Assembly (NCBI GenBank): GCA_903819975.1
Contig: CAIJFI010000004.1
Span: forward strand, 248,001 to 312,000
Direction: 5' to 3'
Source: an uncultured Bacteroidota bacterium
Lineage (GTDB): Bacteria > Bacteroidota > Bacteroidia > Chitinophagales > Chitinophagaceae
DNA length: 64,000 nucleotides
Shown here: piece after piece, positions 1-64,000 of the stretch
How the letters are laid out: every line of letters begins with the position of its first letter
Position numbering within the stretch: the first letter of the stretch is position 1
The notes under the pieces: model-generated
What the model saw: only the letters and a program-made list of their open reading frames with translations
Database searches by the model: none
Told to the model about the DNA's origin: nothing
Position numbers and translations under genes: made by a program

Positions 1-70
1 AATTAGACAATTGTTTTCCATAAAGGTTTAATGCTTTATCTTTAATATTCACTTTACAAAGTATACTTAC

Positions 71-1366
71 ATGAAAAAATTATCCATTAGCTTGTTATTT
101 ATTGGCTCCTTATTTAGCATTTGTGTGAAAGCACAAAATGCCAGTGATATTATAAATAAAGCTGAAACACAAAGAATTGAAAAATACCTTTCTTCTGATG
201 AACTTGAAGGAAGGCGCACTTATTCCAAAGGAATTGAAAAAGCTGCTGATTTTATTGCTAATGAATTTAAACAAACAGGATTAGCCACGCTTAATAACAG
301 CGGTAGTTACATACAAAAATTTAGTAGACTATCTGCCAAATTCATTAGTGCTAGTGGAAATTTTGATGGAACAATAATTGACACAAAAAATTTAATAGTG
401 GTAACTGCTCAAGCAAATATTTCTATTAATGAAACTAGTGGGTATGAAATTGTAAAAATTGGAAAAGACGATAATTTTGGTTTAGCAGCAAGAAAATATA
501 TTTCTGCGAATAAAAATTATATTGTTTTAGTAGATGAAAGCTTTGCAAATAATTTTGGAAGATTAGTTCAATTAAAAGGGAATATAACTGCACAGCAAAA
601 AACAATGGTATTTGTTTTGGGTAATCAAACTCCAACAAAATATAATATAGAGGCAACACATAAGATAGACGAGTTAGCACTTGCTAACGTTGTTGCAGTA
701 ATACCTGGAAAGTCTCTTGCCAATGAATATGTGATTTTTTCAGGTCATTACGATCACTTAGGAATAAATAGCGCTAAAGCAATTAATGGAGATTCTGTAT
801 ACAATGGCGCTAATGATGATGCAGCGGGAACTACAGCAATGATTATGCTTTCAAAATATTTTAAGAAATTAAATAATAATGAGCGTACCCTAGTATTTGT
901 CGCGTTTACTGCAGAAGAAATTGGTGGGTTTGGTGCTCAATATTTTTCAAAGCAATTTGATCCACTTACTGTTAAAGCAATGTTTAATTTAGAAATGATT
1001 GGAACTGAAAGTAAGTGGGGTAAGAATAGCGCTTATATTACTGGCTATGAAAAAACTAATATGGGCGAGATATTACAAAAGAATTTAGAAGGCTCTTCAT
1101 TTAAATTTTATCCAGACCCATATACCGATCAAAATTTATTTTATCGTTCAGATAATGCTACACTTGCGAGATTGGGTGTACCAGCACATACCATTTCTAC
1201 CTCTAAGATGGATAGTGAACCTAACTATCATAAACCAAGTGATGAATTTGAAACCTTGGACATGGACAATATGAATGAAATAATTAAGGCCATTGCTATA
1301 AGTTCTAAATCTATCATCGCAGGGAAAGACACACCTAGCAGAGTTGATACCACACAGTTAAAATAA
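71..1366 (+). CDS. M28 family metallopeptidase, secreted
   Basis: Signal peptide; GHYDHLGI, NGANDDAAGTTA and AEEIGGFGAQYF motifs typical of the M28 aminopeptidase zinc site. Confidence 0.9.
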   Translation: MKKLSISLLFIGSLFSICVKAQNASDIINKAETQRIEKYLSSDELEGRRTYSKGIEKAADFIANEFKQTGLATLNNSGSYIQKFSRLSAKFISASGNFDGTIIDTKNLIVVTAQANISINETSGYEIVKIGKDDNFGLAARKYISANKNYIVLVDESFANNFGRLVQLKGNITAQQKTMVFVLGNQTPTKYNIEATHKIDELALANVVAVIPGKSLANEYVIFSGHYDHLGINSAKAINGDSVYNGANDDAAGTTAMIMLSKYFKKLNNNERTLVFVAFTAEEIGGFGAQYFSKQFDPLTVKAMFNLEMIGTESKWGKNSAYITGYEKTNMGEILQKNLEGSSFKFYPDPYTDQNLFYRSDNATLARLGVPAHTISTSKMDSEPNYHKPSDEFETLDMDNMNEIIKAIAISSKSIIAGKDTPSRVDTTQLK

Positions 1367-1386
1367 TGAGGAGATATTATTCTTGT

Positions 1387-2598
1387 ATGAAAAAACAATT
1401 CCTTTACATTCTATTATGCATCTGTTTTACAGCAAATGCACAAGTAAAAAACTATTATCCAGCACCTGATAATTGGGAGAAAAAATCAGCTAGTAGTTTT
1501 CATATTGATAGTGCAATTTTGAATCAAGCCATTCAGTTTGCAAAAGACAATGAAACCAAATATCCTAAAAACCTTTGGCTAACACAGGCAATGCAATTTG
1601 GGAAAGAACCTTTTTCGGATCCGGTTGGTCCCATGGCAAATAGAGGCCCGGCAGCTGGTGTCATTGTTTATAAAGGTTATATAATTGCTGAATGGGGTAA
1701 TCCAAATGCGGTAGAAATGACCAATAGTGTAACCAAAAGTATGGTTTCGACAGTAGTTGGTTTAGCGGTTGATAAAGGACTTATAAAATCAATTGATGAC
1801 AAAACTTATACTTACTTGCCGCCTATTGAAGTTTTAAAAAATGGTGAAACTGTTGACCAAAATCCAATTGCACAATCTTCCTTTATTTATCCATTCGAAA
1901 CAGAACATAATAGAAAGATTAGCTGGGACCATTTATTGCGTCAAACAAGTGATTGGGAAGGTGTTTTATGGGGGAAGCCTGATTGGGCAGATAGACCTAG
2001 CGATAAGCCCGACGAATGGACAACTAGAAAAAGATTTGAGCCAGGCACTGTTTTTAAATACAATGACACTCGTGTAAATGCATTAGCACTAGCCGCGACA
2101 GCAGTATGGAGAAAGTCTTTGCCAGAAGTATTAAGAGATCAAGTAATGAATCCTATAGGGGCATCCAATACATGGGCATGGACAGGTTATAAAAATTCAT
2201 GGATTGTCTTAGATGGTAAAATGATTCAATCCGTGAGTGGTGGCGGTCATTTTGGTGGCGGCATGTTTATTAATGCTTATGATATGGCAAGATTTGGATT
2301 GCTTACTTTAAGAAAAGGTAATTGGAATGGCAAACAACTTGTTTCTGAAAATTGGATTAAAAAATCAACTACTCCAACCACAGCAAATGAAGGGTATGGT
2401 TTTATGAATTATTTTTTAAACACCAATCGTAAAATGTATCCTTCTGCACCAGCGTCGGCCTATGCACATGTTGGAAATGGAACAAATGCAATTTATGTAG
2501 ATAGTGAAAATGATATTGTTGCTGTAGTCAGATGGATTGATGACAAGCAGATGGATGGCTTTTTAAAAATATTATTAAGCGCGCTACCCAAAAAATAA
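1387..2598 (+). CDS. Serine hydrolase, beta-lactamase class C / penicillin-binding-like
   Basis: SVTK (SxxK) and YND (YxN-like) motifs; signal peptide from internal Met (MKKQFLYILL) at 1387; ORF extends to 1366. Confidence 0.85.
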   Translation: MKKQFLYILLCICFTANAQVKNYYPAPDNWEKKSASSFHIDSAILNQAIQFAKDNETKYPKNLWLTQAMQFGKEPFSDPVGPMANRGPAAGVIVYKGYIIAEWGNPNAVEMTNSVTKSMVSTVVGLAVDKGLIKSIDDKTYTYLPPIEVLKNGETVDQNPIAQSSFIYPFETEHNRKISWDHLLRQTSDWEGVLWGKPDWADRPSDKPDEWTTRKRFEPGTVFKYNDTRVNALALAATAVWRKSLPEVLRDQVMNPIGASNTWAWTGYKNSWIVLDGKMIQSVSGGGHFGGGMFINAYDMARFGLLTLRKGNWNGKQLVSENWIKKSTTPTTANEGYGFMNYFLNTNRKMYPSAPASAYAHVGNGTNAIYVDSENDIVAVVRWIDDKQMDGFLKILLSALPKK

Positions 2599-2621
2599 TC
2601 AACCGTTTTAAGGCGTATTTT

Positions 2622-2658
2622 AAACAATAAAGGCTCCCATTGGGAGCCTTTATTGTTT
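2622..2658. terminator. Perfect inverted repeat, likely intrinsic (bidirectional) terminator
   Basis: AAACAATAAAGGCTCCCA / TGGGAGCCTTTATTGTTT, 18-bp perfect arms after the stop at 2598. Confidence 0.8.
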
Positions 2659-2761
2659 ATGTTTGAGAACATTTCTTGTTATGCTTTTGCTTTTTGCAAT
2701 TTACAGTTACTTTTTAAAATAAACAATAGCCATGAAGTATAAATTACTGTTGATCTGTATT

Positions 2762-3253
2762 TTAAATAGCCTCAAACTCTCCTTTGTCTGTATTTTTTTT
2801 CACCTTATCAGCTTCAAATATTTTTCCATTCATTGCTATATAAACACCTGGCTTAAGTACTTGCACAAAGGCCAAGGCGCTGCCTAAATTAAATAATCCG
2901 TCGCTACTTCCAAATTTGTAGGGAACCATGGCACCAGTTAAAACAATGGTTTTTTCTTTACAATGCTTAAGTAAATATTCTGCAGTAATAGTCATGGTAT
3001 CAGTTCCATGTGTTATAAGAATTTTATTGTTGCTACAGTTATTACAAGCTGCTGCAATTGATAACCTATCACCTTCTACAAAATCTAAACTGTCCTTCAT
3101 CATTAATGTTTCAATAGATAGATCTAGTCTGCTTCTACCCAAATCCAACATTTCGTGAAGATGCGTTTCTTTAAAATATAAACTACCATTGAGTTCATTA
3201 TACTCTTTATCAAATGTCCCACCAGTAATAAAGACTTTTATACCCTTATCCAT
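2762..3253 (-). CDS. Asparaginase domain-containing protein (N-terminal domain only)
   Basis: ITGGTFDKEY and ITHGTDTM motifs of type I asparaginases; only 163 aa. Confidence 0.8.
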   Translation of the reverse strand: MDKGIKVFITGGTFDKEYNELNGSLYFKETHLHEMLDLGRSRLDLSIETLMMKDSLDFVEGDRLSIAAACNNCSNNKILITHGTDTMTITAEYLLKHCKEKTIVLTGAMVPYKFGSSDGLFNLGSALAFVQVLKPGVYIAMNGKIFEADKVKKNTDKGEFEAI

Positions 3254-3264
3254 AATATTATTTA

Positions 3265-3714
3265 TTAAAAGTTATCATCATTAATCTCAAGCCAATAGCC
3301 ATCCGGATCCTGTAACCAAATTTGATGAATACCATCAACTCTTGTAGTTACTTTATTTTTATTACCAGCAACATCTTCAAATGACCATTTAATTGCTAAT
3401 AAATTTTCTACAAAGGCATTGAAATTAGGTACTGTAAAACAGGTGTGTTGATTTTTATAATATTCTTTTTTTTGATCTGCACCTTGAATTACATGTAACA
3501 TAGTATGTTCGGCAGTTTTATACCAAATATGTTTACCATCATGAAATGGTTCGGGAACAGTATCTAGGCCAATCATATTGGAATAAAAGTTACCAGATTT
3601 AGCAATATCTATTACAAATATTGCGGTATGATTAATATGCGCTTTTGGACTTTTATTTTGAGCATTTACATACAGGCAAGTTCCTAGTAATAAAATTACA
3701 CACAGGTATTTCAT
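3265..3714 (-). CDS. VOC family protein (glyoxalase/bleomycin resistance-like), exported
   Basis: Signal peptide; HTAIFVIDIAKSGNFYSNMIGL... and QDPDGYWLEINDD motifs. Confidence 0.85.
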   Translation of the reverse strand: MKYLCVILLLGTCLYVNAQNKSPKAHINHTAIFVIDIAKSGNFYSNMIGLDTVPEPFHDGKHIWYKTAEHTMLHVIQGADQKKEYYKNQHTCFTVPNFNAFVENLLAIKWSFEDVAGNKNKVTTRVDGIHQIWLQDPDGYWLEINDDNF

Positions 3715-3841
3715 TAAGCATCGTTTTTGTAGTTGTAAGATACTAAATATGCATTATTACTGTTGGTTTGATCCTATATTTGAAAGGTAATATTGTTCAA
3801 TATTATTTAATCTACCTTTTTAGTAGACAAATAAAAATCCT

Positions 3842-3849
3842 TATATTTG
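3842..3849 (+). promoter_or_regulatory. Candidate Bacteroidota -7 element (TAnnTTTG)
   Basis: TATATTTG 32 nt before the ATG at 3881; the -33 position is T-rich but not an exact TTTG. Confidence 0.35.
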
Positions 3850-3880
3850 CTCCTTATTACTTAATACCAATTTTTAGAAT

Positions 3881-4768
3881 ATGAAAAAATACCTTCTTTC
3901 TATATTAGCAGTTTTAATTTTCCAATTCGCACAAGCACAGGATAATGAGTATGTTAATTCCATAAATCAATGGCATAGAGCAAGAATCGAAGACCTTAAA
4001 AAACCAAATGGCTGGTTGAATTTAGAAGGTTTGTTTTGGTTTCATAAAGGCAATAATACTTTTGGTAAAGAAAAAGGAGCGGATTGTCATTATGATAATT
4101 CCGAATTTCCGAATTTATTAGGAAGCTTTATATATGAAGGTGATTCAGTTGTTTGGGTAAATAATAAAGAGGTTGCAATTAATATTAACAAGACAAAATC
4201 AAATCCTGGACAGGCTTATAAAGTATTTGGTAATAATACAAAGGACGCTGTGATGGATTGGTCACATTTTTCTTGGGTAGTTATTAAAAGAGAGGATAAG
4301 GTTGGTATTCGTTTTAGAAACTTAAATGCGCAAACATTACTTAGTTTCAAGGACATCGAAAGGTTTCCTATTAAAAAAGAGTGGCATATTAAAGGTAAAT
4401 TGGTACAACCAGCACAGGATTTTTTGATGATCACAAATGTATTGGGTCAGACAGCTGCCACAAAAAATGCAGGTAAATTTGAATTTGAAAAAAATGGCCA
4501 AATTTTTAGTTTAGATGTTATTGACGAAGGCGGAAAAAATTTATTCATAGTTTTTGCGGATCAAACCTCGGGTGTTTCAACCTATGGTGCAGGTAGGTTT
4601 ATTGAACTTCCTAAACCAGATGCTGCAGGTAATACCGAGATTGATTTTAATAATGCATATAACCCTCCATGTGCATTTACCGCATTTGCAACCTGCCCTT
4701 TACCGCCAAAGCAAAATAGATTAGCATTAAAAATTGAAGCTGGTGAAAAAAATTATGGACATCATTAG
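3881..4768 (+). CDS. DUF1684-like secreted protein
   Basis: Signal peptide; WHRARIEDLKKPNGWLNLEGLFWF and NPPCAFTAFATCPLPPKQNRLALKIEAGEK motifs typical of DUF1684. Confidence 0.8.
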   Translation: MKKYLLSILAVLIFQFAQAQDNEYVNSINQWHRARIEDLKKPNGWLNLEGLFWFHKGNNTFGKEKGADCHYDNSEFPNLLGSFIYEGDSVVWVNNKEVAININKTKSNPGQAYKVFGNNTKDAVMDWSHFSWVVIKREDKVGIRFRNLNAQTLLSFKDIERFPIKKEWHIKGKLVQPAQDFLMITNVLGQTAATKNAGKFEFEKNGQIFSLDVIDEGGKNLFIVFADQTSGVSTYGAGRFIELPKPDAAGNTEIDFNNAYNPPCAFTAFATCPLPPKQNRLALKIEAGEKNYGHH

Positions 4769-4792
4769 TGAGTCCATTAACTTTGGGTTCAT

Positions 4793-6061
4793 ATGAGTCC
4801 ATTAACCAACACTACTAATATTGCAATCATTGGCCTAGGCTATGTTGGTTTGCCATTGTCAGTTGAGTTTGGAAAAAAATTTCCTGTAATTGGTTTTGAT
4901 ATCAATGAAAATAGAATCGCTTCACTTAATCGTGGGCAGGATGAAACATTACAATGCACTCGTGAAGACATTGCTTCATCTGCTGGTCTACAATTTAGTA
5001 ATGATTTAGCTTCCATAAAACATTGCACTATATTTATTATAACGGTTCCTACGCCCGTTGATGTAAATAAAATGCCCGACTTGCAACCGCTTTTGCAAGC
5101 AAGCAAAATGATCGGCTCGATTTTAAAAGATGGCGACCTTGTCATTTTTGAAAGTACGGTGTATCCAGGTTGCACCGAAGAAGATTGTGTCCCAGTATTA
5201 GAAAAAGAAAGCGGCTTAGTATATAACAAGCAATTTTATTGTGGCTATTCGCCGGAAAGAATTAATCCGGGTGATAAAGTAAATACACTAACAAAAATAA
5301 AAAAAGTAACATCGGGTTCAACACCTGCTATTGCTAAATATGTTGATGAGCTTTATGCAAGTATCATAACTGCAGGAACCCATAAAGCATCCAGCATCAA
5401 AGTGGCCGAGGCTTCTAAGTCTATTGAAAATGCACAAAGGGATATTAATATTTCCTTTGTAAATGAATTGGCTTTAATATTTGATAAAATGGGTATTGAT
5501 ACGCAGGAGGTTTTAGACGCCGCAGCTACCAAATGGAATTTTCTACCATTCAAGCCAGGCTTGGTTGGCGGTCATTGCATAGGTGTGGATCCTTATTATT
5601 TAGCATACAAAGCAAAACAGCTTGGTCATAATCCTCAAGTAATATTATCAGGTAGAGAAGTAAATGATCAAATGGGATCATTTGTTGCTAATAAATTAAT
5701 TAGACTATTGGAATTGGCTGGTATCAAAAAACAAGGAGCAAGTATTTTATTACTTGGTGTTACGTTTAAAGAAAATTGCCCAGATATTCGAAATTCAAAA
5801 GTGTTTGACATTTATCATCAATTAGTTTCAATGGGATTAGTTGTAGATGTATTTGATCCATTTGCAAATGCGCAAGAGGTATTGGAAAAACATCAAATAA
5901 AGCTAGTCACTAGTCTATCAAAATACGATGGAATAATACTTACAGTGGCACATGATTTTTATAAATCCTTAGACTATACAAGTTTAATGGCTATTCCAAA
6001 TGCTGTATTGTTTGATACTAAGTCCGTTTTGGACAAAAAAATAGTTACAGCGAGACTGTAA
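4793..6061 (+). CDS. Nucleotide sugar dehydrogenase (UDP-glucose/GDP-mannose dehydrogenase family)
   Basis: IAIIGLGYVGLPLSVEFGK Rossmann start; FKPGLVGGHCIGVDPYYLAYKA catalytic Cys motif. Confidence 0.93.
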   Translation: MSPLTNTTNIAIIGLGYVGLPLSVEFGKKFPVIGFDINENRIASLNRGQDETLQCTREDIASSAGLQFSNDLASIKHCTIFIITVPTPVDVNKMPDLQPLLQASKMIGSILKDGDLVIFESTVYPGCTEEDCVPVLEKESGLVYNKQFYCGYSPERINPGDKVNTLTKIKKVTSGSTPAIAKYVDELYASIITAGTHKASSIKVAEASKSIENAQRDINISFVNELALIFDKMGIDTQEVLDAAATKWNFLPFKPGLVGGHCIGVDPYYLAYKAKQLGHNPQVILSGREVNDQMGSFVANKLIRLLELAGIKKQGASILLLGVTFKENCPDIRNSKVFDIYHQLVSMGLVVDVFDPFANAQEVLEKHQIKLVTSLSKYDGIILTVAHDFYKSLDYTSLMAIPNAVLFDTKSVLDKKIVTARL

Positions 6062-6091
6062 CTATTTTGAGTAGATTCATTTTATAATATA

Positions 6092-8182
6092 CTATTGCGG
6101 ATGATAAATTTTTTCCGCATGCTTTAATACTTCTGTTTTATCTAATGTCATTGGTTTCAAAACCTGTGCTTGATACATGGCACGTTGATCGGCAAAGTGG
6201 GGACTCTCTTTATGCATACTTGCTCCAAATGTATTTACAGACTCAATATGTGGTAAGCTTCCGTCTTTTGGAAAGCGAACTAAATTAATATAAGCATCAC
6301 CACTATTCATTTTTCTAGTTCCATTGGTATAAGGCTCGGTCATTACAGCAGCTAAAACGTCTGGCATGCCACCTTGTGGCCAAGCTTCACCCCCTCTTAC
6401 TAATTTTTGCAAATCACCTAATACTATATCAGTTCGATTAAAGTTTTTAGTTAAGTAGTCATATATCTGTTGGTATACTTTTACTGCTTCTGCAATAGTT
6501 AGTTTATCGTTTTTACGACCCTCCATTATTTGAGGAACAAAATAATATGCTAAATTATAAATGGCAGCTCCTTTACTATCAACCACTGCAGCATGATCCC
6601 ATGTTTTTAAACTTGTAATAATTGGTGCTAAAATTGGATAGTCTTTTTCACTCACTAAGAAAATGCTATCTGCATTAAATCCGTATGGAAATAAAATTTT
6701 ACTAGGCAGACTGCGATCAAATTTTATACGCTTCAAGTCCTCGTAACTTATTTTAGCAAGTGGATCTATTAAATCCTTAGCACGACGACTTCTGTTATTA
6801 TGATAGGTTTCATAACCATCATTAACATCGTATTTTTTTGGATCTAAATTATTTTTTTCGTCGGTTGCTAAAAATGGAGAATGATTGGTGTTAAATAAAT
6901 AACCACTAACCGGATTTGTTAATTGAGGAAGATCACTTAATGGTTTAAACTTTGTCCATAAAGTTGCCATTGTGTTTCCTGGCACCGTGCTATTCCAATG
7001 ATAAGCTGTATCTGGATTACGATAAGGCATTTTACCATTAGAGATATAAAAAATTGTGTCTTTATTATCGGCATACATTATATTAAACATGGCTAAATGA
7101 TTTTGATTTAAAGCCTGTTTGAATTCTGTGAAATTAGTAGATCTATTCATTGCATACCATTGTTGCAAAGCACCCGCATCCATTAATGACGGCAATCTCA
7201 TTGAAAAATAATTTCCCTTTGGTGTTGCTACCGTTGGTCCATAAATAGAATTATAAACTGTTTTATAAATTGGAATAGGAATTCCTTTAATATTTAGTTT
7301 GATTTTTCTTTTTTCAAGTTTCAACCAATTGTTGTCTACTTTGTATTCACCCGGGTGATCTTTACTTGTCTCTAATTGATATACATCAATCTTATCTTGA
7401 AAGTTTACAGTATGCGCCCACGCGAGTGTTGGGGTTACACCATGAAAAATTAATGGAGCACCTGGGAATAAACCACCAAGAATATTCCATCCTTCTTCAC
7501 TTTGCAAATGTGCTTCGTAAAATGCCGTAGCTCCTTCTATAGGTTGATGTGCATTAATCACTAACATATTTTCACCTGTTGTTGATTTGCTAGAATGAAT
7601 AGCAAATGCATTGCTTCCTTCGCCAGTAAATCCTTCTAAATGTGGTATAGTACCATTCAAAATTTTAGGTAAAGCTTTATCAACACCACAAAAAACTGCT
7701 ACTGAAAAAACAGTAGAGGATAGATATTCTTCCACTGAAATTGGGAATACATGTTTATTTAAAACCTCACTAGGATGAGCTTTTGCGTATGCTTCCAAAC
7801 CCATTAAGTATCCTTTTACTAATAATAAAAACTTAGGATCCATCTGGCCAATTTGCGCTTGCACAATAGATTTGGTATTTAATAAGCCCACAACAAAATC
7901 TATTGGCGCCCCTTTTTTACCTAGATAGGTTGCAATCTTTCCTTTACCTGTTAGTAAAAGTGTTTGAATGGTTGTAAAATCATCTTCGGCATGAGCCCAT
8001 GCTATACCATAAGCTACTTCAGCGTCGGTTGGTGCAAAAATATGAGGAACACCATAGGCATCTCTTGCAATGGTAATTTTTTCGGTATTGATAGTTGGGG
8101 TACCATTGTATTGTCCCATACTTGCCGAACTAAAAAATAGAGTGCTTACAAATAAGGCTAAATAGAAAAACTGTTTGTTCAT
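6092..8182 (-). CDS. Penicillin acylase family protein (Ntn hydrolase)
   Basis: Signal peptide; DAYGVPHIFAPTDAEVAYGIAWAHAEDDF; GSNAFAI nucleophile Ser motif. Confidence 0.92.
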   Translation of the reverse strand: MNKQFFYLALFVSTLFFSSASMGQYNGTPTINTEKITIARDAYGVPHIFAPTDAEVAYGIAWAHAEDDFTTIQTLLLTGKGKIATYLGKKGAPIDFVVGLLNTKSIVQAQIGQMDPKFLLLVKGYLMGLEAYAKAHPSEVLNKHVFPISVEEYLSSTVFSVAVFCGVDKALPKILNGTIPHLEGFTGEGSNAFAIHSSKSTTGENMLVINAHQPIEGATAFYEAHLQSEEGWNILGGLFPGAPLIFHGVTPTLAWAHTVNFQDKIDVYQLETSKDHPGEYKVDNNWLKLEKRKIKLNIKGIPIPIYKTVYNSIYGPTVATPKGNYFSMRLPSLMDAGALQQWYAMNRSTNFTEFKQALNQNHLAMFNIMYADNKDTIFYISNGKMPYRNPDTAYHWNSTVPGNTMATLWTKFKPLSDLPQLTNPVSGYLFNTNHSPFLATDEKNNLDPKKYDVNDGYETYHNNRSRRAKDLIDPLAKISYEDLKRIKFDRSLPSKILFPYGFNADSIFLVSEKDYPILAPIITSLKTWDHAAVVDSKGAAIYNLAYYFVPQIMEGRKNDKLTIAEAVKVYQQIYDYLTKNFNRTDIVLGDLQKLVRGGEAWPQGGMPDVLAAVMTEPYTNGTRKMNSGDAYINLVRFPKDGSLPHIESVNTFGASMHKESPHFADQRAMYQAQVLKPMTLDKTEVLKHAEKIYHPQ

Positions 8183-8256
8183 GTGTGTGTTTTAAAAATT
8201 GCTGCTGTAATATATAGATTATATCTAAATTTGTGCTACTTACTAAATATATAACA

Positions 8257-8598
8257 ATGATTGAGTCTAAAAGGTTTGGTTCAAAAAAGGCGTTAATTGA
8301 TATTGATGAAACAATTTGTTTTTACTCAGACAAGCGTGTATATGAATTGGCAGAACCAAATTTTGAAAATATTGCTAAAATTAATAAGTTATACGAGGAA
8401 GGATGGCATATTACTTATTGGACTGGCAGAGGCGAGAGTTCAAAGCGTGACCTTAAGGGTTTAACCTTGGAGCAATTAACTAAATGGGGTTGCAAATTTC
8501 ATGATATTATCACGGGTTATTGCCCAAATGGAGGACCTACAAAACCAAATTTTGATTTAGTGATTGATGATAAAGCAAAACGAATTGAGGAGCTTTAA
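8257..8598 (+). CDS. Small HAD-like hydrolase
   Basis: ALIDIDETICFY, ITYWTGRGESSK and FDLVIDDKAKRIEEL (HAD motifs I, II, IV-like); the ATG at 8257 is the better start. Confidence 0.75.
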   Translation: MIESKRFGSKKALIDIDETICFYSDKRVYELAEPNFENIAKINKLYEEGWHITYWTGRGESSKRDLKGLTLEQLTKWGCKFHDIITGYCPNGGPTKPNFDLVIDDKAKRIEEL

Positions 8599-9317
8599 TT
8601 AGCGGCTTCTTGCATTTTTCTTTTGTTACTTTTTGCAAATGGCAGATAAAAGACCCAAAAGTGAAGTAGCGCAACAGCTTCTAATATTAATATATAATAG
8701 GGCCAGTCTCCAATTATAAATGGATTACTTACCGCTGGTTTTTGAGACAAATACATGTAATTGGCCTTCACTAAATAGTTTACAATCCAAACCCCTACTG
8801 CAACTATTTGCGTATAACCTAATACCCATAACCAGGATTTAGGACGGGGCGTAAATTCATAATGCACAATGATATAAGCGACTACCAATAGCAGTCCACC
8901 ATGGTTAATAAAGTAACTATAAAAATTATACCCTCCCATACCAATTGTAAACTCGGGTGTAAGCAATGAGTGTATACCGCCTGCTAAACCCCAATAATAA
9001 ACCAATTCTGCAATCCATTGCTTATAATTAAACAAGAGTACAATACATAGAATATTGGTGATACTGCAAAGGTGAACGGGTAGGTTTTGTTGAAGATTCC
9101 AGTAACCTATTTTATAATTATAGTAATGCTCTCCAATGGTATTAAGTAATAATATACTAGCTATAAATAAATCATAATTCCGATGCTTTAATTGCTTCCA
9201 ATGTAGCGGAAGACGCACAATTACAATAATTAATAAAGCAACTGTTATCATGCATTCCCACCAAAAAGGAGAGAAGGATGCAATAAATTCGTGAGGATGA
9301 ATTTTACCCATAAGCAA
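8595..9317 (-). CDS. TIGR02206-like (YwaF-type) integral membrane protein
   Basis: Multiple TM segments; NLPVHLCSITNILCIV motif as in the YwaF family. Confidence 0.75.
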   Translation of the reverse strand: MLMGKIHPHEFIASFSPFWWECMITVALLIIVIVRLPLHWKQLKHRNYDLFIASILLLNTIGEHYYNYKIGYWNLQQNLPVHLCSITNILCIVLLFNYKQWIAELVYYWGLAGGIHSLLTPEFTIGMGGYNFYSYFINHGGLLLVVAYIIVHYEFTPRPKSWLWVLGYTQIVAVGVWIVNYLVKANYMYLSQKPAVSNPFIIGDWPYYILILEAVALLHFWVFYLPFAKSNKRKMQEAAN

Positions 9318-9386
9318 GCATTCGTTGCATTAAATTAATATTTATTTTTTGTAAAACAAACAATCTAATACATAAATACCTAAATA

Positions 9387-10862
9387 TTAGGAGCGCTTAG
9401 TTCCTTTAATTATTCCTCTACATTTTGGAGATCCACAAACACAATTAAAAGGTTCCATGGTATCATCTAAAAAACTTGCATAGTCCAATGTAAGTTCATC
9501 TCCTTTTTTAATGTCTCGAGTAGTGTATACATTTAAGCCAATATATTCACAATTTGCTTCGCAACTATGATTTTGTGGAGACCATTCTTCGGGTTCTGAA
9601 GCCCATAAAATATATACATCCTTACTTATTGGGTAAGCGTATCTTCTGAAGTTTAATTTTTCGTTTTCATTCCAGTTTTCGTCAACATATTTTTTGGTTA
9701 CAATTCTTTGTGCTTTTTCTTCTCCTTTAAATACTAAGGTTCCTTTTGGCAAATCAAATTTTGCATAAATGCCATAACCTGCTATGGCATTGCCTTTTAT
9801 AACATGTTTTTTTTGTTTTCGCTGAAAACGTGCTAAGCCTTCTATAATGATTCGCTCTAAAAAACCTCTTTGACCTGCACCATCATGTTGTAATATATAA
9901 TCTGCCGATCCCTCGTAACCTTCGGCATAAAATACCGAACATGTAAAATTAATTTCTAAGAAAAATATTTCTCCTTTATCGTTCATTCTAAAATCCATTC
10001 TTCCGTAACCCACTCCATTAAAAGAAGTGAAAACCTGTTCGGCAATATCTTGTAATTTGGTTGCAAGCACTTTGTCAGTAACTGGGATATTTGCATTAGG
10101 GTGTAGTTCGGATGTTTTTAGCGCATAGGTTTTGAAACTAAATCCTTCTGGAAAAATATATTCAACGGGAACAAATCTGGTACAGGTTTTACCGTCCGCA
10201 TTAGCACATACTAAAACCGTAAATTCTCTACCCTCAATGTATTCTTCCACTAAGGCCGATCCAAATTCATTTAATATTGCTTTTACTTTTTGCAATAAAG
10301 CAGCTTCGTCATTAACCTTACTTGCCTCATCTACCCCTAAACTATCTCCAGCTTTTGCAGGCTTTACAAATAAGGGAAATTGAAGTTTGCCAGGTAATTG
10401 TGTTAATTCGGTTGCTGATTCAATTAATATATGTGCAGGTGTTTTAACGCTTTCACAAAACGCCAAATACTTCATTGTGGCTTTTGGCGGGTCATATAAA
10501 TTCATGCTGGGCCCAGTATAAGGCAATTCTAGTAAATCTAAACATGTAATTACGTCAATAGAAGGCACTTTCCATTCCAAATAACCCTCGCAGAGGTTAA
10601 TATATATATCGTAATTATTATTCTTAAGTTCTTTTAATTGTTGGTAGGTAGTAAGCTTATTCAAAAACACATGATCTATTTTAGCTTCTGGCATAATAGA
10701 CGAAAGTTCACGCTTTGGGTCATAATATTGGTAGTCGACGCCGGATGTAGAATAGTCTGGTTGTAAAACACAAATTTTTAAATTTTCAAAAGACTTTTTA
10801 TCACCAAGTGTAGGGAGCGGGCGCATATTTTTAATTTTTTCTTCTTCTTGCAAATGCATCAT
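9387..10862 (-). CDS. D-Ala-D-Ala ligase-like ATP-grasp protein fused to C-terminal SET + post-SET domain
   Basis: ATP-grasp: FPLFVKPAKAGDSLGV, VEEYIEGREFTVLV, GYGRMDFRMNDKGEIFFLEINFTC. SET: GNAIAGYGIYAKFDLPKGT, NHSCEANCEY, KGDELTLDY, NCVCGSPKCRG (CxCx4C). Confidence 0.88.
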   Translation of the reverse strand: MMHLQEEEKIKNMRPLPTLGDKKSFENLKICVLQPDYSTSGVDYQYYDPKRELSSIMPEAKIDHVFLNKLTTYQQLKELKNNNYDIYINLCEGYLEWKVPSIDVITCLDLLELPYTGPSMNLYDPPKATMKYLAFCESVKTPAHILIESATELTQLPGKLQFPLFVKPAKAGDSLGVDEASKVNDEAALLQKVKAILNEFGSALVEEYIEGREFTVLVCANADGKTCTRFVPVEYIFPEGFSFKTYALKTSELHPNANIPVTDKVLATKLQDIAEQVFTSFNGVGYGRMDFRMNDKGEIFFLEINFTCSVFYAEGYEGSADYILQHDGAGQRGFLERIIIEGLARFQRKQKKHVIKGNAIAGYGIYAKFDLPKGTLVFKGEEKAQRIVTKKYVDENWNENEKLNFRRYAYPISKDVYILWASEPEEWSPQNHSCEANCEYIGLNVYTTRDIKKGDELTLDYASFLDDTMEPFNCVCGSPKCRGIIKGTKRS

Positions 10863-11952
10863 TAATAATATGAACTATTAATTCTGAAAAACTTTGATTG
10901 GCGTATCTTAAAATAGCACCGATAGAAGTAAAGTTTTCGTCCTCACTTATACCACATTGTGCATTTACTTCTAAAACAAATGGGACGCCTGTACTTTGAT
11001 CCACTCTTACATCCACTCTTGCATATCCAGTTCCTCCTACCGCTACATATGCATCCCATGCAATTTGTTGTATCTCCATTTTAGTATCATCCTTACTAAC
11101 TGCGTATTCATAAAAATTTTCGTTTTCAGGCATTGGGGTTTCGTCTTCATATATCTCCCAAAGTCTATCAAAGGATAAAAATTTCTCTTTTGCAGGAAGA
11201 GATGAGTGAAAGACACGTTCTACCGGAGGATATATTTTTGCATATTCGGGTTGTGTATGGCTTCCTACAATCATAACAGTATATTCAGGTCCGTCTATAA
11301 AGGATTCCGCTATAATGCCTTCTGATGAAAGGTCCCAGCCTCTGTAGCCTTCAAACATTTTATTAATTTGTTCCATTAGCTCGGCTTCCTTTTCAACAAC
11401 ATTTTTTATGCCTACTCCTAAACTTCCACCCGAAACAGCAGGCTTTACTATAACTGGTGCACCAAGTTTATTAAATATAGAATCTGCAATAATATTGTTT
11501 ACTTGAATATGCTCCCATTTAGGTGTTGCCACTTGTGCTTTATCAAAAGCAATCTTCATTGGAATTTTGGACGTTGTTATTTCGTAAAAGAAATCATCAG
11601 CACCTGTATAAACAATATTCTTTTTATTTAATTCTTTAATTACAGATAAGCCTGGCGCTCCATTAATTTCATCGCCGTCACATAAATTTAATACAATAGG
11701 AAAGTAATCTCCTTTTTGTGCTTCACTAAAAATTTCTTGAATTATATTTTTGTAATTTTCTAATGTTACAGGCTGCCATTTCCAAGGCAGATCCAATTCA
11801 GAAAAAACTTTTTTATACTCTTCAATACTTTGAGTAAAATCATAGTAGTAATCCAAGTTAGGATCCGGATTACTTAGCGATGGAGCTAATACCCAAACCT
11901 TTAAATGTCCAACTGGAACAAAGGGGTAAAATAAATTTCTTAATGCTGTCAA
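10831..11952 (-). CDS. D-Ala-D-Ala ligase-like ATP-grasp protein
   Basis: PVIVKPAVSGGSLGVGIKN, IAESFIDGPEYTVMIVG, TGYARVDVRVDQSTGVPFVLEVNAQCG; overlaps the downstream ATP-grasp-SET gene by 32 nt. Confidence 0.88.
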   Translation of the reverse strand: MTALRNLFYPFVPVGHLKVWVLAPSLSNPDPNLDYYYDFTQSIEEYKKVFSELDLPWKWQPVTLENYKNIIQEIFSEAQKGDYFPIVLNLCDGDEINGAPGLSVIKELNKKNIVYTGADDFFYEITTSKIPMKIAFDKAQVATPKWEHIQVNNIIADSIFNKLGAPVIVKPAVSGGSLGVGIKNVVEKEAELMEQINKMFEGYRGWDLSSEGIIAESFIDGPEYTVMIVGSHTQPEYAKIYPPVERVFHSSLPAKEKFLSFDRLWEIYEDETPMPENENFYEYAVSKDDTKMEIQQIAWDAYVAVGGTGYARVDVRVDQSTGVPFVLEVNAQCGISEDENFTSIGAILRYANQSFSELIVHIINDAFARRRKN

Positions 11953-12194
11953 CGCTTGCGTAAATGAATTAGTAAATGTTTGTTATGAAGTTATAAAATA
12001 TTAAACAATGTATTAGCATTTAGTCTTTTATTTAATAAGGTTTTATGCATAGTAACTAGTAGCTTAAGATTGCATTAAGAAAATAGGATAAGGGGTTGAA
12101 TCCAATGTTTATTTAGACCTTTAAAATATCTTATTAATTGTTTATCAACTTATTATGAACTATTTGCTTGTTTTAGTTCTTAAAAACAATTAAA

Positions 12195-12899
12195 ATGCAA
12201 ACAGAAGTTATTATTTGTGATCAACAAGCGGTTTATGCAATAGGAAGTGCAATGATTGCACAAAGACACTCGGCTTTTACATCTACACAAATCTTTGATG
12301 ACTTAAATAAAGTTAAAGAAGCCCTTAGTGCCGACTTACCTCGTGTATTAGTTATTGATAGTAGCATGTTTGATTTTTCGCATAATGAATATATTGACCA
12401 GATCATTAAACTTAAGAAACAGGCACCCATTATGATTGTATTAAATGAAGAAGATGCCCTAATCCTCTTTCAATTAATTGATAATGGATTTTCGGTTATT
12501 GTTTCCCGAAATGCAAGTACCGAAGAATGGCTAAAAGGCTTAGAGATGGCTCAGCTTAGGAAAGTATATTTTAGTAAGGAGATTGCTTATAAAGTACATG
12601 CACTATCTAATAATATGGATGAATTGCAATTAATTGATAGGGTTAATCAGTTGGCGTTATACGACAAGTATATATTAATTAGAATATGTCAGGAAGCGCC
12701 AAGTAAGCTAATTGCTTCTGAATTAGGTAATAGCAAGCGAACCATCGAAGGCCATAGAACTAAAATGATGCAAATGTTTGACGTCAAAAATGTTGCAGGA
12801 CTCGTTAAAATTGCCTGCACTACAAGATTGTATCATAATTACCTTTCAAATCCCGGCTTATATGATGTTACTTTATGCGCTAAAACATCTTCCTTGTAA
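12195..12899 (+). CDS. LuxR/NarL-type response-regulator-like transcription factor with divergent receiver
   Basis: C-terminal HTH KLIASELGNSKRTIEGHRTKMMQMFDVKN; N-terminal receiver-like fold with VLVIDSS. Confidence 0.75.
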   Translation: MQTEVIICDQQAVYAIGSAMIAQRHSAFTSTQIFDDLNKVKEALSADLPRVLVIDSSMFDFSHNEYIDQIIKLKKQAPIMIVLNEEDALILFQLIDNGFSVIVSRNASTEEWLKGLEMAQLRKVYFSKEIAYKVHALSNNMDELQLIDRVNQLALYDKYILIRICQEAPSKLIASELGNSKRTIEGHRTKMMQMFDVKNVAGLVKIACTTRLYHNYLSNPGLYDVTLCAKTSSL

Positions 12900-15145
12900 A
12901 AATGGATTGTTTTAAAATTACCATCAATATACATTTGTGCTTGGTCCGTAAAATGTTTGTCGTTTGCCCATCTGCTTTGTCCTCCGGTAATAATGGTTTT
13001 AGCTTCTACTCTTTTTCCAAAATTTACAGCAGCAACAAAACTATTGCCTGAATAGCCATATCTATTTTTTGAGCTAGACGTATTATTAGTAAACATCACT
13101 TTGCTTTCAAAAGCAGGTAGCTGGCCAAACTTGCTTGATGTTTGGGCTACGGCTATACTCCAAGCTGAATCAGTAAAAGGTGCTCCTGGGTTCACTCTCT
13201 GATATCTATTAATTTGCCCCCATGGCATTTCCCAGGTACCATATGTTCGGGTTAAATTGTTTAATGCTTGTGATAAGTAATATAATTTTACATTCACAGT
13301 GAACCCATTAATTGCTTCATATTTCTTGATAATTTGTGTGCCTTCTTCTTCGGTCGTTGCCTGGCCTTTATACTTTTGAGTTGACATTTCCGCCATCCAA
13401 TGAATAGCAATAGTTTGTGCAATAGAATTGGTGTCGGCATCATGATTCCATTTTTCTAAATAGCTTATCGCTTTTTCCAGTGCTGGTGTTATCAAATTTT
13501 TCCTTGCTCTTTCAACGTTGGTATCTGCTTGCACTTTTCTTGCTTCTGTAATTAAGGAAGGTAATAAAATGTCAAATGCAGTCAAGTGTTTATTGTATCC
13601 TAATTTAATTAAATCGTCTAAACTAATTTTATCAATTCCTTCTAATAATCTCACTGCATTTAAACCTCTTGGATTTTCTCCATCAGGCGCCATATAGCTT
13701 GGATAGTTTTCAGCACTAGGGCTATTTTTTCCTGCAACCGTAAAAGGAGTGGCATTGCAATTTTGTAGCCAACCATTTACAGGATTTATACTTTGAACAA
13801 TTTCGTCAAGCTTATGTACGCCATTCCAATCCGTTGCTTTTATGCTACCATCTACAGGTCTTGTATAATCAAATGATGGATCATTTCTTTTGGGCATAAA
13901 ATTGCCATGCCAATATGCAATATTTCCATCTCCGTCTGCATATACTGTATTATTACTATTATTGGCTAGTAAGTTTAGCGCCGTTTTATAATCATTTATA
14001 TTTTTTGATTTAGTTCTTGTCCAACATTCAATCAATGCATTTAGTGAACGATTGTTTTCATGCAAGCTTAACCATTTATTGTCTCGCTGGCCCATAACAG
14101 GTCCGTGATGCGTTTTGTAAGTAGTAATATTCTTTGTCTTTAAAATACCATTTTCATAATACTTTAAATCTATCATTCTAGTACGAATTGGTAATTGCTG
14201 TTTTTCATATTCATAGGTAAATGCAACTCCTTTTTTAGTCACTTTTTCTTGATAAACATCTGCAACATCGGCATAACTACTTGTATGCATCCAACCTGCA
14301 TGCTCGTTAAATCCTTGGTATATAAACATTTGACCCCAGGTTACTGCACCGTATACATTTAATCCTTCCTCACTCACCATATGCATTTCAGATCGGAAGT
14401 AAAATGGAACATGTGGGTTAATATATAACATTGCATTTCCAGACTTACTATGTTTTGGAGCTATAGCAAATCCGTTGGAGCCCTTTAAAGTTTTTTCTTC
14501 CATGTCAAATGGATTTTGAATACTTGTTTTATTATATACATCTGTTTCTTCCATCTGTCCATAAAATTTTGCCACATCCAGTTCTTTTATCCCACCGGTC
14601 CTAGTTGGGGACACACTTCCATCTGTCCACATTAAATGAAACCAGGGCTTAAATTTAGTAATGACTTCTGGACGTACTTGAGGGTGCTTGGCTAAATAAT
14701 AATTAATACCATCGGCGTGTGCTTGTAGTAATTTTTTAAACCAAGCAGGGCTATTGTTATAATCTTTAATTGCATCCGAACTGTCTTGAATTAATTTCAT
14801 CATCAAGTCGGCATAAATTGATTCTTCATGATGTGTAACAGCTATGTCGTTGGATTTCAATTCGGCCAATCGACCTAACATCTCTAAATAATTTTTCTCT
14901 ATTTGAGAAAAGTTTTCTTCACATTGTGCATACATTAATCCAAAAACTGCATCCGCATCCGTCTTTCCATAAATATGCGGGATTCCCCATTCGTCTCTGA
15001 TAATATTGGTTTGAGCTACATGCTTTTCCCATCTTGCTTTTTCAATGGCGTTTTGGTCTTGTGCTTTTATTTTATTTTGCGCAGAACTTGAATTTGAAAA
15101 AGATAATAATAAAGAGAACGCAATAACAATTGACAGATATTTCAT
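12839..15145 (-). CDS. Penicillin acylase family protein (second paralogue)
   Basis: IIRDEWGIPHIYGKTDADAVFGLMYAQCEENF; KGSNGFAIAPKHSKSG nucleophile motif; signal peptide from Met at 15145; 3' end overlaps the convergent LuxR-type gene by 61 nt. Confidence 0.92.
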   Translation of the reverse strand: MKYLSIVIAFSLLLSFSNSSSAQNKIKAQDQNAIEKARWEKHVAQTNIIRDEWGIPHIYGKTDADAVFGLMYAQCEENFSQIEKNYLEMLGRLAELKSNDIAVTHHEESIYADLMMKLIQDSSDAIKDYNNSPAWFKKLLQAHADGINYYLAKHPQVRPEVITKFKPWFHLMWTDGSVSPTRTGGIKELDVAKFYGQMEETDVYNKTSIQNPFDMEEKTLKGSNGFAIAPKHSKSGNAMLYINPHVPFYFRSEMHMVSEEGLNVYGAVTWGQMFIYQGFNEHAGWMHTSSYADVADVYQEKVTKKGVAFTYEYEKQQLPIRTRMIDLKYYENGILKTKNITTYKTHHGPVMGQRDNKWLSLHENNRSLNALIECWTRTKSKNINDYKTALNLLANNSNNTVYADGDGNIAYWHGNFMPKRNDPSFDYTRPVDGSIKATDWNGVHKLDEIVQSINPVNGWLQNCNATPFTVAGKNSPSAENYPSYMAPDGENPRGLNAVRLLEGIDKISLDDLIKLGYNKHLTAFDILLPSLITEARKVQADTNVERARKNLITPALEKAISYLEKWNHDADTNSIAQTIAIHWMAEMSTQKYKGQATTEEEGTQIIKKYEAINGFTVNVKLYYLSQALNNLTRTYGTWEMPWGQINRYQRVNPGAPFTDSAWSIAVAQTSSKFGQLPAFESKVMFTNNTSSSKNRYGYSGNSFVAAVNFGKRVEAKTIITGGQSRWANDKHFTDQAQMYIDGNFKTIHFYKEDVLAHKVTSYKPGFER

Positions 15146-15185
15146 AAACACAATTTGTGATGAGTTCTTAAAGTTAGGGAAAATA

Positions 15186-15216
15186 AAAAAGCACAACCAT
15201 TATGATTGTGCTTTTT
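15186..15216. terminator. Inverted repeat terminator
   Basis: AAAAAGCACAA / TTGTGCTTTTT flanking a short loop, just downstream of the 15243-18668 gene. Confidence 0.7.
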
Positions 15217-15242
15217 ATATAAGTCAGATTAATTACTTAATT

Positions 15243-18200
15243 CTAATCTTTTACTCCTGTGTTTTTTGTTGGTTTAACATCCGACCATTCTGTTCTGTCC
15301 AATTGACGCTTACCTGTTACCGTTTCATTTAAGTTATCGGCATTGTATAAACGACCATTCTTCATTACAAACTTGATTGAATTGGTATTGTGAATGTCTG
15401 CCAAAGGGTCCTTATCTAAAATAATTAGATCGGCTAATTTACCGGCTTCGATACTACCTAAATCCTTGTCTAAGCCAAGTCCTGTAGCGCCTAAAATGGT
15501 TGCCACTTTTAATGCATCTATAGTTCTCATGCCACCACTTTGCATTGACCAAACTTCCCAATGGTAACCTAAACCTTGTAATTGACCATGGCTTCCAATA
15601 CCTGCAAGACCGCCTGCTTCCACCAAATTTTTCATACTAACAGCATGTTTTTGGAACACATGCTCCTCTGGTAAGAACCATGTTGCACGACGTCTAGATT
15701 TTGATGCTAGCTCTTCGTATGGAGTAAAGTATTGCATTTTTTCATCATGGTATGGATTTGCATTTTCATAATAATAATTCTCTGCCCATGGTCCACCATA
15801 AGAAACTAGTAAAGTTGGCGTAACAATCATTTTTGAAACTGCAATCGTATTAATCACATCTTTGTATAATGGATAAATAGGAATAGCATGCTCATGTCCA
15901 GGATAGCCGTCTAATAAATTGGTCATGTTTAATTTAAAATCAAGACCACCTTCGGTTGTTGGCATTAATTGTTGATTTTTTGCAGCTTGAATTACCCATT
16001 GTCTTTGTTTTCTATTTCCTACTAAATACATTTTAATATATTTAGTATTAAAGTATTTTGAATACTGTGATAATACCGATTCTGCTTGTGCCGAATCTTT
16101 TAAGTTATAAGACCAATAGCCAACACCAGGTCCTGTTGAATAAATTCTTGGTCCTACCATTGCACCTGCTTCTACCATATCTCCATAAGTTAATACGTCG
16201 GTAGTTGCAGTTTGTGGGTCACGAGTTGTTGTAACACCATATGCAAGGTTGGCTGCATAAACCCAAGCTTGATTTTTATGAATACCCCAGCTTGGCCACA
16301 TATGCGCGTGTGTATCTACAAATCCAGGGATAATTGTTTTGCCCGAAACATCTACCACAGCTGTATTTGCAGCTACTTGAAGGGTTCCGGATTTACCAAT
16401 TCCTTTAATTCTATTGTTAACAATATATACATCTCCACCATCAATAACTTCATCGCCATTCATGGTGATGATTTTTGCGTTCTTTAATAATACCGACCCT
16501 GTTGGGATATCTTTTTGATAATATACGTTCACCCATTGTTCTGTTGCTTTAAACTTAGGTGTTTCTTTTTTATCATTTTTCTTAGCCAAATTATCTTTGC
16601 TTGTTGAATCCTTTTTAGTCGTATCATTCTTTGCTAATTCTTTAGCAGCATCTTCGGCTTTTTTTGCAATGGCTAAACTATCATCAAACGCATAACTCTT
16701 GTCTATATCGTAAGTAAAATGCGCAGCACCCAAACTCCAATGTATGTTTTTGCCATTGTTTTCCCAGCTTGGAAATTCACCTCCCATTTCGGTTAATAAT
16801 TTACTAGGGAATGCTGCATTTTTCGCATCGGCTACAGAAATCTCAATTAATTTTCCAGCTTGAGGAATAGTTACATAATAAATATTGTTATTTACTTGTG
16901 CAATCGCAGCTTTACCAAGTGGCGACATTATGATGCTTGCGGCATTGGAAGGTGGATTGTTTTCTTTTGCTGCATCATCGCCATCTTCTGCAAGCACTTG
17001 TGGTAACATACAAGGATCGCCTGCTGGTTTTCCATTGTGTTGAGCAACACTTCCAAATGTAGTGATCCCAGTAATTTTTACTATTTCTTTTTCATCACCA
17101 CCATCCCATTGTATTGATAATAATTTTCCGTTGTTGTTTAAATAAATTCTGTTTTCATTTTTTACAAAATGCGCATTAGATCTTCCATTGGCTTTGTCAA
17201 TCACGTGAATTTCTGAAGAAGTTAAATCCAACCAACATAATTCATCTTCGTCATCATTGTATGTTGGGTCTTTTGAATCTAAAAACTTTTGAGCAGTTGT
17301 TCGGTTAAATACTAAACGCTTACCACTTGGATCTACTGCAATACCTTGATACAATGCAGATTGTTTTGTGATTTCTGTTTCTTTATTGGTTGCTAAGTCT
17401 ATGCTATGAATACTTCCGCCTTTTACATTCCAGGTAGAGAAATAAATTGTTTTTCCATTAGGGCTCCATGCTGGTTGTGCCTCTGTGTAATTATTTTTTG
17501 TAATTCTTTTTGGAGTTCCATTAGGATAATCCATTATGTACAATCTATTTAAAACTGTAAAAGCCAATTTGCTTCCATCAGGTGAAGGTACTGCATCCCT
17601 TATCTGCGTTGCCTTTGCTGCAATCGTGTCCGTAACTGGATATTTAAATAATACTTCAGGACCCATCTCGATTGTTGCATCTACTGTGTATGCAATTTCA
17701 TCCTGACTTCCTGATTCAATATTTATTTTATGAATTTTACCACCATAAGAAGTTAATAAATATTTACTATCTGGAGTAAATGTCATTGTAGGTAACACTC
17801 CTAAAACCGCAATTGATTCTTGGTCGTCACGTTGCACTGGATACGCTAACCAGTTTTCTTCACCTGTCGCTAAATTTCTTTTTACCAATCCTGTTTTATC
17901 TTCAAATCTTGTACCGTATACCAACCATTTTCCGTCTTTGGATAATACGGGCGTAAATGCCGATCCATATCTTGAAGCAATAGTTCTTGTATTTCCTTTT
18001 TCTCTGTCATATACGCCAATACTATATTGTGGTAACATAGCATTGTAGTTCCATGCACTCATTCTTACTGAGTAATAAATATATCTACCATCTGCACTTA
18101 CTGCTGGATCTATTGTTTTTAAATTGGCTGGTGTTGCAATCAGCTGTGTACCAGCTCCACCATTTTTATGCATTAAATACAATTTTGTATTTCTCCTGCC

Positions 18201-18668
18201 CTTTGTGTAAACTATGTAATTTCCGTCGGGCGTATAAACAGCACCTGGAAAATTTTGATTGTTGTCATCTGTTAATGCAACGGTATCTTTCTTCTCTGTG
18301 TCTATGTACCATAAGTTTTCGGCACCACTACGATCTGAAATAAACATAATTCTTTTGCCATCTGGACTAAAACTAGGATGATTGTCATAAGCCAATCCTT
18401 TAGTTACAGGCGTTGCTTTTCCTCCTTCAATTGGCAGGGTATATATATCACCCATTAAATCAAAAACCAAGGTTTTTCCATCGGGGCTAATATTTACCGA
18501 TGTCCATGTACCTTCATTAGTTTTTAAAGGAATGGCTCTCGAAGCTTTTAAAGGCAATCCCTTAAAACTTGTAAATGAGCTACTATCCTTTTTGGGAGTA
18601 GTTGGGGTTTGGGCTTTGGATTGGATTAAACCTAAGCCTAAAAAAAGCATCAAACTAGTGAATCTCAT
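15243..18668 (-). CDS. Amidohydrolase family protein with N-terminal TolB/WD40-like beta-propeller
   Basis: Repeated WSPNGKTIYFST / FSPDGKRIMFISDRSG blades; GKTIIPGFVDTHAHMWP and GSIEAGKLADLIILDKDPL amidohydrolase motifs; signal peptide from Met at 18668. Confidence 0.92.
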   Translation of the reverse strand: MRFTSLMLFLGLGLIQSKAQTPTTPKKDSSSFTSFKGLPLKASRAIPLKTNEGTWTSVNISPDGKTLVFDLMGDIYTLPIEGGKATPVTKGLAYDNHPSFSPDGKRIMFISDRSGAENLWYIDTEKKDTVALTDDNNQNFPGAVYTPDGNYIVYTKGRRNTKLYLMHKNGGAGTQLIATPANLKTIDPAVSADGRYIYYSVRMSAWNYNAMLPQYSIGVYDREKGNTRTIASRYGSAFTPVLSKDGKWLVYGTRFEDKTGLVKRNLATGEENWLAYPVQRDDQESIAVLGVLPTMTFTPDSKYLLTSYGGKIHKINIESGSQDEIAYTVDATIEMGPEVLFKYPVTDTIAAKATQIRDAVPSPDGSKLAFTVLNRLYIMDYPNGTPKRITKNNYTEAQPAWSPNGKTIYFSTWNVKGGSIHSIDLATNKETEITKQSALYQGIAVDPSGKRLVFNRTTAQKFLDSKDPTYNDDEDELCWLDLTSSEIHVIDKANGRSNAHFVKNENRIYLNNNGKLLSIQWDGGDEKEIVKITGITTFGSVAQHNGKPAGDPCMLPQVLAEDGDDAAKENNPPSNAASIIMSPLGKAAIAQVNNNIYYVTIPQAGKLIEISVADAKNAAFPSKLLTEMGGEFPSWENNGKNIHWSLGAAHFTYDIDKSYAFDDSLAIAKKAEDAAKELAKNDTTKKDSTSKDNLAKKNDKKETPKFKATEQWVNVYYQKDIPTGSVLLKNAKIITMNGDEVIDGGDVYIVNNRIKGIGKSGTLQVAANTAVVDVSGKTIIPGFVDTHAHMWPSWGIHKNQAWVYAANLAYGVTTTRDPQTATTDVLTYGDMVEAGAMVGPRIYSTGPGVGYWSYNLKDSAQAESVLSQYSKYFNTKYIKMYLVGNRKQRQWVIQAAKNQQLMPTTEGGLDFKLNMTNLLDGYPGHEHAIPIYPLYKDVINTIAVSKMIVTPTLLVSYGGPWAENYYYENANPYHDEKMQYFTPYEELASKSRRRATWFLPEEHVFQKHAVSMKNLVEAGGLAGIGSHGQLQGLGYHWEVWSMQSGGMRTIDALKVATILGATGLGLDKDLGSIEAGKLADLIILDKDPLADIHNTNSIKFVMKNGRLYNADNLNETVTGKRQLDRTEWSDVKPTKNTGVKD

Positions 18669-18830
18669 AGCGTATATATTTTTACGAAAGTTAATAAAAC
18701 CCATGCTAAGCGCCGAACATTTCAAATGAATAAGTTGCCGTTCATCCATCTCACACTTAATTGGTGTAAATATATAGCCAAAATTGGCCCAATTAGACCC
18801 GGTTTACGAATTCAATCGTAATTTTACACT

Positions 18831-21635
18831 ATGATAAAAAAGTCACTTTTAGCACTGATTATTACTTCTTGTTTATTAATCGGAATACAAGCAAAATCTC
18901 AGACAGTTACTATCGAAGGAACCGTTATGGATAGCACCTTAAAAAAGACCTTAACATCGGCAACTGTTTCGTTAGCTCGTTCAAAGGATTCTTCATTAAT
19001 GAGCTTCACAAGAGCAAATGAAGATGGGTTCTTTCAGATTAAAAATGTTGAACCGGGTAAATATCTTTTATCCGTATCATACATTGGCTACCAGCATTTA
19101 TGGTTAGGCATTAAAGTAGGAGCAACTTCAAAGCTTTCACTTGGCAATATTTATTTGGTAGATGCAAGTCAAATGAGTTCAGTTACAGTTACTGCCAGAA
19201 GACCACCTGTTGTGATTAACGGAGATTCTATTGAATTTAATTCAGAGAATTTTAAAACGGTACCAAATGCAGTTGTAGAGGATATGTTAAAAAAGATGCC
19301 AGGAATTGAGGTAGATAAAGCGGGTGCAATAACTGTGAATGGAAAGTCGGTAACAAAAGTTTATGTAAACGGCAAAGAATTTTTTACAGGCGATCCTAAG
19401 ATGGCTACAAAAAACTTACCTGCAGACGCGGTAGATAAAATACAAGTATACGATCGCAAATCGGATCAGGCAATGTTTACAGGTATAGATGATGGTAATG
19501 AAGAAACTGCAATTAACATTAAAACTAAAAAAGATCGTAAGCAATCTACATTTGGGAAAGTCAATGGTAGCGCAGGTGTACCAGGACGTTTTGATGGCCA
19601 AGGAAATGTAAACAGAATAAATAACGACGAGCAATTTTCTTTAATTGGAACCGCTAATAATACTAATCGTCAAGCTTTCTCAAATAATGATATATCTAAT
19701 TTTTCTGGTGGTGGTGGCGGTGGAGGAAGAGGTGGTGGAGGAATGATCGTTAACATTTCTGGCGCCGGTGGAGGTACCGATGCTAGTTCACAAGGTGTTG
19801 CCAATACCTATTCATTAGGTGGAAATTATTCAAATGTGTTGAATGATAAAAAAATGGATTTTAATATCAATTCTAACGCTAGTGATATAGAAAGAAATAA
19901 TATTAGTAATTCTTATACTCAAAACTTAACTCCTGGGAATTTATTTAACCGTAGTAGTTATTCAAATTCAACTAGCAGAAGCCAACAAGTTAAATTAGGA
20001 ATGACGATTGATAATAAAGTTTCAGAAACTTTTTCTTATAAGTATACGCCTTCTATTTCTACGCAACATAATACGTCGGACGGAATTTCGACAAGTACCA
20101 CCATGTTGCCTGATGGCACTTTAACCAATGCGACAAACACAAAATCGTCAAGCGTTACGGATGCATTTAATATTTCAAACACTTTATTGTTAAGAAAGAA
20201 ATTTGAAAAGAAAGGGCGTACCATTTCTTCCACTATTACACAAGGGTATAACAATTCATTGTCTAATAGCAGTCAATACACAAACCAGTTGTTTTATACT
20301 GCAGGTGTAAAAACAAAGGATTCATTATTGGATCAACAAAACAAAAGAAAGGGCATTTCAGAGTCTTATTCAGCTAATATCGTTTATACCGAGCCCCTTG
20401 GGAAAAAATCTTTATTAGAGGTAAATACCTTTTTAAACAAAAACATTGGAACAAGCAGTAAAAGGGTGTTTGATAAAGATGCTACTAATGGTTTATATGA
20501 CGCTTTAAATACCAGACTTACCAACGAGTACAATAGTGAGTATACTTATTCTGGAGCAGGTATGAATTATAGATTGAATCAGAAAAAATATAATTTCTCT
20601 ACAGGTGTTTCATTTCAGGATGCATACTTAAATGGAGAGAATACAACAGCAAGTACTAAAATTAACCATGATTTTAAAGACGTTTTACCAAATGCAATGT
20701 TTGTATATAATTTTTCACAGACACAAAATTTCAGATTCCAATATCGTACTTCTACTAACCAACCTTCTTTGACTCAATTGCAACCTGTACTTGATCAAAG
20801 TAATATTAACAACCAAACAATTGGTAATCCCGATTTAAAAAGAAGCTATACTAACAATTTCAACTTGAGTTATTTCTCCTCTAAGATTTTAGCACAACGT
20901 AACTTCTTTGCTTTGATAAATGCGCAGGTTATTGATAATTCAATTGTTAATTATGATAGTGTATTGCCAAGTAGAGCTATACTTTCAAAGCCCGTAAACG
21001 TGAATGGCGCTTATCGTGTTAATGGTACAATGAACTATGGATTCGGTATTAAGAAAATTTATTCTCGATTTAATTTTGGTATTAATGGTGGAATTAGCAA
21101 TAACATTTCGTATTCAAATGGTTTATTAAATACAACACTTGTAAAATCGGCGGGTCCAAGTTTCACATATACCTATTCACTGGATGAAGTGATGGATGTG
21201 AATTTAACTGCTAGACATACTTATAGTAATACCAACAATGCATTAAACGCTGCCTTAAATACCAATTACCTAACAAGGGTATATGGGGCCGATGTGACAA
21301 ATTATTTACCGTTTGAGATGGTGTTAAATCAATCTTTAAATTATACTATTAATGAAGGAAGAGCAGCAGGTTACAATACGTCTGTCCCTATTTACAATGC
21401 AAGTATTTCAAAATTCTTTATGAAGAATAAAAGAGCTGAATTAAAAATCAGTGCCTTTGATATCTTAAATAAGAATGTGGGTGTATCTCGTAATGTATCT
21501 CAAAACCAAATAGTGGATCAATCTTATAATGTAATCAATCAGTACTTCTTAATTGGATTCACCTATAGCCTTCAAAAATCTGGACTTACAGGAAATAGCG
21601 GTGGAGGTGGATCAAGAATGACAATTAGAATGTAA
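18831..21635 (+). CDS. TonB-dependent receptor / outer membrane beta-barrel protein with CarboxypepD_reg-like domain
   Basis: Signal peptide; IEGTVMDSTLKKTLTSATVSL; plug region VVEDMLKKMPGIEVDKAGAITVNGKSVTKVYVNGKEFF. Confidence 0.9.
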   Translation: MIKKSLLALIITSCLLIGIQAKSQTVTIEGTVMDSTLKKTLTSATVSLARSKDSSLMSFTRANEDGFFQIKNVEPGKYLLSVSYIGYQHLWLGIKVGATSKLSLGNIYLVDASQMSSVTVTARRPPVVINGDSIEFNSENFKTVPNAVVEDMLKKMPGIEVDKAGAITVNGKSVTKVYVNGKEFFTGDPKMATKNLPADAVDKIQVYDRKSDQAMFTGIDDGNEETAINIKTKKDRKQSTFGKVNGSAGVPGRFDGQGNVNRINNDEQFSLIGTANNTNRQAFSNNDISNFSGGGGGGGRGGGGMIVNISGAGGGTDASSQGVANTYSLGGNYSNVLNDKKMDFNINSNASDIERNNISNSYTQNLTPGNLFNRSSYSNSTSRSQQVKLGMTIDNKVSETFSYKYTPSISTQHNTSDGISTSTTMLPDGTLTNATNTKSSSVTDAFNISNTLLLRKKFEKKGRTISSTITQGYNNSLSNSSQYTNQLFYTAGVKTKDSLLDQQNKRKGISESYSANIVYTEPLGKKSLLEVNTFLNKNIGTSSKRVFDKDATNGLYDALNTRLTNEYNSEYTYSGAGMNYRLNQKKYNFSTGVSFQDAYLNGENTTASTKINHDFKDVLPNAMFVYNFSQTQNFRFQYRTSTNQPSLTQLQPVLDQSNINNQTIGNPDLKRSYTNNFNLSYFSSKILAQRNFFALINAQVIDNSIVNYDSVLPSRAILSKPVNVNGAYRVNGTMNYGFGIKKIYSRFNFGINGGISNNISYSNGLLNTTLVKSAGPSFTYTYSLDEVMDVNLTARHTYSNTNNALNAALNTNYLTRVYGADVTNYLPFEMVLNQSLNYTINEGRAAGYNTSVPIYNASISKFFMKNKRAELKISAFDILNKNVGVSRNVSQNQIVDQSYNVINQYFLIGFTYSLQKSGLTGNSGGGGSRMTIRM

Positions 21636-21682
21636 TATTAAATGAAGTTGTATATTTATAAATAATAATTAAAACTAGCTAA

Positions 21683-22525
21683 ATGAAAAAAGCCTTATTA
21701 GCCATTGTACTATTAATAGGTTCACTTACAAGCCTTTCTGCTCAAATGAAAGAAGGTAAAATTGTATATACTCAGAAAATTAATATGTGGCGTATGATAA
21801 CCGATCCGGAGATGCGTGCAAGAATTCCTGAATTTAGAACCTCTCAATTTGAACTTTTATTTAACGATCAAGCAAGTTTATACAGAACAGTTCCAGATGA
21901 CGAAGCTCCAGATCCATTTGCAAACAACAGCGGAGACAGAGGTGGACAAAGATTTATGATGCGTATGCCTGAAACTTCTACATACACTAATTTAGTTAGT
22001 CAGACACAGTATGAGTCAAGAGCTATGTATGAAAAAACGTTTTTAATTATTGATTCATTAAAGCCATTTAAGTGGAAAATTTCAGAAGAAACTAAAACTA
22101 TTGCAAAACACTTATGTAAGAAAGCGACTACTTCTATAGTAGCTCAAAGTATTAGAATGGGTGGCGGTGGATTTAGAATGGGCCGAAATAATGGCAATAA
22201 TGCAGATACTGCTAAAAAGGAAAATGCTGCAATCACACCAAAAGAAACAGAGGTTGCCGTTTGGTATACAGAAGAAATTGCAGCATCGGTTGGTCCAGAT
22301 AATTATACTGGATTACCAGGTGCTATTTTAGAAGTGGACATGGATAATGGTGCAAACGTAACTACAGCAACAGAAGTAACTTCTAAGTATGCTAAAAAAG
22401 AACTCGTACAGCCTACTAAAGGCGACAAAATGAACAAAGCTCAGTTTCAGGATGCGATGAAGAAAATTATTGAGGACATGCAAAAAGGCGGAGGAATGGG
22501 AGGAATGAGAATTAGAATGAACTAG
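21683..22525 (+). CDS. GLPGLI family protein
   Basis: GKIVYTQKINMW; WYTEEIAASVGPDNYTGLPGAILEVD contains the diagnostic GLPGxI motif. Confidence 0.9.
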   Translation: MKKALLAIVLLIGSLTSLSAQMKEGKIVYTQKINMWRMITDPEMRARIPEFRTSQFELLFNDQASLYRTVPDDEAPDPFANNSGDRGGQRFMMRMPETSTYTNLVSQTQYESRAMYEKTFLIIDSLKPFKWKISEETKTIAKHLCKKATTSIVAQSIRMGGGGFRMGRNNGNNADTAKKENAAITPKETEVAVWYTEEIAASVGPDNYTGLPGAILEVDMDNGANVTTATEVTSKYAKKELVQPTKGDKMNKAQFQDAMKKIIEDMQKGGGMGGMRIRMN

Positions 22526-22529
22526 TTAT

Positions 22530-24599
22530 TTAATATGGACCTTTGATATTCCAGGTCCAACCAAGTGCAATGCTGCGTGGCTCCCCAATATAATAGGAGT
22601 ACGCAGCATTTCCTTTTACACTAAAATTTTTGGTAGCCATAGTTGAATAATAAGTGTTTGTTACATTTAATACATGCAACCATAGTTCAGATTTTTTTAT
22701 TTTATAGTTAAGTCTATAATTAAGCACATTAAATCCAGGGTATTTTGTGGCATTTACTTCATCCATAAAATATTCACTTTGGTGCTGCCATTCTAATGAG
22801 CAGTTTAAGTTATTGGTAAGCCTATAGTTTCCACTTAGGTTACTCCAATAATTTGGAGCAGCACTCATCTCTTTACCATTTACGTCTGTTCCTTTTATAG
22901 TAGTACTTATATAATTGTGTTTTGCAATTGTAGCACTCCAGTTAAGTTCAAAACGCTTGTTATGCTTGTATTTAATTTGATATTCAACTCCTATATGTTT
23001 AGTGCTCCCACTGTTTTGATTTAAATTAACTCCGTCTGTTTGTCTTACAGAAATGATTTCGTTTTTACCTAATAATTGATAAAGTGAAAATTCTGCATAC
23101 CATTTATTATGCGCATACCAACCACCAGCTTCTATATTATTAAAAGATTGAGGAAGTAAGTATGGCACTCTTATAGCGTTGTATATTTCTGTTATTTGCG
23201 GCGGTACAAATCCTTCGCTATAATTTACATAAATACCTGTAACACCTTTGTTATAAGTAATTCCTGCTTTAGGGGTTAGGCTATTAAAATTGTTATTGGA
23301 GCTTGGCGTTCCATTGGCAATTTGGTTTCTAAATAGATATTCGTAATGGTCATAACGCAATGCCATATTAAGCTTAACAGCAGAACTGATATTGGAAATC
23401 AAGTCTATAAATACAGCTTGATTTTTTATTTTAGTTTGATAAAAAGTTAAAGTAGAATCAATAACTGGATAACTATACTTGGTATATTTTCCAATACTGG
23501 TATCCTTATAAATGTCTATATAATTTGCTTTTAAATGTTGATTGGTAATATCAGCAGTTCCGCCAATTATAATTTTACTATTAAAATCTTTGATGGAAAT
23601 TATATGTTGAAGGTCTACTACATAAGAATTAAATACATTTTGGTTTGTTTGTCCTTTAAATTTTGTCGGATTACTGGTGGACGCAATAGAATAAGTTGGA
23701 TTTTGATCCATTGTATTGTCACGGTACATTAAATTCAGAATGGTATTGTTAGCTTCATTCCATTTATAAGATAAGTTTTGTCTAAGTCTTAAAGCATTAA
23801 TTTTTCGGAAAGTAAAAGTTTGTAAAGAATTAAAGTTGTGTTGCGCAAAATGAATACTATCAACCGATCCTGTCATTTGAGCGAAGTAATCTATGTATTG
23901 TATAGTATTGTATCCGGAAAGTTTAGCATTGGTCTTAAAGTCATGCCTTATACTTACTGCCTTTTTTGAAAAATCACTATAATCTATTGGGCCATTTTGT
24001 TGACTCGCCCAATTTGTATTAATAAGCCAACCACCTTTTTTAGTAGGGAAACCAAAATTTAGGTCAGTTTTCCTTAGTCCTAAAGCATTAATTTGACCAC
24101 TAATATTTAAGATTCGTGTACTAGGAGTTGGATGAGTTAATACATTAACAACACCTCCAATTGCTTCTGCTCCATACAAAGCCGATGCAGGTCCTTTAAT
24201 TATTTCAATATTTTGAATCGCAGATGTATTGATTTCTATAAGGGCATTGTTACTGAATAAGCCACTAGACCTAATGGGCATTCCATCTTCCAAGTATAAA
24301 TACAAGCCCTTTAAAGATATGGGCTGTCTTATAGCCATCATATGTTGTTCGTTTCCAATACTAGGCATGTATACCCCGCTCACTTTGTTTAATAAGAAGT
24401 CTATTCGAGCTGGCTTTGTTTCTTGAATTATTTTTTCATTGATGACGGATATCGCAATTGGGGATTCTGTGCGCTTTGTAGATAATTTGTTTGCAGACAC
24501 CACCACAGTATTCAATACTTTATAACTGCTATCCTGAGCAAAGCCTTTCATGTTAGTTAGAAATAGGCATCCAAGTAAAAGGCTAAAAGAAATCTTCAT
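22530..24599 (-). CDS. TonB-dependent receptor
   Basis: Plug KPARIDFLLNKVSGVYMPSIGNEQHMMAIRQP..., IEIIKGPASALYGAEAIGGVVNVLTH; ends 4 nt from the convergent GLPGLI gene. Confidence 0.92.
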   Translation of the reverse strand: MKISFSLLLGCLFLTNMKGFAQDSSYKVLNTVVVSANKLSTKRTESPIAISVINEKIIQETKPARIDFLLNKVSGVYMPSIGNEQHMMAIRQPISLKGLYLYLEDGMPIRSSGLFSNNALIEINTSAIQNIEIIKGPASALYGAEAIGGVVNVLTHPTPSTRILNISGQINALGLRKTDLNFGFPTKKGGWLINTNWASQQNGPIDYSDFSKKAVSIRHDFKTNAKLSGYNTIQYIDYFAQMTGSVDSIHFAQHNFNSLQTFTFRKINALRLRQNLSYKWNEANNTILNLMYRDNTMDQNPTYSIASTSNPTKFKGQTNQNVFNSYVVDLQHIISIKDFNSKIIIGGTADITNQHLKANYIDIYKDTSIGKYTKYSYPVIDSTLTFYQTKIKNQAVFIDLISNISSAVKLNMALRYDHYEYLFRNQIANGTPSSNNNFNSLTPKAGITYNKGVTGIYVNYSEGFVPPQITEIYNAIRVPYLLPQSFNNIEAGGWYAHNKWYAEFSLYQLLGKNEIISVRQTDGVNLNQNSGSTKHIGVEYQIKYKHNKRFELNWSATIAKHNYISTTIKGTDVNGKEMSAAPNYWSNLSGNYRLTNNLNCSLEWQHQSEYFMDEVNATKYPGFNVLNYRLNYKIKKSELWLHVLNVTNTYYSTMATKNFSVKGNAAYSYYIGEPRSIALGWTWNIKGPY

Positions 24600-24658
24600 A
24601 ATTGCAAATTTAGTAGTTAATTTAGTTCTTGCCTATTTAGTCAATTAAAACAACATTT

Positions 24659-25945
24659 ATGAAAAAGCTATTTATCTCTTTGTTTTTGCTTTGTTTAATT
24701 CAAAAATCATTTACACAAGTAAAAACTGTACAAGAACAAGCTAAAATAGTGAACGAGCTTCTTTCGGATCGTATCAATAATTTGTTGCCAACATTAATGA
24801 CTAAACATAATTTGGATTGCTGGGTAATGATAACTAGAGAATACAACGAAGACCCTATTGTAAAAACCTTCTTGCCAGCTGAATGGTTGGCGGCTAGACG
24901 TAGAACCATTTTGGTATTTTATAATAATCCAAAAACGAATAAGCTTGAAAAATATGCGATTGCAAGATATCCAGTAGGCAAAGAAATACAAGCAGCTTGG
25001 GATGTTGATAAGATACCTGATCAATGGGTTGCTTTAACTAGTTTACTTGAAAAACTAAATCCAAATAAAATCGCACTTAATACATCTTCGGATTTTGCAC
25101 ATGCAGATGGACTTGATCATACCGAGTATAATGAATTCATAAATAATTTAAAACCAAAAGACAAAGAGAAAGTGGTTTCTTCTCAACCCCTTGCTGTTGC
25201 TTGGTTAGAAACAAGAACTGCTAAGGAAATGGCGTACTATCCAATTCTTTTGGAAATCACGCACGCTATAATCAAAGAGGGTTTTAGCAATAAGGTTATC
25301 AAAGTAGATCAAACAACCACAAACGATTTGGAATGGTGGTTTAGACAAAAATTGAGTGATATGGGATTATCCACCTGGTTTCATCCTTCTGTTGAAATTC
25401 AAAGAAGGAATGCAAATATTACAGACGAAACTATACACCGAGGAGATTTTTTACATGTTGATTTTGGTATTAGTTATTTAAGATTAAATTCGGATGTGCA
25501 AGAGCAAGCTTATGTTTTACTAGCTAACGAAAAAAGTGTACCAGAAAATTTAGAAGCAGCTTTAGCCAAAACAAATCAACTACAAGACATTTTAACTTCG
25601 AATTTTGCAGTTGGAAAATCTGGAAATGAGATTTTAGCAGGAGCGCTAACTGAAGCAAAAAATAAAAGCATTCAAGCTAGCATTTATACCCATCCAATTG
25701 GATTTAATGGTCATGCAGCTGGTCCCACTATTGGAATGTGGGATATGCAAAATGGAGTGCCAGGTTCGGGCGATTATAAAATGAATGCCAATACTTGTTA
25801 TTCGATAGAGTTAAATGCAATGCATCAATTAAAAGGTTGGGATAAGCCCGTAAGAGTAGCGCTTGAGCAGAATGGATTTTTTAATGGAACTACTTTTAAA
25901 TATATTGATGGTAGACAAACTAAAGTGATTTCTATTTCCTTTTAA
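24659..25945 (+). CDS. M24 family metallopeptidase (Xaa-Pro aminopeptidase-like), exported
   Basis: Signal peptide; FLHVDFGISYLRLNSDVQ, HPIGFNGHAAGPTIG and YSIELNA metal-ligand motifs. Confidence 0.88.
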   Translation: MKKLFISLFLLCLIQKSFTQVKTVQEQAKIVNELLSDRINNLLPTLMTKHNLDCWVMITREYNEDPIVKTFLPAEWLAARRRTILVFYNNPKTNKLEKYAIARYPVGKEIQAAWDVDKIPDQWVALTSLLEKLNPNKIALNTSSDFAHADGLDHTEYNEFINNLKPKDKEKVVSSQPLAVAWLETRTAKEMAYYPILLEITHAIIKEGFSNKVIKVDQTTTNDLEWWFRQKLSDMGLSTWFHPSVEIQRRNANITDETIHRGDFLHVDFGISYLRLNSDVQEQAYVLLANEKSVPENLEAALAKTNQLQDILTSNFAVGKSGNEILAGALTEAKNKSIQASIYTHPIGFNGHAAGPTIGMWDMQNGVPGSGDYKMNANTCYSIELNAMHQLKGWDKPVRVALEQNGFFNGTTFKYIDGRQTKVISISF

Positions 25946-25966
25946 TCGCATATAACTTATTGACAA

Positions 25967-26003
25967 AAACGAGAGCGCCCCTAAACTAGGGGCGCTCTCG
26001 TTT
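25967..26003. terminator. Strong inverted repeat terminator
   Basis: AAACGAGAGCGCCCCT / AGGGGCGCTCTCGTTT, 16-bp arms, 5-nt loop. Confidence 0.85.
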
Positions 26004-26029
26004 CATCTATTATTTAAAACAGTTCTAAA

Positions 26030-26317
26030 CTATAAAGTAACAACACTATTTGTTGTACCAAACACATTAGCAGCATGTGCTTCGGCTTGGTCATCATTTA
26101 ACCATATTTTTTTATCTGCAAAATACTTAAACTCGTGTGTAGATTCTTTTGGTAAATTTACTTCTGCAGTAAATAAGCCGTCTTTCTTTTTAGTCATGGC
26201 AAGACCTTTTTTCCATTCGTTGTTTAATCCTAAAATGTCAACTTTTTTTGCTTCAGCGTTTAAAGTGAATTTTACTTTAACGTAGTCCTTAGTTTTGAAG
26301 TATTTTTTTTCTATCAT
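26030..26317 (-). CDS. Small isoamylase early-set (CBM48/E-set) domain protein
   Basis: VKFTLNAEAKKVDILGLNNEWKKGLAMTKKKDGLFTAEVNLPKESTHEFKYFADKKIWLNDDQAE, a typical E-set glycogen-binding pattern. Confidence 0.75.
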   Translation of the reverse strand: MIEKKYFKTKDYVKVKFTLNAEAKKVDILGLNNEWKKGLAMTKKKDGLFTAEVNLPKESTHEFKYFADKKIWLNDDQAEAHAANVFGTTNSVVTL

Positions 26318-26445
26318 GGTTGTATTATTATTTCTTAATCTTAATACCTTTTTTATAAAAAAGTAACCCGATTTTTTATTTAAAATCCAATACTAACAAA
26401 CAGTCTTTGCTATTTAGCCTTTATCAATCGTTTGCGATAGGTACA

Positions 26446-26480
26446 AAAAAATGTCCCTCTTTTTGTAGAGGGACATTTTT
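26446..26480. terminator. Inverted repeat terminator
   Basis: AAAAAATGTCCCTCT / AGAGGGACATTTTT around a short loop, downstream of the phosphate transporter gene. Confidence 0.75.
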
Positions 26481-26513
26481 GAAATCTCAATTGGGATTTA
26501 TCTACGAATTAAA

Positions 26514-28226
26514 TTACTTCATAAAATAGTGAACTGTTAAATAGGTAAGAGCAGCTAAAACACCACTTACTGGAATGGTTAATACCCAAGCCCATAATAA
26601 GTTGGTTGTTACTCCCCAACGCACTGCACTTAATCTTTTTGTTGCACCAACGCCAATGATGGATCCTGTAATGGTATGTGTTGTAGAAACAGGGATACCC
26701 ATTTGGCCTGTAAAGAACAAGGTAAATGCACCTGCAGTCTCTGCAGCAACACCTTCTAATGGAGTTACTTTAGTGATTTTTGATCCCATTGTTTTTACAA
26801 TTTTCCAACCCCCACTCATAGTTCCTAATCCGATAGAAAGGTAACAAGCAACAGGAACCCATCCAGGTAATTGTCCAAATTCTTGTATACTTCCGTTTGC
26901 AATTAAAGCAGCACCAATGATACCCATCACTTTTTGAGCGTCGTTACCACCGTGACCAATACTAAATGCAGCAGAACTAAACAACTGCAATTTTTTAAAC
27001 ATATTTGCAACAGTATATGCAGTAGGAGTTTTAATTTTTTCTACATATAAGTAGATCATCATAAAAATTATTGAAGCTCCAATAATTCCATAAACAATAA
27101 TTGAATTATCAGCTTTATCAATTTCGTCAGAGAATGATTTTTCAATATTGAATTTTTCAATTTTTGCCTTGACTTTGTCAATGTTTTTATCTTGGATTGG
27201 ATAAATATCATTCATTGCAACAATTGTAGAATCCGAGCTGATTTTATGTGCTAAAAATAATTTCAATGGTTCTTTATAGCCTTCGGTTTTATCTTTAGCT
27301 ATATCATATTCAGCCTTAGCTTCTTTATTTTCTGGAGCTTTTGCTTCAATTACTAGAAAGTCATTTGAATTACGAACGGCATCTTTTAATTTACTTGCTG
27401 CTACCCCGTTTAACCATCCATTTTCAAAAGCAACTTTTGCAATTTTGTCAGCACTTGAATTATCGAAATCACTTAAGTATGGTTCTATTTTTTTGTAATT
27501 CTCATTTGCTTTTGCAAGCTTTTCTTCATTCACTTTAATTTTAGAAAGAATTACGGTATCGCCATTTTTTATTTTCAATTCCTCTTTTAAATTCTTTGAT
27601 TCTTTTTCGTATTTATCTATACCATAAAACTTTTGTACGTTTTCTTTTATCTTACTGTCTTCAAAACGATCAAACATTAAAACAGTTCCAAGGGTCGCTA
27701 GGGAAATAATTACTAATCGCCACCATATATTCCGCATGATAGTAACTAATGTTATAAATACAGATATTATAATTCCTATAATAGGGGCCAAGAATATAAA
27801 TAGTATTGTTTTTATGATCGTGTCCGAATCAACTATCTTAGCCCAAGAATAATCTATGCCTTTAATCATTAAAGCATGCGCAATTGCTGCTCCAGCAAAT
27901 CCACCAATTAAGGTATGAGATGAAGAAGAAGGTATACCATACCACCAGGTTAAAAGGTTCCAAAAAATAGCTGCCAATAATCCAGAAAAAATTACTGGTA
28001 ATGTAATAAAGTCCTTATAAACTGTTTTGCTAATAGAGTTTGCTACAGCATGGTCTTTAAAAATCCAAAATGCAACTGAATTAAATAATGCAGCCCACAA
28101 CACAGCTTGAAGTGGTGTTAATACTTTAGTAGAAACTACGGTTGCAATTGAATTGGCTGCATCGTGGAATCCATTTATGTAGTCAAATATAAGCGCAAGC
28201 GCAATAATGATAATTAATAAAGTCAT
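26514..28226 (-). CDS. Inorganic phosphate transporter, PiT family, with large central insertion
   Basis: DYINGFHDAANSIATVVSTKVLTPLQA and GHGGNDAQKVMGIIG PiT signature repeats. Confidence 0.93.
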   Translation of the reverse strand: MTLLIIIIALALIFDYINGFHDAANSIATVVSTKVLTPLQAVLWAALFNSVAFWIFKDHAVANSISKTVYKDFITLPVIFSGLLAAIFWNLLTWWYGIPSSSSHTLIGGFAGAAIAHALMIKGIDYSWAKIVDSDTIIKTILFIFLAPIIGIIISVFITLVTIMRNIWWRLVIISLATLGTVLMFDRFEDSKIKENVQKFYGIDKYEKESKNLKEELKIKNGDTVILSKIKVNEEKLAKANENYKKIEPYLSDFDNSSADKIAKVAFENGWLNGVAASKLKDAVRNSNDFLVIEAKAPENKEAKAEYDIAKDKTEGYKEPLKLFLAHKISSDSTIVAMNDIYPIQDKNIDKVKAKIEKFNIEKSFSDEIDKADNSIIVYGIIGASIIFMMIYLYVEKIKTPTAYTVANMFKKLQLFSSAAFSIGHGGNDAQKVMGIIGAALIANGSIQEFGQLPGWVPVACYLSIGLGTMSGGWKIVKTMGSKITKVTPLEGVAAETAGAFTLFFTGQMGIPVSTTHTITGSIIGVGATKRLSAVRWGVTTNLLWAWVLTIPVSGVLAALTYLTVHYFMK

Positions 28227-28237
28227 CAGGTGTTAAA

Positions 28238-28885
28238 TTAAGCGTACTTGATAATGATTGATTCAATTACATTTGAAACGTCTTCAATTTTATCAGTTGC
28301 AATTTCAAGCACTTGATAAATCTCTCTTTTTTTAATAACTTCTTTGAAGTCATTTTCTTGTTCAAATAGTTTTTCAATGCTCATATCAAATACATCATCT
28401 GCTTGATTTTCGATGCTATTTACTTTAATCATAGCTTCGGTCATTTCCTTAATATTTTTCATGTTACGAAGTCCCATCACTGCCTTTTTAGTTTCAGCTG
28501 TACCTTGAAGGATTAATTCTGCCAACTTGTGAATTCCTGTATCGTTAGGGTTCACTTTGTAAAAGTTGATCTTTTTAGCAGATGCATATATATAGTCAGC
28601 GATATCATCTAATGAAGTTGCTAAGTAGTGTATATCCTCTCTATCAAATGGAGTGATAAAGTTTCTTCCTAATTCTGTGAAAATGTTATGCGTTAAATCA
28701 TCATTTTTATGTTCTAAATTTTCAATTTGAGCCAAAATATTAGCTCTTACATCAGCATCTGGCTCATTCACCATTTCCTTAAGCTTTACGCCCATTTGTT
28801 GTACATGCTCAGATACTTCTTCAAATAGTTGAAAAAATACTCTGTCTTTTGGTAAGAAAATCTTCATGATTGAATTAAAGTCCAT
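28238..28885 (-). CDS. DUF47 (PhoU-like) protein, partner of PiT transporter
   Basis: FFQLFEEVSEHVQQMG, FITPFDREDIHYLATSLDDIADYIY; adjacent to PiT. Confidence 0.9.
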   Translation of the reverse strand: MDFNSIMKIFLPKDRVFFQLFEEVSEHVQQMGVKLKEMVNEPDADVRANILAQIENLEHKNDDLTHNIFTELGRNFITPFDREDIHYLATSLDDIADYIYASAKKINFYKVNPNDTGIHKLAELILQGTAETKKAVMGLRNMKNIKEMTEAMIKVNSIENQADDVFDMSIEKLFEQENDFKEVIKKREIYQVLEIATDKIEDVSNVIESIIIKYA

Positions 28886-29063
28886 AACTAAATTTTTGTG
28901 GTTGATTGTAGGTTGTAAAGTTGCCGTTTTAGGTATGAATTTATAATAATTCTAGATTACTAAATTGTTAACAAATGGATTGGCATTATTATGTAATAAA
29001 CTAAAAAAGCAGGTTTAGATACGCCTTTTAAACAATGGCAGATGCCAGTAAGTTGCTTAATGA

Positions 29064-29093
29064 AAAAGGGAAGTAGTTTCCTACTTCCCTTTT
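29064..29093. terminator. Inverted repeat terminator
   Basis: AAAAGGGAAGTAG / CTACTTCCCTTTT, 4-nt loop. Confidence 0.7.
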
Positions 29094-29260
29094 GTAAAAT
29101 CCATAGCTTTCCCCCAAAAGCTGACACAATATCTATAAATCTTCAAATCCTAATATGTAAGTAGGTAATCAAATGAGTGGCGTAATAGGTTATTTCTTAT
29201 CTTTAATTAGATTATTGTCATATATAATACGTTACTTTCCTATTAAATTATTGAAAATCA

Positions 29261-30673
29261 ATGAGTTACTTTTTTAAGAAAAATCCAATATTTTTTCTCT
29301 TTTTCTTGTCCTTGATGAGTGTTAACGCTATTGCGCAGGGCTTAGATTCGGTTTATAAAGCTCCTAATAATCCATTTATTCAAAAAATTATAGAACTAAA
29401 GGACTTTAATATTCAAATAATCCTGTCTCCAGAAACAGGCCCTTTGCCTTTAGCCAACACCATGATGGCTGCAAATGCACAACACTTGATAAAAAATGGG
29501 TCAGATATATATATTATGATTCAGCAAACAGGCTTTATTTATAAGTTAACTAGTTATGATTCAACTACTTGCACTTATAAAAGGATCGACCACACCATTA
29601 ATTTGAACTATAACATAAATTGTAACACTTTTTTTTACCAAAATCAACTGTTTAGTTTTGGCGGGTATGGTTTTTGGAAAAATAATGGGCATTTAAGAAA
29701 ATTCAATTTTGAAGATCGTGAATGGGATATCATTCCGTTAGACAAGGAAGTGATCTCTAGCCAGTTTGTATGGTTTGACGAAAAAGCTGGTAGATTATAT
29801 GTTCCTTTTCAAAGAATCATTAATGCAGGTATTGAGGGTGATGAAAATATTAAGGGGATACCTGAATTTACAAGTCATTATTTGGATTTAAAAACGCACA
29901 AATGGGAAAAGATAGGAGATTTAGAATCTGGATCAAGGGATTTATTGGTAAATGATGTTTCCTCAAGTGCTTATTTAACCTATACTGGCGGCTTATTACA
30001 TTTGGTACATGATGGTACCTATCTTTTTGATTTTATTCATAACAAAATGTATAAATCAAAAAATGCTGATTTAAGCCAATTTTTAATAAGAAGGGCTTCC
30101 TTCGTAAATATGTTTATTTATAAGGGCCATATTTATAGTTATAATGTTGGAACTAAAACTTTTAATTTATACCCTTTTAAAATCTCTGACTTTGAATTGT
30201 TAAAGTCTAATATGTGGGGTTCTTCCACCCAGTTATACTATATATTATTAGCAGTTACATTAATTAGCATCTTAATAGTTTTTTCAATTTGGTTGTTTAA
30301 TAGAAGTGTTAAACGTAAGCTAGAATTAACTCAATTAAAATTATTAAAGAATAAAACGGTTACACAGGCTTTTACTGGAACCGAGGTTTCACTTATTAAT
30401 TTATTACTCACTTCTTCGCTTAAAAATGAAAATGTTGAAATTTATCAAATCAACCACGTTCTTGGTATTAAGGATAAAAACATTGGACTTCAGAAAAAAG
30501 TTAGAAGCGATGTAATGAAGGCTATTAATGATAAATACGAGTTTATTACACAAGCAAATACAAGCTTAATTGGTAGCAGTAGGAAGATAGATGACAAGCG
30601 TTTTTACGAGTATTTTATTACCCCATCTGAGGTTAAAACTATTCAAAGAATTATTAATAATAACGCTGAATAG
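29261..30673 (+). CDS. Kelch/beta-propeller-like periplasmic domain + TM + uncharacterised cytoplasmic C-terminal domain
   Basis: Signal peptide; FSFGGYGFWKNNGHLRKFNFEDREWDIIP kelch-like repeat; TM YYILLAVTLISILIVFSIWLF; basic/helical about 110-aa C-terminus. Confidence 0.6.
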   Translation: MSYFFKKNPIFFLFFLSLMSVNAIAQGLDSVYKAPNNPFIQKIIELKDFNIQIILSPETGPLPLANTMMAANAQHLIKNGSDIYIMIQQTGFIYKLTSYDSTTCTYKRIDHTINLNYNINCNTFFYQNQLFSFGGYGFWKNNGHLRKFNFEDREWDIIPLDKEVISSQFVWFDEKAGRLYVPFQRIINAGIEGDENIKGIPEFTSHYLDLKTHKWEKIGDLESGSRDLLVNDVSSSAYLTYTGGLLHLVHDGTYLFDFIHNKMYKSKNADLSQFLIRRASFVNMFIYKGHIYSYNVGTKTFNLYPFKISDFELLKSNMWGSSTQLYYILLAVTLISILIVFSIWLFNRSVKRKLELTQLKLLKNKTVTQAFTGTEVSLINLLLTSSLKNENVEIYQINHVLGIKDKNIGLQKKVRSDVMKAINDKYEFITQANTSLIGSSRKIDDKRFYEYFITPSEVKTIQRIINNNAE

Positions 30674-30772
30674 CCCGAAATGTCATAGTAGTGTCAAATT
30701 ATGAGCTTATTGAGGTAATTATTGATGCTCATTTATAAGTGTGTTTACAATTCTTTTGAACTTTGTATTCAA

Positions 30773-32857
30773 ATGAAGAAAACACTTGTATATCTATTAA
30801 TACTGACTCCCTCTTTTTTGTTTTCACAAATAAGATTCATCAGGGATACCATGCAAATGCAGGGTGACACTGTGGTAGTAACTGCAAATAGAACAGAGCG
30901 AAAATTGAGTAATGTTACCGTTCCGGTTAATATTATTAACGCAAAGCAACTTCAACAAACAGGATCTTTAAGACTTACAGATATTTTAAAAGAACAACCG
31001 GGCCTAACCATTTCAAGCGGTTTTGGCGCTGGTGTACAATTACAAGGTTTAAACCCAGATTACACTATCATACTTATTAATGGAGAGCCACTAGTCGGAA
31101 GAACGGCTGGTGTTTTGGATTTGAATAGAATTGCGCTTGGGAATATTAAAAAAATTGAAATTGTAAAAGGTCCCTCTTCAAGTTTATATGGAAGCGAAGC
31201 AATGGCCGGGGTAATAAATATTATAACGGACGCGACTACAGCGATACCATTACAAGCTTCATTAAGGTATGGAACATATCAAACCTTAGATGCAGGTATT
31301 AATAATTCAATCGCCACTAAATCTATTTTTTATCAGGGTTTCTATAATTATTATAGTACCAATGGATATAGTATAAGACCTAATAGCAGTAGTCGTGTAA
31401 CTACTCCTATTGATAGATTTACAACAAACCAACAATTTAAAGTAAACCTAAGTGACAATACAAATCTTGCATTAGGATTAAGACTGACAGATGAAAAAAT
31501 TCAAAATGATATTTCGGTAAGTAATGGAGGTACAACTATTACATCTAATGGCAAGGAACATAATACAGATCAAAATTTTAATCTAACATTAAATCACAGA
31601 TTTTCAAACAGTTTAAAAACAAGTTTTAGAGGTTATTCAACCGAGTATAACTCAAAGCAAGATCTCGTTACTGTTACTGGATCACCTTATTACGATTTGT
31701 TAAATCATTTGTTTCAACGTATCGAAAATCAAACCGACTGGAGTATCAATAAACAATTGAATTTGCAAATAGGTGCAGGTTCTGTTTGGGAAGGCGTTAA
31801 GAGTACTAGGTATGATAGTGAAAAAGTAAGAAAAAATAATTCAATTCAATATGGATTTACGCAATTAGAATGGGATGCGAATAAAAAACTAATTGTAATA
31901 GGCGGGTTAAGATTTGATAAAAATGAAGCTTATGCTTCGGCTTTCAGCCCTAAAATTTCGGCCCTATATAAATTAACTACTAAACAAAAAATTAGATTCA
32001 GTATTGGTGAAGGATTTAAAGCCCCAGATTTTAGACAAATTTATTTAGACTTTACAAATGCAGCAGCAGGTGGTTATAGTGTATTTGGTACCGCTCAAGC
32101 TCAACAAGTAATTGGGCAGTTGCAAACAATGGGACAAATAGGAGCGTTGTATGATAATTATTACCAATTAAAAGCATTAAAACCTGAATACTCAACTGGA
32201 ATGCATCTTTCATGGGATTACGAACCTACTGTTAACAGTCTTTTAAGTGTTCAAGTTTTTAGAAATGATATTAGCAACTTAATTCAGGTACAGCAAGTAG
32301 GTGCATATATTACTGGCGCACAAATATTTAGTTATTTAAATATTGGACGTGCATTTACACAAGGTGTTGAAATAGAAGCTAAACAAAAAATAGCTAAGAA
32401 TTTAATTGTAAGTGGAGGATATCAGTATTTAGAAACTGGAGACAAAGATCAAATTGCGCATATTAAAGCTGGAACAGTTTATACAAGAGATGCAAATGGT
32501 TATAGTAGGCTTTTGACTTTAAGTGATTACGTTGGACTGCCTAATAACAGCAAACATAAAGCACAATTAAAATTAAGTTATTATAAGACCAATGGATTTT
32601 TTGCAAATGTGAGAGCATTGTATCGTAGCCAATGGGCAGTGAATAATACGAATGGGAACGAAGTATATGACAATGGCGATGAATTTGCAAAAGGTTATGT
32701 GTCAGTAAGCTCTTCTGTTGGTAAAGACTATAAAAATGGATTTTCGGTTCAGGTAGGATGTGATAATATTTCTAATTATATAGATGCTTCAAATTTACCC
32801 AACCTGCCAGGCAGAACCTACTTTGCAACAATCAAATATCAAATATCAAAAAAATAA
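30773..32857 (+). CDS. TonB-dependent receptor, probably haem uptake (HmuR-like by context)
   Basis: DTVVVTANRTERKLSNVTVPVNIINAKQL, IEIVKGPSSSLYGSEAMAGVINIIT; immediately followed by a HmuY-like gene; signal peptide from Met at 30773. Confidence 0.88.
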   Translation: MKKTLVYLLILTPSFLFSQIRFIRDTMQMQGDTVVVTANRTERKLSNVTVPVNIINAKQLQQTGSLRLTDILKEQPGLTISSGFGAGVQLQGLNPDYTIILINGEPLVGRTAGVLDLNRIALGNIKKIEIVKGPSSSLYGSEAMAGVINIITDATTAIPLQASLRYGTYQTLDAGINNSIATKSIFYQGFYNYYSTNGYSIRPNSSSRVTTPIDRFTTNQQFKVNLSDNTNLALGLRLTDEKIQNDISVSNGGTTITSNGKEHNTDQNFNLTLNHRFSNSLKTSFRGYSTEYNSKQDLVTVTGSPYYDLLNHLFQRIENQTDWSINKQLNLQIGAGSVWEGVKSTRYDSEKVRKNNSIQYGFTQLEWDANKKLIVIGGLRFDKNEAYASAFSPKISALYKLTTKQKIRFSIGEGFKAPDFRQIYLDFTNAAAGGYSVFGTAQAQQVIGQLQTMGQIGALYDNYYQLKALKPEYSTGMHLSWDYEPTVNSLLSVQVFRNDISNLIQVQQVGAYITGAQIFSYLNIGRAFTQGVEIEAKQKIAKNLIVSGGYQYLETGDKDQIAHIKAGTVYTRDANGYSRLLTLSDYVGLPNNSKHKAQLKLSYYKTNGFFANVRALYRSQWAVNNTNGNEVYDNGDEFAKGYVSVSSSVGKDYKNGFSVQVGCDNISNYIDASNLPNLPGRTYFATIKYQISKK

Positions 32858-32863
32858 TCTCCA

Positions 32864-33508
32864 ATGAAAAAAAGTTTACAATCAATCGCGTTAATTATTG
32901 TTTTGGCAACTAGTGTTATAGCATGTTCAAAATCAGATACTACAACAGTATTGCCAGTTACTGCTGTTACAGTAAGAGATATCCCTGCTGATACAGTTGT
33001 TGGCTTAAGTTCACAAGGAATGCCAATTACTAATGGTATTTATACATTTTATAGTCTTGAAAAGAATGCGTTAGTACCTAATACGGATAGTGCTAGTACA
33101 AAATGGGATATTGCATTTATGTCAACACGCATTTTAACAAATGGTGGCACAAGTGGTGTAGGATTAGGCGGTGCATTTGTTTATACAGGTTTATTTGACG
33201 ATTTAAAAACAATCTCTACAGATTCTGTTTTCAAAACTGATAATGCGCCTACTTCTTATGCAATTACAACTGGTAGTGGTAAAGGTTGGTACACATATGA
33301 TCAATTAACAAGCTTGATCACTCCATTAGCTGGTAGAGTTTTGGTTATTAGAACCGCATCTGGTAAATATGCAAAAATGGAAATCACATGTTATTATAAA
33401 GGAGGAACAACACTTCCTGCATCAGCAACTGACATGGATAAGTTAACAAAACAACGCTATTATACTTTCCGTTATGCTTATCAACCTAATGGAACTAAGA
33501 CCTTCTAG
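32864..33508 (+). CDS. hmuY: HmuY-like haem-binding lipoprotein
   Basis: Lipobox TSVIAC; STKWDIAFMSTRILTNGGTSG typical of the HmuY family; 6 nt after the TonB receptor. Confidence 0.78.
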   Translation: MKKSLQSIALIIVLATSVIACSKSDTTTVLPVTAVTVRDIPADTVVGLSSQGMPITNGIYTFYSLEKNALVPNTDSASTKWDIAFMSTRILTNGGTSGVGLGGAFVYTGLFDDLKTISTDSVFKTDNAPTSYAITTGSGKGWYTYDQLTSLITPLAGRVLVIRTASGKYAKMEITCYYKGGTTLPASATDMDKLTKQRYYTFRYAYQPNGTKTF

Positions 33509-33531
33509 CATTTTAAAAATTTTCTGTTTTA

Positions 33532-33566
33532 TAAAAAAGGGAGTCCGTCTGGACTCCCTTTTTTAT
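33532..33566. terminator. Inverted repeat terminator (bidirectional, between convergent genes)
   Basis: TAAAAAAGGGAGTCC / GGACTCCCTTTTTTA, 4-nt loop. Confidence 0.85.
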
Positions 33567-33586
33567 AAGGCGATTAAATTAAAAAT

Positions 33587-35086
33587 TTATCTTTCTAATT
33601 TAAAACCTTTATCTGTTGCTGGTCTTATAGGTGCATTTGCAACTTTATATCCAGTACGATACATCCAGTCTGCCATCTTTTTTAATTTAGGATAGTTAAT
33701 GTTTTCTGCATTATCAAGCGGAGTATGGTAATCGTCATGTAGTAATGAAGTATACATGATAGCTGGAATACCTAGTCTTGCATAAGGTAAATGATCACTT
33801 CTAAAATACCAGCCTTCAACATGCGTTACCTTATCATATGTAGTATCTAATTTAAACTTAGGTCCTTCGTTATTTGCTTCCATCGCCATTTTTATTAAAT
33901 CCGATGAATTACGGTGTGGTGCTTGTGAGCCCAGTACTGCTGCACTATCAATATTGTTTCTACCAATCATATCTCCATTTAAAACAGCTACAATTTTATT
34001 AATTGGAACAGTTGGGTGTGAAGAATAATATCTTGATCCTAATAATCCTCTTTCCTCCGCACCCTGTATCACAAATATGATAGATCGTTTAGCAGGATTT
34101 TTTACAAAAGCTCTTGCATTCGCAAGCATTGCTACATCTACACTTCCATTGTCATCGGCGCCATAATAAGTAGAGTCGTTATTGATTGCGTTACGAATAC
34201 CATGCGCATCCTGATGACCACTGTATAATAAGTACTCTGATTTTAAATTAGGATCAGTACCGTTAATTTTACCAACAATATTTACCGATGGGTATGGGTA
34301 TTTTTCAACTATTAGATTTGCACTTAGGTACACCAAATTTTTTTCTAAACCTACTTTCGCGTTTTTGTGTAACCAAAGTACCGGTACCGTTGTATTTACT
34401 TGCGTATTAGGTCCACCTTCTATATCATAACTACCTCTTTTGAAATTTTCGTTGGCATCGTCCCAAGCTTTTTCCGCAATGTCGTCTGCAATAATCACAA
34501 TAGCAATAGCACCTTTCCTAATTAAAGGCATTCCATATTTTGCAAGAATGCTTCGACTGTATCTCCAAGTAGGTAAGGATACATTTAAATTTATTCCATT
34601 AGAAGATGCATTAAATGCAATTACTTTATTCTTAACATCAATATTATTAGTGTCTATATTTGCGGCATCACCTATATATACAATTGGGGCATTAATTTGT
34701 TTATTAGCCATTTGCGCCACACTCACATCTTTCCATAGTTCTAATTTTGAATCAGATGTAGTTTTGGTATCAAATAAGTGAATAGACGAATTGTCTGCAA
34801 TACGATTACGCCACATTGTAAAGAACTGCAGATAAGTGCCATCATCCCCAGCCGGCAATAGACCAATAGATCTATATTTTTCCGCCAACCACATTGAAGC
34901 TTTTAATTCATCAATTGTTCCAGCTGATCTGCCTTTAAAATGAGGATCGGCAAACTCGTATAAGTCTTTCTTTAAGTCCGACTCCTTAATTAAATCTAAT
35001 CCAGGAGGATTTGATTTCTGAGCCATTAAACCTAATTGGCTTAAAACCACAAAGGCAGTGATTATTGTTTTTTTCATATTGATCAT
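33587..35086 (-). CDS. M28 family metallopeptidase
   Basis: YSGHQDAHG, YGADDNGSVDVAML, GAEERGLLGSRYYSSHP motifs. Confidence 0.88.
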   Translation of the reverse strand: MINMKKTIITAFVVLSQLGLMAQKSNPPGLDLIKESDLKKDLYEFADPHFKGRSAGTIDELKASMWLAEKYRSIGLLPAGDDGTYLQFFTMWRNRIADNSSIHLFDTKTTSDSKLELWKDVSVAQMANKQINAPIVYIGDAANIDTNNIDVKNKVIAFNASSNGINLNVSLPTWRYSRSILAKYGMPLIRKGAIAIVIIADDIAEKAWDDANENFKRGSYDIEGGPNTQVNTTVPVLWLHKNAKVGLEKNLVYLSANLIVEKYPYPSVNIVGKINGTDPNLKSEYLLYSGHQDAHGIRNAINNDSTYYGADDNGSVDVAMLANARAFVKNPAKRSIIFVIQGAEERGLLGSRYYSSHPTVPINKIVAVLNGDMIGRNNIDSAAVLGSQAPHRNSSDLIKMAMEANNEGPKFKLDTTYDKVTHVEGWYFRSDHLPYARLGIPAIMYTSLLHDDYHTPLDNAENINYPKLKKMADWMYRTGYKVANAPIRPATDKGFKLER

Positions 35087-35105
35087 TTATAATTTGTACT
35101 TAAAT

Positions 35106-35648
35106 TTATTTTGCCAACTTCGCTTTAAAACTCCATGTAAACTTAAACTCAGCAACGGTTTCTCCCATTTCGTTTTCCCCAATCGACTTGCTAATTAAGG
35201 TAACACCCTCTCCCGTTCGCATTGTTTCTTCAATTGCCTGTTTGATAGCGTCTCCATCATTACATGTAAAAGTTAATTTTCCTGTACCTTTTTTTAAGAA
35301 AGCAGCTTCCATATTAACAACTAGCATACTTACTTTAGGACTGCGGTTATAAATATGACCAAAGGCTAATAAGCCGGTGCTCATTTCAGCTGCCATTGCT
35401 TCGGCTGCAAAGTAAACCGATTTAAAAGGGTTTTTACTAAACCACGAGTGTTTTACATTAATACTACATGCTTGCTGATTGATGGCCTTTAATTTAAGTC
35501 CTACAAAAAAGGCAGCAGGCAATTTGGTTGCTAAAAAGAAACCAAAACGAAAAGGGGAACTGATTTTATGTACAAAGGAGTCAAATGAGGTATTCATAAA
35601 AAAGGTTGAACTTAAAATTACTAATAACCGCTCATATATAGACAACAA
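35106..35648 (-). CDS. DUF4442 / hotdog-fold thioesterase-like protein
   Basis: NVKHSWFSKNPFKSVYFAAEAMAAEMSTGLLAFGHIYN hotdog-like pattern. Confidence 0.65.
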   Translation of the reverse strand: MLSIYERLLVILSSTFFMNTSFDSFVHKISSPFRFGFFLATKLPAAFFVGLKLKAINQQACSINVKHSWFSKNPFKSVYFAAEAMAAEMSTGLLAFGHIYNRSPKVSMLVVNMEAAFLKKGTGKLTFTCNDGDAIKQAIEETMRTGEGVTLISKSIGENEMGETVAEFKFTWSFKAKLAK

Positions 35649-35676
35649 AAAAGCACCAACCTGAGTTGGTGCTTTT
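35647..35676. terminator. Inverted repeat terminator
   Basis: AAAAGCACCAAC / GTTGGTGCTTTT. Confidence 0.75.
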
Positions 35677-35701
35677 AAGACAAGCGAAAGTTAGTAGGTA
35701 A

Positions 35702-36619
35702 TTATTTTCCTAAGAAAGTGCTTCGGTTAATTGTGAAACCTAGTGCGAAACTACCATTAGCGATACTCATGCTGTTTCTAGATAATTGGTCGATATTAGA
35801 TCCAAATGTTGTATTACCAACAAAGAAGCGAAATTGGTGACCTCCAGAATTAACTTCAACACCTACAGAAAGTAAGTCAGGTTGGTAATTTATGATATTG
35901 CCTGTGCTAGTTAATATATTTTCATACATATTAAGTTGACGAGAATATTCAAAATCTAAATTGATTAAATCAGAAAGTTTATACTTTCCACCCAATCCAA
36001 TTGAATATATTTCATTGTCATTATTTATACCATAAGGCACTTTGTTAAAGTGAACTACAGTTGGCATTAATTGTAATGAAAGTTTATCACTAAACTTGCG
36101 AGAGATTAAAAGTTGATTTACATAGTTGTATCTATCTCCAACAAAAGTGATTGACTTGTCTGGCGCAGTGTTAACATTAACCAAAGAGTATAAGGCTAAA
36201 GAAACCGGGATGTTTTTTGCGCCTGTTTGTTGACGTAAAAATTTAATTTTTGTAAATCCTTCATACTTTGAACTTCCAGCTGCAGCTACACCCACATTTA
36301 ACCAACGTACTGGTGAATAATCAAAAGACAAGTAAGTGTAAGCAACACCAGAGTTAATACCAAATAATTGCGCGCCAATTTGTGATCCCGCGTTTTTATT
36401 ATAGATTTCACTAAAGTGGTGAGAAATCATAAACTGAAATTCTCCTTTTGCTCCCATTTCAGTAGTCTGCATGTTGATTAGCTTAGATGTGCTAAATACA
36501 TTTTTAGTGATTTTTTGTTTTGGAGCTACTTTAACTTCTGCTACCGTACTATCAGTTTGAGCAAATGATTGACTCATAAATCCAAGACAAATTATACTAA
36601 GCGAAAATATTTTTTTCAT
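35702..36619 (-). CDS. DUF5777-like outer-membrane beta-barrel protein
   Basis: Signal peptide; alternating beta-strand pattern; LINMQTTEMGAKGEFQFMISHHFSEI, FDYSPVRWLNVGVAAAGSSKYEGFTKIKFLRQQ. Confidence 0.72.
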   Translation of the reverse strand: MKKIFSLSIICLGFMSQSFAQTDSTVAEVKVAPKQKITKNVFSTSKLINMQTTEMGAKGEFQFMISHHFSEIYNKNAGSQIGAQLFGINSGVAYTYLSFDYSPVRWLNVGVAAAGSSKYEGFTKIKFLRQQTGAKNIPVSLALYSLVNVNTAPDKSITFVGDRYNYVNQLLISRKFSDKLSLQLMPTVVHFNKVPYGINNDNEIYSIGLGGKYKLSDLINLDFEYSRQLNMYENILTSTGNIINYQPDLLSVGVEVNSGGHQFRFFVGNTTFGSNIDQLSRNSMSIANGSFALGFTINRSTFLGK

Positions 36620-36667
36620 AAATTTTTGTTTTAAGACAATTATAATTAATTGACCAATTTAAATTAA

Positions 36668-37285
36668 CTACTGTGGTTGCCCTTGTGCAATCCAAGTTAA
36701 AATAGTGTTTGTTGTACAAGAGTTTAAACTTAATACTGGACCAGGGTGACCTGTTGCGCCGCCACTCTTCATCATAGTAGTTAGTACTGCTTTGTCGGTT
36801 AATAATAAACTATATGTCAATACAGGAGAAACTGTACCATGACATGTAGAGCTCTTACAAGTAGAATTGTAGATTGGTAAGAAATTTGTATTGTAGGTAA
36901 TTGCACCTGAAACGACACAACCACCACCATCATCTTTAGCGCCTTGAGCTATCCAAGCATGCATTACTGTTTTTTGAGCATCAGTAAAGTGTACATTACC
37001 GTCTCCTGGGTGTTTTGAATTTGCATCTACCATATCTTTAAAGTTGCTTACCCTAGCAAGAATTGCAGGATAAAAAACGGTATCCAAATGTGAAAATGCC
37101 ACTGCAGTGCTGGTTTGTCCATTATTATGACATCCGCAACCTCCCCCGGTTACAATTGGAACAACCTCACTTCTAAAAGAAACTGTTGGCAATGATTCGA
37201 TATCCGCTTTGTTCTTATAGCAAGATGTGAATGTGCTAGCAATCATTGTTGCTAAAGCTGCCATTGTTATTAATCTTATTTTCAT
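36668..37285 (-). CDS. Lipoprotein with atypical cytochrome-c-like haem motifs (CGCH, CKSSTCH)
   Basis: Lipobox TFTSC; GGGCGCHNNG and NSTCKSSTCHG verified in the DNA. Confidence 0.65.
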   Translation of the reverse strand: MKIRLITMAALATMIASTFTSCYKNKADIESLPTVSFRSEVVPIVTGGGCGCHNNGQTSTAVAFSHLDTVFYPAILARVSNFKDMVDANSKHPGDGNVHFTDAQKTVMHAWIAQGAKDDGGGCVVSGAITYNTNFLPIYNSTCKSSTCHGTVSPVLTYSLLLTDKAVLTTMMKSGGATGHPGPVLSLNSCTTNTILTWIAQGQPQ

Positions 37286-37314
37286 ATCTCTAAAGTTTGT
37301 GTTTAATGAATTGA

Positions 37315-38511
37315 TTACTTAGTAATTACTTTTCCTGTCACTTTATATTTAAAAATACCAGTACCAGCAGTACCGTATTTCCATACATCTGGGATATTTG
37401 GATCAGAAAAATACCAAGCTTTAATTAACGCAATTTCGTTTGGTTTTATACCACCATCTTGGTTAGCCATACCGCCAGAATTTGAAGTAACCCATACACC
37501 TGTTCTTGGGTTAGCCATTAAAATAGTAGAGTCAACTCTTAAAACAATTACGCTAGTACCATTTAAAAAGTCACCTTTTACATAGTAAGCTTTTCTAGAA
37601 GTAGGATCGGTATAAGCTATAGCTGTATTACTTCTAACACCTTTTGGATAATTGATATCAAAAATAATGTCATCATAATCATTTAATGGGCCACGTACAC
37701 TTGCAGCGGCAACCGGAGTAGAGAAAGTTTTATATGGTCTAAAACTTGCATTAGCTAATGTGTCAGCATAGAATTTTCTTACACTATCCTTATATTCTTT
37801 TAATATAGTGTTACGTAATGTAGTATTGTTAAGTTGTAGATATGAACTTACAGCACCTGTAGTAAGGCTAGTAGTTGTCCAAACAGCTGTATCAGCAACA
37901 ACTAATCCAGGTATTAAATTTTTTCTAGCCCAAACGCCAGTACTTGTTGCTTCGTTATGACAGTTACCAGAAGTACAACCAGAACTAATTATAGAAACGG
38001 CTGCTGGTCTAAAGTCGTTTGCGTCTGGTCTTTCTTTGGCGCCGTTTAAAATCCAGTTGTAAACAATTGCTTTATCAGCAACGGCTACATCAGTACCTGA
38101 AGTTATAGGAGGCATTGCTTTATTAAAGTCGTTGGTAGTCATAGAAACCCACAACTTGCTAGCTGCTGGGTTACCAGGAGTAACATACTTCATGATATCT
38201 GCGTAAGTATTTAATTTAGGACTAATTGGGCCGCCATGACAATTAGTAGTATTACAACTTTCAGTTACAACATCTTGTATACCTCTAAAAGTGATACTAT
38301 CATTTTTTGTTGGCGTGGAATTTGCAAAAGCAAATAAGTTATTAGTGTAAAAAGATGAATAAAGGGTGCTATCTGCATTGCCCTTAAATGATCTGTCAAG
38401 ACCAGTAATAACTGCATTACTATCCTCTTTCTTACATTGAATAGAGAATGTGGTAATTGTTACCCCAACTAAAAAAAGCGTGATCAGTTTGACCAAAGAT
38501 ACTTTTCTCAT
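37315..38511 (-). CDS. Lipoprotein with two CX4CH haem-like motifs
   Basis: Lipobox FSIQC; ESCNTTNCHGG and SGCTSGNCHNE; AMPP candidate axial-Met region. Confidence 0.65.
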   Translation of the reverse strand: MRKVSLVKLITLFLVGVTITTFSIQCKKEDSNAVITGLDRSFKGNADSTLYSSFYTNNLFAFANSTPTKNDSITFRGIQDVVTESCNTTNCHGGPISPKLNTYADIMKYVTPGNPAASKLWVSMTTNDFNKAMPPITSGTDVAVADKAIVYNWILNGAKERPDANDFRPAAVSIISSGCTSGNCHNEATSTGVWARKNLIPGLVVADTAVWTTTSLTTGAVSSYLQLNNTTLRNTILKEYKDSVRKFYADTLANASFRPYKTFSTPVAAASVRGPLNDYDDIIFDINYPKGVRSNTAIAYTDPTSRKAYYVKGDFLNGTSVIVLRVDSTILMANPRTGVWVTSNSGGMANQDGGIKPNEIALIKAWYFSDPNIPDVWKYGTAGTGIFKYKVTGKVITK

Positions 38512-38683
38512 AAATTGATTATTTAACTTGTTAAAGAAATAGAACAGAGGAAAATCTCAACATATCTTGTAAAATCTACTCTCGAAATCCTCTTCTAACT
38601 AAAGACTTAATGTCTTTTTCCAAGTGCAAATCTAGTCACGCATTATACCCTCAATTATGATGCTTATCAGAAAATACAATGAG

Positions 38684-38704
38684 AATTGTCATGAAATTGT
38701 CATG
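38684..38704 (+). repeat. Direct repeat AATTGTCATG x2, period 11 bp, in divergent intergenic region
   Basis: AATTGTCATG-A-AATTGTCATG read directly. Confidence 0.6.
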
Positions 38705-38803
38705 TTTTTAAACAACTGATGAAACTCATATTTTTCGCTGATTACCATCATTAATAAGAAAGCGCTTAAATTTTAACCTTTGTGTCATCAAAATCAAATA
38801 CAA

Positions 38804-39202
38804 ATGAAAAAATTATCTGTTTTATCTCTAATCGTTGTTTTTATTACAACAGCAAGTTTTACATTATTACAAACAAAGCCATGGAATGTTCCTGCCGACA
38901 AAGCAAAAGCAGCTAACCCTGTTAAAACAAGTGCGGCATCAGTGTCTGAAGGAAAAGCATTGTGGAGCACACATTGTGCATCTTGTCATGGGAAAGGTGG
39001 TTTAGGTGATGGCGCAAAAGCTACAACATTAAACACTGCTCCTCCAGATTTCAGCAAAGCGGCATTTCAAGGACAAACCGATGGTTCATTGTTCTATAAA
39101 ACTTCAGAAGGAAGAGGAGATATGCCAAGTTTCAAAAAGAAAATTGCAGATCAAGACGACATCTGGAATTTAGTAAACTTTATGCGTAGCTTAAAGAAAT
39201 AG
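38804..39202 (+). CDS. Cytochrome c, class I mono-haem, exported
   Basis: Signal peptide from Met at 38804; HCASCHGKGGLGDG (CXXCH); GDMPSFKKKIADQDDIWNLVNFMRSL. Confidence 0.92.
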   Translation: MKKLSVLSLIVVFITTASFTLLQTKPWNVPADKAKAANPVKTSAASVSEGKALWSTHCASCHGKGGLGDGAKATTLNTAPPDFSKAAFQGQTDGSLFYKTSEGRGDMPSFKKKIADQDDIWNLVNFMRSLKK

Positions 39203-39212
39203 TTCAATTTCA

Positions 39213-39244
39213 AATAATAAGCCTCGGTATCGAGGCTTATTATT
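39213..39244. terminator. Inverted repeat terminator between cytochrome c and Tat/FeS genes
   Basis: AATAATAAGCCTCG / CGAGGCTTATTATT followed by TTTT. Confidence 0.8.
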
Positions 39245-39268
39245 TTTTAATCTCATTCAATTTATTTT

Positions 39269-39541
39269 ATGAATACAGAAAACGGCTCAACTAACGAAAC
39301 TAATACGCGTAGAAAACTACTTGCGGGATTGGGCGCGCTTAGTTTGTTTCCTATTTTAAAGTTTGGTCTTTTGGCGAAGAAAAAGGACGTAATAAGTTGC
39401 GCACCTGATACCAAAAATCAAACAATGAAAATGTTAACTCAGGATGGCAGACTAGTAGAGGTTGACATGTCCAAAATTAAAGGGACAAAAGAAAAAATAT
39501 CAAATAAGCAATTACAAGATTGGGTTAAAAAAGAATTGTAA
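39269..39541 (+). CDS. Small (90 aa) Tat-signal protein of unknown function
   Basis: TRRKLLAGLGALSLFPIL Tat-like signal; 16 nt upstream of the FeS subunit gene. Confidence 0.65.
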   Translation: MNTENGSTNETNTRRKLLAGLGALSLFPILKFGLLAKKKDVISCAPDTKNQTMKMLTQDGRLVEVDMSKIKGTKEKISNKQLQDWVKKEL

Positions 39542-39557
39542 TTAAAAAAGTATTATA

Positions 39558-40472
39558 ATGAATACGAAAGAAAATTCAAGAAGGGAATTCCTAGCTACTA
39601 CATTACTTGCTGGTGCTGCGTTAGCGGGTTGTGGCGGAAATCCATTTACTCCTGACGAAGTAACAGACGTTAAGCCTTCTGGCGAAATGGTAAAATTATT
39701 GTCAGTAGACGGAGAAATTATCGAAGTAGACAAGGCTTTCTTAAAGCCAGTTCCTGAAATGCCACCTGTACCAAATTCAGAGGCTAGAGTAGGTATTCCA
39801 GGGAAGAAATTTGCAATGGTAATTGATTTGTCTAGATGCAAAAGTGTAAAAAAATGTCAGTCAGCTTGTAATCATATGCACCATATACATCCAGGTCAAA
39901 ACTGGATTAAAGTGTATCCAATGCAAGAGTCTGAAAAGACTGCTCCTTATTGGCAACCTACAACTTGTATGCATTGCGATGAACCACCATGTGTGAAAGT
40001 TTGTCCAGTAGATGCAACATTTAAAAGAAAAGATGGTATTGTATTAATTGATAGTGATCGTTGCGTAGGATGTCGTTTTTGTATGGCAGCTTGTCCATAT
40101 TCTTCAAGGGTGTTTAACTGGGAAGAGCCACAAATTGAAAAAGAAATTGCAGACAAGCCATATTCGTGTGAAACAAGCGTTCCTCAAAAGAAGGGTACTG
40201 TTGGAAAATGTGATTTCTGTCCAGATATGGTTCGCCAAGGTGGTTTACCACATTGCGTTTCAGCATGTCCTAACGGAGTATTCTTCTTTGGAGATATATT
40301 AGAAGACTCTGTAACTAATGGATCCGAAACATTCCGTTTTAGTGAATTAATAAAGGATAAATCTGGTTATAGATTAATGGAAGATTTGGGAACTAAACCA
40401 AGTGTTTATTACCTACCACCAGTAAACAGAAATTTCCCTTTTGAAAATTCTGAAGAAAAGGAAAAAGCATAG
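39558..40472 (+). CDS. 4Fe-4S dicluster/NrfC-HybA-like ferredoxin subunit, Tat lipoprotein
   Basis: SRREFLATTLLAGAALAGCGG (Tat + lipobox); CMHCDEPPCVKVCP, CVGCRFCMAACPY, CDFCPDMVRQGGLPHCVSACP. Confidence 0.92.
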   Translation: MNTKENSRREFLATTLLAGAALAGCGGNPFTPDEVTDVKPSGEMVKLLSVDGEIIEVDKAFLKPVPEMPPVPNSEARVGIPGKKFAMVIDLSRCKSVKKCQSACNHMHHIHPGQNWIKVYPMQESEKTAPYWQPTTCMHCDEPPCVKVCPVDATFKRKDGIVLIDSDRCVGCRFCMAACPYSSRVFNWEEPQIEKEIADKPYSCETSVPQKKGTVGKCDFCPDMVRQGGLPHCVSACPNGVFFFGDILEDSVTNGSETFRFSELIKDKSGYRLMEDLGTKPSVYYLPPVNRNFPFENSEEKEKA

Positions 40473-40501
40473 GCTTTCCCCTGATAATTAAAAAATATAA
40501 C

Positions 40502-41809
40502 ATGGAAAAACTAGCAGAAAATAAAATTATTGAAGACCTATTACCACAGAAATTTGGTAAGCAAGGACAAATTTGGGTAATAAGTTTATTAGCCGTTTGT
40601 GCTTTAGGGTTTTATGCATATTGCAGACAATTGTATTATGGATTGGAAGTAACTGCCTTAAGAGATTATGCTTCTTGGGGAATATATATTTCCAACTTTG
40701 TATTTTTTGTAGCAATAAGTTTGGTGGGATCTTTAATTACTGCAGTGTTGCGTTTAACCGACGTACATTGGAGTACACCATTAACCAGAATTGCCGAAAT
40801 TATAGCAGTTTCCGCTATCTCTTTTGCAGGGTTAATTATCATAGTAGATATGGGACGTCCCGATCGCTTTTACAACTTGTTCACACATGGTAGATTACAA
40901 TCTCCAATTATTTGGGATGTAATTGTAATCACTACTTATTTATTTATAAGTTTATTGTTGTTGTATTTCCCATTATTACCAGATTTAAAAATCATGATTG
41001 GTTATAAAGAACGTAATGGAAAATATTTACAAAAGCTATATGAGTTCTTAGGCTCTTTTTGGAAAAATAAACCGGAACAATTTAAAATCACCGATAAGGC
41101 GATTAACATTTTGTCTGTAACTATTATCCCTGTTGCCTTTGCTATTCACACTGTTACATCTTGGTTATTTGCAACAACCTATCGCCCAGGTTGGGACAGT
41201 ACTAACTTTGGGGCTTACTTTATTTCAGGTGCATTTTTAGTTGGAGCTGGCGGTGTGTTAATTGCAATGTATGTATTCAGAACACACTATAAGTTAGAAA
41301 AATATATAACCGACGACCATTTTAATAAAATGGGAAAAATTGTGGTATTGCTAGCATTAGTGTATTTGTATTTTAATATTAATGAATTCTTGGTGCCTGC
41401 ATTCAAAATGAAAAAGGCCGAAGAAGAACATTTAATGGGGTTATTTACTGGCGAGTTCTCTCCTATATTTTGGTTTGCAATTTCTGCATCTATGTTAGTG
41501 CCAATTTTAATTCTAGTAACTAAAAAAGGAAGAACACCAAAATGGGCATTTTTTGCAGGTATCTTGGTTGTGGTAGGTTCTTGGTTTAAACGTTTCTTAA
41601 TTGTTACACCTACCTTATTACATCCATTCTTACCTATGCATGATGTTCCAAAAAATTACATGCATTATTTCCCAACTTGGGAAGAGTGGGCCATTGCAGG
41701 CGGGTCCTTAGCAGGAGCATTATTAGTAATAACATTCTTTGCTAGAATATTCCCTATTATCCCTATTCATGAAACCATAATTGAAACTGAGAGCCATGAG
41801 AAAGCATAA
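40502..41809 (+). CDS. NrfD/PsrC-type membrane quinol-interacting subunit
   Basis: Multiple TM helices; VTALRDYASWGIYISNFVFFVAIS, MGRPDRFYNLFTHGRLQSPIIWDV, PVAFAIHTVTSWLFATT typical of NrfD. Confidence 0.92.
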   Translation: MEKLAENKIIEDLLPQKFGKQGQIWVISLLAVCALGFYAYCRQLYYGLEVTALRDYASWGIYISNFVFFVAISLVGSLITAVLRLTDVHWSTPLTRIAEIIAVSAISFAGLIIIVDMGRPDRFYNLFTHGRLQSPIIWDVIVITTYLFISLLLLYFPLLPDLKIMIGYKERNGKYLQKLYEFLGSFWKNKPEQFKITDKAINILSVTIIPVAFAIHTVTSWLFATTYRPGWDSTNFGAYFISGAFLVGAGGVLIAMYVFRTHYKLEKYITDDHFNKMGKIVVLLALVYLYFNINEFLVPAFKMKKAEEEHLMGLFTGEFSPIFWFAISASMLVPILILVTKKGRTPKWAFFAGILVVVGSWFKRFLIVTPTLLHPFLPMHDVPKNYMHYFPTWEEWAIAGGSLAGALLVITFFARIFPIIPIHETIIETESHEKA

Positions 41810-42671
41810 AATAATTCAAGTACTTGTCCTAGTCATTGCACTAGTGCCAAGTCTTTTAATGGCACAGGCCGTTGAAAAAAATAGTTTATCATTAAATCTT
41901 AAGTATTATAATGACAACAACATTACGCATCACTTACTGGTTCAAGCAAAGTCTAAAATAGATGGTAAATTTCAGCAGATTCCAAATATTCCTGTTGAGT
42001 TTTATATTACTACCGACGCCGATAAAGCAAATTTATTAGGTAAGGGCATAACAAATGGCAAAGGAGAAGCATTGATTGAAATTCCTCCAACTGCGAAAAT
42101 GGAATGGCTAAAGTCGCCTAACCAAACATTTGTAGTTACTGCCGCTGCTACTAAAAACTTTGATGACGCAAAAGGAGAGTTAGCAATTACAAAAGCTAAA
42201 TTAAAAATAGATACTGCCGAAGGCCGAATGATAACTGCTAAGATTGTAGCATTAGTGGATACAACTTGGAAGCCAATTGCTGCTGTTGATGTGATTGTTG
42301 GTGTAAGACGTTTAGGCGGTATTTTAAATGCCAATGAAACACAAACCTATCCTACTGACTCAGCAACAGGAGGTGTTACTGCCGAATTTAAAAGAGATAG
42401 TATTCCAGGTGATCAAAAAGGTAATATCGTTTTGGTTGCAAGCGTAGTTGACAATGAGACTTATGGTAATTTAACTGCAGAAATGGTGGTGCCTTGGGGA
42501 AAGAAATCGGTTTATATGACCAATTTTGATCACCGTACATTGTTTGCACGAAGAGGACACTCTCCATTTTGGTTAGAAATCCTTGCATATACAATTGTAG
42601 TGGGTGTTTGGTCTGTAATTATATTCTTATTGGTACAAATTAAAAATATTAAAAAGTTGGGTGTTGAATAG
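41796..42671 (+). CDS. Periplasmic Ig/carboxypeptidase-regulatory-like protein with C-terminal TM anchor
   Basis: Signal peptide (MRKHKIIQVLVLVIALVPSLLMAQA); C-terminal TM LEILAYTIVVGVWSVIIFLLVQI; overlaps the NrfD gene by 14 nt. Confidence 0.6.
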   Translation: MRKHKIIQVLVLVIALVPSLLMAQAVEKNSLSLNLKYYNDNNITHHLLVQAKSKIDGKFQQIPNIPVEFYITTDADKANLLGKGITNGKGEALIEIPPTAKMEWLKSPNQTFVVTAAATKNFDDAKGELAITKAKLKIDTAEGRMITAKIVALVDTTWKPIAAVDVIVGVRRLGGILNANETQTYPTDSATGGVTAEFKRDSIPGDQKGNIVLVASVVDNETYGNLTAEMVVPWGKKSVYMTNFDHRTLFARRGHSPFWLEILAYTIVVGVWSVIIFLLVQIKNIKKLGVE

Positions 42672-42697
42672 AACAGATGTTTGATGTTTTGATAAAG

Positions 42698-42723
42698 AAA
42701 AGGCACTCATATGAGTGCCTTTT
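42698..42723. terminator. Inverted repeat terminator
   Basis: AAAAGGCACTCAT / ATGAGTGCCTTTT. Confidence 0.8.
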
Positions 42724-42784
42724 CGATTTTATAACTATTTTGTATAGTAGATAGCCTTAAATTTAGGAACTAAACTAACAAAAT

Positions 42785-44491
42785 ATGCCACAAGGACTTC
42801 AGACTTATGACTACTTAGTATTTGTACTTTACTTTATATTGATTGCGAGTTACGGATTTTGGATCTACAATCGTAAAAAAACAGCTACCACTAATACAAC
42901 CGATTTTTTCTTGGCAGAGGGGCAATTAACTTGGTGGGCAATTGGCGCCTCATTAATTGCTTCTAATATTTCGGCAGAGCAATTTATTGGAATGAGTGGT
43001 AATGGATTTAGGTTAGGCTTAGCAATATCGGCATATGAGTGGCTAGCGGCAATATCATTAGTTGTGGTGGGTGTGTTTTTCATGCCAGTGTATTTAAAGA
43101 ATAAAATTTACACTATGCCGCAGTTTTTAAAAACTAGGTATAATGAAACAGTGGCAATGATGATGGCAATTTTTTGGTTGTTCTTATACATTTTTGTGAA
43201 TCTTACTTCTATTTTATACCTAGGATCTATTGCTATCAATAATTTAACTGGAGGCGCTAACTTCCATTTAATTATGATTGGATTGGCCGTGTTTGCATTA
43301 TTTATCACATTGGGTGGCATGAAGGTGATTGGTTATACCGATGTAATACAAGTATTAGTATTAACAGTGGGCGGCTTAATCACTTCCTATATTGCATTAA
43401 CAGTAGTCGGAGAAAAATTTGGTTTTGGTAAAGATGCAATTGCAGGATTGAATCACTTAATTAAAGTGGCACCGGATCATTTTAAAATGATTTTTGATAA
43501 ACCTGGTAAAGGTGCAACACAAAAACAAATAGACGATTATTCATCACTACCAGGGCTTGCGATGATGGCAGCTGGAATGTGGATTGCTAATTTAAATTAT
43601 TGGGGTTGTAATCAATATATTACACAAAGAGCGTTAGGCGCAGATTTAAAAACTGCTAGATCGGGAATTTTCTTTGCAGCGATGTTAAAATTATTGATGC
43701 CTTTGTTGGTTGTGATTCCAGGTATTGCAGCTTATGTATTATACCAAAACGGAGCGCTTCACCAAGAGATGTTATCAAATGGAGTATTGAATCAGGATAA
43801 CGCCTATTCCTCGGTGATTGGATTTTTGCCAATTGGCTTAAAAGGCTTGTCTATGGCAGCTTTGACAGCTGCTATTGTTGCTTCATTGGCGGGTAAAGCA
43901 AATAGCATTTCAACTATTTATTCGCTAGATATTTATAAGAAATACGTGAATAAAAATGCTACAGATAAAAGAACGGTTTCAACAGGTCGAATCATGATTG
44001 TCATTTCACTAATCATTGCAATCATAATAAATTGGAACGACACTTTGGGTATTGGAGGCAAAGGTGGTTTTGAGTTCATTCAAAAATATACGGGTTATAT
44101 TTCTCCTGCTATTTTTCCAGTATTTTTATTAGGATTCTTTTGGAAAAAGACAACTTCAAAAGCAGCAATATCTGGTATTATTTTGGGATTAGTTTTAGCA
44201 ATCCTTTTTGATAAGTTCTTACCAAGCATGTTAGGCCATGAAACTATATTATATACCGCATTACCAAACGGACATGGTGGATTTGAAATTCCCTATTTAA
44301 TTCAAATGGGCTGGGTGTTTGTATTTACATGTATTATTATTATAGGCATTAGTTTGATTGATGTAAGTGGACAAACTCATGACAACTCATTGCAAGAGGA
44401 CAATGCAAAATATAAATTAACTAATGCTCATATTGCAATGATTGTTACTATTTTAATAATTGTGGCTGGTTTGTATATTCGTTTTTGGTAA
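42785..44491 (+). CDS. Sodium:solute symporter (SSS) family transporter
   Basis: DFFLAEGQLTWWAIGASLIASNISAEQFIGMSG; GFLPIGLKGLSMAALTAAIVASLAGKANSISTIYSLDIY. Confidence 0.92.
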   Translation: MPQGLQTYDYLVFVLYFILIASYGFWIYNRKKTATTNTTDFFLAEGQLTWWAIGASLIASNISAEQFIGMSGNGFRLGLAISAYEWLAAISLVVVGVFFMPVYLKNKIYTMPQFLKTRYNETVAMMMAIFWLFLYIFVNLTSILYLGSIAINNLTGGANFHLIMIGLAVFALFITLGGMKVIGYTDVIQVLVLTVGGLITSYIALTVVGEKFGFGKDAIAGLNHLIKVAPDHFKMIFDKPGKGATQKQIDDYSSLPGLAMMAAGMWIANLNYWGCNQYITQRALGADLKTARSGIFFAAMLKLLMPLLVVIPGIAAYVLYQNGALHQEMLSNGVLNQDNAYSSVIGFLPIGLKGLSMAALTAAIVASLAGKANSISTIYSLDIYKKYVNKNATDKRTVSTGRIMIVISLIIAIIINWNDTLGIGGKGGFEFIQKYTGYISPAIFPVFLLGFFWKKTTSKAAISGIILGLVLAILFDKFLPSMLGHETILYTALPNGHGGFEIPYLIQMGWVFVFTCIIIIGISLIDVSGQTHDNSLQEDNAKYKLTNAHIAMIVTILIIVAGLYIRFW

Positions 44492-44501
44492 ATAAAAAAT
44501 T

Positions 44502-46046
44502 ATGAATAAAAATATTCAAGGCTTATTGGTTATTGCAAGCTTACTATTGCAAGTGAATTTGTATGCACAAAAAAAAGCAATAGTTTCTACGATATTAAAA
44601 AGTACATTAATATCAAATGTGCAAATCATTGACGGAACTGGTTCAATACCAATAAATGGTTCTGTTAGATTTGAAGGTGATAAAATTGTAGCTATTGGAA
44701 ATATTAAGCCAATTGTAGGAGAAAAAATTATAGATGGAAAAGGTTTAGTATTAGCACCTGGGTTTATAGATGCGCATAGCCATCACTTAGGAGACTTGCA
44801 AAAAAATCCAAATGGATTATCTACTTCTAATCAGGGCATCACTACAGTTGTTATTGGACAAGATGGCGAAAGTTATCCGATGGATTCATTGGTGCTAGAT
44901 ATGCGAACAAAGCCCGTGGTAGCTAATATTGCTAGCTATACGGGGCATTCAAGTTTAAGAGAAGAGGTAATGGGCGAAAAAAATTTATTTAGAAATGCCA
45001 CACAAGCAGAAGTGGATAAAATGAAATTGATTTTAAAATCTGAATTAGATAAAGGCTCTTTGGGTTTGTCTACAGGATTAGAATATGAACAAGCATTTTA
45101 TTCAAATAGGGATGAAGTCATCCAACTTGCAAAGATTGCTGCTAGCGAAAAAACGCGTTATATAAGTCATATCAGAAGTGAGGATGTGACAATGGCTGAT
45201 GCCTTAGACGAAATTATTCAAATAGGTAAGATTACGAAAATGCCTGTACAAATTTCGCATATCAAGTTGGCTAAAAAATCTGATTGGGGAACGGCATCTA
45301 ATATATTAGCTCAATTAGAAAAAGCTAGAGCAGAAGGAGTACAAATAACTGCAGACGTTTATCCATATACTTTTTGGAATTCAACATTAAGGGTATTATT
45401 CCCTGCGCGTGATTATACTAATTTGGCAAGTGCACAATTAGCGGTTACGCAATTATTTGATCCATCTGAATCTTATATAGTACAATATGCACCTCATCCA
45501 AGTTATGTTGGTAAAACGGTTTCAATAATTGCTAAAGAAAGAAAGGAATCAGAAGCACAAGCATTAATGAGTTTGGTTGCTATTGCTGCAGATTTTAAAG
45601 AAAAGAACCCAGGATATAAAGGAAGTATTGAGGCAATAGCTGCAAAGTCAATGAACGAAGCTGATGTGGCAAAATTTATAGCATGGCCATACTCTGTGAT
45701 TTGCTCAGATGGCAATGCTGGTGGACATCCTAGAGGTTATGGTTCTTTCACGAGGGTATTAGGTAAATATGTAAGAACAGATAAAGTAATTGAGCTTACC
45801 AATGCAATTCACAAAATGACTGGACAAACAGCTTCGTATTTAGGAATTAAAGAGAGAGGCACAATTGCGATTGGTAATAAGGCGGACTTAGTTTTGTTGA
45901 ACCCAAACACAGTGATTGATCACGCTAATATTGGAAACAGTCATGCCCTTTCTACTGGAATTGAAATGGTATGGGTAAACGGAACACTAATTTATAAAGA
46001 TCAAAAAGCAACTGGCAAACGCCCAGGTGTACTTATAAAACGCTAA
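44502..46046 (+). CDS. N-acyl-D-amino-acid deacylase-like amidohydrolase
   Basis: APGFIDAHSHHLGDL; LKSELDKGSLGLSTGLEYEQ; PVQISHIKLA; CSDGNAGGHPRGYGSFTRVLGKYVR typical of D-aminoacylases. Confidence 0.88.
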   Translation: MNKNIQGLLVIASLLLQVNLYAQKKAIVSTILKSTLISNVQIIDGTGSIPINGSVRFEGDKIVAIGNIKPIVGEKIIDGKGLVLAPGFIDAHSHHLGDLQKNPNGLSTSNQGITTVVIGQDGESYPMDSLVLDMRTKPVVANIASYTGHSSLREEVMGEKNLFRNATQAEVDKMKLILKSELDKGSLGLSTGLEYEQAFYSNRDEVIQLAKIAASEKTRYISHIRSEDVTMADALDEIIQIGKITKMPVQISHIKLAKKSDWGTASNILAQLEKARAEGVQITADVYPYTFWNSTLRVLFPARDYTNLASAQLAVTQLFDPSESYIVQYAPHPSYVGKTVSIIAKERKESEAQALMSLVAIAADFKEKNPGYKGSIEAIAAKSMNEADVAKFIAWPYSVICSDGNAGGHPRGYGSFTRVLGKYVRTDKVIELTNAIHKMTGQTASYLGIKERGTIAIGNKADLVLLNPNTVIDHANIGNSHALSTGIEMVWVNGTLIYKDQKATGKRPGVLIKR

Positions 46047-46112
46047 AATCTTTGGTTTAGTTTTTATATCTTTATAAGGATCACTAGTTATTAATAAAAA
46101 CAAGAAGGTTGA

Positions 46113-47162
46113 ATGAATAATGCAATTGTACTAACCAATGGCCTATTAACTTCGTCAGATGCAAAAACGGCGCATGGATTAATTAGAGGAACCGAACGTT
46201 TTACAATTTTAGGAGTTATTGACTGTGCTACAACTGCTGGCAAAGACGCTGGAGAATTACTAGATGGACAAAATAGAAATATTCCAGTTTTTGAAAATTT
46301 ACAAACTGCAATTACGCAATTAACTAATTTGAATTATTTAGTCATAGGGGTTGCAACAGTTGGCGGTAAATTGCCTGGCAATATGTTGGAAGTTGTTTTA
46401 AAGGCAATTAATGCTGGTATTTCAATTGTCAACGGATTGCATGAATATTTGAATGACAAGCCGGAAGTTGTGGCTTTGGCGAAATCAAAAGGAGTTGAAT
46501 TGATTGATGTAAGAAAGCCAAAATTGAGAGAAGATTTACATTTTTGGACAGGAGAAATTTATAAAGTTACGGCACCCATTATTGCAGTGATTGGAATGGA
46601 CTGTGCTATGGGAAAGCGAACAACAGCAAGGATGTTAAGACAGTCTTGTGAAGCCAACGGATTAAAAGGTCAAATGATTTACACGGGTCAAACAGGATGG
46701 CTTCAAGGAGGTAAGTATGGATTTGTTTTTGATTCTACTTTAAACGATTTTGTTTCAGGCGAGTTAGAAAATGCGATTGTAAGCTGTTGGAGAGAAACTA
46801 GTGCAGATATTATATTTTTAGAAGGACAGTCTTCACTTCGTAATCCAAGTGGTCCTTGTGGCATTGAATTATTAATATCAGGTAATGCTAAACATGTTGT
46901 TTTGTTATTTGCGCCAAAGAGAAAATATTTTGATAACGATGAGCATTGGGGAGCGATTCCTTCGGTAGCATCTGAAATTGAAATTATTGAAAAACTAGGA
47001 TCTAAAGTTATTGCAGTTGCAGTTAATACCGAAGATTGTACCACCGATGAAGCTTTTGCATATCAAAAAGAATATGAACAGAAACTGAATATTCCTGTAC
47101 TGCTTCCAATACAAGAAGGAGTAGATAAATTAATCCCAACTTTAAAAGGATTGATAAAATAA
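46113..47162 (+). CDS. dgcN: DUF1611 family protein, DgcN-like
   Basis: VIGMDCAMGKRTTARMLRQ P-loop-like; GQTGWLQGGKYGFVFDSTLNDFVSGELE; followed 6 nt later by an enolase-superfamily epimerase. Confidence 0.8.
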   Translation: MNNAIVLTNGLLTSSDAKTAHGLIRGTERFTILGVIDCATTAGKDAGELLDGQNRNIPVFENLQTAITQLTNLNYLVIGVATVGGKLPGNMLEVVLKAINAGISIVNGLHEYLNDKPEVVALAKSKGVELIDVRKPKLREDLHFWTGEIYKVTAPIIAVIGMDCAMGKRTTARMLRQSCEANGLKGQMIYTGQTGWLQGGKYGFVFDSTLNDFVSGELENAIVSCWRETSADIIFLEGQSSLRNPSGPCGIELLISGNAKHVVLLFAPKRKYFDNDEHWGAIPSVASEIEIIEKLGSKVIAVAVNTEDCTTDEAFAYQKEYEQKLNIPVLLPIQEGVDKLIPTLKGLIK

Positions 47163-47168
47163 ATTTAA

Positions 47169-48236
47169 ATGAAAATTGTAGCAGTAAGATCGTATTTAAG
47201 AAAAATGGCATTAACTAAGCCATATACAATTGCATATAATACATACTCGGACGTGAGTTTAGCTTTTTTTGAGGTTGAATTGGCAAATGGAATAATTGGT
47301 TACGGATCTGGAAGCCCAGCCGAAGATGTAGTAGGAGAATCCTCCGATCAGTCTGCAGCGAATTTACAAACCGAATTTGTACAAAACATAGTTGGACGAG
47401 ATATCAGACATTTTCAACAAATTATCTTTGAGACTATTCAACATTTTCCGTATCTGCCTGGAACTCAAGCTGCGATAGACTTAGCATTGCATGATGCATT
47501 TGGAAAATTCATTGGAATTACAATAGCTGAATTTTATGGACGCAAAATAAATGCGCTACCTACTTCGGTAACTATTGGTATTAAATCTGTTCAGGAAGCA
47601 TTGGAAGAAGCAGCCGGTTATAAAGCTTTAGGGTTTAAAATTTTAAAAGTAAAAACCGGATTAGATGTAAATGAAGATATTGAAAGAGTTATAAAATTAA
47701 AAGAACAATTTGGAAGCTATTTTAAAATAAGAGTAGACGCTAATCAAGGATATACGATTCAAGATTTGAAAAAATTTATCGAAGCTACAAGAGCTAAGGA
47801 CTTAGAATTGATAGAACAACCAATACCAGTGGGTACTGAAAATGAATTATTGTCATTAAGCTGGGCAGATAGAAAATTATTGGCGGCAGACGAGTCTTTA
47901 AAAGATCCACAAGCAGCTTTACAATTAGCATCCAACGAAAAGCCTTTTGGCATTTATAATATTAAATTAATGAAGTGTGGCGGTTTGGTAGGTGCTCTAG
48001 GGATTGCCAATATTGCTAATAATGCTGACATTGATTTATTCTGGGGTTGCAATGACGAAAGTATTATAAGTATAACAGCAGCATTACACGTAGCATATGC
48101 TTGTCCTAATACAAAGTATATTGATTTAGATGGTAGCTTAGATTTGGCAGAAGACTTGGTAAAAGGCGGTTTTGAAATTAAAGACGGAGAGATGCATATT
48201 AATAATGCACCTGGTTTTGGTTTTACAATATTATAA
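47169..48236 (+). CDS. Dipeptide epimerase / DgcA-like enolase superfamily protein
   Basis: FKILKVKTGLDVNEDIERV (KxK), IRVDANQGYT, ELIEQPIP, LLAADESL, IKLMKCGGL catalytic motifs. Confidence 0.9.
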   Translation: MKIVAVRSYLRKMALTKPYTIAYNTYSDVSLAFFEVELANGIIGYGSGSPAEDVVGESSDQSAANLQTEFVQNIVGRDIRHFQQIIFETIQHFPYLPGTQAAIDLALHDAFGKFIGITIAEFYGRKINALPTSVTIGIKSVQEALEEAAGYKALGFKILKVKTGLDVNEDIERVIKLKEQFGSYFKIRVDANQGYTIQDLKKFIEATRAKDLELIEQPIPVGTENELLSLSWADRKLLAADESLKDPQAALQLASNEKPFGIYNIKLMKCGGLVGALGIANIANNADIDLFWGCNDESIISITAALHVAYACPNTKYIDLDGSLDLAEDLVKGGFEIKDGEMHINNAPGFGFTIL

Positions 48237-48270
48237 ATGATTCCAAGAAATTTAATAATCAATCTGCTTA

Positions 48271-49662
48271 ATGAGTAACATAGAAACACTAAAACCAAAA
48301 GTTGGATTACGTGCTGCAACATTTTTAGTGGTGAGTGTAATTATTGGTTCGGGGGTTTTTAAAAAAATTGCGCCAATGGCGCAGGAACTTGGTAGCCCTT
48401 GGTTAATTATTTTGTGTTGGGTATTAGCAGGATTTATAAGTTTAGCTGGCGCATTATCAACAGCCGAAATGGTTAGTATGTTTCCCAATTCCGGCGGGGA
48501 GTATTATTATTTTCAAAAAATATATGGTCGCTTTTTTTCTTTTTTATATGGATGGGCAAGTTTCACAGTCATCAAGACAGCAGCGATTTCGGCACTTGCA
48601 TATATTTTTGCACAGTCTTTGAATAGCCTATTTCCCTTACCTGTGATGGGCACTGATGCAAGCTTTATGGGCATTGCATTGTTTCAAAATCTTTCTATTA
48701 AAATACTTGCTTCTGTATTAATTATCTTACTAACCCTTTTAAATTATAGAGGAGTACAATTTGCCGAAAAATTAAGTAGTCTTTTAACATACTTAATGCT
48801 TGCGGGCATTATTGTTTTTATTATTGTTGGATTTGCTTCAGGTAAAGGGAGCTATCATAATTTAACATCAACAAGCACGTTAGCTAAACATGCTGCTCCA
48901 CAGGGGTGGAATTTAATAAAAGCCTTATTTATTGCAAGCCTTGGTGCATTTTGGGGATATGAAGGTTGGAATAATATTGCCTACATAGGCGAAGAAGTAA
49001 AAAACCCAAAACGAAATTTGCCATTAGCTTTGGGCGTGGGGACGATAATTGTAATTGTAACTTATGTTTTGCTAAATATATTGTTTGTATATATTTTGCC
49101 TATCGATTATTTTATAGGACTTAATGGAACCCCTAATAAAATTGCAGCAGTAGAAGTAGCAGGTCAAATAAGTGGACAAATTGGAATGACGTTAATTGCA
49201 GTATTAATTGTGGTCACCACTTTAAATTCAACAAATAGCTCCATATTAATGTCGGCACGTATTATGTATGCTATGGCAAGAGACAAGATGTTCTTTAAAA
49301 GTGCAGCTTCGGTGCATCCTAAATACAACACACCAGATATTGCTTTATTTATTCAAGCCTTTTGGGCAATCATGTTGGTTTTTTCGGGAACCTTTGATCA
49401 GCTTACAGACATGCTTGTATTTGCTTCTTTTTTATTTTATGGAAGTACAGCCTTGGGCGTAATTATTTTAAGGATAAAGCACCCAGAAATAGAAAGGAAG
49501 TACAAAGTAATAGGCTATCCTTTTGTGCCAGCTATTTTTTGCTTGTTTTGTGTAAGCCTTTTTATTAGTACTGTTATTAATCAACCCTATTCTGCCATAT
49601 GGGGGTTAAGTTTAATCGCAACGGGCTTGCCGGTATATTATTGGTTAAATAAAAAGTATTAA
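48271..49662 (+). CDS. APC family amino acid permease
   Basis: VVSVIIGSGVFKKIAPMAQELGSPWLIILCW; 12-TM pattern; GYEGWNNIAYIGEEVKNPKRNLP. Confidence 0.92.
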   Translation: MSNIETLKPKVGLRAATFLVVSVIIGSGVFKKIAPMAQELGSPWLIILCWVLAGFISLAGALSTAEMVSMFPNSGGEYYYFQKIYGRFFSFLYGWASFTVIKTAAISALAYIFAQSLNSLFPLPVMGTDASFMGIALFQNLSIKILASVLIILLTLLNYRGVQFAEKLSSLLTYLMLAGIIVFIIVGFASGKGSYHNLTSTSTLAKHAAPQGWNLIKALFIASLGAFWGYEGWNNIAYIGEEVKNPKRNLPLALGVGTIIVIVTYVLLNILFVYILPIDYFIGLNGTPNKIAAVEVAGQISGQIGMTLIAVLIVVTTLNSTNSSILMSARIMYAMARDKMFFKSAASVHPKYNTPDIALFIQAFWAIMLVFSGTFDQLTDMLVFASFLFYGSTALGVIILRIKHPEIERKYKVIGYPFVPAIFCLFCVSLFISTVINQPYSAIWGLSLIATGLPVYYWLNKKY

Positions 49663-49679
49663 TAACTTATTTAGTAACA

Positions 49680-50642
49680 CTAATTATTAAGCTGTATTGC
49701 TTTTCCTTGTTCGGGGTAGCTAATTTGTAATCCAAGATTATTAGCTGTTGCTATTTCAGATTTTATATTTTCTTCGCAATTAGAACAAGGTTTAATATGG
49801 GTTACAAATATTTTTGTACCTCTTAATTTACTATCAGCCAAATTGTTTAGCTTATTTAATTCTAACATTAATAGTTTTGGAGTAAGATGTCCAAACAAGG
49901 CTTTATCGGGCATGCTATTATCAAATGAAACTTCAATAAAAATTCCTTTAAGTTGATTATTCTTAACCAAAGGAGCCATTGCTGTCCATAGTTTTGCCAG
50001 TTTATCTGATTTCTCAACAGTATCGGCGCCAGTATCGCCAAGGTATAATAAGAAGTCCTTGTTATTACGTAACAAAAAGGCGCTACTCTCATATGGGTTC
50101 ACATGGCTCAAGGAATATGTGGTAACAAACAAGTTAGTCTCAGGAACTTCAACCTCAATCCCCTCGGTTAAAGATTGATATTTGTATTTACCTAGAATTG
50201 GTTTATCGCCTTCGCTTGCAAAATTAGCCCAGCTCTTCCAGGTGAAATAATTATTTTTTAAAACATCAATCACAGAAGGCAATGCATACACTGGCTTTGC
50301 AATATCATTAGGTGAATTTAAAATCAATCCAGACAAATGGTCTAAGTGTCCATGTGAGATAAAATATGCTTTAATATTTTGTTTCTGAATAGCTTCTCCG
50401 CTAACTTCTTTTAATAAACGGCTATTCGCTACCTTTTGTAATCCAGCGTTTAACGTGCCTGCGTCTAAGCATATAAAATTATCTGAATTACTAGTGGCAA
50501 CCATATAAGAAGAAAGGTTGGATTCGTCCAAGCCTCCTTTAACACCTAAAGGAATAATTTTAAATCCTTTATTTGTTATTTGAGCAGTGGATGATAATGC
50601 TAGTGCGCAAAAAAGATATATTATAAAATGTTTCCCTTTCAT
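49680..50642 (-). CDS. Class II 3',5'-cyclic-nucleotide phosphodiesterase-like metallohydrolase, exported
   Basis: Signal peptide; FISHGHLDHLSGLILNSPNDIAKPVYAL (HxHxDH); FIEVSFDNSMPDKALFGHLTPKLL. Confidence 0.85.
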   Translation of the reverse strand: MKGKHFIIYLFCALALSSTAQITNKGFKIIPLGVKGGLDESNLSSYMVATSNSDNFICLDAGTLNAGLQKVANSRLLKEVSGEAIQKQNIKAYFISHGHLDHLSGLILNSPNDIAKPVYALPSVIDVLKNNYFTWKSWANFASEGDKPILGKYKYQSLTEGIEVEVPETNLFVTTYSLSHVNPYESSAFLLRNNKDFLLYLGDTGADTVEKSDKLAKLWTAMAPLVKNNQLKGIFIEVSFDNSMPDKALFGHLTPKLLMLELNKLNNLADSKLRGTKIFVTHIKPCSNCEENIKSEIATANNLGLQISYPEQGKAIQLNN

Positions 50643-50690
50643 TTGAATTATTATGTATCATAAAATTAATCCATTTACCTTTACTATAAC

Positions 50691-51890
50691 ATGATACGAT
50701 CAATAAATACTATTTTAATTGGGATGCTAATGCTGTTTGGTCAAACTGTAAATGCGCAGTTGCCATCGGCCTCTTTATTTGTTGGTCATCCAGAAAGAAT
50801 AAAAACGCTAGATAGCTTGATTGAACATGCTGAAAGTCTTGCGCTTCGGAAAAATGACTATAAACATAATTTTGAACATGCAATAAATGCAGGAAATAAA
50901 TCCGACTCTTTAATAACTAATGTTGCAATTCATTTTTTCACGCATCTAGCCTATGGCAGCCACCCAATTAATTTGCAATATGAAGGGGTACGCTTTAAGC
51001 CTACTATATATAATGTACCAGTATTAGTGAATGACTATGTACATAATAAGTCACTTAACAAATTGGTAGTCTACTTTACAAACACCTCAAAGGAAGTGAG
51101 TAATATATTAGCGACATTAAAATTATATAGAGACTCAACTAAAAAGTATGCAAATAAGATTGAATTACTAGAAAAAGCAGCGAGTGATTATAGATGGCTT
51201 AATGCCATTAAGTTGGGGAATAGATTAATATTAGTAAATATACCTTCTGCACAATTAAGGGCTTATGACCATGGTAAACAAGTGTTAAGCATGAGAGTTA
51301 TCGTTGGAAAATATACCACACCAACTAATACACTTAGTGCTCCTATAGACAAAATTACCATCAACCCCTATTGGATGGTACCTAAAAGTATAGCTACTAA
51401 GGAAATGCTTCCTAAAATAATAAAAGACATTAGTTATTTTGATACCTATCATTTGCAATTGCTAAATTCAAATTATAAAGTAATAAAACCAAGTACTATA
51501 AATTGGGAAAATTATTCGGAAGAAAATTTCCCTTTTACAATTAGACAAGGAACCGGCTGTGATAATTCCTTGGGATTATTGAAAGTGGAATTTGATAGCC
51601 CCTTTGGTATTTATCTGCATGACACCCCAGAGAAGGGGTTGTTTTCAAACACCAATCGTTTTTATAGTCATGGCTGTATGCGTATGGAAAAACCAATTGA
51701 TATGGGGAAATGGCTGTTGCAAAATAATCTTAAAGCTATTGATACCATAGACTTTAATAAATGCTATAAGGAACCATCCCCAAAGTCAATACCTGTAACG
51801 CTTTCAACTCAAGTAATAGTATGGTATAGCCTGGTTGATTTTGATAATAATGGTAATTTAAAATTTTACAAAAACGTTTACGATAAATAA
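50691..51890 (+). CDS. L,D-transpeptidase (YkuD/YcbB-like)
   Basis: MRVIVGKYTTPTNTLSAPIDKITINPYWMVP; GIYLHDTPEKGLF; FYSHGCMRMEKP catalytic His/Cys motif. Confidence 0.9.
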   Translation: MIRSINTILIGMLMLFGQTVNAQLPSASLFVGHPERIKTLDSLIEHAESLALRKNDYKHNFEHAINAGNKSDSLITNVAIHFFTHLAYGSHPINLQYEGVRFKPTIYNVPVLVNDYVHNKSLNKLVVYFTNTSKEVSNILATLKLYRDSTKKYANKIELLEKAASDYRWLNAIKLGNRLILVNIPSAQLRAYDHGKQVLSMRVIVGKYTTPTNTLSAPIDKITINPYWMVPKSIATKEMLPKIIKDISYFDTYHLQLLNSNYKVIKPSTINWENYSEENFPFTIRQGTGCDNSLGLLKVEFDSPFGIYLHDTPEKGLFSNTNRFYSHGCMRMEKPIDMGKWLLQNNLKAIDTIDFNKCYKEPSPKSIPVTLSTQVIVWYSLVDFDNNGNLKFYKNVYDK

Positions 51891-51908
51891 TTTTACTACA
51901 TTTATATT

Positions 51909-52742
51909 ATGGCAAATCAATTATATACATGTTTGTGGTTTAACGGACAAATCAAAGAAGCAGCAGAATTTTATTGTTCATTATTTGATGAATCTAAAAT
52001 AGTAGCAAGCAATCCTATTATATCTAAATTTGAATTAGCGGGTACTCCTATTAAATTATTAAATGGCGGTGCTTTATTTTCAAAGAATCCATCTATTTCT
52101 TTTTTTATTAGATGTGAAACGAAAGAAGAAGTAGAAAAAATTTGGAATGGTCTAATTGAGGGTGGTAATGCCATGATGGCATTAGATAAATATCCTTGGA
52201 GTGAATATTATGGATGGTTGTTTGATAAGTATGGAATGACTTGGCAAATTAACCTTGCTCCATTACAACCAGGACAACAAAAGATAATTCCAAGCATGTT
52301 ATTTACAAACGATGTGTATGGACATGCAGAAGAGGCAATCCGATTTTATGGTAGTGTGTTTAAAGAGAGTAAGATATTTTTTACTGAACAATATAAAGAT
52401 GGTGAACCGCAACCTGCAGGCAAATTAAAATTTGGAAGTTTTGAATTAAATCATGCCCAGTTTGTAGCCATGGATGGTCCAGGAAATCATGCATTTCAGT
52501 TTAACGAAGGTGTTTCAATTGTTGTTGAGTGTGAGGATCAAGATGAAGTAGATTATTATTGGGATAAATTAAGTGAAGGTGGTCATGAAGGTCAATGTGG
52601 TTGGTTAAAGGATAAGTTTGGCGTGTCATGGCAGATAGTTCCTGTTGTTTTGAATAAATTAATGGGAAATCCTGAAACAGCCGAAAAAGCTCGAAATGCT
52701 TTTATGAAGATGAAAAAGTTCATCATCAAAGATTTATATTAA
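51909..52742 (+). CDS. VOC family protein (PhnB/3-demethylubiquinone-like), two domains
   Basis: LYTCLWFNGQIKEAAEFYCSLFDESKI and MLFTNDVYGHAEEAIRFYGSVFKESKI duplicated domain; GWLKDKFGVSWQIVP. Confidence 0.9.
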   Translation: MANQLYTCLWFNGQIKEAAEFYCSLFDESKIVASNPIISKFELAGTPIKLLNGGALFSKNPSISFFIRCETKEEVEKIWNGLIEGGNAMMALDKYPWSEYYGWLFDKYGMTWQINLAPLQPGQQKIIPSMLFTNDVYGHAEEAIRFYGSVFKESKIFFTEQYKDGEPQPAGKLKFGSFELNHAQFVAMDGPGNHAFQFNEGVSIVVECEDQDEVDYYWDKLSEGGHEGQCGWLKDKFGVSWQIVPVVLNKLMGNPETAEKARNAFMKMKKFIIKDLY

Positions 52743-52849
52743 TCTATTTTTGTACTGATTTACAACTAATTACATATGCAAACACTCTGTTTTAGGGTGT
52801 TTTAACAATTCTCCAAATTTACTTGGCGTACCTTTGCCAGTCGTACGCT

Positions 52850-53521
52850 ATGAAGAAACTACTTTTCTTATTGATATTATCATCTGTGTTTACAATAGAC
52901 TCTTATTGTAACAAATTCCTAGTACCTGAAAATGGTATTGAGAAAAAAGTAGTGCACCTAACAGAAAAATTAAATATTAATAACGAAGCAATAAGATTAG
53001 CAGTTAAAGGGTATGAAAAACTAAAGGAGCTTGGACGTATTGGGAATATGCGATATTTAACCATTGCAGATTTCAGTAAGCCAAGTAGTGAAGAACGACT
53101 TTTTGTAATTGATATGCTGTTAGAGCAAATCGTTATCAAAACATTGGTTGCACATGGTCGAAATTCAGGCACTTTATTTGCAAATAGTTTCTCAAATAAA
53201 AACGAATCACATCAAAGCAGTTTGGGATTTTATTTAACAGGTAATGCATATGTAGGAAAGCATGGCAGTTCGCTTGAATTAAATGGAGTAGAAGAAGGCA
53301 TTAATGATCAAGCAAAAAACAGAGCTATTGTAATTCACGGTGCCGATTATGTTAGCAATGAATTTATTAAGCAACAAGGCTATATTGGACGAAGTTTAGG
53401 ATGCCCGGCAGTACCTAATAACAAAATAATGGAGATTATCAATACCATACAAGGTGCTTCATGTATGTTTATCTATGCACCCAATAAAGCTTATTTATCT
53501 AAATCAGTGTTTAGTAATTAA
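52850..53521 (+). CDS. Murein L,D-transpeptidase catalytic domain protein (YkuD_2-like)
   Basis: Signal peptide from Met at 52850; VIHGADYVSNEFIKQQGYIGRSLGCPAVPN. Confidence 0.88.
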   Translation: MKKLLFLLILSSVFTIDSYCNKFLVPENGIEKKVVHLTEKLNINNEAIRLAVKGYEKLKELGRIGNMRYLTIADFSKPSSEERLFVIDMLLEQIVIKTLVAHGRNSGTLFANSFSNKNESHQSSLGFYLTGNAYVGKHGSSLELNGVEEGINDQAKNRAIVIHGADYVSNEFIKQQGYIGRSLGCPAVPNNKIMEIINTIQGASCMFIYAPNKAYLSKSVFSN

Positions 53522-53533
53522 TTTTAGCTTCTA

Positions 53534-54262
53534 TTATTTGTATTCTTTATCAATTAATTTAATTGCCTTGTTTGCATAGAAACCAAGTGAGTCAATATCA
53601 AACTGGAAGCCATGGTATAAATGTTTCCAGTTAAGGGCTATGTATTTTACTCTTTTAGCTGCTTCTTTATCAATTGGTTTGATACCTGCTGACTTAGGTA
53701 TTTTGTCAAAGTCAACTAATGCCACTTTATCATAATATTTTTCTTCGGTCATATATGGCATTTCCTCTTGTAGCTTGAATCTATTGCGTGTTGCTTCATC
53801 TTCAATGGTTTTATAATCCATTAAAAAGAAGTTATACTTTGAAATGTAATAAGCTAATTCGGCATTTTCTGCATTTCTAAAGTATCCTTTTGAATCGGCA
53901 TCGGATCTGCTTTTATCATTAGGATTAAAATTCCAGTAACCAAGATGAATGCATAAAAGATTATAATAGGTATTGGCATTTATATCTTTAGGATTTACGT
54001 CTAAAATATTTATTAAACTATCACAGGTTTTAAATTTAACAGCGTAGTCATTTTGATGAAATTCCAATTGTTTTAAATCCCTTTGTAAGTCTAAGGATAC
54101 AATTTTCATTAATTCTTGCTTCTTTTCATTTTCAGCTAAATGCTCTCTAATGTTTTCAGCAAAAAATCCCAATGTCACCGCTGTAAATAACATTACAAAT
54201 TCAATTATATATTCAGACCACTTCTTTTTATGCGTTGGGTGGTGTGGGTGGTGTACTTCCAT
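53534..54262 (-). CDS. His-rich N-terminus single-TM protein, paralogue 1 (type A)
   Basis: MEVHHPHHPTHKKKWSEYIIEFVMLFTAVTLGFFAENIREHL; body resembles the 54993-55727 gene. Confidence 0.75.
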   Translation of the reverse strand: MEVHHPHHPTHKKKWSEYIIEFVMLFTAVTLGFFAENIREHLAENEKKQELMKIVSLDLQRDLKQLEFHQNDYAVKFKTCDSLINILDVNPKDINANTYYNLLCIHLGYWNFNPNDKSRSDADSKGYFRNAENAELAYYISKYNFFLMDYKTIEDEATRNRFKLQEEMPYMTEEKYYDKVALVDFDKIPKSAGIKPIDKEAAKRVKYIALNWKHLYHGFQFDIDSLGFYANKAIKLIDKEYK

Positions 54263-54993
54263 TATTTGTATTCTTTTTTAATTTCAACTGTTAGCTCGTC
54301 AATTGTTTCATCTAGTTTATTATAAAAATAATCTACTAAGAAATTTTTTAAGTCAAATTTGATATGAGCAAGTCTGTTATTGTATTCTATCAAAGTCTTT
54401 TTATCATAGGTCATTAATTGCGCATTTTCACTAACCGATATAATTTTTCCATTTACAATATAATTATCTTGATCAAAAATGGAATATGAAAAATTCCTAG
54501 CCTTACTTTTATTATCCTCTAACGTTGCGTTTTCAAAAGAATTTTTTGCTGCAATTAGCTGCCAGTAAGTAGAAATCAATGTACTCACTTTTTTATCTTC
54601 AATTAAATGCATACCTCCGTTTTTTAATTGAGATGAAGTTCTTTCAATAAAAATAGAGGGCCTATTCCCGGCAACCTTTAAATTCACCTTATATAATTTA
54701 ACTATAGATTCTTTGTCCCACTCCCTTTTTGATATAATCTTCATTGCTGTATCAATTTTAGCAATTTGATTCAAAGTGTACTGTCTTGCAGCCTTAACTT
54801 CTTCCTTATCCTTGGTCAAATCCTCCAATAAGCTTTCCATGTATTGCTTCTCTCTGTGCTTCTCTGTAAGATGTTCACGTTGATTTTCTGCAAAAAATCC
54901 AAGGGTTACTGCAAAAAATAGCATAAAAAATTCCAAAAAATATTCAGACCACTTCTTTTTGTGGGTTGGGTGGTGTGGGTGGTGTACTTCCAT
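54262..54993 (-). CDS. His-rich N-terminus single-TM protein, paralogue 2 (type B)
   Basis: MEVHHPHHPTHKKKWSEYFLEFFMLFFAVTLGFFAENQREHL; ERTSSQLKNGGMHLIEDKKV shared with the 56495-57259 gene. Confidence 0.75.
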   Translation of the reverse strand: MEVHHPHHPTHKKKWSEYFLEFFMLFFAVTLGFFAENQREHLTEKHREKQYMESLLEDLTKDKEEVKAARQYTLNQIAKIDTAMKIISKREWDKESIVKLYKVNLKVAGNRPSIFIERTSSQLKNGGMHLIEDKKVSTLISTYWQLIAAKNSFENATLEDNKSKARNFSYSIFDQDNYIVNGKIISVSENAQLMTYDKKTLIEYNNRLAHIKFDLKNFLVDYFYNKLDETIDELTVEIKKEYK

Positions 54994-55727
54994 TAATGAT
55001 ATTGTTTTTTAATATTTTCAATTGCTTTATGTGCAAAAATTTTCATTGAATCAACATCTTGAATATAACCTGAATTAGCATGTTTTAATTCTGACAATAA
55101 ATATTTTGTATTTATGATATGCTCAGGACTAATTTTTTTAATCCCTTTGATATTTGTTTTAGGAAAATTAATTGTCAACAAACTGTATTTATCAAAAATG
55201 GCATGATCGGTAATATATTTCACTTCTGATCTAAATAAATCCATGGCCTTCATTTCTTCGTCCTCAACGGATTTATAATCTGTATTGAAAAACTCATACT
55301 TTAATATCGAATATGCTAAATCACTGTTTTCGACACTAGATAGATACCCTTTTGAATCAGCTTCGATTCTACTCTTGTTATTTGAATTAAAAAACCACCA
55401 CCATTGCATTTGAGTTAATAGTCGATAATATTTGTCCTGATTGACTATTGTATTATTAGAATCCAAAATTAGCATCAGTGTATCACAACGCTTAATTTTT
55501 TCTATAGCCAATTGCTTATGATATTCCAACTGATTAATATCTCTTTCAAAATCGAGAGACACCATTTCTATGAGTTCTTTCTTCTTACTTTGTTCTGAAA
55601 GATGTTCTCTAATATTTTCGGCAATAAACCCCATGCTTACAGCCAAAAAAATCATTAATCCTTCTAATAAATATTCTTTCCAAGGTTTTTCTTTATGATC
55701 TAAATGCGGGTGATGGTGTACTTCCAT
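54993..55727 (-). CDS. His-rich N-terminus single-TM protein, paralogue 3 (type A)
   Basis: MEVHHHPHLDHKEKPWKEYLLEGLMIFLAVSMGFIAENIREHL; KKKELIEMVSLDFERDINQLEYHK matches paralogue 1. Confidence 0.75.
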   Translation of the reverse strand: MEVHHHPHLDHKEKPWKEYLLEGLMIFLAVSMGFIAENIREHLSEQSKKKELIEMVSLDFERDINQLEYHKQLAIEKIKRCDTLMLILDSNNTIVNQDKYYRLLTQMQWWWFFNSNNKSRIEADSKGYLSSVENSDLAYSILKYEFFNTDYKSVEDEEMKAMDLFRSEVKYITDHAIFDKYSLLTINFPKTNIKGIKKISPEHIINTKYLLSELKHANSGYIQDVDSMKIFAHKAIENIKKQYH

Positions 55728-56490
55728 TATTATTATTTTGTTTATTTTCTAATGCTTCTAATAATTTTTTATTTGCAGTCTTATATCTATCTAATAAGTA
55801 TAAGTAATATTCGCATCTACCTTCGAATTTATGAATATATAATCTGAAAGCCGGATCTATTAACGCACTTCTAAATGCTTTAATTGTTTTAAAATCGTTC
55901 ATTAGATCATTGTGCTGAATTTTTGCCATAGATTTTCGGTATTCTGAGTCAAACCCGTTTACAAGTAGGGTTTGATGGTCAAACTCGTTTATCTCGGCAT
56001 CCATAGCTCTATTATTGTCTAATAGTTTAACCCCTAATTCTTCGTAGTATTCTGCAATCAAATGTTTGATTTCATTTGAATTAATTACACTTAAACTGCC
56101 AGTTGATATCGTGTTTTTGTATGCTGAATTATTCACAAAAAATGTAACCCCTACCATAATACTATCATTTTTCTTAATTACGTAGTTGATATAATCTTTT
56201 TCGGTAATTTTCTTTTGTTGGTATTGTAATGAGGCATACTTTAAATCTTCTAAAATTTGCATACCAGCCAAGTATTCTTTAGTTCTATCTTCTATTTGTA
56301 CAGAATCTCGCCTAAGGTCTTGTGCCATGGCCTCTAAGTTCTGGTTCTTTCGTTCAACTACTACTTGGTGTTCTCTAACATTTTCTGCAAAAAAGCCAAG
56401 AGTTACTGCAAAAAATAACATAAAAAACTCCAGTAAGTATTCAGACCATTTCTTTTTGTGTGTTGGGTGGTGTGGGTGATGTACTTCCAT
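55693..56490 (-). CDS. His-rich N-terminus single-TM protein, paralogue 4 (type C)
   Basis: MEVHHPHHPTHKKKWSEYLLEFFMLFFAVTLGFFAENVREHQ; start set to 56490 (ORF open to 56511). Confidence 0.75.
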   Translation of the reverse strand: MEVHHPHHPTHKKKWSEYLLEFFMLFFAVTLGFFAENVREHQVVVERKNQNLEAMAQDLRRDSVQIEDRTKEYLAGMQILEDLKYASLQYQQKKITEKDYINYVIKKNDSIMVGVTFFVNNSAYKNTISTGSLSVINSNEIKHLIAEYYEELGVKLLDNNRAMDAEINEFDHQTLLVNGFDSEYRKSMAKIQHNDLMNDFKTIKAFRSALIDPAFRLYIHKFEGRCEYYLYLLDRYKTANKKLLEALENKQNNNNGSTPSPAFRS

Positions 56491-56494
56491 TTTA

Positions 56495-57259
56495 TTATTT
56501 TCTATTTTCAAATACAGGGTTTACATTTGTTTTATCATTGAGGGAAAATTCTTTCTTTAAATCCAATATCAATTCTTTTGCTTTATCATTTAGTTTGATT
56601 ATAAATGGTGTTCTAACATTCTTCATTGAATTTCTAATATGATTTATCCTGTTAGCATATTCGGTTAAAACTAACTTATCGTAAGTCATTAATTTTGCAT
56701 TACTAGCTACTTCACCAGTTGAGGTATTGATATAATATTTTTGATCAAATATGGAATAGGATTTTTCTCTTGCTTTTAATTTAAGCTCTTCTATTGATAA
56801 GCCCATATTTTTAGTTATTTCGGAATATTCCCAATACTCAGAAATTTTATTACTTATATCCTGATTTTCAACCATACGCATCCCTCCTGAATTTTTTAAT
56901 TGAGAGGACGTACGTTCATTTAAGCTCAAACGCAAATTACCCAGCGTCTTTAAATTTGCTCTGTATATATATTTAATCGTGCTATCATTCCAAACATTAT
57001 CGGTCAATACTTTATTAACTGTATCTATTTTGCTAATCTGCATATTTTCATATGCTTCTAGCGTGTTTAACATTGAGGTGTCCTTCTTTAAATCCTCATA
57101 TAAACTCTGCATATATTGCTTCTCTCTGCGGACTTCTACCATCTCTTCTCTTTTGTTTTCAGCAAAAAATCCAAGTGTTACTGCCAAGAATAACATAAAA
57201 AACTCAGATAAATATTCCTTCCATTTTTTAGGATGATGGGTGTGGTGGTGTACTTCCAT
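56495..57259 (-). CDS. His-rich N-terminus single-TM protein, paralogue 5 (type B)
   Basis: MEVHHHTHHPKKWKEYLSEFFMLFLAVTLGFFAENKREE; NERTSSQLKNSGGMRMVENQDI matches paralogue 2. Confidence 0.75.
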   Translation of the reverse strand: MEVHHHTHHPKKWKEYLSEFFMLFLAVTLGFFAENKREEMVEVRREKQYMQSLYEDLKKDTSMLNTLEAYENMQISKIDTVNKVLTDNVWNDSTIKYIYRANLKTLGNLRLSLNERTSSQLKNSGGMRMVENQDISNKISEYWEYSEITKNMGLSIEELKLKAREKSYSIFDQKYYINTSTGEVASNAKLMTYDKLVLTEYANRINHIRNSMKNVRTPFIIKLNDKAKELILDLKKEFSLNDKTNVNPVFENRK

Positions 57260-57408
57260 ATTATATTTATTTCTTATTTGAATATCAGTTAATATTTCTA
57301 CTTATAATAGCAGATGTTACAGTTACAAGCCTATTTGTAATTTCACAAAATTTGAAGTTTTAAGATATTGCTAGACGTTCACTTAGACTATATTATATGG
57401 GTTAGCTT

Positions 57409-57433
57409 TGTTCCATTTTAGCATTTCGGAACA
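57409..57433. promoter_or_regulatory. Palindromic motif copy 1: TGTTCC-N13-GGAACA
   Basis: TGTTCC ATTTTAGCATTTC GGAACA, between the divergent paralogue array and the hydrolase remnant. Confidence 0.7.
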
Positions 57434-57499
57434 TATTTTAACTAAAATAGGGGTTTAAGATAGTTTTATAGGTTAAAATCAATATCTAAATCATTGACT

Positions 57500-57980
57500 A
57501 TGAAGAAACTAAATTTATTAATTTTAATCTTAATATGTGCCAATTCCTTTGCTCAAAATCCATATTGCTCTAATAAAAAGGTAGGCAAATACATTCCAAA
57601 TAGAGGCTTGAAATTGTATTATGAAGTAAATGGCAAAGGGGAGCCATTGCTATTTATTCATGGAAACGGGGGATCAATTGATAATTTCAACTAAAGGCTT
57701 ATTAAAATTAGCGCTCCTATTGGTTAAGGAGCCACATATCACACATGAAGCATTACAAACAATTACTTGCCCAACTTTGGTAATTGGTGGCGATCAGGAT
57801 GTTATCATGCCAAGACATACTTTAGAAATTGCAGAAAATATTAAGCAGTCAAATTTGTGGATTATCCCTAATTCGGGACATTCTACTCCAATTTATTACA
57901 AAAATCTATTTAATAGAACGGTAGGTGCGTTTTTTACTATACCCTATAAGAAAAAAGATAAAGCAGAAAAATTCAATTAA
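57500..57980 (+). pseudogene. Alpha/beta hydrolase remnant: internal deletion plus frameshift
   Basis: N-terminal part ends ...LYYEVNGKGEPLLFIHGNGGSIDNFN*; C-terminal ITCPTLVIGGDQDVIMPRHTLEIAENI...NSGHSTP lies in another frame; nucleophile elbow region absent. Confidence 0.8.
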
Positions 57981-58062
57981 TAAACAAGTTTCATTAATGA
58001 ATTAATTCTTTGCTATAAATAATTATTATAATTGGACTAACTTACACTAACAAATTACAATT

Positions 58063-58149
58063 ATGACTTTTCCTATTTTATTTGGCATATTTGCCATCAT
58101 TATTATTATGTGGCGCAGGCATTACCGTAGTAGAAATAATAAAGATTAA
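58063..58149 (+). CDS. Possible 28-aa single-TM small protein
   Basis: MTFPILFGIFAIIIIMWRRHYRSRNNKD: hydrophobic stretch followed by a basic tail; not in the ORF track because of its length. Confidence 0.4.
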   Translation: MTFPILFGIFAIIIIMWRRHYRSRNNKD

Positions 58150-58226
58150 CTAGCCCCACTTATAAAAAAATTATGGATCTATAAATAAATTGATTTAATT
58201 TATTTATCCAATTAAACTATAGAATT

Positions 58227-58682
58227 ATGAAAAATAAAAAGTTTTTTGTTGTAAGCATGCTGGTGTTAGTAGTTGCATTTGCTTCGCAATCTTTTAGCTA
58301 CGTAAATCAAAGACCTCCAAAAGTACTAAAAAATATAAAAGCATTTCCGTCAACTATGACGTATAATGAAGTAGACCATCAAATGGATATTTTTAAAGTT
58401 TCCTTAGGTGTAAAATGTAATTATTGTCATGCTCAAACCAAAGAAAGTGCACCAAAACTAGACATGGCTAACGATGACAATCCTAAGAAAGATATCGCGC
58501 GTGATATGATTAGAATGACAAGAGATTTGAACGAGAAATACATGGCTAAACTTTCTCATACAAATGCGGAGCCTTTACAAGTGGTTACTTGTAACACATG
58601 TCATAGAGGAAATGCAAAACCTTCGGATAAAGTAATAATGGAAGAACATCATGCACCAACCGCACCCCCAACTTCAAAATAG
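58227..58682 (+). CDS. c-type cytochrome with two CXXCH motifs (photosynthetic-reaction-centre-cytochrome-like domain)
   Basis: GVKCNYCHAQ and VTCNTCHRGNAKP; LKNIKAFPSTMTYNEVDHQMDIFKVSLGVKC. Confidence 0.85.
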   Translation: MKNKKFFVVSMLVLVVAFASQSFSYVNQRPPKVLKNIKAFPSTMTYNEVDHQMDIFKVSLGVKCNYCHAQTKESAPKLDMANDDNPKKDIARDMIRMTRDLNEKYMAKLSHTNAEPLQVVTCNTCHRGNAKPSDKVIMEEHHAPTAPPTSK

Positions 58683-58706
58683 TTAAGAAAATAATACAGA
58701 TTATAG

Positions 58707-58730
58707 GCCCATAAATTTTATGGGCTTTTT
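58707..58730. terminator. Inverted repeat terminator
   Basis: GCCCATAAA / TTTATGGGC followed by TTTTTT. Confidence 0.7.
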
Positions 58731-58752
58731 TATAGCTATAAATGAAGCTATT

Positions 58753-58777
58753 TGTTCCGTTTTACCTTTTTGGAACA
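58753..58777. promoter_or_regulatory. Palindromic motif copy 2: TGTTCC-N13-GGAACA
   Basis: TGTTCC GTTTTACCTTTTT GGAACA, 89 nt before the ATG at 58867. Confidence 0.7.
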
Positions 58778-58866
58778 TATTTTAGACTTGGTTCTGTAAA
58801 ATGTAACCCTGTTAAAGCTATTTTGAACAAGATTTAAATCAAACAAAAACTCAAAATTTAGTTCAA

Positions 58867-59388
58867 ATGAAAAAATTAGTCCTTAGCGCAATCGTTGCGA
58901 CAACATTATTTGCTTGTGGTGGAAAAACTGAAAAAGCAGAAACAGCAACTTCTACATTTCCAGCAAATGCATCTGGTTACAATTTAGATAGCACTGCTAA
59001 CACCGAAAGTTTAAAAAAGATCAATGAACTTGCTTGGAGCGGGGATTTGAAAACGGCTAGAACTTCATACGTAGATACTGCTATGGTTTATGATAATGGC
59101 AAAAAAATAACAATTGACGAAAATATGACTATGGTTACCTTATTTAAAAGCAAGGGCATTACCGTGCATACCGATTCATATGATGCAATCTGGGAGTCTG
59201 TAAATAATAAAGTAGATGAAATTGGTGTTCAAAACTATGTATTTGCATACGAGCATGTGAGTTTTACTAAAGGGGATAAAAAGGTTACTGTAATTCTTTT
59301 CCAAGCATTAGCTTTCAATAAACAAGGTAAAATTGTTAAAGAGTGGGATGTATATGACACTTCAGCACTTGCTGAATTGTTGAAATAG
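58867..59388 (+). CDS. SnoaL/NTF2-like lipoprotein
   Basis: Lipobox TTLFAC; NTF2-like pattern INELAWSGDLKTARTSYVDTAMVYDNGKKI... Confidence 0.7.
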   Translation: MKKLVLSAIVATTLFACGGKTEKAETATSTFPANASGYNLDSTANTESLKKINELAWSGDLKTARTSYVDTAMVYDNGKKITIDENMTMVTLFKSKGITVHTDSYDAIWESVNNKVDEIGVQNYVFAYEHVSFTKGDKKVTVILFQALAFNKQGKIVKEWDVYDTSALAELLK

Positions 59389-59416
59389 TTATTAAGTTTG
59401 GATGAAAATACGATTT

Positions 59417-59445
59417 GAGGCTCCTAGCAATAGGAGCCTCTTTTG
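59417..59445. terminator. Inverted repeat terminator
   Basis: GAGGCTCCTA / TAGGAGCCTC followed by TTTTG. Confidence 0.75.
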
Positions 59446-59485
59446 TTTATTATTAATCTAAATAGGCATCATTTGATCCATTTTT

Positions 59486-59510
59486 TGTTCCAATTACGCA
59501 AATGGGAACA
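59486..59510. promoter_or_regulatory. Palindromic motif copy 3: TGTTCC-N13-GGAACA
   Basis: TGTTCC AATTACGCAAATG GGAACA, 75 nt before the ATG at 59586. Confidence 0.7.
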
Positions 59511-59585
59511 TATTTTTTGCTAGTGAAGGGGGTGTTTCTAGGTTTAATTACGTTTTTTCAATACAATTCTATTAACCCGAATCAC

Positions 59586-61004
59586 ATGAAAAAATTTATC
59601 CTAAGCACACTAGTCATAATCTTGTCCTTTAACCTAGGTATTTCCCAAAGTGCTAAAGTTGACTTTTCTCAGAAACCTCCAAACATAGATTCTTTATTGC
59701 CTAAAATCAAGGCCGAAAAAAATGACAGTGCTAGATATTATTTAGCAATGAGTGCTTTAACCATTTCGGAGACCAATCCGGTAGAGGACATGCATAATTC
59801 AGAGGCAATCCTATTACATGGTCAAAAGAACAACGACCTGGTATGTCAATTATTGGGTTATTCATGTTTATGTTATGACTATATCGCTTTTGGAAATCAG
59901 GTAAAAAGTTTGGAATATGGGATTAAGGCGAATCAAGTAGCTGAGCAATCTAAAAATGAAAGATTAAAAACTTTTGGAAAAGCAATGCTTGCTTTGTCTT
60001 ATTTAACAATGGGCGACTTTGACAAAGCAGTATCTTATAATAAAGGAGCTATCGAAGCGGGTTCGAAATATGAGCCAGATATTATTTCGGTTTGTGCTGT
60101 AAATGATATGGGTACTATTTATTTAGCAATGAATAAAGTGGATTCTGCATTAATCTACACTCAAAAAGCCTACGAGCTTGCCATTAAAACGGGCATTAAT
60201 TACTGGTTAACATCTACTTACCTGCAATTTGGCAGTATACACGCTGCAATGAAAAATTCAACGCTGGCGTTAAGTTATTGGAAGCTTGCATTAGATGAAT
60301 CTACAAGAATTAAATCTCCGAAATTTGCAAGCATCGCATATGCTGCAATGGCGGATTATTTTTATGCTAATAATCAAAAAGATTCTGCAAAATACTATGC
60401 AACAATGGCGATTTCGAGTGTAAAAAATACCGCATTTCAAACATTGAGTGTAGGTCCTGCTAAATTATTATTAAATATTTATAGAGGTGCCAATTTAGAC
60501 AGTGCTTTTAAGTATTCTGAAATTTATAGAACTGCAAATGACACTTTATATAATATCAAAGCCTTACAACAAGCACAGCTAATAAGCGTGGAGGAAGAAT
60601 CACGTCAAGGGCAATTAAAACTAGAAGAAGAGCAGGCATCTGAAAAACAAAAAGAAAACTTACAATACACATTTATTGCCTTAGGTATAGTTGCATTTTT
60701 TATGCTATTCATTATATTTAGTCGTAAGCATATTACTAATACTAAAGTGATTGAATTTTTAAGTGTTGTTTCTTTATTAATTGTATTTGAATTTTTAAAT
60801 TTATTGGTCCATCCGTTTTTAGAAAAAATAACGCATCACTCACCGTTGCTTATGTTATTAGCCTTAGTGGCACTTGCTGCAATGTTAATTCCTTTGCATC
60901 ATAAATTAGAGCATTGGGCGGTAAACAAGTTGGTTGAAAAAAATAAACAAACTAGATTAGCTGCTGCTAAGAAAACAATTGATGAATTAGAAAAGAAAGC
61001 GTAA
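59586..61004 (+). CDS. TPR-repeat protein with C-terminal TM helices, no kinase domain
   Basis: Signal peptide from Met at 59586; tandem TPRs (GDFDKAVSYNKGAIEAG, NKVDSALIYTQKAYELA); three C-terminal TM helices then a short coiled-coil. Confidence 0.78.
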   Translation: MKKFILSTLVIILSFNLGISQSAKVDFSQKPPNIDSLLPKIKAEKNDSARYYLAMSALTISETNPVEDMHNSEAILLHGQKNNDLVCQLLGYSCLCYDYIAFGNQVKSLEYGIKANQVAEQSKNERLKTFGKAMLALSYLTMGDFDKAVSYNKGAIEAGSKYEPDIISVCAVNDMGTIYLAMNKVDSALIYTQKAYELAIKTGINYWLTSTYLQFGSIHAAMKNSTLALSYWKLALDESTRIKSPKFASIAYAAMADYFYANNQKDSAKYYATMAISSVKNTAFQTLSVGPAKLLLNIYRGANLDSAFKYSEIYRTANDTLYNIKALQQAQLISVEEESRQGQLKLEEEQASEKQKENLQYTFIALGIVAFFMLFIIFSRKHITNTKVIEFLSVVSLLIVFEFLNLLVHPFLEKITHHSPLLMLLALVALAAMLIPLHHKLEHWAVNKLVEKNKQTRLAAAKKTIDELEKKA

Positions 61005-61916
61005 ATGAAAAATATTTTTCTTAGTATTTTATTGGGTGTTGCGATTACATCGCAAGGACAAATGTTAAATGACAGTCCTTTTAATGCAACTGTTTCAAAT
61101 TCTAAATATGCAAAGGGGAAAGGTCCAAAAGTTTTAATTGACGCAGGTCATCACAATTTTATTGTAGAATTGGGCTTGGTTAAACCACTAGTTGATGTAG
61201 CAAATTCGGATGGATATCAATTAAAGATTGATTCAATGCAGTTTACTAAAGCTTATTTATCAAATTATAAGCTAGTTGTAATTATGCCTGCTATGCCATT
61301 TGAATTTGGATCTAAAAGCCAAGTAAATGACGAGATTACATTTACAACAAATGAATTAAATGCTTTGCATGAATGGGTATCTAATGGTGGACGTTTACTT
61401 ATGTTTAGTGAACATGCCCCAATAGACAAATCAGTTACTCCTTTATTTAACAAGTTTGGGATTAAATTAAGTATTGGTATTGCGGCCGATTCTATTAATT
61501 GTGATAGTACTATAAAAATATCAGGCTATCAAACCCTACTCAAGTTTACAAATAAAAATGGGTTATTAAATACAAATCATCCAATAACAATTGGTGAAAA
61601 GGCTAGTGAGCGTATAAATAATATTGTAACATATGGTGGCAGTGGTTTAACAGGCGAGTCCTTTACTAACATTTTTAAACTTTCTACTTCGGCATACATT
61701 AGAAAATGGAACGGTAGTTTGCCATCTGGCACTGCAAACTCTCAATGTTTAGCAGGCAATGTTGGTAAAGGAAAAGTAGTTGCATTAGGTGACTGCAATG
61801 GGTTTACAGCAATGTATATTAACTCTAATGGTAAGAAGTTTTCAGCAGGAATGCAAGTGCTTGAATATGATTGGAAGCAGTTTGTTCTTAACACACTGCA
61901 TTGGCTTTCAAATTAA
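61005..61916 (+). CDS. DUF4350-like exported protein
   Basis: KGPKVLIDAGHHNFIVE...; LHEWVSNGGRLLMFSEHAP; GKGKVVALGDCNGFTA. Confidence 0.7.
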   Translation: MKNIFLSILLGVAITSQGQMLNDSPFNATVSNSKYAKGKGPKVLIDAGHHNFIVELGLVKPLVDVANSDGYQLKIDSMQFTKAYLSNYKLVVIMPAMPFEFGSKSQVNDEITFTTNELNALHEWVSNGGRLLMFSEHAPIDKSVTPLFNKFGIKLSIGIAADSINCDSTIKISGYQTLLKFTNKNGLLNTNHPITIGEKASERINNIVTYGGSGLTGESFTNIFKLSTSAYIRKWNGSLPSGTANSQCLAGNVGKGKVVALGDCNGFTAMYINSNGKKFSAGMQVLEYDWKQFVLNTLHWLSN

Positions 61917-61980
61917 TTATAGCAATTACTTTACTATTTAAATTTATTTGTAATAAATTTATCTCAATAAATTCAATCCT

Positions 61981-62793
61981 ATGTTTTTGAAAAAACCACT
62001 ATTCTTATTTTTTCTTATTATAACTGTTAGTGCAAGTGCTGGAACAGTTGATACTTTAGAAATTCAGAGTACACAACTTAAGAAAACAACCAAAGTAGTT
62101 GTCATAAAACCTACCGCTTTAAGCGAAGCCAAGGAAACATATCCGGTTATATACTTATTGCATGGTTATGGCGGCAACTATGCTCAGTGGAGTAAGATAT
62201 CTCCACAGCTTTCAAAAACAGCAGATGATCTTAAAGTTATTTTTGTATGTCCAGACGGTGGAACAGGAAGTTGGTATTTTGATAGCCCAATTGACAGTTC
62301 AATTAGATATGAATCATATATTACTAAAGAGCTTATCCCTTATATAGATGCTAATTTCCCTACAAAACCGGAATCTAAATACAGAGCAATTACAGGATTA
62401 AGTATGGGAGGACATGGAGCCATGTATTTAGCTATAAGACATACCAATTTATTTGGTGCTGCAGGAAGTACTTCAGGCGGTGTAGATTTTAGACCTTTCC
62501 CTAATAACTGGGATATCAAAAATGCATTAGGTAATTATGAAGACAATAAGGAAAGATGGGAGGAAAATACAGTAATGCATCAAGTAGAAAATTTAGAGAA
62601 CAAAAAATTAGCAATTATTATAGACTGTGGCGTAGATGATTTTTTCATAGGTGTTAATAGGGCTTTACACGAAAAATTATTAAAACAAAAAATCAATCAC
62701 GATTATATTGAACGACCAGGAGGACATAGTTATGGCTACTGGAGTGGTAATATTGATTATCAAATATTATTCTTTAAGAAATTCTTTAAATAA
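61981..62793 (+). CDS. Esterase D/feruloyl-esterase-like alpha/beta hydrolase, exported
   Basis: YPVIYLLHGYGGNYAQWSK; RAITGLSMGGHGAMYLAIRH (GLSMGG nucleophile); GGHSYGYW. Confidence 0.88.
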   Translation: MFLKKPLFLFFLIITVSASAGTVDTLEIQSTQLKKTTKVVVIKPTALSEAKETYPVIYLLHGYGGNYAQWSKISPQLSKTADDLKVIFVCPDGGTGSWYFDSPIDSSIRYESYITKELIPYIDANFPTKPESKYRAITGLSMGGHGAMYLAIRHTNLFGAAGSTSGGVDFRPFPNNWDIKNALGNYEDNKERWEENTVMHQVENLENKKLAIIIDCGVDDFFIGVNRALHEKLLKQKINHDYIERPGGHSYGYWSGNIDYQILFFKKFFK

Positions 62794-62833
62794 AAAGAGT
62801 GGGTTTATGAAGAAATTCATAAACCCACTCTTT
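62794..62833. terminator. Strong inverted repeat terminator
   Basis: AAAGAGTGGGTTTATGAA / TTCATAAACCCACTCTTT, 18-bp arms. Confidence 0.85.
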
Positions 62834-62876
62834 GTTTAAGGTGACTCAAAATGGCTTGAGGTAAACCTATATTTTA

Positions 62877-63371
62877 TTATTTAGCAGGATCTGCATTCCA
62901 AATGTCAACTATACACTTCCAGTTGCCATCGGCTTGCTTTTTCCAAGTTTCACAGAATTTCCCAGTTTCATGCATTTCTTTCCCAGTTGAATCTTTATAA
63001 CTAAACTGATAAGCCCCTGTGCTATAACCTAAATCTCCTGATTTTGACACCTCTGTTTTAGTAGCTTGAAATCTCATACTAGCAGCAGGCATTGCAAAAT
63101 ATGCTTTTATTGAAGCTTCTCTACTTGCTTTGTCATTACAAACTTTTTCGCCTGGAGGTAACATGATAGCATCGTCAGTGTAAAAACTTAACCAACCTTG
63201 AACTGAATTATGAGCCGACTGATCATCCCAAAGGCTATCTGCTTTATTGATTGCATTTACAGCATCTGTAGAGTCATTTGAACTAATTGCCGCTGAAGTT
63301 GCGCTTGTTTGATTTTTACAAGCCGACAATAAGATGAAAGCCAAAAGAGAAGAAAAAAGAATTTTTTTCAT
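62877..63371 (-). CDS. DUF4440/SnoaL-like lipoprotein
   Basis: Lipobox FILLSAC; DDAIMLPPGEKVCNDKASREASIKAYFAMPAASMRFQATKTEVSKSGDLGYSTGAY. Confidence 0.8.
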   Translation of the reverse strand: MKKILFSSLLAFILLSACKNQTSATSAAISSNDSTDAVNAINKADSLWDDQSAHNSVQGWLSFYTDDAIMLPPGEKVCNDKASREASIKAYFAMPAASMRFQATKTEVSKSGDLGYSTGAYQFSYKDSTGKEMHETGKFCETWKKQADGNWKCIVDIWNADPAK

Positions 63372-63446
63372 TATTGATTAATTTTTGATTTAATAGACTA
63401 AATAACAATATTTTAGCCTTCAAAATAAGTGCTTTCCTTTTTTATT

Positions 63447-63471
63447 TGTTCCTTTTACCGTTTTTGGAACA
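63447..63471. promoter_or_regulatory. Palindromic motif copy 4: TGTTCC-N13-GGAACA
   Basis: TGTTCC TTTTACCGTTTTT GGAACA, between divergent SnoaL-like genes. Confidence 0.7.
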
Positions 63472-63560
63472 AAATTCGCTGGTCAATATATGCAAATCAT
63501 CCCCTTACTCTATATTTTGCTAGCCTGTTAATATTTAAAAAACAATTCAAAATTCAAACC

Positions 63561-64000
63561 ATGAAAAAACTATTACTTAGTGCTCTTGTATTATCATCAC
63601 TAGTAGCTTGTACTGAATCAGCTAAAAAAACTGAAACTGCAGAGCAAGCCGCTGCACCAACTGAGCACATTTACAAACCTACCTATACCGATAACTTCAA
63701 AATTGGAGACGCTAAAAATGTATTGTTAGCTGAACAATTCCACAAAATCTTGTTTGAAAAAGATTTCAAACAAGCTGGAGACATGATTGCTGATACTGCA
63801 ACTTACAATGCAGAAGATGGCACTATTATCAAAGGAAAGGCTGCTATTGTAGATTATATGGAAAAAGGTTTTGCTGGCATCACCTTTAAAAACTACCAAA
63901 TTACTGCAATTATCCCTGTTGTGGGAGAAAACGGACACCAATGGGTAGATATCTGGGATGAAGGAGAATTAGTAACTGCAGATGGTAAGTCAACAAAATA
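63561..64000 (+). CDS. SnoaL/NTF2-like lipoprotein, truncated by window end
   Basis: MKKLLLSALVLSSLVACTESAKKTETAEQ...; lipobox; ORF open to the last base. Confidence 0.7.
   Translation, partial: MKKLLLSALVLSSLVACTESAKKTETAEQAAAPTEHIYKPTYTDNFKIGDAKNVLLAEQFHKILFEKDFKQAGDMIADTATYNAEDGTIIKGKAAIVDYMEKGFAGITFKNYQITAIIPVVGENGHQWVDIWDEGELVTADGKSTK

Follow-up and report, generated by a model that had tools for sequence, protein, structure and literature searches.

A gene cluster that joins a DUF5777 outer-membrane barrel and haem lipoproteins to a molybdenum-free FeS/NrfD operon recurs across Bacteroidota, and with modest confidence we read it as encoding a menaquinol dehydrogenase that lacks molybdenum and is coupled to a haem unit at the outer membrane. 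We analysed one such cluster in a window of 64,000 nucleotides, the whole stretch of DNA examined here (Table 1). Its core comprises the cytochrome c, the 90-aa Tat protein, the Tat-lipoprotein FeS subunit, NrfD and the Ig-like C-anchored protein. The divergent layout and all open reading frames listed in a first-pass annotation of the sequence are present, as is the hairpin described there as parting the cytochrome c gene from the FeS operon, and hairpins beyond the barrel gene and beyond the anchored-protein gene bracket the module. Terminator-like sites number six against 4.2 expected, an excess that is not significant; promoter matches in the divergent intergenic region are no more frequent than in shuffled sequence, and the single match of the Bacteroidota promoter pattern within the window is at chance level.

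Table 1 Features of the module in window coordinates
Feature	Position	Strand	Evidence
Terminator-like hairpin 3′ of the barrel gene (left boundary)	35649–35676	−	
DUF5777 outer-membrane barrel	35702–36619	−	Pfam PF19089 E=3.9e-61; AlphaFold2 model
205-aa haem lipoprotein	36668–37285	−	ORF and motif conservation; hhalign to small CX4CH lipoproteins
398-aa lipoprotein	37315–38511	−	ORF; two CX4CH motifs; hhalign
Divergent intergenic region separating two transcription units	38512–38803		ORF positions
Periplasmic mono-haem cytochrome c (CASCH)	38804–39202	+	Pfam Cytochrome_CBB3 E=4.3e-13
Terminator-like hairpin in the gap between cytochrome c gene and FeS operon	39212–39245	+	15 bp, T-run
90-aa Tat-signal protein	39269–39541	+	ORF
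Tat-lipoprotein FeS subunit, DsrO/PsrB-like	39558–40472	+	NCBIfam DsrO 188.6 bits (cut-off 200)
NrfD-type quinone-reactive membrane subunit	40502–41809	+	Pfam E=2.5e-31
Periplasmic Ig-like two-domain protein, C-terminal membrane helix	41796 (ATG)–42671	+	AlphaFold2, Foldseek
Terminator-like hairpin 3′ of the anchored-protein gene (right boundary)	42697–42724	+	

The two halves of the cluster belong together and, as the first-pass annotation had supposed in treating them as one system, they track together across genomes. Searching with NrfD alone, we found 80 loci in named genomes, 48 of them with enough flanking sequence; at these 48 a DUF5777 barrel lies nearby in 44 and a small CX4CH haem lipoprotein in 45, and no barrel match at NrfD-found loci is more than 4.0 kb from nrfD (median distance 1.8 kb). 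When 299 genomes drawn evenly from the phylum were searched with the FeS profile only, six other genomes came up, all of which carry the small haem lipoprotein, the barrel, FeS, NrfD and the anchored protein. Among 121 relatives, which kinship makes non-independent, DUF5777 is present in 29/29 with the anchored protein versus 60/92 without it (Fisher p=3e-5). Named isolates that carry the cluster include Limnovirga soli, Chryseolinea serpens, Mucilaginibacter flavidus and Pontibacter ramchanderi. Downstream genes for an SSS transporter, an amidohydrolase, DUF1611 and an epimerase, like the TonB/HmuY genes upstream, recur at only 8–9 of the 80 loci, all of one lineage, and were therefore left outside the module. 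NosZ, HemN and RIC occur in the context of one locus (L097), cbb3 genes at another (L098) and Crp-type regulators at several; hypoxia or anaerobic markers beside the core are not commoner than at DUF5777-only loci (12/80 vs 5/20).

The FeS and NrfD subunits retain known quinone-site residues: Ser134 and Arg364 of NrfD are invariant, Asp116 is kept in 85/89, and Tyr181 of the FeS subunit is invariant, residues whose counterparts in NrfD/QrcCD proteins are either conserved or essential (PMC8076601, PMC13059093). Fifteen cluster cysteines of the FeS subunit are invariant and the 16th (position 97) is lost in 81/84, while the C-terminal motif of the 90-aa Tat protein is similar to the N-terminal region of this subunit. 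Since Met107 of the cytochrome c is invariant in 80 relatives, its haem is assigned His/Met ligation. The Ig-like anchored protein is present in 79/80 loci; its AlphaFold2 model (pLDDT 88.5) retrieves generic Ig/FN3/MG-type folds at low TM in Foldseek.

We found no molybdopterin subunit above cut-off in the complete genome, where PF00384 finds only ActB of alternative complex III (ACIII), at a sub-threshold score, so that the absence of a Mo catalytic partner noted at the locus extends genome-wide and a catalytic subunit encoded elsewhere is rejected. Of the components of a CISM enzyme, the FeS electron-transfer subunit and the NrfD-type anchor are thus present and the molybdopterin catalytic subunit is absent. 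The accompanying premise about the usual partners of FeS/NrfD pairs needs amending, since Mo-free modules are already known (SirCD, CbcSTU, DsrOP). Likewise, the statement that Act genes and an oxidase are lacking is correct only within the window: elsewhere in the genome, contig C11 carries a complete ACIII and caa3, and contig C10 carries cbb3. The plus-strand half as part of ACIII is rejected by this separate ACIII, and with ACIII, caa3 and cbb3 encoded elsewhere the module is an additional quinone-linked complex.

Haem-like Cys/His motifs in both minus-strand lipoproteins were recognised correctly at first pass, with details that we amend: the 398-aa protein carries two CX4CH motifs, both invariant, and the 205-aa protein consists of two cytochrome-like domains, one with CXCH (CGCH) and one with CX4CH, both invariant in 10 relatives, with Met171/172 likewise invariant. 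The small CX4CH lipoproteins of other loci are homologous to the 205-aa protein (hhalign E=1.1e-13) and align with the 398-aa protein (E=2.7e-15), which also gives a PSCyt1 match below cut-off (E=0.0011) and whose N-terminus, CKKED, is a possible surface-export signal. CX4CH is kept in 19/19 aligned small lipoproteins, it lines up with haem-c sites in the PDB (hydrazine synthase, 4rlr), and the most distant loci (L190–L192) have a canonical CXXCH at the same site; by its sequence the motif is a putative haem attachment site equivalent to CXXCH, which would make these proteins c-type cytochromes.

The lipoprotein partners of the barrel form three interchangeable cassettes; on the NrfD tree, cassettes were exchanged 17 times or more around an unchanged core. 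In one class (cassette B) a YceI-type lipocalin replaces the haem lipoprotein; the window cassette and most EB_dh cassettes are without YceI, and the two YceI genes of the source genome both lie on other contigs. Homology of the 398-aa lipoprotein to the EB_dh haem lipoprotein was rejected because only the signal peptide aligns, and the cassettes are therefore not one family. At two loci of a clade without the barrel (L117, L124), tetrahaem cytochromes adjoin the core instead. The barrel itself has 12 strands in the AlphaFold2 model (pLDDT 82), which resembles FapF, OmpG, NanC and Tsx in Foldseek. Many Bacteroidota also have clusters of DUF5777, CX4CH lipoprotein and YceI that lack the NrfD core, and the barrel unit may therefore serve a separate job. 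Literature searches found no paper on DUF5777 and none describing the module.

A membrane protein predicted to draw electrons from the quinone pool and inherited with a small outer-membrane barrel and unusual haem lipoproteins probably serves outward electron transfer through the envelope. In such a route NrfD would oxidise menaquinol on the periplasmic side and pass electrons to the FeS lipoprotein, which probably holds three [4Fe-4S] clusters and a further cluster that lacks one ligand. The mono-haem cytochrome c would then ferry the electrons through the periplasm to the small-type haem lipoprotein next to the barrel, which in the window is the 205-aa protein. The variable outer lipoprotein, in the window the 398-aa di-haem protein, would take them over and deliver them to an acceptor at the outer membrane or outside it; assembly or docking may be the task of the 90-aa Tat protein and the anchored protein. 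The quinol-to-periplasm or quinol-to-surface conduit suggested at first pass gains support in its quinone-linked step, from the conserved quinone-site and haem residues. Its full form we advance only tentatively: an NrfD/FeS-driven trans-envelope conduit of DUF5777 barrel and CX4CH/CX3CH/CXCH lipoproteins, in which surface lipoproteins (di-haem, EB_dh-haem, YceI) would set the extracellular acceptor and which would form a new class in Bacteroidota.

Among other readings, the cluster could encode a reduced ACIII-like quinol:cytochrome c oxidoreductase that passes electrons from menaquinol via FeS/NrfD and cytochrome c to cbb3 or caa3, with the barrel and lipoproteins co-regulated but off the path. 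The closest solved relatives of NrfD are ActC proteins (6f0k, E=1.6e-78; 6lod, 6btm, 8k9e), both oxidases are in the genome, and at locus L098 the core is directly preceded by ccoNO-ccoG-fixH. We nevertheless judge this unlikely, as the genome already encodes ACIII and cbb3 genes adjoin the core in only 1–2 of 80 loci, against about 92% and 6/6 sampled genomes for barrel and haem lipoprotein. Slightly less likely still is an antioxidant or repair function, in which quinol electrons would reach outer-membrane lipoproteins or YceI and there neutralise lipid peroxyl radicals or return oxidised envelope molecules to the reduced state, a role proposed for BcnA/LcoA. It draws on the YceI of cassette B, on the usual presence of YceI at DUF5777-only loci and on the reports that YceI proteins bind quinones and that BcnA and cytochrome b561 detoxify peroxyl radicals (PMC9113575), but YceI is missing from the window cassette and no oxidative-stress genes recur beside the core.

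Inward flow, in which the outer lipoprotein would oxidise an external reduced substrate such as Fe(II) and feed the quinone pool or an oxidase, appears improbable to us. The iron-oxidising cytochrome FoxE is the best PDB match of the small CX4CH profile (E=2.3e-4) and of the 398-aa profile (E=3.9e-4), NrfD/FeS pairs are able to reduce menaquinone in QrcABCD (PMC13059093), and the missing cluster cysteine recalls QrcC, listed with a [3Fe-4S] cluster (PMC8076601). Yet the FoxE matches are weak and in part reflect cytochrome domains in general, the named carriers are mostly ordinary heterotrophs, and transfer from a His/Met cytochrome to menaquinone is uphill without energy input. A chance neighbourhood of two unrelated gene groups is rejected as highly implausible: DUF5777 is widespread in the order (31/36 genera), but at ~1–2 copies per 2–4 Mb genome it is expected within 20 kb in only ~1%, against 44/48 and 6/6 observed.

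Most knowledge of extracellular and outer-membrane electron transfer comes from Geobacter, Shewanella and iron oxidisers, and for the Bacteroidota of soil and freshwater, mostly aerobic heterotrophs, we know of no description of a dedicated pathway of this kind. If true, the menaquinol dehydrogenase reading would provide a testable envelope respiration route for hundreds of genomes and a role for DUF5777 and a large class of CX4CH lipoproteins; as several carriers are isolates, the idea is open to experiment. The published NrfD inventory for Bacteroidetes holds only ActC/F and two NhcC (PMC8076601), and the module, on the same condition, would add to it a further, Mo-free complex.

The module has several points in common with ACIII (ActABCDEF): its NrfD is nearest to ActC among solved structures, its FeS subunit is similar to ActB in the C-terminal half of the latter, and a mono-haem cytochrome c is present, but the locus and its relatives are without the ActA pentahaem protein, the Mo-like ActB domain, ActD and ActF. 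DsrO and DsrP of DsrMKJOP give the best NCBIfam scores for the FeS and NrfD subunits, yet both fall under the family cut-offs (188.6 < 200 and 133.7 < 350 bits), and DsrM, DsrK, DsrJ and a sulfite-reductase context are absent from the window locus and the loci inspected. QrcABCD shares an NrfD/FeS menaquinone module with corresponding quinone-site residues and one expected non-4Fe cluster, but the module has neither the QrcA hexahaem protein nor QrcB and scores far under the cut-offs.

MtrAB/MtoAB and Cyc2 likewise tie an outer-membrane barrel genetically to haem proteins, and the pairing of a barrel with a mono-haem protein is reminiscent of Cyc2. In place of the ~26-strand barrel with embedded multihaem cytochrome of MtrAB, the module has a 12-strand model and lipoproteins with 1–2 haem motifs, and where Cyc2 fuses an N-terminal CXXCH domain to a 16-strand porin, it has separate genes; fusions of the small lipoprotein to the barrel are absent among the DUF5777 matches listed (longest open frame 375 aa). 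It thus uses separate small CX4CH/CXCH lipoproteins and neither a decahaem protein nor a fused CXXCH domain. If the model is right, a 12-stranded barrel, far narrower than MtrB (26) or Cyc2 (16), may not accommodate a haem protein, and the initial idea of a split Cyc2 is weakened accordingly. BcnA/LcoA resembles cassette B alone, in linking a YceI lipocalin to a quinone or haem redox partner, and differs in having neither barrel nor FeS/NrfD.

SirCD of Shewanella and CbcSTU/Cbc4 of Geobacter, like the module, combine FeS and a membrane quinol dehydrogenase without molybdenum and feed periplasmic cytochromes; SirCD stands in for CymA with ferric citrate, DMSO and fumarate, and CbcSTU is likewise a precedent (PMC11434368). 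They differ in relying on multihaem cytochromes (CymA-type pathways, CbcS) and in lacking the DUF5777 barrel, the Tat 90-mer and the Ig-like anchored protein. The module shares their gene content of FeS and NrfD (with cytochrome c) and no Mo subunit, and on the best reading it is SirCD/CbcSTU-like in its logic, with quinol dehydrogenase activity predicted from the conserved quinone-site residues.

The core (cytochrome c, a 90-aa Tat protein, a Tat-lipoprotein FeS subunit, NrfD and an Ig-like, C-terminally anchored protein) and the barrel unit are genetically coupled. We scanned named genomes with the NrfD alignment and obtained at least 580 relatives and 80 loci (numbered with the prefix L), all in Bacteroidota except one MAG contig labelled Comamonas (L069), which carries a Bacteroidota operon and is probably a mis-bin. 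FeS subunit, anchored protein, cytochrome c and barrel are present in 77, 79, 68 and 62 of the 80 loci, respectively. In 48 loci the flanks extend at least 5 kb upstream and at least 2.5 kb downstream; among these, the counts are 44 for the barrel, 45 for the CX4CH lipoprotein, 47 for cytochrome c and 48 for the anchored protein. The four barrel-less exceptions (L105, L117, L121, L124) all fall within one six-row clade of the NrfD tree, and in two of them the genes upstream instead encode tetrahaem paired-CXXCH cytochromes and a giant T9SS-sorted protein. To reduce sampling bias, we searched 299 genomes drawn evenly from the phylum with the FeS profile, which gave seven matches including the window's own genome; the six others all encode small haem lipoprotein, barrel, FeS subunit, NrfD and anchored protein. 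Across the whole genomes of 121 relatives, DUF5777 occurs in 29/29 with the anchored protein versus 60/92 without it. The two strand halves, which the first-pass annotation had combined into one electron-transfer system, thus co-occur. Second, divergent FeS–NrfD–anchored core copies (~45–55% identical) with their own cassettes lie in tandem with or near the first in L124, L132, L059 and L190, the last also with a hexahaem protein upstream.

The barrel is accompanied beside the core by one of three lipoprotein cassettes: (A) an EB_dh-type haem lipoprotein with a CX3CH insertion plus a small CX4CH lipoprotein, (B) YceI plus a small lipoprotein, or (C) the 398-aa and 205-aa lipoproteins, the window's own type. 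In the close relatives L120 and L063, cassettes A and C sit at one and the same place, between the DUF4442 and cytochrome c genes, and a quick NrfD tree that leaves out loci without flank gives at least 17 changes of cassette (cassette C at least five). The 205-aa (hhalign E=1.1e-13) and the 398-aa protein (E=2.7e-15) are each homologues of the small lipoprotein; we read the latter, together with the barrel, as constant and the outer lipoprotein as interchangeable. Homology between the 398-aa and EB_dh proteins was considered and rejected. Two further families (~170 and ~165 aa), without a match in Pfam or NCBIfam, occur in 12/80 and 11/80 loci, mostly with the YceI cassette.

DUF5777 is present in 89 of 121 relatives (31/36 genera). 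At most of 20 DUF5777 loci picked from genome searches, the barrel has YceI and/or small lipoproteins with CX4CH or CXXCH as neighbours, and no NrfD core is present; DUF5777 with a haem lipoprotein (and YceI) is therefore an outer-membrane unit general to Bacteroidota, used by the NrfD core among other systems. NrfD-less clusters of DUF5777, CX4CH lipoprotein and YceI (L161, L162, L158, L166 and similar) are widespread in Bacteroidota, sometimes two per genome, ~12 kb apart.

The 2.3-Mb genome, rated 100% complete, has freshwater Chitinophagaceae/Bacteroidota MAGs as near named relatives. ORF and Pfam analysis recovered all eight genes of the module where the first-pass annotation had placed them, including the DUF5777 barrel (E=3.9e-61) and NrfD (E=2.5e-31), as well as the hairpin that it had reported after the cytochrome c gene; family searches with the 90-aa Tat and anchored proteins returned no match. 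Two further hairpins bracket the module. The adjoining TonB receptor/HmuY pair, a possible haem supply, is kept in ~9/80 loci, which all belong to one lineage. The symporter-to-epimerase group follows the module only within the window's lineage and is probably a separate operon for the catabolism of peptides or D-amino acids. An 'MLT.DG.LVEVD'-type segment (39% identity in L060) is common to the 90-aa Tat protein and the FeS N-terminus, which makes one of them look like a free-standing copy of the leader region of the other.

Positions of features in the window and, where a locus is named, in other genomes
Feature	Position	Strand	Remark
TonB-dependent receptor, then HmuY-type haem-binding lipoprotein	30722-33508		HmuY Pfam E=4.6e-12
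Terminator-like hairpin	35649-35676	-	module boundary
205-aa lipoprotein	36668-37285	-	CGCH
Terminator-like hairpin	39212-39245	+	between cytochrome c gene and Tat90-FeS-NrfD-anchored operon
90-aa Tat protein (Tat90)	39269-39541	+	
FeS subunit	39558-40472	+	
Terminator-like hairpin	42697-42724	+	module boundary
SSS-type sodium symporter, amidohydrolase (D-aminoacylase-like), DUF1611, enolase-superfamily epimerase-like gene	42785-48236		after module
Module between RIC (FeS-repair protein) gene and HemN + Sec-type nitrous-oxide reductase NosZ	L097:2657-17676		
~170-aa predicted membrane protein	L097:3457-3969		
~165-aa lipoprotein	L097:6487-6981		
Tetrahaem cytochromes, ~1580-aa T9SS-sorted Ig-repeat protein	L117:362-1078; L124:559-6806		immediately upstream of core
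Second core copy	L124:13547-19239		

The first-pass annotation saw no Mo subunit, and this holds for the whole genome: the sole PF00384 match is the sub-threshold ActB of a separate alternative complex III (ACIII). Its statement that no oxidase is present is true of the window only, since ACIII and caa3 are encoded on contig C11 and cbb3 (ccoNO) on contig C10 of the same genome. The best NCBIfam scores are to DsrO (FeS) and DsrP (NrfD), both below cut-offs; the closest solved structures are ActC of ACIII for NrfD, and PsrB, ArrB and the ActB C-terminus for the FeS subunit. NrfD Ser134 and Arg364 are invariant, Asp116 is kept in 85/89 sequences and FeS Tyr181 in 84/84. By motif, these residues pair with the published quinone-site residues QrcD Ser138 and Asp120, ActC Arg395 and QrcC Tyr113 (PMC8076601, PMC13059093). 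Of its 16 cluster cysteines the FeS subunit keeps 15; the remaining one, at position 97, has given way to another residue in 81/84 sequences, so that one cluster is probably [3Fe-4S] or otherwise ligated, in line with QrcC, for which [3Fe-4S] is listed.

CX4CH is present in 19/19 aligned small lipoproteins and is replaced by CXXCH at the same site in the most distant loci; in profile alignments, hydrazine synthase and 4rlr have their CXXCH at the position of this motif. The best PDB match is weak (FoxE, an iron-oxidising cytochrome, E=2.3e-4), and EB_dh proteins match nitrite oxidoreductase subunit C (E=1.7e-8). Cytochrome c carries CXXCH and an invariant Met (80/80). The 205-aa protein has an invariant CXCH in 10/10 relatives, possibly a new haem-attachment variant; the homologous domain elsewhere has CX4CH or CXXCH.

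The barrel is modelled with 12 strands (pLDDT 82) and resembles FapF, OmpG, NanC and Tsx at fold level only. The anchored protein is predicted to comprise two Ig-like domains and a C-terminal helix (pLDDT 88.5), with generic Foldseek matches. The 398-aa lipoprotein starts CKKED in the window lineage, which we take to be compatible with the Bacteroidota surface-export signal; this signal is absent at the start of the 205-aa protein (CYKNKAD) and of the small lipoproteins. This difference faintly suggests a haem lipoprotein on each face of the outer membrane.

Three other readings compete with an outward conduit: (i) a mini-ACIII supplying an oxidase, (ii) an outer-membrane antioxidant system of BcnA/LcoA type (PMC9113575) and (iii) electron uptake. 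The outward conduit is the reading we prefer: menaquinol would donate electrons to NrfD, from which they would pass via the FeS subunit to cytochrome c, then to the small haem lipoprotein and barrel, and through the outer lipoprotein to an acceptor. The analysis shows the genetic coupling, the absence of a Mo subunit and the conservation of cofactor residues, whereas the donor, the order of carriers, the direction, the crossing of the outer membrane and the acceptor are inferred.

A survey of NrfD proteins gives Bacteroidetes only ActC/F and two NhcC (PMC8076601), and our literature searches found no mention of DUF5777. Mo-free FeS/NrfD quinol dehydrogenases (SirCD, CbcSTU; PMC11434368) and barrel–cytochrome units (MtrAB, Cyc2; PMC8406198) are already known in principle, but the combination, barrel family and haem motifs of the module fit none of them; it is thus a variant on known themes and possibly a categorically new conduit.
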